IMG/VR virus record: IMGVR_UViG_3300035156_000078
Span: 1-37,996 of that record
DNA length: 37,996 bases
Reading direction: 5' to 3' (one strand)
From: a virus
Within the stretch, counting starts at the first letter, position 1. Each line of letters starts with the position of its first letter. The translations under genes were made by a program, and so were the position numbers. The notes under the pieces are model-generated. The model did not search any database, was not told where the DNA came from, and saw nothing but the letters and a program-made list of their open reading frames with translations. This document shows, piece after piece, positions 1 to 37,996 of the stretch.

Positions 1-127
1 CAGACACTTCCAGGCCCATCCTGCGCGGCGCGCTTGGTGCCTGACTTCATCGCGCCGCTCGTGGACACCGGGAATAGAGCCACCACCTCGGCGCTGCCGT
101 CATGGATGATGTTGGCGGGCCAGCGCC
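1..127. repeat. Terminal direct repeat, left copy (assembly overlap)
   Basis: The first 127 bases recur without a mismatch as the last 127 bases of the window. The repeat lies inside a methyltransferase coding sequence that continues across the join. A 127-base overlap equals a common largest k-mer of short-read assemblers, so this is most simply the overlap left when a circular (or circularly permuted) molecule is written linearly. It is less likely to be a biological terminal repeat. Confidence 0.95.
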
Positions 128-1037
128 CAGCGTCCAGTTGCTCAATACCAAAGTTTCCACCATGGAGAACGTTACGCTGCTTACCTGCGTTTGACCCATT
201 CTCACCGCGCGACGTACCGCCGTCCGTACCGACACGACAGCCGTCAATATTAAGCGCACCTGTGCCATGCGCCAGCACGTTGGCAGCCACGGTTCCGATC
301 AGCGGCTTGCGCGCCACACAAATCGGCTCGTGCGCCGGCTTGAGCGCAGTTCCCCAGCCGTCCCACTGGCGCGCGGCGTCGGTCGCTGGTGCTGTGATGA
401 TCAACTCCGACAGGCCTTTGCTGCTGAACGCAACGCCAGGGTGTGCCTGCCTCGTGCCGATGACCTCACGCCGCGCCTCGTCAATGCTAGCAAACGGCAG
501 AGACAGTACTTCGCAGATGCGGTTGAACTGCTCGACCGTTGGAGCTCCGGCGCCAGTCTCCCAGTTGGCGATTGTGCCGCCCCGGTTCACAGCACCGAAA
601 AATCCACAGCGCTCGCACAGCTCTTTCTGCGTCAAACCACGGGCATCTCGCCACTGCTTCAGCCATGCCCCGAACCATGCCGTAGAAGTGGCGCCGGCTT
701 TGTCTATCGCCTTACTCACGTCCATCGATTTCGGAAATCCGGATCCGTAAATCCACATGATCTGGTCGCGGATATCAAAGCCGGCGTCCTCGATCGCGCA
801 CGTCATGCGGTGGTAGGTGCGGCTGCCCGAGAACGCCAGCAGGTGGCCGCCGGGCTTGAGCACGCGCAGCGCCTCGGCCCACATGACCGGGTTGTTAGCG
901 ATCCCGGTGGCGTCCCAAGCCTTGCCCATGAAGCCGAGCTCATACGGCGGATCAGTCACGATGCTGTCAACGCTTGCATCGGCCATGCCGCGCATCACTT
1001 CGATGCAATCGCCCTGATGTAGGGTGAACTTGCTCAC
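1..1037 (-). CDS. DNA methyltransferase (N6-adenine/N4-cytosine type), N-terminal part, with inserted HTH domain
   Basis: Predicted SAM-dependent amino-methyltransferase, probably protecting phage DNA from restriction. The frame is open from a GTG at 1037 to base 1 and continues at the other end of the window to a stop at 37437; joined, it is about 489 residues. Motif IV DPPY is at residues 29-32, followed by GSGFPKS near 98-104. Motif I (FMGSG) lies near the C-terminus, which is the beta-class order. Residues about 116-187 interrupt the usual junction between 'SKAIDKA' and 'REVIG' and look like an XRE-type helix-turn-helix (GLTQKELCER, then a recognition-helix region ending NWETG). The GTG overlaps the upstream gene's TGA by 4 bases, so the start is probably translationally coupled. 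DPPY favours adenine methylation; the target site is unknown. Confidence 0.9.
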   Translation of the reverse strand, partial: MSKFTLHQGDCIEVMRGMADASVDSIVTDPPYELGFMGKAWDATGIANNPVMWAEALRVLKPGGHLLAFSGSRTYHRMTCAIEDAGFDIRDQIMWIYGSGFPKSMDVSKAIDKAGATSTAWFGAWLKQWRDARGLTQKELCERCGFFGAVNRGGTIANWETGAGAPTVEQFNRICEVLSLPFASIDEARREVIGTRQAHPGVAFSSKGLSELIITAPATDAARQWDGWGTALKPAHEPICVARKPLIGTVAANVLAHGTGALNIDGCRVGTDGGTSRGENGSNAGKQRNVLHGGNFGIEQLDAGRWPANIIHDGSAEVVALFPVSTSGAMKSGTKRAAQDGPGSV

Positions 1038-1327
1038 ACAACCCCCTGCGCTTGATCAACGTGCTGGCGCCCGGCAGGCGCAGTATGGGAAGCGGGGGAG
1101 GCTTTGCCGGCGACCAGCGACCACAGGTAATTTTCCCGATCGGCGGCAGCTTGGCGCATGAGGCGGGCGCGGGCGACCTTCGCCATGCGGTCAAACCGGC
1201 CGTGCCATACGACGAGGGCCGGCGCCCACGGGTTCATGCCGTGGGCGTCGCGCCGGCCGCCGCGCTCGAAGTGGCCGCGCGCCATCTTGCGGATGTGCGC
1301 CGGGCTCACGATTGGTTGGTTATCCAT
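1034..1327 (-). CDS. Small basic phage protein of unknown function
   Basis: A 97-residue protein rich in Arg, His and Ala, with no membrane segment and no motif I recognise. It starts at ATG 1327 behind a fair ribosome-binding site (AGGA, 7 bases upstream). Its TGA overlaps the methyltransferase GTG by 4 bases. It sits between the Cro-like gene and the methyltransferase on the same leftward transcript, so it is an early-expressed accessory protein. Function unknown. Confidence 0.7.
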   Translation of the reverse strand: MDNQPIVSPAHIRKMARGHFERGGRRDAHGMNPWAPALVVWHGRFDRMAKVARARLMRQAAADRENYLWSLVAGKASPASHTAPAGRQHVDQAQGVV

Positions 1328-1397
1328 ATTTGTTCCTGAAAGTCAATTTCCAAATTGCAATAATTTGGGCGCACCAAATCGCGCCCTCTCGGCGCTG

Positions 1398-1640
1398 CTA
1401 CTGCGCAGGGGCGGACTGTGCGGGTTGCCGGTTCGCGGGGTCGATAAACATGTCAGAGCAATCTTGCGGGGTGACGGCGCTGCCGGATTCGCGCTCGATC
1501 TCAAGGGCATAGCTCAACGTGATGCGCGTGATGCCGCGCACCCACTGGCTGACCAGACCTTGCGAGGCAGGCGGGACGAGGCGGGCGCCGAAAGCGCTCT
1601 GACTTTGACCTGTTTCTTTTAGGTGCTCTTCGAGGTGCAT
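1398..1640 (-). CDS. YdaS/Cro-like small HTH regulator
   Basis: An 80-residue protein whose segment from about 12 to 50 (SQSAFGARL, then QGLVSQWVRGI, then TLSYALEIE) matches the Cro/YdaS type of helix-turn-helix. It is the first gene of the leftward transcript, directly opposite the repressor gene, with a sigma70-like promoter and operators in the 112-base gap between them. This is the classic Cro position, so it probably represses the repressor gene or tunes the early promoters. The start is supported by AAAGG 7 bases before the ATG. The Pro/Ala/Gln-rich C-terminal tail is probably disordered. Confidence 0.85.
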   Translation of the reverse strand: MHLEEHLKETGQSQSAFGARLVPPASQGLVSQWVRGITRITLSYALEIERESGSAVTPQDCSDMFIDPANRQPAQSAPAQ

Positions 1641-1658
1641 TTTGTGGCCTTTGCAAAA

Positions 1659-1673
1659 AGGAGCAGCGCTCCT
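1659..1673. promoter_or_regulatory. Operator O1 (perfect 6-3-6 inverted repeat)
   Basis: AGGAGC-AGC-GCTCCT, a perfect inverted repeat with a 3-base spacer, lies just downstream of the predicted leftward start point. It shares its design with sites at 1693-1707, 2950-2964 and 2974-2988, so it is a likely target of the CI-type and/or Cro-like regulator. Confidence 0.75.
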
Positions 1674-1682
1674 ATTGCAGTC

Positions 1683-1710
1683 ATTCTACATTAGTAGCAG
1701 CGCTTTTCAA
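1683..1710 (-). promoter_or_regulatory. Leftward early promoter (PR-like) for the cro-like operon
   Basis: On the minus strand, TTGAAA (1710-1705) is followed after 16 bases by TAGAAT (1688-1683). Each hexamer matches the sigma70 consensus at 5 of 6 positions. The promoter fires toward the cro-like gene and is covered by operator O2, with O1 just downstream, so it should be shut in the lysogen. Confidence 0.75.
1693..1707. promoter_or_regulatory. Operator O2 (imperfect copy) inside the leftward promoter
   Basis: AGTAGC-AGC-GCTTTT is a degraded version of the 6-3-6 inverted repeat. It sits between the -35 and -10 elements of the leftward promoter, where a bound repressor would block polymerase. 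Confidence 0.65.
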
Positions 1711-1728
1711 GATGCTAACCAATAAAAA

Positions 1729-1740
1729 AGTAGCGCTAAT
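1729..1740. promoter_or_regulatory. Possible degenerate operator next to the repressor start
   Basis: AGTAGCGCTAAT contains both operator half-sites without the 3-base spacer, 13 bases before the repressor ATG. A TAATAA at 1737-1742 could be the -10 of a repressor-maintenance promoter. No Shine-Dalgarno precedes the ATG, so a leaderless message, as for lambda cI, is possible. I see no convincing -35. Confidence 0.35.
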
Positions 1741-1752
1741 AAACTGACACCT

Positions 1753-2514
1753 ATGAAAAGACGTGAATTGACAGCAGAAGAACGGATCGAGGCCGAGCGG
1801 CTTAGCGCCGCCTGGCTCGCATACAAAGGGGCGCACAAAGGCGTCACACAAGAATGGCTTGGCGCTGAGACTGGATTAGGAACTCAGGGAGCAGTGGGGC
1901 AGTACTTGCGTGGTGTGATCCCGCTGAATTTGGAAGCGCTCATGGCGTTCGCCCGGGTGCTGGAATTTGATCCCGGCCACATCAGCCCGCGGCTTACGAG
2001 CAGAATTAACCTTCTTACAACGAAACTTGCATCAGCGGAGACGCAGGAATTTTTGCGCTCGATGTCAGTGCGTGTCGTTGAGCGGGACGATCCGGAATTC
2101 GTGCAAATTCCAATGGTCAAGCTGCGGTTGGAGGCTGGCGTTACCGGTTTTCAGACCGAGCCGGATCGACTGGATGGAGGCACCCTCGGGATGCGGCGAA
2201 ACTGGCTTGAGCGTAACCATTTCGACCCAGCCAAGCTGATTGCAGTCCAGGTCAAAGGTGACAGCATGGAGCCGTCGCTGTACGAAGACGATATTGTCGT
2301 AATCAATACCGGAGACACGAAGCTCATTGACGGCAGCGTGTACGCCTTCAACTACGAGGGCGAGGCCGTCGTTAAGCGGCTGTCCCGCGATGCTGGCATG
2401 TGGTGGCTGACCTCCGACAATCCCGACCAGCGCAAATACCACCGCAAGAGCGTGCACGGTAACGAATGCATCGTGATCGGGCGGGTGGTGCGCAAAGAGA
2501 GTGACCGAATATGA
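1753..2514 (+). CDS. CI/LexA-type phage repressor (HTH + S24 peptidase domain)
   Basis: Prophage repressor of 253 residues. The N-terminal part carries a helix-turn-helix (about 31-55: VTQEWLGAETGLGTQGAVGQ), and the C-terminal half is an S24/LexA-like self-cleaving domain. The catalytic serine is in KGDSMEP (S171) and the lysine in VVKRL (K208). An Ala-Gly pair at 128-129 (LEAGVTG) is the probable RecA-stimulated cleavage site. This makes the phage temperate and SOS-inducible. It faces the Cro-like gene and is flanked by operators. It overlaps the next gene by 4 bases (ATGA), and that pair ends at a terminator near 2900. There is no SD before the start, consistent with a leaderless transcript. 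Confidence 0.95.
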   Translation: MKRRELTAEERIEAERLSAAWLAYKGAHKGVTQEWLGAETGLGTQGAVGQYLRGVIPLNLEALMAFARVLEFDPGHISPRLTSRINLLTTKLASAETQEFLRSMSVRVVERDDPEFVQIPMVKLRLEAGVTGFQTEPDRLDGGTLGMRRNWLERNHFDPAKLIAVQVKGDSMEPSLYEDDIVVINTGDTKLIDGSVYAFNYEGEAVVKRLSRDAGMWWLTSDNPDQRKYHRKSVHGNECIVIGRVVRKESDRI

Positions 2515-2852
2515 TCAAGCTCATTTGGCTTCCAATCGTGTTCAAATGCGCGCCCCTCATGCTTGGGACTTCGACGCTTGACGATCGGGTAAATAGGATG
2601 CCCGGTCGCTCGGTGGGAGTACCGCGGGATGTGTTACGTGAGGTTGCAGCGCATGCTTATGATGTCGTGACTAAGGTCGCGCAGAGCTCTAAGCCTACCG
2701 CGAGCATTTTTGAACGAGTAGTCGCATATGACGACCACCTACAGTATTGCGCAAACGCGATTACGGAGATTGTGGGCGGTACGATAGACTCAGTGACAGC
2801 AGACGTGCGCTATCCAGAGATAAGTCGCATACTCGACAAATACCTTGTCTAG
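2511..2852 (+). CDS. Repressor-linked protein of unknown function (possible lysogenic conversion gene)
   Basis: A 113-residue protein overlapping the repressor stop by 4 bases and followed by a strong terminator, so it is co-transcribed with the repressor in lysogens. The N-terminus (residues 2-19) is hydrophobic with two positive residues (KLIWLPIVFKCAPLMLG) and could be a signal or membrane anchor. The rest is soluble and mixed alpha in character. Codon use is visibly less GC-rich than the neighbours, suggesting later acquisition. I recognise no family. Superinfection exclusion or host modification is only a positional guess. GTG 2539 or ATG 2560 are alternative starts. Confidence 0.65.
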   Translation: MIKLIWLPIVFKCAPLMLGTSTLDDRVNRMPGRSVGVPRDVLREVAAHAYDVVTKVAQSSKPTASIFERVVAYDDHLQYCANAITEIVGGTIDSVTADVRYPEISRILDKYLV

Positions 2853-2885
2853 ACCGATGAGACTGTAGCCATTGAGCTACCAGAC

Positions 2886-2910
2886 AACCCGCCCTGAGCG
2901 GGTTTTTTTT
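2886..2910 (+). terminator. Rho-independent terminator of the repressor operon
   Basis: A perfect 7-bp stem, AACCCGC / GCGGGTT, with a 5-base loop (CCTGA), runs into eight Ts in total. It ends rightward transcription from the repressor pair before the early promoter at 2963. Confidence 0.9.
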
Positions 2911-2917
2911 CGCCCTT

Positions 2918-2932
2918 AGATTTACTGCTCCT
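2918..2932. promoter_or_regulatory. Operator half-site upstream of the rightward promoter
   Basis: On the minus strand this reads AGGAGC-AGT followed by AAATCT: one perfect operator arm with a poor second arm. It lies 18 bases left of the next operator and may help cooperative binding. Confidence 0.45.
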
Positions 2933-2949
2933 AAAATAGTTTTAAAAAA

Positions 2950-2964
2950 AAGAGCAATGCTCTT
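2950..2964. promoter_or_regulatory. Operator (perfect 6-3-6 inverted repeat) at the rightward -35
   Basis: AAGAGC-AAT-GCTCTT is a perfect inverted repeat with the same geometry as O1. Its last two bases overlap the TTGACA -35 of the rightward promoter, so a bound repressor would block transcription. Confidence 0.75.
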
Positions 2965-2990
2965 GACAAGAATAGGAGCAGCGCTAATAC
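2963..2990 (+). promoter_or_regulatory. Rightward early promoter (PL-like) for the recombination/integration arm
   Basis: Perfect -35 TTGACA (2963-2968), 16-base spacer, -10 TAATAC (2985-2990). Operators overlap both hexamers. It should drive the tightly packed rightward genes from 3054 to 12191. The leader is about 57 bases. Confidence 0.8.
2974..2988. promoter_or_regulatory. Operator overlapping the rightward -10
   Basis: AGGAGC-AGC-GCTAAT has the same left arm and spacer as O1 and a partly matching right arm. It covers the promoter spacer and the first bases of the -10. Confidence 0.65.
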
Positions 2991-3053
2991 TATGACTTAT
3001 CGGAAACGCACCACAGCCCAGCCGATACCACCACGAACCACCGGAGAACGACC

Positions 3054-3347
3054 ATGAATGCACGCACATCACCCGCCCAGCTGCAAGCCCCGGTTCGCGG
3101 CGCGCTGCTCTACAAATCGTTCTCGATCACCGACACGCTGCAGGTCGACCTGTATGGCTCGGTCGACAGCGAAGACGGCAACCTGGTTGAGGGCGTGGCC
3201 GTCAGCGGCACCCTCGTCGATATCTCGGCCCTGATCAGCGGCGACCAGCTGGCGGCCATGGGCGAGTGGCTGGACCTGAAGGACAACCCGGACAACTCGT
3301 TCTCGGCAAGCCGCGCGCTGAGCAAGGCGATGCGCTGCCCGCTGTGA
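3054..3347 (+). CDS. First gene of the rightward early operon, unknown function
   Basis: A 97-residue soluble protein with no recognised motif. It has a good SD (GGAG at 3043-3046, 7 bases before ATG). As the first gene after the repressor-controlled promoter it would be made immediately on induction. It is followed by the twin stem-loop region 3356-3447. An antitermination or regulatory role would fit the position but nothing in the sequence proves it. Confidence 0.75.
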   Translation: MNARTSPAQLQAPVRGALLYKSFSITDTLQVDLYGSVDSEDGNLVEGVAVSGTLVDISALISGDQLAAMGEWLDLKDNPDNSFSASRALSKAMRCPL

Positions 3348-3355
3348 TCGACGCC

Positions 3356-3447
3356 TGACCCTCGTAAGGGGTCATCACACGCATCCCGGTTTCCCTGCTT
3401 TGGCGGGGCAGCTCAAGAGATACCCAATAAGCCGGGATGCGTGTGAT
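3356..3447 (+). other. Two abutting stem-loops in the early transcript
   Basis: The first hairpin (3356-3373/4) is TGACCCT, loop CGTA, AGGGGTCA, with one bulged G. It is directly followed by a long stem: 3374-3389 is the exact reverse complement of 3432-3447, extended inward by three pairs (one G-U) to 19 bp, around a 36-base loop. There is no T-run after either stem, so neither is an ordinary terminator. The region lies between the stop at 3347 and the next start at 3479. It could be an RNase III site, an antitermination RNA, or the remains of a small inverted-repeat element. Confidence 0.6.
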
Positions 3448-3478
3448 TTGCAGTCCGAAGCACAAACCGGAGCCCAGC

Positions 3479-3625
3479 ATGCCGACCAAAGAGCCGCCGC
3501 CGACCAAAGAGCAGGTACGCAAGTTCATGCAGGAGCGGCAAAAGGCGCCAAGAACGCCGCCGCCGGCGCCGGCAGAGATTCGCCGGATGCTGGGCCCGGG
3601 ACCAACAACGAAGACAAGGGGATGA
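3479..3625 (+). CDS. Small Pro-rich protein, unknown function
   Basis: A 48-residue charged, proline-rich peptide (MPTKEPPPTKEQVRKFMQ). I chose ATG 3479 because GGAG lies 6 bases upstream; upstream in-frame starts would run through the stem-loop. It ends one base before the next ATG. Probably disordered. No function assigned. Confidence 0.6.
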   Translation: MPTKEPPPTKEQVRKFMQERQKAPRTPPPAPAEIRRMLGPGPTTKTRG

Positions 3626-3626
3626 G

Positions 3627-3881
3627 ATGACAACAGCACATACACCTGGGCCTTGGAGGTCAATCGGGACGACCATATTCTTTGCGAATAATGCAGGCGG
3701 TTTCAGCATCCAGCATTGCCCAGATATTGAGGCCAACGGGCGTCTGATAGCCGCCGCGCCGGACCTGCTGGCGGCACTGCAATCCCTGCTTGCCGATGCC
3801 GAGTGTTTTGCCAAGCATTTGCAGAATAGCCGCTGTGTCGATGAAGCCCGCGCCGCCATCGCTAAGGCGACCGCGCCATGA
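3627..3881 (+). CDS. 'HTPGPW' family small phage protein
   Basis: 84 residues with the hallmarks of a common small phage protein: HTPGPW at residues 5-10, ANGRLIAAAPDLLAALQ in the middle, and an Ala-rich helix (ARAAIAKAT) at the end. These proteins are widespread in the early regions of Gram-negative phages. Their biochemical role is not established to my knowledge. SD AAGGGG lies upstream. The gene overlaps the next one by 4 bases. Confidence 0.85.
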   Translation: MTTAHTPGPWRSIGTTIFFANNAGGFSIQHCPDIEANGRLIAAAPDLLAALQSLLADAECFAKHLQNSRCVDEARAAIAKATAP

Positions 3882-4099
3882 TCGCCCGCCGCATGCTACG
3901 CGCCGCAAAGCGCACGTTCCGCCGCCTGGTGCGCCCGCTGCGCCTCGCGCACATCAGCTACATGGTGAAGCACAGCGCGCACGAGATCGAGCGCCTTCGC
4001 AGCTTCCGCGCCGACCTCGACCAGCTCGAGCGCAACGAGCACTTCAACCTGGTGCAGCTCGACGTGCGCCGCCAGCAGATCGAACGGGGGACAGCATGA
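3878..4099 (+). CDS. Small basic helical protein, unknown
   Basis: 73 residues, starting within the ATGA overlap. The N-terminal third is very basic (ARRMLRAAKRTFRRLVR). The rest is probably coiled coil (HEIERLRSFRADLDQLERNE). This could be a nucleic-acid or membrane-surface binder. No family recognised. It overlaps the next small membrane protein by 4 bases. Confidence 0.65.
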   Translation: MIARRMLRAAKRTFRRLVRPLRLAHISYMVKHSAHEIERLRSFRADLDQLERNEHFNLVQLDVRRQQIERGTA

Positions 4100-4212
4100 T
4101 CCGCTTTCTTCTTCTCTTCGGCATCGAATGGACCGACCGGCACCAGGGCGCCGTAGTTATCGCCATCTTCGTCCTGGCCGTCGTCGGCCGACTAATTCTC
4201 AACGCAATCTGA
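4096..4212 (+). CDS. Small single-pass membrane protein
   Basis: 38 residues with one hydrophobic segment (about 18-37: GAVVIAIFVLAVVGRLILNA). It starts at ATG 4096, overlapping the previous stop by 4 bases, and ends 13 bases before the RecT gene. Function unknown. Confidence 0.55.
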   Translation: MIRFLLLFGIEWTDRHQGAVVIAIFVLAVVGRLILNAI

Positions 4213-4225
4213 AAGGCACTACCCA

Positions 4226-5164
4226 ATGAACCAAGTAGCCGTAAGCCCCGCGAAATCGCTCAATGACTTTATGGACAAGTACAAGGGCCAGATCGCGCTG
4301 GCCCTGCCGAAGCACATCACGGCTGACCGTATGGTGCGTCTGGCGATGACTTCGTTCAGCCAGAACGCGGCTCTGCAGAAGTGCGACATGCACAGCATCT
4401 TTGCCTCTGTCATCGTTGCCGCGCAGCTGGGCCTCGAAATCGGGGTCGGCGGCCAGGGTTATCTGGTCCCCTACGGCGGTAAAGCTACGTTCGTGCCGGG
4501 CTGGCAGGGCCTAGTTGACCTGGTGTCGCGCGCTGGCCGTGCCACGGTTTGGACCGGGGCTGTGTACCGCGGCGACGAGTTCGATTACGCCCTGGGCGAC
4601 AAGCCTTATGTCACGCACCGCCCTGGCGCCGGCGGGGACACGTGGAAGGACATGACACACGTGTATGCGATAGGCCGCGTGAATGGCAGCGATCACCCCG
4701 TGATCGAGGTCTGGACCATGGACAAGGTAGTCCGTCACCTGAATAAGTTTAATAAGGTCGGCGCGCGCCACTACGCGCTGGAGAAGAACGGCCAAAACAT
4801 GGAGATGTATGCCAAAAAGGTCGTGCTCCTGCAAGTGCTTAAGTACATGCCGAAGTCGGTCGAGGTGCAGCGCGCATATGACGTCGCTACTGTTGCCGAC
4901 ACAGGCAAGAGTTTCACGTTCGACGGGGAGGTCGTTACGGTCAATGACGTGGTGGACGTCGACATGGAAACCGGCGAAGTTGTCGACAACTCGAGCACGC
5001 TGCAGTACTGCTCAGCCGAGACGTTCACCAGAAAAACCGCCGAGTGGCGCCAGGTCATCACCACAAAAAAGAAAACCGTCGCCGACCTGATCGCATTCAT
5101 CCAAACCAAAGAGCTGCTGACCGACGAGCAGAAGCTCACGATTCACAGCTGGTCGGCAGAATAA
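4226..5164 (+). CDS. recT: RecT-family single-strand annealing recombinase
   Basis: 312 residues. The N-terminal 200 match RecT: an early helix region with LPKHITADRMVRLAMTSF, then AAQLGLEIGVGGQGYLVPYG, then TFVPGWQGLVDLVSRAG, and the TWKDMTHVYAIGR region. RecT proteins anneal complementary single strands during phage recombination and genome circularisation. The partner exonuclease is the next gene (10-base gap), the standard RecE/RecT arrangement. The C-terminal third (after about 230) is more variable and acidic, probably the interaction region. The SD is AAAGG with a 10-base spacing, and the same leader pattern recurs before the gene at 6990. Confidence 0.93.
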   Translation: MNQVAVSPAKSLNDFMDKYKGQIALALPKHITADRMVRLAMTSFSQNAALQKCDMHSIFASVIVAAQLGLEIGVGGQGYLVPYGGKATFVPGWQGLVDLVSRAGRATVWTGAVYRGDEFDYALGDKPYVTHRPGAGGDTWKDMTHVYAIGRVNGSDHPVIEVWTMDKVVRHLNKFNKVGARHYALEKNGQNMEMYAKKVVLLQVLKYMPKSVEVQRAYDVATVADTGKSFTFDGEVVTVNDVVDVDMETGEVVDNSSTLQYCSAETFTRKTAEWRQVITTKKKTVADLIAFIQTKELLTDEQKLTIHSWSAE

Positions 5165-5174
5165 GGAGCGCTCC

Positions 5175-6752
5175 ATGATCCACGATCTTGTTCAAGGTTC
5201 CCCCGAGTGGGATGCGTTCCGGCTCGAGCACGACGGCGCCAGCGAGGCGGCCCCGATGCTGGGATTGTCGCCTCACGTGTCGCGCACCGAGCTGTTGCAC
5301 ATGAAATTCACCTGCACCGGCAAGGAGTTCAGTGACTGGGTGAAGCACCACATCCTCGACCACGGCCACCGCGTGGAAGCGCTGGCGCGCCCGCTGGTCG
5401 AAGCGATCATCGGTACCGAACTTTACCCTGTCACGTGCTCGCAAGGCCGCCTGTCGGCTTCCCTCGATGGCCTGACAATGATGGAAGACATCGCCTTCGA
5501 GCACAAGCAGTGGAACGAGGCGCTGGCCGATTCGGTGGCCAACAAGATCCTGCCCGACGAGCATCAGCCACAGTGCCAGCAAATCATGATGGTCACGCCG
5601 GCCGAGCAGGTTATTTTCGTCGTCTCGGACGGCACCGCCGACAACATGGTGTGGATGATGGTGGCGCCTGATCCCGTGTGGCAGGAGCGCATTCGCGCCG
5701 GCTGGGCCCAGTTCCACGCCGACCTGGCTGTCTACGAGCCGAAGAACTTCACACCGAAGCGGACCGCCGAGCCAATAATGCAGCTGCCGGCGCTGGCCAT
5801 CCAGATTCGGGGCGAGGTCACGCTCAGCAACCTGCCGCAGTTCAAGGCAAAGGCCGAGCAGTTCATCGCCAGCATCAAGACCGACTTGCTGACCGATGAG
5901 GATTTTGCCAACGCCGAGGCCACAATCAAATTCTGCGACGCCGCCGAAAAGAACCTCGAGCACGCCAAGCGCTCGGCCATCGCGCAGACCAGCAGCATCG
6001 ACGAACTTATGCGTACGGTCGACCTGATCAGCGAGCAGCTGCGCGCCAAGCGCCTGATGCTGACGAGTACCGTCGCCGACAAGAAAGCGCTGATCCGGGC
6101 CGGCATCCTGAACGCTGCGAAGGTGGCGTTTGCCGAGCACGTCGCCGCGCTCGAGGCCGAGATTGCGCCGCTGCGCCTGGTCTATCAAACCCGGGACTTC
6201 GCCGGCGTCATGAAGAACAAGCGCACGCTGGCCACGCTGCACGATGCGGTCGACACTGAGCTCGCCGCCGGCAAGATCACCGTCGACGCGCTGGCCCAGG
6301 CCGTGCGTGCGCGGCTGACCTGGTACCGCGAGCACGCCGCCGGCCACGAGTTCCTTTTCGCCGACCTGCAGAACGTGATCCAGAAGTGCGACGAGGATTT
6401 TCAACTGCTGGTGCGCACGCGGATCCAGCAGCACCAGACCAAGGAAGCGGCCGCCCCGCAACACGACCCGATTGGCCAGGCCGAGCATGACGCCCGCCCC
6501 AGCAAGGTCTACGTGCCCAGTGAATCGGCGGCCGATCTTACGGCCTACGGCGCGCCAACCCTGCGCCTGGGCCACATCGCCGAGCGTCTTGGCTTCGCGC
6601 TGTCCGCCGATTTCCTGCGCGCCTTGGGCTTCGAGCCAGTCGCCCGCGACAAGGCGGCCGTGCTGTACCACGAATTTCAGTTTGGCCATATCTGCGCCGC
6701 GCTGCATCGCCACATCCGGGATGCATGCGAAAAGCAGGCTGAGGCCGCGTAA
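5175..6752 (+). CDS. YqaJ-type recombination exonuclease with long C-terminal extension
   Basis: 525 residues. The first 190 form a YqaJ/lambda-exo-like nuclease that would resect DNA 5'-3' and feed RecT. Likely metal ligands are E68 (GHRVEA), D98 (SASLDGL) and E109-x-K111 (FEHK). It is preceded by QGSPEWDAFR, typical of the family start. After about residue 200 comes a long, mostly alpha-helical, coiled-coil-rich region (about 210-430), then a C-terminal part (about 455-520; LRLGHIAERLGFALSADFLRA) resembling a small helical DNA-binding module. Stand-alone YqaJ nucleases are usually about 200-330 residues, so this is a fusion. SD AAGGAG. The stop overlaps the next start (TAATG). Confidence 0.88.
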   Translation: MIHDLVQGSPEWDAFRLEHDGASEAAPMLGLSPHVSRTELLHMKFTCTGKEFSDWVKHHILDHGHRVEALARPLVEAIIGTELYPVTCSQGRLSASLDGLTMMEDIAFEHKQWNEALADSVANKILPDEHQPQCQQIMMVTPAEQVIFVVSDGTADNMVWMMVAPDPVWQERIRAGWAQFHADLAVYEPKNFTPKRTAEPIMQLPALAIQIRGEVTLSNLPQFKAKAEQFIASIKTDLLTDEDFANAEATIKFCDAAEKNLEHAKRSAIAQTSSIDELMRTVDLISEQLRAKRLMLTSTVADKKALIRAGILNAAKVAFAEHVAALEAEIAPLRLVYQTRDFAGVMKNKRTLATLHDAVDTELAAGKITVDALAQAVRARLTWYREHAAGHEFLFADLQNVIQKCDEDFQLLVRTRIQQHQTKEAAAPQHDPIGQAEHDARPSKVYVPSESAADLTAYGAPTLRLGHIAERLGFALSADFLRALGFEPVARDKAAVLYHEFQFGHICAALHRHIRDACEKQAEAA

Positions 6753-6976
6753 TGGCAATCACCCGCCTGTCCGTGTGGTGCGCGCTAGCCTGCAAACAGG
6801 AGCTGTTCCAGCGCTTCATGGGCGTGGACACAGAGCAGGCCGCCATCGACACGGTGCGCACCAAGTGCGGCGTCAAATCCCGGTCCGAATTTGATAAGGA
6901 CCCAGCGGCCCGGGCGCGCTTCGACGAAATTATCCGCTACCCATTTATCGATTTTTCCAACCGCCACCAGGCATAG
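6752..6976 (+). CDS. Small phage protein, unknown
   Basis: 74 residues, mostly helical (CALACKQELFQRFMGVD, then AARARFDEIIRYPFIDF). It resembles small proteins often found beside phage recombination genes, but I cannot name a function. It is translationally coupled to the exonuclease stop (TAATG). Confidence 0.7.
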   Translation: MAITRLSVWCALACKQELFQRFMGVDTEQAAIDTVRTKCGVKSRSEFDKDPAARARFDEIIRYPFIDFSNRHQA

Positions 6977-6989
6977 AAAGGCAATACCC

Positions 6990-7631
6990 ATGAGCCACCA
7001 ACAAGAGCCGTTTAACCTCGTCCGTGATCGCATGTCCGTAAAGGTCAAGCTGCGTACCGAGAAGCACGGCGACGAAGATGTCAATGCGTACGACGTGATC
7101 CTGTCCGGCGCCTTCCCCAATTCGATCCTGCTCAAGCTGGACCCGGACCTGCGGCCATTCTTGTACACGCAGGAGCAATCCGATCTGCTCGACGGCCAGA
7201 CGTTCAACACGCTGCGCTTCCCGGAGCTGGGCATGCAGTCCTGGAAGCTGGCCATGAACCGCATGACGCTGGTCATTCACGACGAGAACGACGAAGCCGA
7301 AAGCCTCGAACTGACCGACCGCGAAGCCGACAATTTCACCTTCGCGCTGCTGCCGGGCGGCACCGTAAATCTCGGCCTGCGCGTCAAGGTGGGCGAGGTC
7401 GAAGACGAAGACGTCGTGCTCAAGCTGCTGCGCGCCAGCCACCAGCAACTGCTGATCAGCCTGCACCAGGCGCCGTCCAGGCTGGCGCTCGACAATTTCG
7501 AGCAGGCCGAGCAGGTCACCCAGGAGCCGCACAGCGAAAGCCGCAAGGAAGCCGAGAAGGCATTCCGCAACCCGGTCGGCGCGCAAACGCCTGATGAAGT
7601 GGTCGGCGACGAAGAAGAAGAGGCCGCCTAA
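6990..7631 (+). CDS. Recombination-module protein with acidic tail, unknown
   Basis: 213 residues from ATG 6990. This start is preferred because GAAAGG lies 10 bases upstream in the same pattern as the RecT leader. The body (about 1-165) looks beta-rich, and the tail is very acidic (GDEEEEAA). An acidic C-terminal tail next to RecT and exonuclease recalls single-strand DNA-binding proteins, but no OB-fold motif is certain and there is no typical SSB tip. Function inferred only from context. The stop overlaps the next ATG by one base. Confidence 0.7.
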   Translation: MSHQQEPFNLVRDRMSVKVKLRTEKHGDEDVNAYDVILSGAFPNSILLKLDPDLRPFLYTQEQSDLLDGQTFNTLRFPELGMQSWKLAMNRMTLVIHDENDEAESLELTDREADNFTFALLPGGTVNLGLRVKVGEVEDEDVVLKLLRASHQQLLISLHQAPSRLALDNFEQAEQVTQEPHSESRKEAEKAFRNPVGAQTPDEVVGDEEEEAA

Positions 7632-8323
7632 TGAGCGAGCGCCCGATCCTATTCAGCGCGCCTATGGTTCGGGCGCTGCTCGATGGCAGCAAGACACAAA
7701 CACGCCGGCTATACAAGCCACGCTTCCATCCTGATATCGGCTGCGAACTGGCCGCGCCCGAACTGGCGCGCGAGCCGGAAGACATCATCAACCGCTGCTG
7801 CCCGTACGGCAAGCCGGGCCACCGCCTGTATGTGCGGGAGACCTGGGCCCAAAACTGGAACCAGATCAGCGATGACCGAATGGATCGGAGCTATGCCTAT
7901 CGCGCCAGCAGCGAAGTGCGCGCCCAGGACAATGGTACCGATCTGCCGTGGCGGCCGAGCATCCACATGCCGCGCGCGGCCAGCCGGATCCTGCTCGAGA
8001 TCGTGGCGGTGCGCGTCGAGCGGCTGAACGACTGCAGCGAGGCCGATGCAATGGCCGAAGGCGTCATGCAGTTGGGCGCCGAAGACTTCGAGCGCCCGAT
8101 GGAACGCGTAAAGGACGGATGGAAGCTCTGCCCCAAGTGCGCCGGTACCGGACTGCATAGCGCGTTGGGCGCCAGCGGAGGCGTGATCTACGACGTTGAC
8201 TGCCGCGAGTGCGACACGCACGCAAAGCTTTACCGCCACCTGTGGGAATCGATCAACGGCCCCGATAGCTGGGCCGCGAACCCGTGGGTATGGGTCGTCG
8301 AGTTTAAGCGGGTGATGCCGTGA
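7631..8323 (+). CDS. ASCH/PUA-like domain phage protein
   Basis: 230 residues. The start RPILFSAPMVRALLDGSKTQ is the hallmark of the ASCH-type phage proteins often labelled 'morphogenetic'. It continues with YVRETWAQN and the RPSIHMPRAASRILLEIVAVRVERL strand region, and ends with the NGPDSWAANPWVWVVEF signature. ASCH domains are PUA-related and presumed to bind RNA or modified nucleotides. A Cys cluster is inserted at about 169-197 (CPKCAGTG, then CREC), which could bind zinc. The gene lies in the early operon, so a morphogenesis role is doubtful despite the historic name. Confidence 0.85.
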   Translation: MSERPILFSAPMVRALLDGSKTQTRRLYKPRFHPDIGCELAAPELAREPEDIINRCCPYGKPGHRLYVRETWAQNWNQISDDRMDRSYAYRASSEVRAQDNGTDLPWRPSIHMPRAASRILLEIVAVRVERLNDCSEADAMAEGVMQLGAEDFERPMERVKDGWKLCPKCAGTGLHSALGASGGVIYDVDCRECDTHAKLYRHLWESINGPDSWAANPWVWVVEFKRVMP

Positions 8324-8562
8324 AAGGCGGCCTGCCGGTCCTGAACTTTGAGCCGCTGGATAAGGCCGCTTACGACCGCCAGCGGATGCTGCTGAAGGCG
8401 CTCAGTTGCGCCCATCCAGTCTGCTATCAGGGCAAGAACCTGTTCGTGCAGGAGCTGACAGCGCGGCAGGACGGCGGCCGGATCCAGATGACCGTCTACC
8501 TGACCGGCAACCCAACGCCGATCGACAGCAGCGAAATCGAACTTACAAGGAGCACGACATGA
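8320..8562 (+). CDS. Small protein, unknown
   Basis: 80 residues starting at GTG 8320 in a 4-base overlap with the ASCH gene stop. Predicted alpha/beta, soluble, with two Cys and no recognised motif. It overlaps the next gene by 4 bases (ATGA). Confidence 0.65.
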   Translation: MKGGLPVLNFEPLDKAAYDRQRMLLKALSCAHPVCYQGKNLFVQELTARQDGGRIQMTVYLTGNPTPIDSSEIELTRSTT

Positions 8563-8753
8563 CGTGTCAGCACTTCACAAGCCCGGGCGCGGAGTGCTGC
8601 GCCGCTGGCGTCAACCTGCAGCACCTGGCCGGCGGCGGCATCTTCTACATGGTCCTGCGCTTGCCGTGTATCCCGATCACCAACCGCCGCGGCGAGGTCG
8701 CCAGCGTATGCAAACTATCCACCGAGGAGATATCAGATGACCAGCAAGCGTAA
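8559..8753 (+). CDS. Small Cys-rich phage protein
   Basis: 64 residues from ATG 8559, with strong SD AAGGAG 7 bases upstream. The Cys pattern (CQHF, then ECCAAGVN, then LPCIP, then VCKL) resembles small phage proteins of the 'C-x-H-F ... C-x-AGV' type that are likely metal-binding. It overlaps the next gene by 17 bases. Function unknown. Confidence 0.7.
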   Translation: MTCQHFTSPGAECCAAGVNLQHLAGGGIFYMVLRLPCIPITNRRGEVASVCKLSTEEISDDQQA

Positions 8754-9117
8754 TTTCTGCTCGCCAGAAGCGGAAGCCGTGATCGCCAAGATACTGGCTT
8801 TCATCAAGGAAAGCGGCACGGCGACCGGCGCCCAGGTCCGCGAGGTCACCGGCTTTACCGAGCACTACAACGGTTCCTACCTGCGATACATGGGTCTGCA
8901 GGGTCTGATTCACGGTACCCGCCAGGTGGCCACCCAAGGCAAGAGCTACCCGATTTCGTGGGTGGCCGGGCCCCCGCCTAAGTTCGAGGGTGTCGAAGAG
9001 CGCGACGACTTCATCCAGCGTGTGGTCGTGCGCAAGAACTGGGAGCCGAACAATACCCGGATGGACATGGAGTGCTACCTGTTCGGCGCGCCAACGAAGC
9101 TGCAGGCTTCTGCATAA
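8737..9117 (+). CDS. Winged-helix-like protein, unknown
   Basis: 126 residues. Residues about 9-60 (AEAVIAKILAFIKESGTATGAQVREVTG, then LRYMGLQGLIHGTRQ) have the helix-helix-wing rhythm of small winged-helix DNA-binding proteins. The C-terminal half is charged. It starts inside the previous gene with SD GAGGAG. This may be an early regulator, but the assignment rests only on pattern. Confidence 0.6.
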   Translation: MTSKRNFCSPEAEAVIAKILAFIKESGTATGAQVREVTGFTEHYNGSYLRYMGLQGLIHGTRQVATQGKSYPISWVAGPPPKFEGVEERDDFIQRVVVRKNWEPNNTRMDMECYLFGAPTKLQASA

Positions 9118-9139
9118 ATTTACCGAGGAGGAAATCGAA

Positions 9140-10261
9140 ATGACCACACCAACCCTGAACCGTTCCACCGGCATGCGCTGCCCGGGCTGCTGCGTGCGTA
9201 AAGGCGAGCATCCTGAACCGTGCGTGCCTGGCTGCAAGGCGCTGTCGATCAAGGAGGTATCGCTACCGCCCGCGCCGGCCGATCTTCTCGAAGTGCTGGC
9301 CGACGTTCAGCGCGAGCGCGCCGCCGCACCGGTCCCGGCCATCAGCACCGATACGGGCCTGCCGCTGGTAGCTCACCAGCCCGCGCCCGCCATCCCAGTC
9401 GACCAGCAGATGGCGCGCTGGGTCATCAATGGCGCGATTTTAAAGGGCCGTCTGGGCGAGAAGGCGCCGCCGGAACCGTGGCTGTTCGAATACTGGCAGC
9501 TCGGCCTGCAGGTGTCGACGCTCGGCGACTGCATCGGGGAGCAACAGCAAAGCCTGATCGCGGCCGCGCGGATGAGGCACGAGCAGGCCACCGCGCCCGC
9601 GCCTCAGCCCGGCGCTCGAGGTGCAATCGTGAGCCAACTTCAGATTCTGCGCGGCGGGCTGACCGCCGAGACAAAAGAGGAATTTATTGCGGCATATTGC
9701 GCGAACCACAACAGGCCCGGCCACGTCGCCACGCCAGAATATCTCGCAAAGTACAAGGTTATTCTGCCGTGCAATTGCGAAGAGGCGGGCGGGCCGTGGC
9801 ATTGGGCCGTGGTTTCGAACGATCCGTATCTGGTGCGAACGCACAACCTGTTCTATAACCCGGCGCCGGCCGAGATCTCGTTGGAAAGCATACTGTGCCG
9901 TCTGCGGGCCGACCGCGATAACGCGACCGACGGCGTGCGCGGCGCCTACAACGATGCGTGCGACCGACTCGAAGTATTGATCAGCAAGATCGCCGAGGCG
10001 AGCACGGAACCTGCCACCTGGAAGCCGATCACGGCGCCGGGCCAGGTCAAGGTAGGCGACAAGCTGCGCTTCAACATCGGTGATGAGAAGTTCAGCGAAA
10101 CCATAAAGCTGATCATCCACAAGGGCACGCCCGACGAGGAAATCATCTACAACAAGTCGCGCAACTTCTACCTGATCACATCCATGTGCATCAAGGGCAC
10201 CGGCCAATCCAAGAACGTGGAATTTCTTGCCACCAGTAGCGCAGCGAAGGGGACGACGTGA
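9140..10261 (+). CDS. Multi-part phage protein with N-terminal Cys cluster, unknown
   Basis: 373 residues from ATG 9140, chosen for its strong GAGGAGG-type SD. Residues 13-35 (MRCPGCCVRKGEHPEPCVPGC) form a Cys cluster that may bind zinc. A Pro/Ala-rich linker follows, then a helical part (about 90-160; GERAPPEPWLF-like surroundings and a QQQSLIAAARMRHEQ helix), then a mixed alpha/beta C-terminus. Low-complexity joins suggest a patchwork protein. The gene ends in a TGA overlapped by the next GTG. No function assigned. Confidence 0.65.
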   Translation: MTTPTLNRSTGMRCPGCCVRKGEHPEPCVPGCKALSIKEVSLPPAPADLLEVLADVQRERAAAPVPAISTDTGLPLVAHQPAPAIPVDQQMARWVINGAILKGRLGEKAPPEPWLFEYWQLGLQVSTLGDCIGEQQQSLIAAARMRHEQATAPAPQPGARGAIVSQLQILRGGLTAETKEEFIAAYCANHNRPGHVATPEYLAKYKVILPCNCEEAGGPWHWAVVSNDPYLVRTHNLFYNPAPAEISLESILCRLRADRDNATDGVRGAYNDACDRLEVLISKIAEASTEPATWKPITAPGQVKVGDKLRFNIGDEKFSETIKLIIHKGTPDEEIIYNKSRNFYLITSMCIKGTGQSKNVEFLATSSAAKGTT

Positions 10262-10443
10262 GCCGGGGCGAAATTGTGGTTGCAGTCAGCTTGGGGCTGA
10301 TGCTCGCCGTAAGTTTCACCGGGCTATACAACGCGCTCGAAAACTACGAAGCCCAAGCCGCTCAGGCGCCCGCACCATACATCATCAAGATTGAATACGT
10401 GCCGCCACCGTGCACTCAGCAAGCAAAGGAACCAAAACCATGA
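10258..10443 (+). CDS. Small membrane protein
   Basis: 61 residues, start GTG 10258 overlapping the previous stop. One N-terminal hydrophobic segment (about 5-25: EIVVAVSLGLMLAVSFTGLY) is followed by a Pro/Ala-rich tail. It could be anchored in the inner membrane with the tail outside. It overlaps the Lar-like gene by 4 bases. Confidence 0.55.
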   Translation: MSRGEIVVAVSLGLMLAVSFTGLYNALENYEAQAAQAPAPYIIKIEYVPPPCTQQAKEPKP

Positions 10444-10847
10444 GCGACACCAAAACAAGCGCCGACCTGATGCCTTGCCCGTTCTGCGGCGGGCCGGTAG
10501 AGCTTGAACGCACCACCAGCCGATTTGAAGAGGAGCATGGCGGCCACCGCCAATACTGGGGCGTGGTGTGCCGCAATACGATCAATCGCGGCGGCACTTG
10601 CGCGATAGAGCAGCGCCCATCCGCATCGGAGGAGGCCGCAATCGAGCGCTGGAACCGGCGTGCAGCAATGCAAACCGCCGAGCCGGTGGCGCTGACGGAC
10701 GCCGACATCAACGAGATTGCGGGGAAGTTCGTAAATCGATACATCTTGGCCGGTCACAAACACAAAGAATTTGACGCGCTCGGCTTCGGTAAAGAGTTGC
10801 AAGCGCAGATCCTCGAACTGAACGGAGCTGAAAATGGAAAGCATTAA
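10440..10847 (+). CDS. Lar-like restriction-alleviation protein with C-terminal extension
   Basis: 135 residues. It begins with LMPCPFCGG (C13, C16), has further Cys at 44 and 54, and carries the closing signature AAIERWNRRAA of the Lar family, which alleviates or modulates host type I restriction. The usual family length is about 60-80 residues; here another 55 residues follow (ALTDADINEIAGKFVNRY), seen as separate modules in many phage genes. The second Cys pair is not a tight CxxC. Start ATG 10440 (GGAA upstream) overlaps the previous stop. With the methyltransferase it would form an anti-restriction set. Confidence 0.8.
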   Translation: MSDTKTSADLMPCPFCGGPVELERTTSRFEEEHGGHRQYWGVVCRNTINRGGTCAIEQRPSASEEAAIERWNRRAAMQTAEPVALTDADINEIAGKFVNRYILAGHKHKEFDALGFGKELQAQILELNGAENGKH

Positions 10848-11058
10848 TAACAATCTGGTCCTTACCCGCGACGAGATCGTGACCATTACCCACCGCAAGC
10901 GGCCGATCGAGCAGTTGAAGGATTTGCAGGCGATGGGGATCCCGGCCACGCGCCGGCACGACAACACGATTTGCGTGCTGCGCGCGGACGTGACCACGCT
11001 GCGGCAGGCCGCCAACGCACCAGAAACGCGCCCACAGCGGAAATCAGCCAAGCAATGA
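10834..11058 (+). CDS. DUF4224 protein, candidate excisionase or integrase partner
   Basis: 74 residues. The segment LTRDEIVTITHRKRPIEQLKDLQAMGIPATRR is typical of DUF4224, small proteins commonly encoded just upstream of phage integrases. The helix-turn-helix-like helices and basic tail fit a DNA-binding recombination directionality factor, but that role is inferred from position. It overlaps both neighbours (14 bases left; ATGA with the integrase). Confidence 0.8.
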   Translation: MESINNNLVLTRDEIVTITHRKRPIEQLKDLQAMGIPATRRHDNTICVLRADVTTLRQAANAPETRPQRKSAKQ

Positions 11059-12191
11059 ACCGGCGCCGCACCAAGGATAAAGACCTGCCACAGCGCGTGT
11101 ACGTGAAGTCGGGCGCGTACTTTTTCGTCCCGGCCCAGCCGATGCTGAACCCGGCGACGAAGAAGGTGCAGGCTTGGATCCGGCTGTGCCGCGTCGACGA
11201 CGGCAAGAGCAAGATGTTGGTCGAACTGGCCAAGCTCATCGACGAGAAAAAGCTGGCGGTGGGAGGCATGCCGTTCTTGTGCGACGACTTCAAGAAGACG
11301 AAGCTGGGCAAATACGAAAAGGAGACGCGCGAGCAGTACACGCAATACCTGGGCGTGATTGCTGAAGAGTTCGAAGAATTCCACGCGGCCGAGGTCACGA
11401 CCAAGGAGTTCGCCGACTTCCTCTACGATAAGTTCTCGACCATGCCGAACACGGCCCAGAAGTATGCCGGCCTGGCGCGCAAGCTGTTCAAGCATGCGAT
11501 CTCGCGCCACGGCTTCCGCAAGGACAACCCGATCGACCAGCTCGACATGGCCGACTTCGAGACCAGCCGGCGCGAGATGCTACCGACCCATGAACACGTC
11601 CGGCTGATCCGTGCGGCTGGCATGACCAGCAAGAAGCGCAAGGACACCGGCAAGACGCTGCCAACTCCGAGCGGCCCCATGTTCGCCTGCATCATCGACA
11701 TGACCTATCTGTTGTGGGCTCGCGCAATCGACATTCGCATGTTGCACGAGGACCAGATTCAGGATGGCCGCATCCGGATCAAGGCGTCGAAGACGCGAAA
11801 CACCAGCGGCAAGATTGTCGACCTGACGATCACGGCCGAGATCCAGGCGGTGCTGGACCGTGCGCGCGCCATCAAGGCAGGCTACCAGCTGGAGGAAGAC
11901 TTGGGCTACCTGTTCCCATCCATGAAGGGCACGCCGTACACGAAGAGCGGCCTGACCACGATGTGGGACCGCGCGCGGGATCGATCCGGCATCACCGATT
12001 CGGTATGGTTTAAGGACCTGCGCGCGTTGGGCGCCACGGACGCGCTTAAGGCTGGGGAGAAGAGGGGGGAGATCTCGACCAGGCTGTCGCACATGTCGGA
12101 GAAAACGACCGAAATTTATCTGAAGGAAGCTGTTGCGGAAGCATCACATATCGACTTGGCGCTGCCTTGGAAGGACGCCAAAGCCGTCTAA
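11055..12191 (+). CDS. int: Tyrosine recombinase (phage integrase)
   Basis: 378 residues from ATG 11055 (4-base overlap with the DUF4224 gene). N-terminal arm-binding part (about 1-80), core-binding helices (about 85-165), catalytic domain (about 175-370). Likely catalytic residues: R223 (WARAIDIRML), K246 (KASKT), R323 in FKDLR, H346 (LSHMS) and nucleophile Y355 (TTEIYL). The first residue of the usual HxxR box is Lys (K320), a substitution that may be tolerated. It integrates the phage at attP, which starts about 50 bases downstream, so gene and site move together. Confidence 0.95.
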   Translation: MNRRRTKDKDLPQRVYVKSGAYFFVPAQPMLNPATKKVQAWIRLCRVDDGKSKMLVELAKLIDEKKLAVGGMPFLCDDFKKTKLGKYEKETREQYTQYLGVIAEEFEEFHAAEVTTKEFADFLYDKFSTMPNTAQKYAGLARKLFKHAISRHGFRKDNPIDQLDMADFETSRREMLPTHEHVRLIRAAGMTSKKRKDTGKTLPTPSGPMFACIIDMTYLLWARAIDIRMLHEDQIQDGRIRIKASKTRNTSGKIVDLTITAEIQAVLDRARAIKAGYQLEEDLGYLFPSMKGTPYTKSGLTTMWDRARDRSGITDSVWFKDLRALGATDALKAGEKRGEISTRLSHMSEKTTEIYLKEAVAEASHIDLALPWKDAKAV

Positions 12192-12244
12192 TACCGCGCC
12201 ATGACAGCGCTGTGCTCCGGGCATGAAGCGACCTGATCAGTGCA

Positions 12245-12260
12245 CTGTATATTAGACGAT
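12245..12260 (+). repeat. Integrase arm-type site, copy 1
   Basis: CTGTATATTAGACGAT recurs at 12399-12414 with a single change, and its core recurs inverted at 12412-12424. These flank the tRNA-like core, the expected place for arm-type integrase binding sites. Confidence 0.65.
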
Positions 12261-12309
12261 GTATGCAGAAAGCCTATACCTAAAGGGCGTACGTCGATAG
12301 CAAGCCTCA

Positions 12310-12354
12310 ATGGGGTGCAAGGGGTCGAGTGTTCGAATCACTCCGTCCCGACCA
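12310..12354 (+). other. attP: attP core: 3' part of a tRNA-Pro(GGG)-like gene
   Basis: The sequence holds the 3' part of a tRNA: anticodon-loop-like TGGGG, variable region, a T-arm with perfect 5-bp stem GAGTG/CACTC around TTCGAAT, then acceptor strand CGTCCCG, discriminator A and CCA (12352-12354). No 5' half is present, so it is not a functional tRNA gene. The pattern ATGGGGTG...GGGGTCG resembles bacterial tRNA-Pro(GGG). Integration at this gene would restore an intact tRNA. Its location right after the integrase supports the call. The precise crossover is not visible from one side. Confidence 0.85.
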
Positions 12355-12398
12355 ATAGAATCAATGACTTACAGCGAAAGCTGTACAAAAGCCCACCG

Positions 12399-12414
12399 CT
12401 GTATATTAGATGAT
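12399..12414 (+). repeat. Integrase arm-type site, copy 2
   Basis: CTGTATATTAGATGAT, one mismatch from copy 1, on the right side of the attP core. Confidence 0.6.
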
Positions 12415-12424
12415 CGTCTAATAT
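12412..12424 (-). repeat. Integrase arm-type site, inverted copy 3
   Basis: On the minus strand this reads ATATTAGACGATC, matching copy 1 and inverted against copy 2. It forms the inner palindrome of the terminator hairpin. Confidence 0.55.
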
Positions 12425-12442
12425 CCAGGGTGGGCTTTGTCT

Positions 12443-12964
12443 TTATTTCGTCAGGTTGTTGATGGTGTCGTCCTTCGTCTTGTTCGCGCGCGTTGTGCCG
12501 AACTCGAAGGAGAAAATCTGTTCTACCCAGCCCAGGGCGCGGCCGCAAATGAGGGTGATCGTTGCCTTGGCGAAGTCGTCCATGGCCGTCGCCCAGACCA
12601 CGATGACCAGGCACCCGATCACTAACAAGCCGGCGCCGCCGGCTAGCGCGTTCGCCCGGTGGTTCAGTTGGCCAGCCTTGGCCAGGTCAACATCGCGCTC
12701 GCGTGCGCTCTGCACGTCCAGCAGATACATGTTCTCCAGCGCCTGCTGGCGGTCGGCCATGGCAAGTTGAAAATCCATTTGCTTGGATGGGTCGGCCTGG
12801 ATTGCCTCGACGGCCGCCTCTGGCGTTTTGGTGCCGGTGACCACCTGGGCGATGTCGAGAACGTGGCCGGCCACAGTGCCCGCCTTCTCGTTGCCGGTGA
12901 TCAGCCGGAGGATTCCGGGGACAAACGGGGCCAGTTTCATGACCAGCGGAATAAGAGGTGCCAT
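12443..12964 (-). CDS. Holin, GTA 3TM-like family
   Basis: 173 residues. It starts with a hydrophobic segment (about 2-22), then has an amphipathic helical middle (QMDFQLAMADRQQALE) and strong transmembrane segments (about 108-150, GAGLLVIGCLVIVVWATAM and FAKATITLICGRALGWV). It ends FEFGTTRANKTKDDTI, a tail typical of this holin group. It would form the inner-membrane lesion at lysis. It is last in the leftward operon and 5 bases after the upstream small membrane gene. SD GAAAGG. Confidence 0.82.
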   Translation of the reverse strand: MAPLIPLVMKLAPFVPGILRLITGNEKAGTVAGHVLDIAQVVTGTKTPEAAVEAIQADPSKQMDFQLAMADRQQALENMYLLDVQSARERDVDLAKAGQLNHRANALAGGAGLLVIGCLVIVVWATAMDDFAKATITLICGRALGWVEQIFSFEFGTTRANKTKDDTINNLTK

Positions 12965-12969
12965 GTTAT

Positions 12970-13089
12970 TTACCTTTCAGGCGATGTTTGGAAAATCTTG
13001 CCGAGGACGCGCGGCACCGCGCAAATCAAATAGAGGGTGAGGGCAACGCCGCACGGAATCCCGACCAGGACGCCGGCGGCGAACATCAT
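12970..13089 (-). CDS. Small lysis-cassette membrane protein
   Basis: 39 residues beginning MMFAAGVLVGIPCGVALTLY: one membrane segment and a basic tail. It starts in an ATGA overlap with the endolysin stop. A longer frame from 13344 only shadows the endolysin. Position between endolysin and holin suggests a second holin, antiholin or spanin part. The type cannot be decided from sequence. Confidence 0.65.
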   Translation of the reverse strand: MMFAAGVLVGIPCGVALTLYLICAVPRVLGKIFQTSPER

Positions 13090-13622
13090 GCAATGCCTAC
13101 TCGGTTCAGCATCCAGCCATAGAAGAACGCTTCGTTCTGGGGCCGCTTCTCCGTGAGTTCCAGATACCGGGCACCCTGCAAACAGTTCAGGGCACGCGCA
13201 ATAACGACCTGGCCAGAATATCCGCGCTGGTCTAGCACCGACCGCAGCGCCGCGATCGTGGCCGGGCCGATCTCGCCGTCGACCACCAGGTCGGGAAACG
13301 TCTTGGCCTGCTGGTTTAACCCGTTCAGGATCCGCTGCAGCCATGGCCCTGGCACGCTGACGCCCATATTGACCCCCGTGTCGATAAGCTCTTCGCCGAT
13401 CACGGGGGACACGGACAGAACCTTGTTGAAGCCTGGCGCGTTGATGTAGTCGTGCGTGTAGACCGCTACCGCGAAATCCCGTGGCAGCGCGCGCATGTCG
13501 CCCGCATAGCCGCGCGCGCGCGCCACCTTCTCCGTGATACCCCAGCGTGTCGGGCCGCCCTTGTCTGCTGGATGGTCGTTGTAATCGCCCTCGCGAGCGA
13601 TGATGTCGTCAATGATTTTCAT
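13086..13622 (-). CDS. Endolysin, GH108 N-acetylmuramidase
   Basis: 178 residues. The N-terminal catalytic motif EGDYNDHPADKGGPTRWGIT has the likely acid Glu at E11. The C-terminal half (from about 85) carries the peptidoglycan-binding module typical of GH108 phage lysins (DGEIGPATIAAL). It cleaves the glycan strands once holin opens the inner membrane. There is no signal peptide or signal anchor, so export depends on the holin. It overlaps both neighbours by 4 bases. Confidence 0.93.
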   Translation of the reverse strand: MKIIDDIIAREGDYNDHPADKGGPTRWGITEKVARARGYAGDMRALPRDFAVAVYTHDYINAPGFNKVLSVSPVIGEELIDTGVNMGVSVPGPWLQRILNGLNQQAKTFPDLVVDGEIGPATIAALRSVLDQRGYSGQVVIARALNCLQGARYLELTEKRPQNEAFFYGWMLNRVGIA

Positions 13623-13906
13623 ACCGTTGGCGGGTCGTTTTGGCGACGTTGAGGAATGTTATCGACCCGGGCCCGGATGTATTCGATGCTCTGCTGCATT
13701 GGAGACACCACCGTTTGCATTACCACTTTAATGTCCGCAATCGCATGGGATAAGTCGCCATTCGATACATAATCCCGTGCAACAACGATTTCCAAATCCT
13801 TTTGGTTCTTCTCGATCTCCCGGAGCCGGTCCCATATCATTCGAGCGAACCACCCGGCGCACCCAATGACAGCGATGCCGATCCAATTAATAGTTGTTTG
13901 ATCCAT
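13619..13906 (-). CDS. Membrane-anchored coiled-coil lysis protein
   Basis: 95 residues: an N-terminal membrane segment (about 6-24: INWIGIAVIGCAGWFARMIW) followed by a long helix (DRLREIEKNQKDLEI onward). Type II topology plus coiled coil fits an inner-membrane spanin or a hemolysin XhlA-like accessory. No separate outer-membrane spanin lipoprotein was found. It overlaps the endolysin start by 4 bases. Confidence 0.65.
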   Translation of the reverse strand: MDQTTINWIGIAVIGCAGWFARMIWDRLREIEKNQKDLEIVVARDYVSNGDLSHAIADIKVVMQTVVSPMQQSIEYIRARVDNIPQRRQNDPPTV

Positions 13907-13915
13907 GCTTTTTCC

Positions 13916-15643
13916 TTAGGGCTCGATCCAGCCGGTGACGTTAAGTTGGCCACTAATACGCGATGCAACAAGTGACCCCGCATTCCGGTAGTTGAAGGTC
14001 TGGTGATATAAAAACGGGACTTGCACGTTACCGAAAACATAGGTCGATGAAGTAGTCGACGCTTTATCGAAGTACCCCGTATGCACCACATGGGAACCGC
14101 CGTCGGGGTCGTAATATTCGGCGATGGTGCCAGTCGATGCTGTCGAAAGCACGCCGCTTGGGTCCAAGATAATCGCGGTGGCGAGCGGGCAGATATAGCC
14201 GCCGCAGGTCATATTTTGGCCTGGTGTCGGGAATGATCCAGTTGAGATATTGGGCGACATCAGATAGATCATTTTCGATTTCACTACCGAGCCGGAATCG
14301 TAAATATTCCGCACCTCCGCCGTGTCGAAATAGAAGGAGGCGAGATAAACGTAATGGGCTTTGCTGACGGGCGATGGCAAAATGAAATCGCCAAATGCGA
14401 GGGACCCGGCGCTGGATAGCGTTACCGAGCCAGAGTCGTTGGCCGTAATCGTTGCAACTCGCCCGGACCATCCGCCGCCCTCGCTGATAATCAAGCACTC
14501 GCACCCCGCGAGGTTATTTGTCGAGGTCCAGCTGTATGCCGCCGCAATGACGGTGTGGATACCCTCACCCGCCTTATTGAGCGTGACCACATTACCCGCG
14601 ACACTACCTACTCGCAGATAGGGCATCAATTGGATTTGCGCGGCGGCGTCACCAGCGTTCGCGCAGGCGAAGATCGCATACCAGTTTTCTACTCGGGCGG
14701 ATGACATCGCGCCAAGATGCAGCAGCAAACTTGCCTCGGTCGACGCTGGCATAGGGAACACGGGCGCGCGGCCCCGCGTGTACTGGCCGCGATACCGGAA
14801 CCCGCCCATTACTGCGAACTTCCGGTTTATCGTCACGGAGTACAGGCTCCGATACGTGATCGGGTCGCGCGTCCCGCTTGCGACGGACAGCAGCGCGTCC
14901 TTTAGCGCAAGTTGCGCCGCCTCGCCGCCGGGCGTGATCTTCGCGCCGTAGTTGCCGGATCCATCTAATGTCGGCGTGGTGGGCGCTGCGGCCGCCGCCG
15001 TGTTGAACTGGCCGACTGTGCCGAAGTCGTTCCGGTCAAGAAGCGTGGCGCGCAGCTTTGCCTGGAGTGTGCGCGCTATGGACCCAACGCCAGCCTGGAT
15101 AAAACCCATCAGGGACGATCCATTAAAAGTGGCGTACAGGATTTGTAGGGCTGTTGCTGATTGCGCGACCGGGGCAGCTACGACAGGAATCCCGTTCTCG
15201 TCGAAGCTCAACAGGTTGTTTGCGCGTTCGCTGATCGGAGGCAGGACGTATGGCCCTAGTCCCGTCGCGGCCTCCGATTTGCTGACGAGGATCGATCGGC
15301 CGATATCGGTTCCTTGCTGCTGCAGCGCCATCCATAGCCGGTTGAAGTCGGGGTTGACGACGCGGGACAGAAAATCCCCGTTCTGCTGGTAGTCGGTCGT
15401 GCGCTCCAGGGTGATGACGCGCTCGATGCGGACCTTGGCCAAGCTAATCGGCGCAATATCGAACGTGATGCTTCCGCCGGTAAGAGCGCCGATTCCGCTC
15501 ACAGTGAAACCACTTGTGATCAAAACATCGTCGACGTAAAGCTTGAGATCTGCGGCAAGAAGCACCTGGCAGCTGTAGGCAAAAGTGACTGTGATGCCGT
15601 TGCCTACATGATGAAATACGGTTTCTTGGGCTGAGACGGGCAC
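13916..15643 (-). CDS. Tail fibre / receptor-binding protein
   Basis: 575 residues from GTG 15643. The first about 120 residues match the virion-attachment domain of T7-type tail fibres (TVTFAYSCQVLLAADLKLYVDD, GFTVSGIGALTGG, VRIERVITLERTTDYQQNGDF, NPDFNRLWMALQQQG). The middle has an Ala/Thr-rich helical stretch. The C-terminal 350 residues are Ser/Thr/Gly/aromatic-rich and beta-like, presumably the receptor-binding or depolymerase part. No catalytic motif is recognised. It lies directly after the terminase on the leftward operon. Its SD is buried in a hairpin (15643-15666). Confidence 0.88.
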   Translation of the reverse strand: MPVSAQETVFHHVGNGITVTFAYSCQVLLAADLKLYVDDVLITSGFTVSGIGALTGGSITFDIAPISLAKVRIERVITLERTTDYQQNGDFLSRVVNPDFNRLWMALQQQGTDIGRSILVSKSEAATGLGPYVLPPISERANNLLSFDENGIPVVAAPVAQSATALQILYATFNGSSLMGFIQAGVGSIARTLQAKLRATLLDRNDFGTVGQFNTAAAAAPTTPTLDGSGNYGAKITPGGEAAQLALKDALLSVASGTRDPITYRSLYSVTINRKFAVMGGFRYRGQYTRGRAPVFPMPASTEASLLLHLGAMSSARVENWYAIFACANAGDAAAQIQLMPYLRVGSVAGNVVTLNKAGEGIHTVIAAAYSWTSTNNLAGCECLIISEGGGWSGRVATITANDSGSVTLSSAGSLAFGDFILPSPVSKAHYVYLASFYFDTAEVRNIYDSGSVVKSKMIYLMSPNISTGSFPTPGQNMTCGGYICPLATAIILDPSGVLSTASTGTIAEYYDPDGGSHVVHTGYFDKASTTSSTYVFGNVQVPFLYHQTFNYRNAGSLVASRISGQLNVTGWIEP

Positions 15644-15666
15644 GGCGAACTCCTGAAGGAGCGCCG
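15643..15666 (-). promoter_or_regulatory. Hairpin burying the tail-fibre Shine-Dalgarno and start
   Basis: In the mRNA, CGGCG-CUCC-UUCA-GGAG-UU-CGCCG folds into 9 bp with a 2-base bulge and a 4-base loop. GGAG is the SD (6 bases before the GUG start), and the last pair includes the first base of the start codon. Translation would need the hairpin opened, for example by ribosomes arriving from the terminase gene 38 bases upstream. Confidence 0.55.
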
Positions 15667-15680
15667 CTTATTGACGACGC

Positions 15681-17321
15681 TCAGGTTTCGAGCGTCACCT
15701 CGTGAACGCCCGTTGATTGGCGCCAATCTTTGCGCATGTTGTCGGTCGGAATCCCGACTAAATGGTTGATCCGGACAGGGGCTTGCTCGATCGCGCCGGC
15801 GCCGCTGTCCAGGTAATCGTCGGGCTGGGCCTTAACGGCAGGGTTCCAATCCTTCATCTGATCCCATAGCGGGCCGTTGAGAACGTCGACGTGCGCCCAC
15901 AATACGCCCGACTTCATAGGCGCCTCGAGCGCGCCGAGGATGCGCTCGTTTTTGTTGGCATTCTGGACAATTTCTGTGACGCCGCAGTGCAGGCCCCGCT
16001 GCTTGATCGCGCGCTGCAGCAGCTTGCCGGCGAATGATCCGACGCTGTTGACCTCAACATAGACATGCAAGATGTTGGATTTCTGGATCAGGTCGCACGC
16101 CTGCAGCACCTGGCCGCCGATGATCTGGGTATTGCGGGTGTCGCTGAATTCGGCAAATTCGCCGGTCAGACCCTCGCACACGTGCCAGTAAAAATTCCCC
16201 ATGCTGTCGTCATACACGGCGGAAAAGGCGGAAGCGTCGCCGCCTACTTTCCCAAGGGATGGGTCCCAGTAGCCGCGGCCGCTGACGATTTGCACGGCAC
16301 CCAGCATCATGCGCACCTGGCGGTTGGCGCTGGCCAGAACCGGCTGGACGTCGTAGGCCTTGATCTTGGCGGGGTCTAGGCGGCATTCATTGATCGGTTT
16401 CGCTTCAAGCATATATTGGCTGTCCCAGTAGTTGAGCGTGCGGGTCTTCTTGCGGCGCTTGGCGATGTCCTCGCGGTCGAAGCGTTCCGGCCATGCGCAG
16501 TTGGCATAGATGTCCATGACCACGCCGGGCGGGCGGGCGAACACGATTTCGCTGCCTTCAACCTGGTAGTCAGTGCCTTGCTCGAGCATGCGCGAAAAGC
16601 GGTGAATCCCCAGCATCACGTAAAGGCCGTCTGCGCCTGGGGCAAATTCGAACGGGTAGCGCACGCGGGTGCTGGTGTCCTCGAAGCGCACGCTTGATTC
16701 GAACAGCGGGATTTTCAGGGACGCGGCACCCGATTCGATCATTTCGGGGTAGATCGAATTGTGCGTGTGCGGCGTGCCGACAAAGGTTTCTTGCCCGCCT
16801 GGCACCAGGATGAAGGTCGATTCCTGGATCTTGTTGCGCAGGTTTTCCCGGGCGTCGGGCGTGCGGATGTTCTTCGGCACCTCCACATCGTCGTAGTCGA
16901 TGGCGCGCGCGCGGGCGCTGGTCACGTTCTGATTGACGCCCGTGGCGGTCATGCTGGCGTTACGTGCGTCGGTGGCGCCGGTCACCCAAAACATCTGCGC
17001 GCCCGGCTTCGTTGGCAGCATGCCACCGCACAACGGGTGCCGGCGCAGAACGTTGATGGTGTCGCGAGTCAGCTTCGTGGCCAGCGGACCGTCGGCGGCC
17101 CAGACCAGCGACACATTGGTCGGATCGCAGTACAGCTGCCAGGCTTTATACACCGCGTAGATCGAGGACTTGGCCGCGCCCCGGAACACCTGCAGCACGC
17201 GCACCGGGGCGTCACAGGTCTCCAGCCATTGGCAGATGCGGACGTGGAGAAGAGGCACTTTCCACCCCTGCACCTTCGCCCACATCAAGAAAAACGCCAA
17301 GAAGCTGGTCTTATTTCCCAT
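15681..17321 (-). CDS. terL: Terminase large subunit (DNA packaging ATPase/nuclease)
   Basis: 546 residues. The ATPase has Walker A-like VFRGAAKSS (45-53) and Walker B AIDYDDVE (140-147). The nuclease half has an RNase H-like start WDPSLGKVGGDASAFSAVYDD (about residues 355-375) and further acidic residues downstream. It pumps DNA into proheads and cuts concatemers. The order and motifs fit the T7/podovirus-type large terminases. It overlaps the small-subunit gene by 11 bases. A copy of the repeated palindrome (15744-15760) lies in its last codons. Confidence 0.95.
   Translation of the reverse strand: MGNKTSFLAFFLMWAKVQGWKVPLLHVRICQWLETCDAPVRVLQVFRGAAKSSIYAVYKAWQLYCDPTNVSLVWAADGPLATKLTRDTINVLRRHPLCGGMLPTKPGAQMFWVTGATDARNASMTATGVNQNVTSARARAIDYDDVEVPKNIRTPDARENLRNKIQESTFILVPGGQETFVGTPHTHNSIYPEMIESGAASLKIPLFESSVRFEDTSTRVRYPFEFAPGADGLYVMLGIHRFSRMLEQGTDYQVEGSEIVFARPPGVVMDIYANCAWPERFDREDIAKRRKKTRTLNYWDSQYMLEAKPINECRLDPAKIKAYDVQPVLASANRQVRMMLGAVQIVSGRGYWDPSLGKVGGDASAFSAVYDDSMGNFYWHVCEGLTGEFAEFSDTRNTQIIGGQVLQACDLIQKSNILHVYVEVNSVGSFAGKLLQRAIKQRGLHCGVTEIVQNANKNERILGALEAPMKSGVLWAHVDVLNGPLWDQMKDWNPAVKAQPDDYLDSGAGAIEQAPVRINHLVGIPTDNMRKDWRQSTGVHEVTLET
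15744..15760 (-). promoter_or_regulatory. Palindromic repeat element, copy 1 (end of terminase gene)
   Basis: The 17-base sequence contains the palindrome GTCGG-AATC-CCGAC and is identical to 29971-29987 and 34908-34924. This copy is in coding sequence, about 100 bases upstream of the tail-fibre start. Its minus-strand direction matches transcription. Confidence 0.6.
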
Positions 17322-17682
17322 GAACCTTTTTCATCCCGCCTTGCAGCTGGGCGAGCAGCTTGGTTGCCTCTTTCTCGGCCGCCTTGATATCGGCAGCGAG
17401 ACTGCTTTCCTCTTTATCCTGCTCTGGCGTCGGAACACCGCCGGCCGTGCCGCCAGAGCTGTGCTGCTGGATGATCCCGATCAGGTTGGTGGTGCGCACC
17501 AGGACGGACAGCGTTGCGGCGGCGTTCTTCTTCGACCAGTACCTGTCTCCCCTGGTTTGCTGGTCCATCGTCGCAAGTGCGATCCCAGCGCCTGGCCATA
17601 CGTCGGGGTCAGCCTCGGCGATGAAGGCGTCGGCCAGCTTCTCGGTCAGCGCCTGCAGCTTCTCGTATTGATCCTGTCGCAT
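17311..17682 (-). CDS. terS: Terminase small subunit
   Basis: 123 residues from ATG 17682, which has a strong GGAGG SD; a longer frame upstream shadows the next gene. Predicted mostly helical: an N-terminal helix (QDQYEKLQALTEKLADAFI), a central part, and a coiled-coil C-terminus (AADIKAAEKEATKLLAQLQGG). It should recognise phage DNA and deliver it to TerL, whose gene it overlaps. Assigned mainly by position, size and helical character. Confidence 0.78.
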   Translation of the reverse strand: MRQDQYEKLQALTEKLADAFIAEADPDVWPGAGIALATMDQQTRGDRYWSKKNAAATLSVLVRTTNLIGIIQQHSSGGTAGGVPTPEQDKEESSLAADIKAAEKEATKLLAQLQGGMKKVHGK

Positions 17683-20222
17683 TATTTGCCTCCTGCGGAT
17701 GAAAGGTCCGGCGCCCGGTCTGGCGCGCCCGTGCCAGGCTCCCACCAGTATTCCTGCCCCCAATCCTTGCGCGCTCGCTTTTGCATCTTGGAAAGGTATC
17801 CGGGGCTCAAGTTCTCTTGTAATGCATGCAGGCCTGCGTGGTCAAGCGCCGCCTTTGCATACCAGAGATTCACGTACGGCAGGTGCGCGCGCGTGGTGCG
17901 GATTGCCTCGGCGGCAAAGTGCGTGTCCTTGCCGTGCGCCGATTCGTAAATATTCTCCATGCCAAGCTTGAACCCGATGTCGAACGCGCTGCCCATGGTC
18001 GGGCCGGCCACATTCTTCATCGCGCCGGTAACGGCATCACCCGGGCTCTCGGTCGGATCGGTGAAGAGGAAATCGCCAACGATGCCTAGCCCGCCGCCCT
18101 GCGCACCGGCTCGCGTCCAGAACTTCGGCGTTGTCATATCGGCGGGGTCCTTCCCCTGCACGAGCTGCTTGGTCTGGAAAGCAATGGCGCCCAACGCCGT
18201 TAGCGAGACCAGCATCGACGCTCCGTACATCAATCTATTTGCTAGCTGAGGGGCATTTTTCCCAAAAGGTGCGGCAATACCGGGCGCACCCTCCGCCGCC
18301 ACTGGGGCGTCGAGCATCCGACGCCAGTGCCGCGAGATCATCGCAAACGGGAAGCTCTTGAACTGCATTGTCGCGCGGGCCATCTCTCCGGTTATCGTGC
18401 CACGCGACTTGCCGCCCCAGCTTGCGGCCGACTTCGTGGCCAGGTCGGGATTGATCACCGCATATTCCGATTCATCGGTGATCAGGCCCAGCACCTTGGC
18501 CACCACTTCATTCGCACGCGGGTGGCCGCCAGCATGGATCGATTCGGGCGTGAGGAAGTCGGCGCCCTGGTGGCTGGTGAGCTGGCTTGTGCGAATCACT
18601 TCCCAGTCTGCCTCGGTGATTCCCTTGCGGATCATGTGCGTGCGGTCCCACTCGGACAGCGCTTTCCACTCGGTCTTCGACATCTTGGCCAGGCCGCCCA
18701 TCATGGTCATGGAGAACGCGCGGCGCATGGTGTCGGTCCAGGCGTTCATCAGGGACAGCTTCATGGTCGAATTTGCCAGGCGACCCGACCAATTGTTCTT
18801 GATGTTGTCGCCGCTCCAGCGATTCAAGTTCGAGATCATCGAGTCGGCAATTACCCCGTGCATTGTCAAGAAATCCCGCGTGTTCCCGTCGAACTGCTTC
18901 CCGATGTTCTTCATGGCTTCAAAGTACGACAGCCTGTTAAATCCGGTGGTCACGAAGAAGGTTCCGACGTCGGTCACGCTCGACAGCACAGCGCCGGCCA
19001 GCTTCCCGAAGACCTGAATGTTGCGCAAGTCCTGCCCGATCCTGGCCAAGTTGCCATTTTCGGCCATGCCGGTTTTGCCGCTTATCAGGTCCCAATAGCT
19101 TTGCGGCTTCATCAGGAATGAGCGTGGAAGGTCGCTCACCGGCCGGCCTTCCGCCTGGGCGGTCAAGTCGAATTGCAGTTTCATCTGCTGTGCTGGATTC
19201 GGGCCGTAGCGCTCGACCAGCGCGATGTCGCGGGACATGCCGCCGATGTGGCCCAGCATCGCGTCGTACATGCTGCCGCCGCCGTAATCGCCCATGTATT
19301 TCATGTATGCGTCAGCATCCTTGAAGTGGATTTGGCGGGACTCGCTGCCGGCGTTGGCGCGCGATCCGTTGCCGCCACCCTGGCCGGGCGTCATCTTGTT
19401 CAGGCCGCCGGTAGCGATAGTTTCCCAGGCCGCGCCGAGAACGCCTTCCATCTGCACGTCTGTCATGGGCGTGCCGTCTTCCTGGAAGTAGCGATTGCGA
19501 TCGAGCAGAGGCAACGTGTCCTGCACCCACTTGTCGCGCGCTGCGCCGTCGCCGGTGCGGCGCACGCGGGCCTGGTCGTGGGGCTGGGGGAGGTAGCCAT
19601 AATCGAGCTGGCCGACATCGCCGCCGGCGCCGTTGAAGCGCGCGCGCATCTGCTCGATCGACTCAAGCCAAGCCTTTGCCGCCGCGCGCGCCATGGTGTT
19701 GCCCGTGGATCCCGCCCCGTTTTCAAAGATCTCGGTTGCGAGGTCCCGCGTCATCATCGGGTTTTCGGCATCGAAAAGGAACATCAAGGCCTTGCGGCCG
19801 CCAGTCGTTCCCTGCTTGCTGCCCACGGCGTCGAGCAGATCCATTAAGTTGCTCATGGTTTCGCGCTTGATCCCCTCGGCATAGTTGTCGGTATGCTCCA
19901 TTTCCTTTACCAGAGCCTTGCTGCGCCCGATCGCGTACGAGGCCATCAGGTCGCCCACGCGCTGCCCCATGGCTGCGGTCTTGATGATCTGGAGATTGGC
20001 GCGATGCACCTTGAGATCCGCTTCGCCCTTGATATCGGCCATGGCCACCCGCGCGGCCTCGAGCACCCGCTCGTCAGCGGACTTGCTGCGCCAGCCCTGG
20101 GGATCCTGCCGGGCAAGGTTGCGCATTGTTGCGCTAATCCTGGAATCGATGTTCTTAATCTCGGCGTCCGAGAGGGTACGCCCTGCGGCTTGGTTGACAG
20201 CGGTTCGGCATTGTGGCTTCAT
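17682..20222 (-). CDS. Large internal virion (ejection) protein
   Basis: 846 residues, mostly helical, with hydrophobic stretches near the C-terminus (RLMYGASMLVSLTALGAIAF). Between the transglycosylase protein and terminase, this is where podoviruses encode the large internal core protein (T7 gp16 role) that is ejected into the cell to help DNA cross the envelope. An in-frame TGA just before the ATG fixes the start. The SD is weak. Shorter than T7 gp16 (about 1300), because the lytic domain is in the separate upstream protein. Confidence 0.82.
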   Translation of the reverse strand: MKPQCRTAVNQAAGRTLSDAEIKNIDSRISATMRNLARQDPQGWRSKSADERVLEAARVAMADIKGEADLKVHRANLQIIKTAAMGQRVGDLMASYAIGRSKALVKEMEHTDNYAEGIKRETMSNLMDLLDAVGSKQGTTGGRKALMFLFDAENPMMTRDLATEIFENGAGSTGNTMARAAAKAWLESIEQMRARFNGAGGDVGQLDYGYLPQPHDQARVRRTGDGAARDKWVQDTLPLLDRNRYFQEDGTPMTDVQMEGVLGAAWETIATGGLNKMTPGQGGGNGSRANAGSESRQIHFKDADAYMKYMGDYGGGSMYDAMLGHIGGMSRDIALVERYGPNPAQQMKLQFDLTAQAEGRPVSDLPRSFLMKPQSYWDLISGKTGMAENGNLARIGQDLRNIQVFGKLAGAVLSSVTDVGTFFVTTGFNRLSYFEAMKNIGKQFDGNTRDFLTMHGVIADSMISNLNRWSGDNIKNNWSGRLANSTMKLSLMNAWTDTMRRAFSMTMMGGLAKMSKTEWKALSEWDRTHMIRKGITEADWEVIRTSQLTSHQGADFLTPESIHAGGHPRANEVVAKVLGLITDESEYAVINPDLATKSAASWGGKSRGTITGEMARATMQFKSFPFAMISRHWRRMLDAPVAAEGAPGIAAPFGKNAPQLANRLMYGASMLVSLTALGAIAFQTKQLVQGKDPADMTTPKFWTRAGAQGGGLGIVGDFLFTDPTESPGDAVTGAMKNVAGPTMGSAFDIGFKLGMENIYESAHGKDTHFAAEAIRTTRAHLPYVNLWYAKAALDHAGLHALQENLSPGYLSKMQKRARKDWGQEYWWEPGTGAPDRAPDLSSAGGK

Positions 20223-20227
20223 GGGGA

Positions 20228-20416
20228 ATGCTCACTTTCATAAAAACTGTTGCGGTCATCGCGGTGATGATCCTTATCATCCCGCTTGCCGTATGGGGTG
20301 GATCCGGCAATTGGCGCCATGGTCTTGCTGCTTTGAAAACCTATTCCAAGATCATGGGCTGCATCGCCGGCGCCGGGGCGCTGCTCGCTGGGCTGTTCTG
20401 GATCGCCTCCTTCTAG
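20228..20416 (+). CDS. Rightward two-helix membrane ORF inside the leftward virion operon
   Basis: 62 residues with two clear membrane segments (about 4-23 and 43-60) and a short basic loop. It runs against the surrounding genes and exactly fills the only long gap (20223-20412) among the ejection-protein genes. Its TAG shares a CTAG with the stop of the opposite gene. SD is poor (GGGGA touching the ATG). TTGACA at 20194-20199 resembles a -35 but no good -10 follows. It may be a lysogenically expressed accessory gene (moron) or a chance frame. Confidence 0.45.
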   Translation: MLTFIKTVAVIAVMILIIPLAVWGGSGNWRHGLAALKTYSKIMGCIAGAGALLAGLFWIASF

Positions 20417-22683
20417 GCGCTTCCCAGGAAACATTGCGCGGCAACTTCCAAGAGCGAGGCGTCCTGAATGTCCCGCGCCGCCTCGTTCCGTACCGCTTCC
20501 ATTGCATCAGCCAAACGCATCGGTGCTGCCATCCCCTCAAGCTGGACCATCATGTCGGGCGCCAGACGGGCCAGTTCGGCGCTCTGGGCTGCGATTGAAT
20601 CGGCTATTGGGTTCGCACCGGGTTTCGCGCTCGGCGCGCCTGGGTGCGTTTCTGGTGCGCCTGGTGCGGCCTTTGGTGCGGAAGCGGCTGGCCCCACTAC
20701 AGGCTCCGTCGCCTTTGGTGCGCCCATTTCGGCAACCGCCTCTTTGACCGCCAGCGCGCCGGCGCGCGGGGTCGGCGCATCGATGGCCGCCCGATCCTGC
20801 CGCACCCGCGCGAGCTGGCTATCGAGGTGGGCAATCTGCTGGTGCGATTCAGCCGCGGCGCGGTGCCCGTCCAGCTGCTGGCGCAGGCGGCCGATCTGGT
20901 CTTCCACGCCTTTGAGCTGGGTTCCGGTTTCCTTCTTGGCCGCCGACAGCGCCGCCTTGTAGCTGACGCCCTCCCTGGACTGAATATCCTTGGCCATCGT
21001 GCGCAGCGCTTCGTCGGTGGCCGCCGGCCGCGACTGCTCGAGCCTGGCGATTTCAGCGCGCAGCGGTGCGACGACGCCCGGGTCGGCCAGATTACCCGCT
21101 TCCGGCAGCAGCTCGGACCTGGCCTGCTCAAGCCTGGCCGTGAAGTTGTCGAGTAACCTGGCTTGGCCCAGCGTGTTCAGGTCGATCGTATTGCTGATGT
21201 CGACCCGGTTGCCGGCGCCGATCTGGTCGGCGGCGCGCAGCACGGCGTTCAAGTGCTCTTCGGCGCCGCGCGCGTCGGCAGGATCCCGCAGGTTCCAGGA
21301 TTCGATGGTGTCGCGCACCAGTTGCACCCGGGCGGCGGCCACCATTTCCGGGTCATGAGCAGCGCCGCGCCCGGCCTCGGCTCCTGTGCGCTCGGCGATG
21401 TAGGCCTCGGTGCGCTCAAGATAGGCCCTCGTTTCCTTGAACGGCGCGGCCTTGCCCTCGTGGACTGCCTTGCCCGCCTTGCCGCCGCCGTTGTAGTGCG
21501 CGATCGCCGCGCGCACGTCGCCGTCGTACTGGTTGATCAGGTCCTTCATGTAGCGGGCGCCGGCGTCGATCGATGCGGCTGGGTCGCGCGGGTCGCCCCT
21601 GCCGTAGGTGGCCCAAGTTTCGTCCATAAACTGCATGACGCCCTTGGCGCCCGCCGTCGAGACAGCACGCGGGTTCGAGCGTTCCCCCGCGTTCTTGATC
21701 GCCAGCAGCGCCTCGGGCGGGATCCCCTCGCGCTGGGCCGCCGCGACCGCATAGGCGTCAAGGCGGGGGTCTGCGTGGTTCAGGGCCATCCGTTCGTTGC
21801 CGCCCATCTGCACCAGCTCGCGGGCGGCAGCGGGATCGCCCGCCGACGCCGGCCGCAGCCTGGCGCCGCGCATCGCGTAGGCACCGAAGCCTGCAGGAAT
21901 CAAGGTGGATACCGCCAGGCCGACCGGGTCGAACGGGTCGTGCATGGTCGCCAGCTGGTCGTAATTGGCATTCTCAAGAATCGCCCGGGTGGTGGCTTGC
22001 TGGGTGATGAATCCGCCGGGCCCGCCCACGGCTACGAGCGCGGCAGTTTGCTTGAGTGTCTTGCCAGCGATTGGCAGCGCCACCGCCACAGCGGCCACGC
22101 CGCCGGCCACCGCGCCGACCTTCATCCTGGTCTGGATGTCCACGCCTTCCACCTTGAGCCGGTCGGCCTCGGTCATACCTTCGTCGACGCCCGTCATGAT
22201 CGCGCCCGGAACAGGCGCGCCGCCGGCGGCAACCGTATAGCCCACCGCCTTGGTCATGAATCGGCTGAGGCCGAACAACAGATTCTCGGCAGTACCGGCG
22301 GTCTCTGGATCCGGGGCGAAGCTGCGGGCGGTGGCGCGCATCTGTGTACCCGTGTCGGTACTGAACGCCTCGCCGCTCTTGATGCGCGCGCGGGCGCCGG
22401 CCCCGGCCTCTCGCACCCGGTCGGCTTCGCCCGAATCGAATAACAGGGACGGATCGAGCTGGGCCCCGTAGCCGGCTTGCATTTCCCCGTATGCGCCGAC
22501 GTTATCGGCCACCTGTGCCGCTGCCTCGTTCGCGCCGGCGCCGATACCCTTGGGCGTGGCGGTCAGGATGTCCCACGCGCTTTGGCCGAATGAGCGTTGC
22601 GGGGGCGGTTCGCGCATCGGGCGCGCCACGCGGTCATCAAGCACCTGGTCGGTGCCGGCCTGGAACAGATCGTCAATTGCCAT
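20413..22683 (-). CDS. Internal virion protein with lytic transglycosylase domain
   Basis: 756 residues. An SLT-type domain spans about 310-420: catalytic Glu in NAGERSNPRAVS (E334), GVMQFMDETWATYG, then AGARYMKDLINQYDGDVRAAIAHYNGG. It would locally cut peptidoglycan as the virion injects DNA. The N-terminal 270 residues include hydrophobic, membrane-active stretches (GAVAGGVAAVAVALPIAG). The C-terminal 300 are coiled coil and then Ala/Pro-rich. In T7 the transglycosylase is part of gp16; here it is a separate protein. It overlaps the upstream gene by 11 bases. Confidence 0.9.
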   Translation of the reverse strand: MAIDDLFQAGTDQVLDDRVARPMREPPPQRSFGQSAWDILTATPKGIGAGANEAAAQVADNVGAYGEMQAGYGAQLDPSLLFDSGEADRVREAGAGARARIKSGEAFSTDTGTQMRATARSFAPDPETAGTAENLLFGLSRFMTKAVGYTVAAGGAPVPGAIMTGVDEGMTEADRLKVEGVDIQTRMKVGAVAGGVAAVAVALPIAGKTLKQTAALVAVGGPGGFITQQATTRAILENANYDQLATMHDPFDPVGLAVSTLIPAGFGAYAMRGARLRPASAGDPAAARELVQMGGNERMALNHADPRLDAYAVAAAQREGIPPEALLAIKNAGERSNPRAVSTAGAKGVMQFMDETWATYGRGDPRDPAASIDAGARYMKDLINQYDGDVRAAIAHYNGGGKAGKAVHEGKAAPFKETRAYLERTEAYIAERTGAEAGRGAAHDPEMVAAARVQLVRDTIESWNLRDPADARGAEEHLNAVLRAADQIGAGNRVDISNTIDLNTLGQARLLDNFTARLEQARSELLPEAGNLADPGVVAPLRAEIARLEQSRPAATDEALRTMAKDIQSREGVSYKAALSAAKKETGTQLKGVEDQIGRLRQQLDGHRAAAESHQQIAHLDSQLARVRQDRAAIDAPTPRAGALAVKEAVAEMGAPKATEPVVGPAASAPKAAPGAPETHPGAPSAKPGANPIADSIAAQSAELARLAPDMMVQLEGMAAPMRLADAMEAVRNEAARDIQDASLLEVAAQCFLGSA

Positions 22684-24679
22684 TCTTCACCTCGATTGTG
22701 ATGCGCTGGCCCTTGGAGTTGACCACCAGCCCCATACCAGCGCGGACGTTGTAGCGGCCTTGGCCGGCGTGGACCAGGGCGGCGTCCGGAAGTGACTTCA
22801 TGAATTCGGCAACCGGCACCGGGGTCTTCCCCACGAACACATGCCCGCCAGGCGCTGGCCCCGTCAAGCTCTCGGGCTTGATGGCCAAGATGCGTTTCTC
22901 GAACGTGCTTTCGTCCATGCCGGTAGGAAGCGGGATCTTGCTCCCGTTGTGCTCGAGGATCTGGCCGGCCACGAAGGTAACGGCCGCCTTGGCGGTGCTT
23001 GTGTCTCTACCCTCGGCGGCGAACCCGGCTTGCACGTAATAGGCGGCGTCGACCATCTTGTCGCGGACCTCCTGATTCGGGAAGGCCTCGCCGATCTCCT
23101 TGGCGATCGAGGCGCGCCAACCGGATTCCTTGGCATCGTCCATCGTGATCGCCTTGTCCTTGATTGCGCGCGCGCCCTTGAGCACCAGTTCGCTGACATA
23201 CCGGCCCTGGGAGGTCTGCAGATCGCCGACCATCATGGCGGTGCCGAGCACCTTGTCCTTCGTGTCGATCTGCCTGGCAAAAGCCGTAACCCGGTCAGCG
23301 TCGCCGACCATCTTGCCGAAGCTGGCCAGCGCACCCGACTGCTGGTCAGGCGGAAGCGACCGGACCAGGCGCCCGATGGTCTCGGCTTCCTGCGGCTGCA
23401 GCGGTGATATCTTCCGTTCGGCGGCCGCTTCCACCGTGTTGATCTGCTTCATGCGCTCTGACAGCAGCGCCTGGGCGCCCTGGATGTCGTTTAACTGGAA
23501 CTCGGGCGCGCGCGGGATAACGCCGCGCTCCTGGGCCGCCGTCCATGGGTTCTCTTCGTATGCCTTCTTCCCCCCATCCCGAATACGTTCCATCTGCGTA
23601 ACCATGGCCTCGCTGGCGGGGTCGGTGCCCACAGCAGCGGTCGACCCTGCGGCGCGGCGGTGCTCGATTACTGCTGTCTGCTGGGAGAGGGGGAGGGAAG
23701 CGAAGCCCGCGACGGCCGCCTGGGACTTGACCAGCTCCTTAACCGCTGGCGCCGCGCTGGTGCCGGACGTTATCGTGGCCAGTTCCGAAATGTATTCGGT
23801 CGAGAAATAGCGGCCCTGCAGTGCCAGCGCCTGAGCATCCTTGAAGGCGTCGCGCCCCTTGTTCTCGCGTGCCTCGGCTTCGCGCTTGAGCCTTTCAGCA
23901 TCGCGGATTCCAGAAGCGACGATGCCCTGCTCGTACCCGTGTGCTTTAGTGATCAGCGCAGTGCGGCGCGCCGGGTCTATCGGCTCTCCATCAGGGCCTT
24001 CAAGCTTTTCGCGCACGGCGCGCACCAGGTCGGCGTTGCCAGTCTGCCCGGCGCCCTCAAGAGTGGCATTCGCAAAATTGAAATGCGCCCCTTCCTTGAA
24101 CGACTGCTTCGCGGTGGCGATCTTCTGCGGATCCCAGCCGGCGGCCGGGCCCATGGTGTCAACGGCCTGATCGAATTGGCTAACGGCGCCGGGTAGATCG
24201 CGCATCGCCGAGCGCTGGAACTGCTCGCCCATGTTGATCAGGTTCGCCCCGGTTTCGGTCTGGGTTCGCTGGATGGCCACGCCGTTCAAGTTGCGCTCAA
24301 GCGTGCCGCGCGATCTAACCAGGTGCTCGTCGATCACCAGCCGCTGGTCGGCGGTCATGTCTTTGGTGCGCTCGGCGGTCAACTCACCAACGCGCTTCTG
24401 GAATTGGGGGATAGCCTCCCCGGCAGGAACCTTGCCTTCGGTGACGCCGCGCCCGATCTCGTCATGCACGTCATGAAGGTCATTGGTCAGGGTGGCCAGC
24501 GTCGCGGCCGCGTGCGATCGCTGCTTCTGGATCTCTGCGTTTTGCATGTTCTCGGCCACGCCGCTGACCACATGGCCAACCTTGTCAACGGCGTTCGCGA
24601 TGGCGTTGCTGTTCGACACCCGCGCCTGTTGCTGCGGCTGTGCAACCACCTGGCCAAAATTGCCCATTGGGATTTTCAT
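22673..24679 (-). CDS. Internal virion (ejection) protein, gp15-like position
   Basis: 668 residues, almost entirely helical, rich in Ala, Glu, Lys and Gln, with no membrane segment. Begins MKIPMGNFGQVV. It is encoded between the small gp14-like protein and the transglycosylase protein, the usual place of the second internal core protein that builds the trans-envelope conduit. Similarity to T7 gp15 is by context and composition, not by a motif. Confidence 0.78.
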   Translation of the reverse strand: MKIPMGNFGQVVAQPQQQARVSNSNAIANAVDKVGHVVSGVAENMQNAEIQKQRSHAAATLATLTNDLHDVHDEIGRGVTEGKVPAGEAIPQFQKRVGELTAERTKDMTADQRLVIDEHLVRSRGTLERNLNGVAIQRTQTETGANLINMGEQFQRSAMRDLPGAVSQFDQAVDTMGPAAGWDPQKIATAKQSFKEGAHFNFANATLEGAGQTGNADLVRAVREKLEGPDGEPIDPARRTALITKAHGYEQGIVASGIRDAERLKREAEARENKGRDAFKDAQALALQGRYFSTEYISELATITSGTSAAPAVKELVKSQAAVAGFASLPLSQQTAVIEHRRAAGSTAAVGTDPASEAMVTQMERIRDGGKKAYEENPWTAAQERGVIPRAPEFQLNDIQGAQALLSERMKQINTVEAAAERKISPLQPQEAETIGRLVRSLPPDQQSGALASFGKMVGDADRVTAFARQIDTKDKVLGTAMMVGDLQTSQGRYVSELVLKGARAIKDKAITMDDAKESGWRASIAKEIGEAFPNQEVRDKMVDAAYYVQAGFAAEGRDTSTAKAAVTFVAGQILEHNGSKIPLPTGMDESTFEKRILAIKPESLTGPAPGGHVFVGKTPVPVAEFMKSLPDAALVHAGQGRYNVRAGMGLVVNSKGQRITIEVKNGN

Positions 24680-24682
24680 CGG

Positions 24683-25144
24683 TTACCCTTTCTTCTGCGA
24701 TTTCTGCCACTTGCTGTAGCCAGCGCCAGCGCTGAGAACCGTTGCGACAGCGTTGATGTAGCCGGCAGTCCTGGCGGTGCGCCCTTCGTACTGCATGACG
24801 CTGCCTTGGTCTTCCGACGACTGCCGCCGCCGGCTACCTGTCAGCAACGTACTGTAGGCATCGCTCTCAGAATCCTTGTAGATTTCTTCGTTGATGCGGA
24901 TGGGCGTGCCCTCGCCGATGGATACCCCGGATGCAGCCATCGCGGTATTGGCGCGTGCAGCCGCGGCGCGCCCGGCCTTGCGGATCTTCTCGGCCTGGGC
25001 GACTGCCGCGTCGACCTCCTGATTGCCTTCGCGCCGCGCGAGCTCGGCGTTCATGTCCCCGACCTTCTTTTGCTGCACACCTGAGTAGACCGCCGCGCCA
25101 CCCGACAGCAGGGCTCCAGCGATCATTAGAGTTTCAACGCCCAT
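24683..25144 (-). CDS. Small internal virion protein, gp14-like
   Basis: 153 residues from ATG 25144, preferred because GGAG lies 7 bases upstream. N-terminal hydrophobic segment (TLMIAGALLSGGAAVYSGV), then a long alanine-rich helix (VAQAEKIRKAGRAAAARA) and GVSIGEGTPIRINEE, features common in podovirus gp14-type ejection proteins that insert in the outer membrane. It overlaps the GNAT gene by 11 bases. Confidence 0.8.
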   Translation of the reverse strand: MGVETLMIAGALLSGGAAVYSGVQQKKVGDMNAELARREGNQEVDAAVAQAEKIRKAGRAAAARANTAMAASGVSIGEGTPIRINEEIYKDSESDAYSTLLTGSRRRQSSEDQGSVMQYEGRTARTAGYINAVATVLSAGAGYSKWQKSQKKG

Positions 25145-25592
25145 ATTCAATCTCCAATCCAATTGCGCAGCGGGAAAATCCCAGCCGCTCGTAAAGTCCC
25201 GCCGTCCGCTCGGGGTCTAGCCCGGTTGACGTTCCCGCCTGAAGCCACTTCGCGCCCCGAATTTCCCCCCATGCCTGCAGCGCCAAGATCAGCCGCACCG
25301 CAACCATGCTGCCGCGCGCTTCCGGAGCCATGAAGAAGCTGACCTCCTGCGCCACCACATCATCGCTGGACCAGTGCGCCGCCGACATGCCGGCAATGCC
25401 GCCCACCACCAGCCCATCCTGTTCGGCCAGGAAGACGACGCCGGCCGGGCCAATAATTAGCTGGGCGATGAATTCGGCGGCCTTGGCCCGGTTGAACGAA
25501 AGCCGCGACCAGCGCGGACTCTCCTTGTGCAGCAGCTCCCCCAGATCCAGGATGCGGTCCAGATCGTCCATTGTTGCGGGTCGTATTGGCAT
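25134..25592 (-). CDS. GNAT-family acetyltransferase in the virion module
   Basis: 152 residues with GNAT layout: IRPATMDDLDRILDLG at the start, a central strand GVVFLAEQDGLVVGGIAGM, the acyl-CoA-binding region around FFMAPEARGSMVAVRLILAL (a variant of the Q/RxxGxG/A loop), and GLYERLGF near the end. It would transfer an acetyl group; the substrate is unknown. GNAT genes recur at this spot in related podoviruses, suggesting modification of virion or host proteins. Confidence 0.88.
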   Translation of the reverse strand: MPIRPATMDDLDRILDLGELLHKESPRWSRLSFNRAKAAEFIAQLIIGPAGVVFLAEQDGLVVGGIAGMSAAHWSSDDVVAQEVSFFMAPEARGSMVAVRLILALQAWGEIRGAKWLQAGTSTGLDPERTAGLYERLGFSRCAIGLEIEYGR

Positions 25593-25595
25593 GGG

Positions 25596-27770
25596 TTACC
25601 CGTTCACGGTTGTCTTGCGCACGACCGCAAGAAGGTGGAAGGGATACGGCTCGTCCTGGCTGATCGTGATCTGCTCTTCACCTCTCGACCATTCGGTCAG
25701 CCCGGCGCGCTTGAATCCGGAAAATTCATCCGGAGCGATATCCAGTAGCGACTCGCCAAACTCGCGGAAGGCAACCTCGTCATTGTTGATCTTCATGCCT
25801 ATGGTTTCCATCACCAGGACGGACACCTCGTGCGTGCGCTGCGCGTTGCCTTGCGAGCTGCCTTCCCCGGCCTGAATCTCGGGGCGCAGGAGCGTGACGC
25901 TGTTGGAAAATGGCAAACCGATCTGAACAGCGAACGCGTTGCGCGGCAAAGTAATAGCGCCACCAGCGACAACGAAAGTCCCCATGTACACGTCATCGGC
26001 CCGGACTGCTACTGTCTTGCCTTCCAAGTGCCCCAGGTTGACCCACACAGCTTTCCCGGCGCCGTCGGTGCCGCTTATAGCGCAATCCATGTAATAGCTG
26101 GGGTCAAAGCGCTCGATGTAGCGCTTGACCACGCCGTTGATCGTACGCCGCACTACGGCCCATACCTCGTCGCCAGTGGCGTTTGGAATCGAGGCCACCG
26201 ATTCGTATATCCCGTCTGTCGACTGCGGTGTCCAGGCAGTCACGCCTTCATCGCGGTCAAGCGTCATGGTGGCTATCTTGCCGTCAGCCCGCACGCACCA
26301 AAGGAGCGAGCGCGGCTCCTGCTGGTAGGCCATGTCCGTGATGCCTGATACCGTGATGTGCTCGGCAAGAACGGTGAGGTCTGGCGCATTGTAGGTATCC
26401 GACTCGATCCGGTAGGCGAGGCTGCGGATCTTGCGGCCGGCGCGCTGCACGAACAGGACTTCGTTGCCGACCCGGATGGGCTTTACGTCGTTGCAGCCAT
26501 AGACGGATGGGCTTGGAGCCCTTACGTTCGTAGGTGTCAACGGCTCGTCGCCGCCGCCACTCATCGTGTACTCGCCGCCGTAGGTTAGCGGCAGCAAGGC
26601 TTTTGCCGATGCCATTCGCTGGATCGGGTTGATTTGCCCTGTTGATGCAAGGGTGAAGCTGAATGCGTCGTCATCATTGACGCCGATGGTGAAGTCGAAA
26701 AACAAGCTAGTGCGGCTTCCCCATACGGTTTGTGGGTAAGCGACAGAACCGGCCACCACCAGGCGCTGCTCGTACAACGCTCCCGTGCCTGGGTATCCGT
26801 TGGTCGCATTCCATACCGACGCCTCGAGCGTCCACGCGCTCGCCGGCGCGGCCACCACGGACGTTAGCTCTTCCTTCAGGACTGCGGCAACAGATAGCGC
26901 GGTGGTGAATCCAGTTATCAGCGCCAGGCCTGAATTGATACGCACGAACTTGCCAACATCTTCGACCCGGAACGAATTGGCCGAAGCCGTCAGCGTGATC
27001 GCTGCCCCAATCGGATCCTTTGCTGACGCCGTGAGACTGGATTGGGGGGAGTCTTGTAGCGTCCACAGTAACGAAGGAATGGCGGTGGTCGAAAACGTGG
27101 TCTGAATGGTCGCGGTCACGATAAGCGCGCTCGTATAACCGGTGATGATCGCAATGCCCGATTGGTAGGTGATGCGCCGCCCCACGTCCCCGGCAAGGAA
27201 GGTGCCCGAAGACGCGGTAATTGTGCGCCCAGTACCGACCGTCGCGGCCGACAGGACCAGAGTGGAGGAAAAGGTGTGCCCGATCTCGTCGAACGGGGCC
27301 ACTGTAATGGGCGCCTCGTTGAGCGCCCACTGGTCCGACGCCAGGCGCCTGAGAACGTTAATCATCACGCCGCGGTGAAAGATGAACATGGTGTCCGCGC
27401 CCTGGGTGTAATCCATGGCGGCCAACATCGCCTCGGTGTACGGCGTGACGATCTCATAGGGCACGCCGCCGCTCAGGATCTGGCCACTGCTTTGCAGATA
27501 GAACCGAAGATACAGGTGGCCAAACTCCAGGATATAGGCCTGGGTCGTGCTGAAAATGAACGGAACCACCCGGCACCGCTTCGTTGAATCTTTCGATGGG
27601 GCGATGTGGATCGAGCCTGGCCGGCGCTCGGCGCCGCCGTGAAGATTGACCAGGCAGTTGGGCATGGCCGCAGCGCCGTTCTGGTAGCGCGCCACGTCGA
27701 CGCGGCCGTAACACTTGGGGGACACCTCGCCGGCGGTGAAGTTTGTTTGATCGATTGATACGCGTGCCAT
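25596..27770 (-). CDS. Tail tube nozzle protein (gp12-like)
   Basis: 724 residues. The N-terminal block FTAGEVSPKCYGRVDVARYQNG, NCLVNLHGGAERRPGS is the signature of the nozzle proteins of short-tailed phages. The body is beta-rich and repetitive. An internal pair of related stretches (about 180-205 and 275-300, GRRITYQSGIAIITG and GKFVRINSGLALITG) suggests duplicated beta modules. It forms the distal tail tube under the gatekeeper protein. SD AAGGGG. Confidence 0.92.
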   Translation of the reverse strand: MARVSIDQTNFTAGEVSPKCYGRVDVARYQNGAAAMPNCLVNLHGGAERRPGSIHIAPSKDSTKRCRVVPFIFSTTQAYILEFGHLYLRFYLQSSGQILSGGVPYEIVTPYTEAMLAAMDYTQGADTMFIFHRGVMINVLRRLASDQWALNEAPITVAPFDEIGHTFSSTLVLSAATVGTGRTITASSGTFLAGDVGRRITYQSGIAIITGYTSALIVTATIQTTFSTTAIPSLLWTLQDSPQSSLTASAKDPIGAAITLTASANSFRVEDVGKFVRINSGLALITGFTTALSVAAVLKEELTSVVAAPASAWTLEASVWNATNGYPGTGALYEQRLVVAGSVAYPQTVWGSRTSLFFDFTIGVNDDDAFSFTLASTGQINPIQRMASAKALLPLTYGGEYTMSGGGDEPLTPTNVRAPSPSVYGCNDVKPIRVGNEVLFVQRAGRKIRSLAYRIESDTYNAPDLTVLAEHITVSGITDMAYQQEPRSLLWCVRADGKIATMTLDRDEGVTAWTPQSTDGIYESVASIPNATGDEVWAVVRRTINGVVKRYIERFDPSYYMDCAISGTDGAGKAVWVNLGHLEGKTVAVRADDVYMGTFVVAGGAITLPRNAFAVQIGLPFSNSVTLLRPEIQAGEGSSQGNAQRTHEVSVLVMETIGMKINNDEVAFREFGESLLDIAPDEFSGFKRAGLTEWSRGEEQITISQDEPYPFHLLAVVRKTTVNG

Positions 27771-27779
27771 GGTTACCCC

Positions 27780-28343
27780 TTAATACCGTGATTCGGCAAA
27801 GCTGCCGGACGCGAACTCTTCCGGCGGATCGTCCTGGCCGTCGATGGCCTTGGCCACCTTGAGCTTGCGCTCGTGCTCGTCGCGGAAGCTGTCGCGAACT
27901 GATGTGGAAGAGGTAACGGCGTAGGCCATTGCGGCGGCCATCGCCAGGGTCATTGTCTTAATCAGATTCGTGGACCATGTGTCTTCGACCACGTTACGGA
28001 AGCAGTAGACCAGGGGCAGGGCGTTCACGTCGGCGAGCAGCCGCTGGCCTTCTGACCGGTACTCAATTGGGCAACCCTTTTGTCCCACCTGCAGAGTGCG
28101 CAGCCAGTCGCCTGGCAGCTGGAACTGGTAGGCGAAGTCAAACGCGGGGGCGGTGGCCAGAGGCGCAAGAATGACGCGGTTGGTCGCGCAGTTCCATGTG
28201 TGCAGCCGCAGCACGTCATCGCGCACGCTGGCATAAAGGTTTGCGGCCACGCGCACGTGGGGCTTGGGCTCGTCGAATGAGCTGAACGGCGCCCCGCCGA
28301 GCATCACCAGCGCGTCGGAGCAAACAGAAACTGAGCTTGTCAT
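27780..28343 (-). CDS. Tail tube / head-to-tail adaptor (gp11-like)
   Basis: 187 residues. The start SVSVCSDALVMLGGAPFSSFDE, then the helix VRVAANLYASVRDDVLRLHTWNCATNR, then AYQFQLPGDWLRTLQV is the standard podovirus tail tubular protein A pattern. It joins portal to nozzle. Encoded directly before the nozzle gene. SD AAGGA. Confidence 0.92.
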   Translation of the reverse strand: MTSSVSVCSDALVMLGGAPFSSFDEPKPHVRVAANLYASVRDDVLRLHTWNCATNRVILAPLATAPAFDFAYQFQLPGDWLRTLQVGQKGCPIEYRSEGQRLLADVNALPLVYCFRNVVEDTWSTNLIKTMTLAMAAAMAYAVTSSTSVRDSFRDEHERKLKVAKAIDGQDDPPEEFASGSFAESRY

Positions 28344-28358
28344 ATCGGTCCTTCAAGT

Positions 28359-28382
28359 AAAAACCGGGGCACAAGGCCCCGG
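28359..28382 (-). terminator. Terminator after the capsid-decoration genes
   Basis: On the minus strand, CCGGGGC-CTTGT-GCCCCGG (7 perfect bp) runs into TTTTT. It sits 39 bases after the decoration-protein stop and probably lets only part of the transcripts continue into the tail genes, as the terminator after T7 gene 10 does. Confidence 0.85.
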
Positions 28383-28421
28383 CAAACGTACACCCACAGG
28401 GGGCAGGAGAAACAGGGACGA

Positions 28422-28877
28422 TCAGTCCGTGACGTAGTGCAGTTCGACCTTCAGTGCCTGGTTGGCCAGAAGCACAGCGACCTTGACCGTTGCATACACG
28501 TCGCACTCGACCAGCGTGACGTATTCGGCGCCGGCCGCGATGTAAGCGCCCGTGTTCAAGTTCTTGATGCCGGCCGTAGCCACGTCGACGCCGGTGGCGA
28601 TGCCGGTGGCGCTGAGGACCGTGCCGGTAGTGGTTTCACGCAGGCCGATATCGAGCGTGCCCGTGGCGGTGCCGACTGCGCAGCTCAGGATGCCGGTGCC
28701 CAGGATGCGCGAACCTGCAGGAATGCGACCCAGGAGGATAGTGTCGTTGACCGCAGGAGCAGCAAAAACGGCAGGCATTTTGGCGCACAGCACACGCTTG
28801 CGGCCGTGCATTTCGTGAGGCAGTACCTTGGTCTTCGCGACCAGCTTAGCGCCCTGGGTGGTGTTGATTTCAGCCAT
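28422..28877 (-). CDS. Capsid-associated (decoration-like) protein
   Basis: 151 residues, beta-rich, with many Ala, Gly, Thr and Val and no charged helices. It is encoded directly after the major capsid protein, where head decoration or stabilising proteins lie. No named motif. SD AGGAG. It is ended by the terminator at 28359-28382. Confidence 0.72.
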   Translation of the reverse strand: MAEINTTQGAKLVAKTKVLPHEMHGRKRVLCAKMPAVFAAPAVNDTILLGRIPAGSRILGTGILSCAVGTATGTLDIGLRETTTGTVLSATGIATGVDVATAGIKNLNTGAYIAAGAEYVTLVECDVYATVKVAVLLANQALKVELHYVTD

Positions 28878-28910
28878 GATGGCTCCTATGAAATTGAGGT
28901 TTGAATCGAT

Positions 28911-28932
28911 GCGGTCACCATCAGGCGACCGC
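28911..28932 (-). other. Stem-loop between capsid and decoration genes
   Basis: In the leftward RNA, GCGGUCGCC-UGAU-GGUGACCGC pairs over 9 bp (one G-U) with a 4-base loop. No T-run follows, so it is more likely an RNA processing or stability element than a terminator. Confidence 0.45.
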
Positions 28933-28944
28933 TACCGGGTTGAC

Positions 28945-29811
28945 TTATACGAAGTCGATTTGCACCACGGCGTCTTCCCAGACACGAACCGCGCCGACCG
29001 AACCGGCCGCCGACACCTGCATCGTGTCCTTCTTGTCGCCACGGCGCTGGCTCTTGCCTTCGAAGAAACCGGTACCGAAGTGGATCGCCTTCTTGGCCCA
29101 GGCCATGGCGCTGTAGGTGCCGGCCACGTTGTTGACGCGCTCGTACGGCACCCAGTTGAAACCCATCCAGCGGCCAGCCATGTTTCCCTCTTGCAGCATC
29201 TTCACGGCCATAAAGTCGGCGCTGGTCAACGTGGTGTCGGCAAGGATATCCTCGAGCATTTCGGAGGTGTATGTGATGTACAGCTCCTGCGGGTCATCCG
29301 CCTCGCTATCACATTCGTTCGCGCGAAAGATCTTCTTGGTGGTGATGATCTTTGCCTTGGTGAAACCGGTGGCGCCAGCGACGATTTTCTGGCCTGCTGG
29401 CAGAGCGATGAGCGCACCTTCCTTGGTCTGGGAGTTGCCCAGGCCGGCCTGGTAGATAATGCCGTCCTTGCGGCGGTTCCATGCTGACACCAGCGAGGTC
29501 ATGTATTCGCCGTTAGGGTTGGCCAGCAGCTTCGGTTCGTCCGCGCGGTCGACCGGCAGGGCCTGGTAGAAATCGCGCATCAGGGCAACGCGAGTGCTGT
29601 GGGTGATGTCGCCCCATGTGGTGTCGCCGTGGCGAACGGTGTTTTCTGGCGTGTCTTCGATAACGCCGAGTTTGTTGCCGGTGAAGGACTCGCCAACGAT
29701 AGTGCCGCGGTCGGTGACGCGTGGTTCGAGGCGGGCGGCGCGCTGCTGGGCTTGCAACCGGATGGTCGTGTCGAACTGCTGCACGAAGGCTTGGGTGATT
29801 GAAGTAGGCAT
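28945..29811 (-). CDS. Major capsid protein
   Basis: 288 residues. Start MPTSITQAFVQQFDTTIRLQ, followed by RGTIVGESFTGNKLGVIED and a C-terminal beta part. It fits the small HK97-fold capsid proteins of BPP-1/phiKMV-like podoviruses in size and composition and has no long N-terminal scaffold arm. The separate scaffold gene lies just upstream. It has the strongest isolated leader in the late region (234 bases) with a terminator and a palindromic element. SD GGAG. Confidence 0.87.
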   Translation of the reverse strand: MPTSITQAFVQQFDTTIRLQAQQRAARLEPRVTDRGTIVGESFTGNKLGVIEDTPENTVRHGDTTWGDITHSTRVALMRDFYQALPVDRADEPKLLANPNGEYMTSLVSAWNRRKDGIIYQAGLGNSQTKEGALIALPAGQKIVAGATGFTKAKIITTKKIFRANECDSEADDPQELYITYTSEMLEDILADTTLTSADFMAVKMLQEGNMAGRWMGFNWVPYERVNNVAGTYSAMAWAKKAIHFGTGFFEGKSQRRGDKKDTMQVSAAGSVGAVRVWEDAVVQIDFV

Positions 29812-29967
29812 ATGGTATCTCCGAAAGGTGAGTGAAATTTCGCCTTCAGGTTGTCCGTCACCGGGCCTGTGTTACGACCCCGGCATCGGCTGTATGCGGG
29901 GCTGCGGGCTAGAAGGTTGTCCGCGCGCCAGTGCGGGCCTTGATTGACGGCAATGATTGCGCTGATG

Positions 29968-29989
29968 GGTGGTCGGAATCCCGACTATT
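29968..29989 (-). promoter_or_regulatory. Palindromic repeat element, copy 2 (capsid leader)
   Basis: A 22-base identity with 34905-34926, containing GTCGG-AATC-CCGAC. It lies between the scaffold terminator and the capsid gene, 157 bases ahead of the capsid start, the place where a capsid promoter is needed. The rest of the leader (29812-29967) shows two copies of AGGTTGTCCG and no convincing sigma70 promoter. Confidence 0.7.
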
Positions 29990-30002
29990 TGCGATGGGCA
30001 TG

Positions 30003-30024
30003 AAAAAGCCCGCACGCGGCGGGC
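30003..30024 (-). terminator. Terminator after the scaffold gene
   Basis: On the minus strand, GCCCGC-CGCGT-GCGGGC followed by TTTTT. It ends or reduces transcription from the portal-to-scaffold genes ahead of the capsid gene. Confidence 0.85.
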
Positions 30025-30045
30025 CTTGGTTGGGGGCGATATCGA

Positions 30046-30906
30046 TCAACCGGCAGCTTCGGTGCCGTGCTTGCGGTCGAAGTAGGCCTTGACCTTGGCG
30101 CTGACCTTAGCGTGGTCGGCGTGGCGTGGGTTCGAGTAGGCCTCAGACGTCATCAGCGTATCGACGTCTTCGCGCGATGTCGTGCCCATGGACCCGGCGC
30201 CCGGGTCTTCGTTGAACTCAGGGCCAAGAGCCGCCATGAGGCGCAGGAACAGCGGATTATTTCCAAGTCCGCCCGGGGACATCACCTCCTCGACGTTCAG
30301 CCCGGCCTTTTGGGCGGCCGCGTTTGCGCCGACGTAAGCGTTCTTTACGTTGCGGCTGAAGTCTGCGTCGGTAGCCCATGTCTTTTTCAGTTCCGCGGTA
30401 GCTGTTTCCTGGTCAAACTGCTGGGCGCCGGCGGCGAGCGTCGGGGCCATCTCGAAATACTGGGACATGACGAAATCGACCTGCTTCTGTGTCATGCCCT
30501 GCTCGAGCGCGCCGGACAGAAAGCCCTGCATGCCGACATCGGTTGCCGGGTCAAACGCTTCCTTGAGCGCGTCGGGCACGGTGATGGTGTACTCGCTCGC
30601 TTCCTTGGGCGGCACGTCGCCAGCGCCGAAGCGCTTCTCGAGCGCGCCGTATGCATCGGCCATCTTGCGCGAGCTGGCGTCGAGGTCAAGCGTCCCGTCC
30701 TCCTTGTTGACGCGCAGCTTCTCGGGGATGAAATCGGGGGGCAGGTCCCCACCTGGCGCGGCGCCGCTGGCAAGGACGGAAGCTGCGGGCGCGGCCGGCG
30801 GGGTGCCCGGTGCGGCTGCTGCTGGTGGTGTAGCTGGTGGCGCGCCGCCGGTGCCTCCATCGCCGCCTGCTTCTTCGCGGTACACATAACGTCGTTTCAT
30901 GAACAT
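30046..30906 (-). CDS. Scaffolding protein
   Basis: 286 residues. The N-terminal 55 are Gly/Pro/Ala-rich and disordered, then comes a helical acidic region (PPDFIPEKLRVNKEDGTLDLDASSRKMADAYGALEKRFG) typical of podovirus scaffold proteins, and a basic C-terminus (SAKVKAYFDRKHGTEAAG) of the kind that contacts capsid. It guides prohead assembly. Directly upstream of the capsid gene. SD AGGAG. Confidence 0.87.
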   Translation of the reverse strand: MFMKRRYVYREEAGGDGGTGGAPPATPPAAAAPGTPPAAPAASVLASGAAPGGDLPPDFIPEKLRVNKEDGTLDLDASSRKMADAYGALEKRFGAGDVPPKEASEYTITVPDALKEAFDPATDVGMQGFLSGALEQGMTQKQVDFVMSQYFEMAPTLAAGAQQFDQETATAELKKTWATDADFSRNVKNAYVGANAAAQKAGLNVEEVMSPGGLGNNPLFLRLMAALGPEFNEDPGAGSMGTTSREDVDTLMTSEAYSNPRHADHAKVSAKVKAYFDRKHGTEAAG

Positions 30907-30930
30907 GTTGCTTCTCCTGGGTGACTGCGG

Positions 30931-32127
30931 TTAGAGGGACAGAATCATATTTGCATCAGCCTCGGCCTTCAGCTTGTAAAGCGCCGATACGGGGTGAGCG
31001 GAATTGGCATAGAAGCCCATAGGGAACGCCGCCTCATAGCTGCCGACCTTCTGCCACATGTCGTTCACTGCCAGCCCGCGCGCGGCGGCAACGGTGTAAA
31101 GCGCATCGATGTAGGTTTTCTGGACCGCCAGCGTAGCAACGCTTTTCTGGGACGGGTAGCCGGTGCACAGGCTCACATCACCGACAGCAAGCATCGCGTC
31201 AACGGCCGTGGTGAGATCGGCTGTTGACGCCGCGAGGCTGACCGCACTCGCCCACTGGTTGATGCCATAGGTGAAAAGGTAATGGTCGCACGGGATAGCC
31301 AGCATAGCGGCCAGGGGTGAGAACGGCGTGGCCGCGTCAACCCAGTTTGATACCGCGCCGCTGTTCCATCCCCAGTTGTAGCACTGGATAGCCGACTGGG
31401 CGCTGTTGTACGCGTTGACACCGATGATAAACAAGCCGGCGCCGACGCCGTTGCGCTGGATGCTGATCGGGTTTGCACCGCCGAGCGCGCCAGTGAACAC
31501 GTATTTGCCGAGGGCGTTTGTGCCGGCGCTGTCGATGACGCCCGAGGTAGTGTCGCCAGTTCGCGATACGGTGAACTGTGCTGCGCCTGGCGCAATCGCA
31601 TAGTAGATCTCGAACGTGTCGACCTCTTCATTCGGCAAAAAGGTGAGCGCGTTGGTGGTCGTGTTGTTGTATTGCATGTTCGCGCCCACCGACTTGGCCG
31701 TCGATACGCCCCAGCCTGCGCCATAAGCGATTCGCGGGTCATACTGCGGCGTTGTGATGCCGCCGCTAAGATTTTGGTCGCCGAAGAAGGACGAGGAAAT
31801 CGCGGGGGCATCCTTGCTGTTAAGGGCGGCAGCAAAAAACGGGGTATGGCTGACGGCACGGCAACCGGTCCAGATAGTGCCCGCGCCAAGCGCGTAGGCA
31901 CCGGCCTGTGTGGAGTCGCCCAAGAGGCCAATCCGCATGTTGCCCGTCTTGGCTTTCACCTTGGCGATAGCGGCGCGCGTGCGCGCGTACCTCGATGAAG
32001 TCGGAGCGCCGGCACCAGATGCCGGCACGTTCTTCTGCACCGTTGATGCATTGGTGCCGCTGCTGGTCGTGCTGCCCGAGGTTGTATCAGTTACAACATA
32101 TCCGCTTGGTCCGAGTGTTGATGGCAT
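30931..32127 (-). CDS. SGNH/GDSL hydrolase-like virion protein
   Basis: 398 residues. Residues 1-45 are Ser/Thr/Gly-rich, a probable virion-anchoring linker. The SGNH blocks follow: I, GLLGDST (S72 nucleophile); III, TYGINQW (N290); V, NSAHP (H378). A beta-rich insert (about 165-235) between blocks I and III may be a carbohydrate-binding module. The Asp usual three residues before the His is Asn (N375), so activity may rest on a Ser-His dyad. Such proteins deacylate polysaccharides. It lies between the Bbp19-like and scaffold genes and is probably a virion-borne esterase. It starts directly after the upstream TAA. Confidence 0.8.
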   Translation of the reverse strand: MPSTLGPSGYVVTDTTSGSTTSSGTNASTVQKNVPASGAGAPTSSRYARTRAAIAKVKAKTGNMRIGLLGDSTQAGAYALGAGTIWTGCRAVSHTPFFAAALNSKDAPAISSSFFGDQNLSGGITTPQYDPRIAYGAGWGVSTAKSVGANMQYNNTTTNALTFLPNEEVDTFEIYYAIAPGAAQFTVSRTGDTTSGVIDSAGTNALGKYVFTGALGGANPISIQRNGVGAGLFIIGVNAYNSAQSAIQCYNWGWNSGAVSNWVDAATPFSPLAAMLAIPCDHYLFTYGINQWASAVSLAASTADLTTAVDAMLAVGDVSLCTGYPSQKSVATLAVQKTYIDALYTVAAARGLAVNDMWQKVGSYEAAFPMGFYANSAHPVSALYKLKAEADANMILSL

Positions 32128-32361
32128 TTAGTTTTCCTCTTCGTTGACGTCCACGCCGTGGGCGCGGTTGATTTGACTTACGATGAATTCCAGCACACGG
32201 CGCTGGCCGTCCCGCTGGTAGGTTTCCAGTACTGCGTCGATGCCTCCCTTGACGACGGCGGGCCGGGCAAATGTGAGGGTCAGGTGCTCGAGGATGGCGG
32301 CGCCGCGCGTGTCGTCTTCAAAGAGCGCGGCGTATTCCTTTGGTCCTGGCGTGTGGCTCAT
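32128..32361 (-). CDS. Bbp19-like small phage protein
   Basis: 77 residues: EYAALFEDDTRGAAILEHLTLTFARP, then LETYQRDGQRRVLEFIVSQIN, the pattern of the Bbp19 protein of Bordetella phage BPP-1 and relatives, always near the portal gene. Exact role unknown. It overlaps the portal stop by 4 bases. Confidence 0.85.
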   Translation of the reverse strand: MSHTPGPKEYAALFEDDTRGAAILEHLTLTFARPAVVKGGIDAVLETYQRDGQRRVLEFIVSQINRAHGVDVNEEEN

Positions 32362-33968
32362 GCTGGCGCCATGTTCTTGGCCATTTGCGGGGCCATCTTC
32401 TCTTGCACGGCGGCCTGCTGTTGCTGCTGCTGGGCCTCCTGCTGTGCCTTGGCACGGTTCTCACGAATGGAGGCGATGTCTTCCTTGGAGCGACCTACAC
32501 GCGCTGGCGCGCCGCGGCCTTCCAGGATGATCGTGACGCTCTCCTCGATGTCGATAGTGTCCCAGACCGTCATATCCTGGGTCGCCGCGGCGAGCTGGCC
32601 AACAGCGGCCAGGCTGGTTTCCACGGCGTTGACCTCTTCCATCTTCTGGGCCTTGGCCATCGGGGACACGAAGACCACGTGATAGCTGCGGTTGGCCAGG
32701 GATTGCGGCGGCGGGGCCAGCACGCCGGCGCGCATGGCCAGGCCGAAGCAGCGGTTGATCATTGGCTGATACCACTCGGCCTGCATGCGGCCGTAGATCG
32801 GGCCGAGCAGCTGGCGGATCATCTGCACACGCACGTGGATCTCGGTCGCGCTGACCACGGGCCCGTCCTGCGGCGCGAGCTGGTCGGACATCAGCGTCTT
32901 GCGGATGGCGGCCTGCAGTGCGTCCTTCTTCGTGAATGACACGTTGAAGTCGGCGCCGCTCTTGAGCGCCTTCATGCTGTCGACGCTGTTGGCAACGATG
33001 ATCTTGCGCGGGCCGACCTTGACGGTGCGCGGGTTCAGTACTCCATCGTCCTCGGCGATCCACATGCCCGATACGGCCATGTCGATGTTTGTGTCCTCGA
33101 GGAAGACAAGGCGATTAAGCTGCTTGATGTCGGGCAGCGCGCGGAACATCGGGCCGATTGCATACTCGCTGTTGGGCAGCTTGGCCCAGCGCGGCGCGAC
33201 GAACGGGCATTCGTGGAATCCGGACTCGCGCACCATGTGCTTGCTGTCTACCTCGACGTGGCAAGAAGCGAACGCCAGGTTCTTGGCGCGCACGCCGGTA
33301 GCCTCGGCGCTGCGCGGATAGATCGACTGGCAGAACTTGAACTTCGTGTCCGGCTTGCTGTCGGCCACAGCCTTGCGGATCTTCTCGCTGACCATGTTGG
33401 CGCCGAAGTCGTTGATTGCCTGCTCGGCGGTGAGCTCGTAGTTGCGGATCAGCGTGTCAGGCAGGCCGCCAGCCTTCGATGTGGCGATGTAGCACGATGC
33501 CAGCGGCCACAGCTCGAAGTGGTAGCCACCCTGGTCGCGGTCGACGTCAATGAACAGCACGAACCAGCCGGCGGGGATCAGGTCGGTGCAGGCCTCGAAG
33601 CCGACCGCATCGAAGTTTGACCCGTGAATGTTCTTGAAGATGACGTCGGCCGAGTCGTCGAACCAATCCTTTTCATCGTCGCTGTCCTGGCCTGTGCTCA
33701 TGCCGAACCACCGCGAGTTGCTCGGGGTGCCGCCGCTCATCATGGCCGCCGCGAGAATCTGGCCCGAGTCGGTGCTGGTCGAGTCCATCAACCGCGCGCG
33801 CTTGGCCTGCAGCGCGCCGGCATCTTGTGACTCGCCATGAAAGCCGGTGCCGCGCTCCGGGAACGAGAAGTCGAAACAGTCGCACCAGGTCTGTTCATGT
33901 GGCTGGCGCAGGGGCTCCATGGATGCCTTCCTGCGCATGATCTGGCCCGCGATGTCTTCGTTCGGCAT
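32358..33968 (-). CDS. Portal (head-tail connector) protein
   Basis: 536 residues. The N-terminus RRKASMEPLRQPHEQTWCDCFDFSFP, the LMDSTSTDSGQILAAAMMSGGTPSNSRWF region, and the helical core near VQMIRQLLGPIYGRMQAEWYQPMINRCF are characteristic of T7-like podovirus connectors. Forms the dodecameric ring for DNA entry and exit. The tail is Gln-rich (a run near 515-520). SD GGAGG. Confidence 0.94.
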   Translation of the reverse strand: MPNEDIAGQIMRRKASMEPLRQPHEQTWCDCFDFSFPERGTGFHGESQDAGALQAKRARLMDSTSTDSGQILAAAMMSGGTPSNSRWFGMSTGQDSDDEKDWFDDSADVIFKNIHGSNFDAVGFEACTDLIPAGWFVLFIDVDRDQGGYHFELWPLASCYIATSKAGGLPDTLIRNYELTAEQAINDFGANMVSEKIRKAVADSKPDTKFKFCQSIYPRSAEATGVRAKNLAFASCHVEVDSKHMVRESGFHECPFVAPRWAKLPNSEYAIGPMFRALPDIKQLNRLVFLEDTNIDMAVSGMWIAEDDGVLNPRTVKVGPRKIIVANSVDSMKALKSGADFNVSFTKKDALQAAIRKTLMSDQLAPQDGPVVSATEIHVRVQMIRQLLGPIYGRMQAEWYQPMINRCFGLAMRAGVLAPPPQSLANRSYHVVFVSPMAKAQKMEEVNAVETSLAAVGQLAAATQDMTVWDTIDIEESVTIILEGRGAPARVGRSKEDIASIRENRAKAQQEAQQQQQQAAVQEKMAPQMAKNMAPA

Positions 33969-33970
33969 GC

Positions 33971-34192
33971 TCAGCCTCCAAGCGTGGTTTTGCCCTGAGC
34001 CAGGACAGAGCTCGTGGCCGCAGTGTTGATCGCGCCCTGCATGCCACCAGTGGACAGAAGGGATTGACTTCGCTTAGCGCGCCGGCCAGCCGCAGCCTTG
34101 GCATTGGCCGCGACTGTGGCCTCGGTTGCGACTTTCTCGCGCTCCACCTTGGGGTCCTTCTCCGGTGGTAAATCTGGTCCGCCTCCGCACAT
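33971..34192 (-). CDS. Small 'MCGGGP' virion-module protein
   Basis: 73 residues beginning MCGGGPDLPPEKD, with a basic helical middle (AAAGRRAKRSQSLLS) and ending QGKTTLGG. Small proteins with this start and GK-T-LG end are frequently encoded ahead of podovirus portals. Role unknown; a minor virion protein is likely. SD AAGGAG. Confidence 0.78.
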   Translation of the reverse strand: MCGGGPDLPPEKDPKVEREKVATEATVAANAKAAAGRRAKRSQSLLSTGGMQGAINTAATSSVLAQGKTTLGG

Positions 34193-34219
34193 GGGGGGTC
34201 TCCTTGGTTGTGGTTGATG

Positions 34220-34375
34220 CTACTTTTGCGGCTGGGCGGGCGGCGGGGCCACGTGGGGCTGGCGCGCGTCGTGCTCTTCCTGCGAGCGCCGCAGCCCTAT
34301 CTCAACCGCGCTTTCTTCCTGCGGGATCGAGGTTGGCGCGCCGGGCGCCGGGCGGTTCTTCACTGGCTGGGTCAC
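34220..34375 (-). CDS. Small Pro-rich protein (GTG start)
   Basis: 51 residues from GTG 34375, with AGGAG 7 bases upstream. Sequence starts MTQPVKNRPAPGAPTS and has one short helix (EIGLRRSQEEHDAR). It lies between two virion-module genes with tight spacing, which supports it being real. Function unknown. Confidence 0.6.
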   Translation of the reverse strand: MTQPVKNRPAPGAPTSIPQEESAVEIGLRRSQEEHDARQPHVAPPPAQPQK

Positions 34376-34388
34376 AGGCTTCTCCTGG

Positions 34389-34850
34389 TTACTTCTTGGC
34401 TTCGGGCGCTGGCGGGCACAGGTAGCCGTCCAGGGTCATCACCGGGGCGGTCAGGGTGGTGTGATCGATGTCGGCGGCGCGCATGTTGCGGTATTCGGCC
34501 TTGCTGCGTGGTTGTGCCTGATGAAACTCGGTGACTGCCTTGGATTTTGCAGCGGTGCTGTGCTCGGCGAACTCGGCACGGATGAGGGCGCGCTCTTCCT
34601 CGCGAATATGGGCGCGCAGGGCTTCCATGTCGACATCGCCAAGGCTGGCAGCCGTGAAGACTTCCGTGGCGTTGATGTTTCCCTTGGCGCTTTCCGACTC
34701 CTTGGCACGCTGGTCAGCCGCAGCGGCATCGATGGCCGCGATTTGGGCAGGGCTTGGGGTTTGCTCGACAGGTGGCGCTGGTGGCGGTTGCGCACCTGGC
34801 ATTTGCACATTGGTGACGCGGGAAGGCTGGGATGGTTTGGTAGCAGACAT
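34389..34850 (-). CDS. First gene of the structural module, unknown function
   Basis: 153 residues: Pro/Ala-rich disordered start (about 1-40), then long charged helices (AAADQRAKESESAKGN, MEALRAHIREEERALIRAEF), then a short C-terminal part. Possibly a scaffold-like or minor head protein. Its leader combines a palindromic repeat element and a hairpin that buries its SD, so expression is probably controlled. Confidence 0.72.
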   Translation of the reverse strand: MSATKPSQPSRVTNVQMPGAQPPPAPPVEQTPSPAQIAAIDAAAADQRAKESESAKGNINATEVFTAASLGDVDMEALRAHIREEERALIRAEFAEHSTAAKSKAVTEFHQAQPRSKAEYRNMRAADIDHTTLTAPVMTLDGYLCPPAPEAKK

Positions 34851-34856
34851 GGGGGA

Positions 34857-34891
34857 CTCCGTAGACGTTGATCAGGGGTAACGTCTCGGAG
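34857..34891 (-). promoter_or_regulatory. Hairpin burying the Shine-Dalgarno of the first structural gene
   Basis: In the leftward RNA, CUCCG+AGACGUU pairs with AACGUCU+CGGAG (12 bp, one bulged A) around a 10-base loop. The SD GGAG is in the 3' arm, 6 bases before the ATG. There is no U-run, so it is not a terminator. This could be a protein-, temperature- or antisense-controlled translation switch. Confidence 0.65.
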
Positions 34892-34904
34892 TATCAGCGG
34901 GGCA

Positions 34905-34926
34905 GGTGGTCGGAATCCCGACTATT
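34905..34926 (-). promoter_or_regulatory. Palindromic repeat element, copy 3 (start of structural module)
   Basis: 22 bases identical to 29968-29989. It begins at the last base of the HTH regulator gene and lies 55 bases ahead of the structural module's first start codon. Confidence 0.7.
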
Positions 34927-35213
34927 CACGCCATGAACGAGAACAGGCTGATCGTGGGAACGTCTGCCGGGTCCTTGCCGAGCGCCTGGGCCCAGCACTG
35001 CACCAGCACCACGCCCTGGTGGTACGAAGGCTGCGCGCCCTGCTTGTAGCCGATCAGCGTGCTCTTGGGGATCTGCGTCAGGTGCGATATCCCGTGGAAG
35101 CTGTACCCCTCGTCCTTGAGCTGGCAGAGCAGCCGGAACCAGTCGACCCTGATGTCGGACGACCGCTGTCCAAACGCGCGCGCACGCGAGAGATCAACCG
35201 GGGCACTCGTCAT
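34926..35213 (-). CDS. Small HTH protein, candidate late regulator
   Basis: 95 residues from ATG 35213 (GGAGG 7 bases upstream). Residues 24-60 (VDWFRLLCQLKDEGYSFHGISHLTQIPKSTLIGYKQG) form a clear helix-turn-helix with IPKSTL as the recognition helix. Such proteins occur at the early/late junction in related phages. It is followed at once by a copy of the palindromic element and then by all structural genes, so it is a good candidate for binding that element and controlling late transcription. Activator versus repressor cannot be told. It overlaps the upstream small membrane gene by 4 bases. Confidence 0.78.
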   Translation of the reverse strand: MTSAPVDLSRARAFGQRSSDIRVDWFRLLCQLKDEGYSFHGISHLTQIPKSTLIGYKQGAQPSYHQGVVLVQCWAQALGKDPADVPTISLFSFMA

Positions 35214-35356
35214 TCCATGTCCTCCCATTCGATTTTCTTGGGGATTGCTGGGTCCTGTTCGTCCCTTGGGGGTGCCCAAAACGCAACCAGGCACATGGCG
35301 GCACTCATGAGCGCCAGAATGGCGATTGCCTTGAGGATGAAGTCGACGAGTGACAT
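35210..35356 (-). CDS. Small single-pass membrane protein
   Basis: 48 residues starting MSLVDFILKAIAILALMSAA: one membrane segment (about 4-27) and a charged C-terminal tail (IPKKIEWEDME). Start in a compact leftward operon 4 bases after RusA. The stop overlaps the HTH gene start (ATGA). Role unknown. Confidence 0.65.
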   Translation of the reverse strand: MSLVDFILKAIAILALMSAAMCLVAFWAPPRDEQDPAIPKKIEWEDME

Positions 35357-35360
35357 CGGG

Positions 35361-35825
35361 CTAGACCAAGGCCATTTGCGGCTGTGCGGTTGCGATGGCG
35401 GTCACGGTGACGACCACGCGGGCGGGCAGCGCGTCAGGCTCCATGCGCTCGGATGTGAGGCGACGGACCCACTTGTCGTCATCGATCACAATTTCCTTCA
35501 GCGCGTCGAGCAGGACCTTGTTGGCGTTGTCGATGTCGATGCACTGGACCGTGTCGTCCCATGTGGCGCCGGCCAGGCGTTGGCGCTTCTGCCAGTCGAG
35601 AGGGCGATGCGGGAAAAGCTTGATGTCGACCTGTACCCGACCCGTGATCGGGGCGATGACGCCCGCGGCCACGGCGATCCAATGCACCTGTTGCTTGAAC
35701 GCCTTCGCCTCCGGCGTCACGTAGGTCAGGGCCATGGCCTTCTTGCCCTTGGGCGCGACCGTGCGGGTGGCCCAGTAGCGGTTGGCGCTGATCGGGTAGG
35801 GCAGGGTGAGCGTGATCGTGTTCAT
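35361..35825 (-). CDS. rusA: RusA-family Holliday junction resolvase
   Basis: 154 residues. The catalytic signature DIDNANKVLLDALKEIVIDDDKWV has D97, D99 and K103 in the D-x-D-x3-K spacing of RusA, and a further acidic cluster follows. It cleaves four-way DNA junctions and so resolves recombination or branched replication intermediates before packaging. It overlaps the upstream gene by 4 bases. Confidence 0.94.
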   Translation of the reverse strand: MNTITLTLPYPISANRYWATRTVAPKGKKAMALTYVTPEAKAFKQQVHWIAVAAGVIAPITGRVQVDIKLFPHRPLDWQKRQRLAGATWDDTVQCIDIDNANKVLLDALKEIVIDDDKWVRRLTSERMEPDALPARVVVTVTAIATAQPQMALV

Positions 35826-36358
35826 GGCGTCTCGATTGCAACTTCAGGAGCGAAAGCGAAGATCCGCTCGCGCAAGACCTTCCAGTAGGCGAACATTGCA
35901 TTCTCCTGCTGGGCCAGCAAAGACTTTTCGACCTCATCCAGACCTTCAAAAGCGGAGGGTCCCTCGATGAATGAATTCAGTTTCTCAATCTTGCTGCCCA
36001 AATCGCGAAACTCATCGATCACACGCTGCTGGTGCGGCGGCAGAGCGCTGGTTGGCTCAGGTTCGACCTTTGCCTGTCCGACCTGGTACGGCATCCATTC
36101 GGCATAGGCGGCATCGTCTTCCATCACGTCGCCTTCCTGCTTGAGCACCACGGACGTGCGCTGGTGCTGGGCGCCGTTGTGGTCCATGATCGTCAGGTTG
36201 ACCAAGCGGTCGTTGCGGACGAAGACGATGGTGGCGTCGAGCGGTTGGCCATCAAGCTCTTCGACATCGTGGCAGTACTGGGCCATGCCACCGTAACCAA
36301 TGCGGTCGGCGACGTTTGAGCGGTACCAGACCTTGCGGCCGACTGTGGGTTTGATCAT
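35822..36358 (-). CDS. Two-part phage protein with crAss001_48-like C-terminus
   Basis: 178 residues. The N-terminal 90 form a beta-rich domain (VGRKVWYRSN, then LDATIVFVRNDRLVNLTIMDHNG) seen in many phage genes. The C-terminal about 65 (PPHQQRVIDEFRDLGSKIEKLNSFI, then LLAQQENAMFAYWKVLRERI) match the short helical module found in the crAss001_48-type phage proteins. Molecular role unknown. It overlaps both neighbours by 4 bases. SD AGGAG. Confidence 0.78.
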   Translation of the reverse strand: MIKPTVGRKVWYRSNVADRIGYGGMAQYCHDVEELDGQPLDATIVFVRNDRLVNLTIMDHNGAQHQRTSVVLKQEGDVMEDDAAYAEWMPYQVGQAKVEPEPTSALPPHQQRVIDEFRDLGSKIEKLNSFIEGPSAFEGLDEVEKSLLAQQENAMFAYWKVLRERIFAFAPEVAIETP

Positions 36359-37440
36359 GTCGATTCTCCTGGTGGTGAGTTCTGCTTCCGCCTTGCGGCT
36401 TCGGCTTTTGCGGTTCGTGCTTGCCAGTCGTCGTAGCTCTCGTCGAGGCCTTTGGGGTCCATGCCTTGCGGCTTGCGCGGTGGTGCTGCTGGGCGAGGCG
36501 TTGCGGCGCTTGCTGGTGGCGCGTCCTGCTGGGCAAGCAGCTGTTCGATGATCGGCTTGAGGTAGTGCTCGGACGGGTTCTCAGCGCGGCCCTGCTTCTC
36601 GAGCGTTGCCTTTGCCTTCGCTACGGCGATGTTCAGGATGTCATCGGTGCACTTCGGGTTCTGCGCCCAGGTCACGGCGACCAGCGGATTCATCGCGGTC
36701 ACGTTGACGCCTTGAGCGCGCAGCAGCAGGGCGATTTGCACGTGGCGATCGAGCTGCACGGGCTGGCTCGGGCGTTCGCGTTCGGCCTTCTGCTCGGGTG
36801 CGGGTTCGGCAGGTACAGCCTGAGATGATGATTTTTCTTTTAAATCTTCTTCTTCTTCTTCTCTCTCCCTTCTCTCTCCCTTACACACCGTGACAGGCTG
36901 TGACATGTCACGCGCCACATCCGTGACATGTCCGAGAAGATCATGTGACTGGTGTTGCGCTGCCATGCCGCGAAGTACTTTGGTCGACACGTTCCAGTCC
37001 AGGACGATGTTGTGACTTTTGAGCAGTTCGAACAGCGCCTTGCGGTCATCGCGTTCGCGGGCTTTTCGCTCTGCCTCGGCGCTTTTCTTGCTGTTGAATT
37101 CCTCGCGTCCGGGCAGCGCGTTGAGCACTTTCTCGGCCACAACTGGGTGGTACCAGCGGTCATCAGTGCACAGGATCCAGCCGCGCATTGCGCCAGCTTT
37201 GACGCGTTTCCAGTTCTTGGCGCTGGACAAATGGGCCAGCACTGGGTCCTTGTTCGGCAAGCTGCCCGCAGGAATTTGCGTCCAGCTTTTGCACCAGAGC
37301 GCGACGGCGGCCTTGAATTCGTCGCCGGTCGCTTCCGCGAACATGTCGGAATCCAGCAGCCGGATCACATCCAGCGGCATGTACGGCAGGCCGCGCAGGT
37401 CGCAATCGGCCGGGGTGAGTGGATCGGGCAGCGCGTTCAT
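36355..37440 (-). CDS. Replication initiation protein (DUF1376-type N-terminus)
   Basis: 361 residues. Residues 1-110 (PLTPADCDLRGLPYMPLDVIRLLDSDMF, ALWCKSWTQIPAGSLPNKD, AMRGWILC, YHPVVAEKVL) match the DUF1376-like domain common at the start of lambda-O-like phage replication proteins. A Glu-rich low-complexity run (about 196-206, coded by GAA/GAG repeats) and charged linkers follow. A C-terminal helical domain (DRHVQIALLLRAQGVNVTAMNP) resembles the DnaT-like helicase-loader part. Probably binds the origin and recruits host helicase. It starts in a 4-base overlap with the methyltransferase stop. Confidence 0.85.
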   Translation of the reverse strand: MNALPDPLTPADCDLRGLPYMPLDVIRLLDSDMFAEATGDEFKAAVALWCKSWTQIPAGSLPNKDPVLAHLSSAKNWKRVKAGAMRGWILCTDDRWYHPVVAEKVLNALPGREEFNSKKSAEAERKARERDDRKALFELLKSHNIVLDWNVSTKVLRGMAAQHQSHDLLGHVTDVARDMSQPVTVCKGERREREEEEEDLKEKSSSQAVPAEPAPEQKAERERPSQPVQLDRHVQIALLLRAQGVNVTAMNPLVAVTWAQNPKCTDDILNIAVAKAKATLEKQGRAENPSEHYLKPIIEQLLAQQDAPPASAATPRPAAPPRKPQGMDPKGLDESYDDWQARTAKAEAARRKQNSPPGEST

Positions 37441-37996
37441 GCGAACATTCCCATCTGAACGGGAATTGCCAGCTCGGCCTCAATGCGCGCGCGGGCGATC
37501 TCGACGTACTCGGCGCCTAGGTCGATGCCAGTGAAGCGGAATCCTTCACGCATGCACGCCTTGCCAGTGCTGCCGCTGCCCATGAACGGATCGAGGACCA
37601 GGCCGCCCGGTGGCGTGACCAGGCGCACGAGGTAGGCCATCAGGTCTGTCGGCTTGACGGTCGGGTGGTGATTGCCGTTGCGCTTCTCCCAGTCAGCGAT
37701 CTCGCAGTCGCGCATGGTGGCGTCAGTCTCGACGGCCGGCGCCGCGGCGCTCACCAGGCCGGCATTACGGTCGGCACGACTGGCCTTGGCGCAGTAGAAG
37801 AAGCGGGCGGCGCTGCCGGTGCTGGCCTCGATTTCTGCGCTGCTGATGTTGCCGCCATAGGTGCCATAGCAGACACTTCCAGGCCCATCCTGCGCGGCGC
37901 GCTTGGTGCCTGACTTCATCGCGCCGCTCGTGGACACCGGGAATAGAGCCACCACCTCGGCGCTGCCGTCATGGATGATGTTGGCGGGCCAGCGCC
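37437..37996 (-). CDS. DNA methyltransferase, C-terminal part (continues at base 1037 side)
   Basis: This is the rest of the methyltransferase begun at 1037; bases 37870-37996 repeat 1-127. It holds residues about 304-489: the NHHPTVKPTDLMAYLVRLVTPPG region before motif I, then motif I FMGSGSTGKAC (441 onward) and GIDLGAEYVEIARARIE, the SAM-binding part. An apparent internal start at 37955 is only an artefact of the split. The stop overlaps the replication gene's ATG. Confidence 0.9.
   Translation of the reverse strand, partial: RWPANIIHDGSAEVVALFPVSTSGAMKSGTKRAAQDGPGSVCYGTYGGNISSAEIEASTGSAARFFYCAKASRADRNAGLVSAAAPAVETDATMRDCEIADWEKRNGNHHPTVKPTDLMAYLVRLVTPPGGLVLDPFMGSGSTGKACMREGFRFTGIDLGAEYVEIARARIEAELAIPVQMGMFA
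37870..37996. repeat. Terminal direct repeat, right copy (assembly overlap)
   Basis: Exact copy of bases 1-127. Removing one copy gives a closed circle of 37,869 bp with an uninterrupted methyltransferase frame (1,470 bases, divisible by 3). Confidence 0.95.

Follow-up and report, generated by a model that had tools for sequence, protein, structure and literature searches.

The palindrome repeated ahead of the virion genes of this phage is most probably (at about 0.83, in our estimate) an operator serving a set of late promoters, to which the small helix-turn-helix (HTH) protein encoded at 34926-35213 would bind, activating the host sigma70 RNA polymerase and turning on the late transcription units. 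The identification of the binding partner and of the site of this late regulon is strongly supported by comparative sequence data: across about 100 relatives, changes in the operator parallel those in the HTH protein's recognition helix, which makes this protein the most likely switch for the virion genes. For our part, we infer activation rather than repression, as well as dimeric binding, the use of the host RNA polymerase and the timing of the late switch.

The phage record

The window, that is, the whole stretch of DNA analyzed here, is a virus record of 37,996 bases carrying T7-like virion genes, an integrase, a CI-like repressor and RecE/RecT; it is a temperate T7-like podophage. An exact direct repeat of 127 bases was observed at its ends (1-127 and 37870-37996), the kind of overlap that assemblers produce from circular genomes, and the record probably represents one complete genome, 37,869 bases long. 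A minus-strand gene (approximately 1-1022 plus 37437-37955) that encodes a DNA N6-methyltransferase with a DPPY motif appears to span the record ends. A GNAT acetyltransferase gene (25134-25592) lies inside the tail operon, likewise in E. coli prophages and in Piluca.

The preliminary description had stated that no phage RNA polymerase is encoded. None was recognized, since the phage RNA polymerase profile PF00940 had no match in the record and the long open reading frames (ORFs) checked have other assignments, except for one of 423 amino acids (8990-10261) without a match. Given this ORF, and given that the control for PF00940 also matched nowhere, the absence of such a polymerase is likely rather than proven. 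A phage sigma factor was not found in the record with Sigma70_r2, whose control matched in 10 of 14 genomes.

Three predicted promoters with an operator in place of the -35 element

A pattern search of the window confirmed the three exact 17-mers (GGTCGGAATCCCGACTA) described before, at the operator positions given in Table 1, including the 22 bases shared by the capsid and first late copies; the reversed pattern, used as a control, gave 0 matches. All three 17-mers are oriented with the leftward late genes, and they precede the first structural gene, the capsid gene and the tail fiber gene. This arrangement agrees with the earlier account except that the tail fiber copy is located inside the 3' end of terL and is not intergenic. 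A host-genome repeat was set aside as an explanation because the record is a virus record.

Table 1. Coordinates of the predicted late promoters and associated genes in the window
Feature	Position	Strand	Remarks
First late promoter, operator	34908..34924	-	TAGTCGGGATTCCGACC as transcribed; 57 nt before ORF 34389-34850; adjoins HTH stop codon
First late promoter, -10 element	34890..34895	-	GATACT; 12 nt after operator
Capsid promoter, operator	29971..29987	-	17-mer match, matrix score
Capsid promoter, -10 element	29953..29958	-	AATCAT; fixed gap to operator
Tail fiber promoter, operator	15744..15760	-	17-mer match; inside terL 3' end, codes LVGIPT
Tail fiber promoter, -10 element	15726..15731	-	AAAGAT; fixed gap to operator
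HTH protein, 95 amino acids, proposed late activator	34926..35213	-	Helix KSTLIGYK; residues I54 and G55 covary with operator
First gene of late operon, upstream of portal gene	34389..34850	-	Without family match
Portal/head-tail adaptor	32358..33968	-	phrog_332
Major head protein, first gene after capsid promoter	28945..29811	-	phrog_3437
Terminase large subunit (terL)	15681..17321	-	phrog_38; C-terminal codons hold third operator
Tail fiber, first gene after third promoter	13916..15643	-	phrog_1640 N-terminal domain

Each copy in the window, read as transcribed, is followed after 12 nt by a sigma70-like -10 element of the form xAxxxT, and the group consensus in the direction of transcription is AAA-TAGTCGGGAwwCCGACC. 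When 123 non-redundant sites from the window and related phages were considered, xAxxxT was present exactly 12 nt downstream in 114, compared with 0 to 9 at the 33 other gaps tested; leaving out the terL sites gave 94 of 103. With this hexamer as the -10, the operator covers positions -41 to -25. None of the 114 sites showed at least four matches to TTGACA at spacers of 15 to 19, as against 15% of shuffles, and thus the operator stands at the -35 position. The -10 elements average 3.4 of 6 matches to the consensus, with T at -12 in 11% of sites and no extended -10 in the 114. On this pattern, the palindrome is predicted to be a DNA operator at the -35 position and to belong to a longer, bipartite promoter.

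With a position matrix that spans the entire promoter and was derived from the window phage and related phages, the three copies scored 46.7, 40.4 and 40.2, partly by construction, because the window's own sites were in the collection behind it. The next best position in the window scored 10, the highest maximum of 50 shuffles was 21, and the scan revealed no further operator in the window. A degenerate fourth copy had been proposed at 13051-13067, beside a presumed holin gene. It was discarded as a site, given its score of 1.6 and the lack of xAxxxT at the fixed gap; the ORF behind it (12443-12964) matches phrog_1544, of unknown function, and not a named holin.

A Q-type mechanism, in which an antitermination protein joins RNA polymerase at the promoter so that the enzyme reads through terminators, would agree with a regulator gene sitting just before the late genes and with a site close to the -10. 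However, the known Q systems have one late promoter, with a -35, whereas several promoters without a -35 are found per phage here; on these two grounds we ruled it out as highly improbable.

Conservation of the sites in related phages

The exact 17-mer was found in 67 stretches of other viral contigs, and in Yersinia phage YeP4 and E. coli prophages it precedes the same genes as in the window. YeP4 has been induced and seen as a podovirus, in a paper that does not mention promoters (PMC6548840). Loci anchored on the portal gene, about 100 of them and taken from both viral contigs and bacterial genomes, mostly showed the site ahead of the first structural gene and of the capsid gene. In each of the 22 records with a terL match (23 loci), a copy occupied the equivalent position in the 3' end of that gene. 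Syntenic sites, even inside terL, occur in phages of Pseudomonas, Enterobacteriaceae, Burkholderiales and others. Searching related genomes for the 17-mer and its position, as had been suggested at the outset, located it at equivalent places. No paper describing this regulon was found in the literature searched, an open-licence subset. Two matching prophage loci (L096 and L097) lie about 42 kb apart on one Stenotrophomonas contig.

Operator variants

The dispersed copies within one phage have that phage's own operator variant in common. Thus, L132 carries GTCGAGATTTCGAC, L119 carries GTCGGGACTTCGAC, the Thiobacillus loci L082 and L169 carry GTCCCGGAyTCGGGAC, and L090 and most YeP4 copies carry GTCGGGAAACCGAA. 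Divergent operators were found in part by searching for a repeated dyad plus a -10, so that such cases are favored by the method. Many variants alter both arms symmetrically and preserve the dyad; the forms ending in GAA do not. From phage to phage, the residues encoded at the TerL C terminus track the operator variant (VGIPT in both L207 and the window, AEISA in L209, DGIPS in L208 and VEIST in L212), which indicates that the regulatory site dictates the protein sequence.

The dyad is mostly kept and GTCGG can pair with CCGAC, as would be expected of an RNA hairpin or terminator-like element acting in the transcript. Nevertheless, the variant GTCGG...CCGAA of YeP4, L090 and L102 breaks the outer pair in several copies, the Acinetobacter form of the operator (see below) has no such stem, and the covariation of operator and recognition helix also argues for a DNA site. 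The stem-breaking variants, together with the fixed distance to a downstream -10, led us to reject the hairpin as scarcely credible.

The HTH protein encoded upstream of the first late promoter

Of 110 loci with operators, 100 encoded an HTH homologue ahead of the first late promoter, and those without one were mostly contigs cut short; none was found in L099, a fragmented metagenome-assembled genome (MAG) with operators. The distance of the operator from the HTH stop lay between -36 and +10 nt in 51 of 99 loci. Both in the window (34924-34928) and in relatives, the first operator often starts at this stop codon, beside it or overlapping with it.

The window protein matched phrog_16553 and phrog_17493 (E values of 1.1e-8 and 3.2e-9, respectively), the families also matched by 63 of 63 aligned homologues and labeled "transcriptional repressor" in PHROGs. 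Its AlphaFold (AF2) model had a pLDDT of 85.5, and Foldseek matches included C.AhdI, SinR and P22 c2, with probabilities of at most 0.99, TM (target) values of about 0.6 and E values of 0.06 or worse. PDB fold matches were weak (E of 0.04 or worse, none below 0.001), and sequence searches of PDB and NCBIfam gave weak HTH matches only. The model points to a probable lambda-repressor-like fold. Among the matches listed for the 63 family members, no Mor/C domain appeared in Pfam and NCBIfam scans, and no CII domain appeared among the Pfam matches listed for the family. The zinc finger CX2CX22CX4C is absent from the window protein, which has two cysteines; for its part, the operator logo does not conform to the P2 Ogr site TGT-N12-ACA and lacks the TTGC-N6-TTGC direct repeat.

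The family label, the HTH fold common to many repressors and the overlap of the operator with the promoter core would all suit the main rival reading, namely that the protein occludes the promoter at these same sites and so represses the late genes, as might happen in the lysogen. However, promoters that lack a -35 and have a poor -10 probably show little basal activity for a repressor to act on; moreover, a CI-like repressor is already encoded at 1753-2514, the HTH gene is directly upstream of the late genes, and no extra operator was found in the window. Since the promoters look too weak to need repressing, we regard repression as unlikely and favor activation.

Covariation between recognition helix and operator

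The association between HTH residues and operator arms was analyzed in 54 non-redundant phages, the 459 columns of the portal protein, which share the same phylogeny, serving as a control. Among the HTH columns, residue 55 (the G of KSTLIGYK) had the strongest association with the inner arms, with a normalized mutual information (NMI) of 0.520, compared with a maximum of 0.324 over the 459 portal columns. Residue 54 was the best HTH column for the outer arms, with an NMI of 0.310 that is reached by 0.44% of the portal columns and thus does not beat every one of them. A residue other than G at 55 was accompanied by a changed inner arm in 6 of 6 cases (Fisher, 8e-6), and F, H, W or Q at 54 by a changed outer arm in 5 of 5 (Fisher, 2.5e-4), both tests ignoring phylogeny; by parsimony, the helix changes number five at residue 55 and four at residue 54. 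The covariation is imperfect: changed inner arms also occur in four phages that retain G55, and changed outer arms in seven that have another residue at 54.

A natural pair, L147 and L148, is 85% identical over 14 kb. Its helix changes from MMGWMQGA to MQSWATGS, L147 differing at the covarying residues, and the L147 operators differ from those of relatives by a change of the type GTCGGGATTCCGAC to GCCGAGATTTCGGC, with well-conserved flanks.

This covariation supports the HTH protein as the binder, a role for which it had been named a candidate. That another phage or host protein binds the late operators would be in line with L099, where operators are present and the HTH was not found. Yet most contigs without the HTH are truncated, the inner-arm association exceeds that of all portal columns, and helix and operator switch together in L147/L148, all of which renders a different binder very improbable.

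A divergent branch in Acinetobacter and Alcaligenes

Relatives from Acinetobacter and Alcaligenes (L074, L075 and L108-L127) encode a divergent HTH homologue. In these loci, [N]ACCCAACAAA was found on the late strand only (29 versus 0), a repeat first spotted by eye in the output of a pair search and counted afterwards, and 16 of the 20 non-redundant sites had xAxxxT with the spacing unchanged. By its sequence features, this branch looks like the same system with another operator. Two of the loci, L108 and L123, are in one Acinetobacter chromosome.

Discussion

The regulator-bound late promoter put forward in the preliminary description is supported by synteny, the -10 at a fixed distance, the missing -35, the concerted variants and the helix covariation. 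In the mechanism that we propose, the HTH protein, whose gene immediately precedes the first late promoter, would bind the operator, probably as a dimer, and would cover -41 to -25, the normal place of the sigma70 -35 element. It would then recruit or activate the host sigma70 RNA polymerase on the weak xAxxxT -10 situated 12 nt downstream, so that the structural, capsid and tail fiber/lysis transcription units would be switched on together after induction.

Lambda CII is a small HTH activator that occupies the -35 region, as is proposed for the present protein. CII, however, reads TTGC-N6-TTGC direct repeats around a -35 and serves lysogeny promoters, whereas the present site is a dyad without a -35 that serves late genes. 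The T4 MotA/AsiA middle promoters combine a sigma70 -10 with a site at about -30 in lieu of the -35, an arrangement similar to the one described here, although the MotA box is not a dyad. The promoters also recall those of T7-type phage RNA polymerases, in that both are late promoters lying at comparable genes of a T7-like virion module; unlike those, they are bipartite with a -10, and no single-subunit RNA polymerase was recognized in the record.

The late activator C of Mu is a small dimeric protein that acts with the host RNA polymerase at Plys, PI, PP and Pmom, which have non-consensus -10 and -35 elements (PMC4461284). One small phage activator serving several late promoters on the host polymerase is likewise proposed here, but C belongs to the Mor/C family, which was not among the matches listed for the family of our protein, and the C site is upstream of the -35, or overlaps it at Pmom, instead of lying over -41 to -25. 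P2 Ogr and P4 Delta control a late regulon of four promoters in a temperate phage (PMC3931495), comparable to the present multisite regulon; Ogr, in contrast, is a zinc finger protein reading TGT-N12-ACA, whereas the present protein is of the HTH type and its proposed site, which is a different one, coincides with the -35 position.

These results offer a route by which a T7-like virion module could be expressed in temperate phages without a recognized RNA polymerase, and a large unnamed family of phage HTH proteins gains a likely function. As a tentative extension, which we rate at somewhat below even odds, a branch of temperate T7-like phages may use an HTH domain of about 75 amino acids for the sigma region 4/-35 contact instead of a phage polymerase, and its variants may constitute mutually orthogonal activator-promoter pairs with a readable recognition code. 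Tens of naturally coevolved helix-operator pairs are available, some of which are set apart by a few residues and four base substitutions, and therefore both specificity switching and the displacement of sigma region 4 versus cooperation with it are directly testable.
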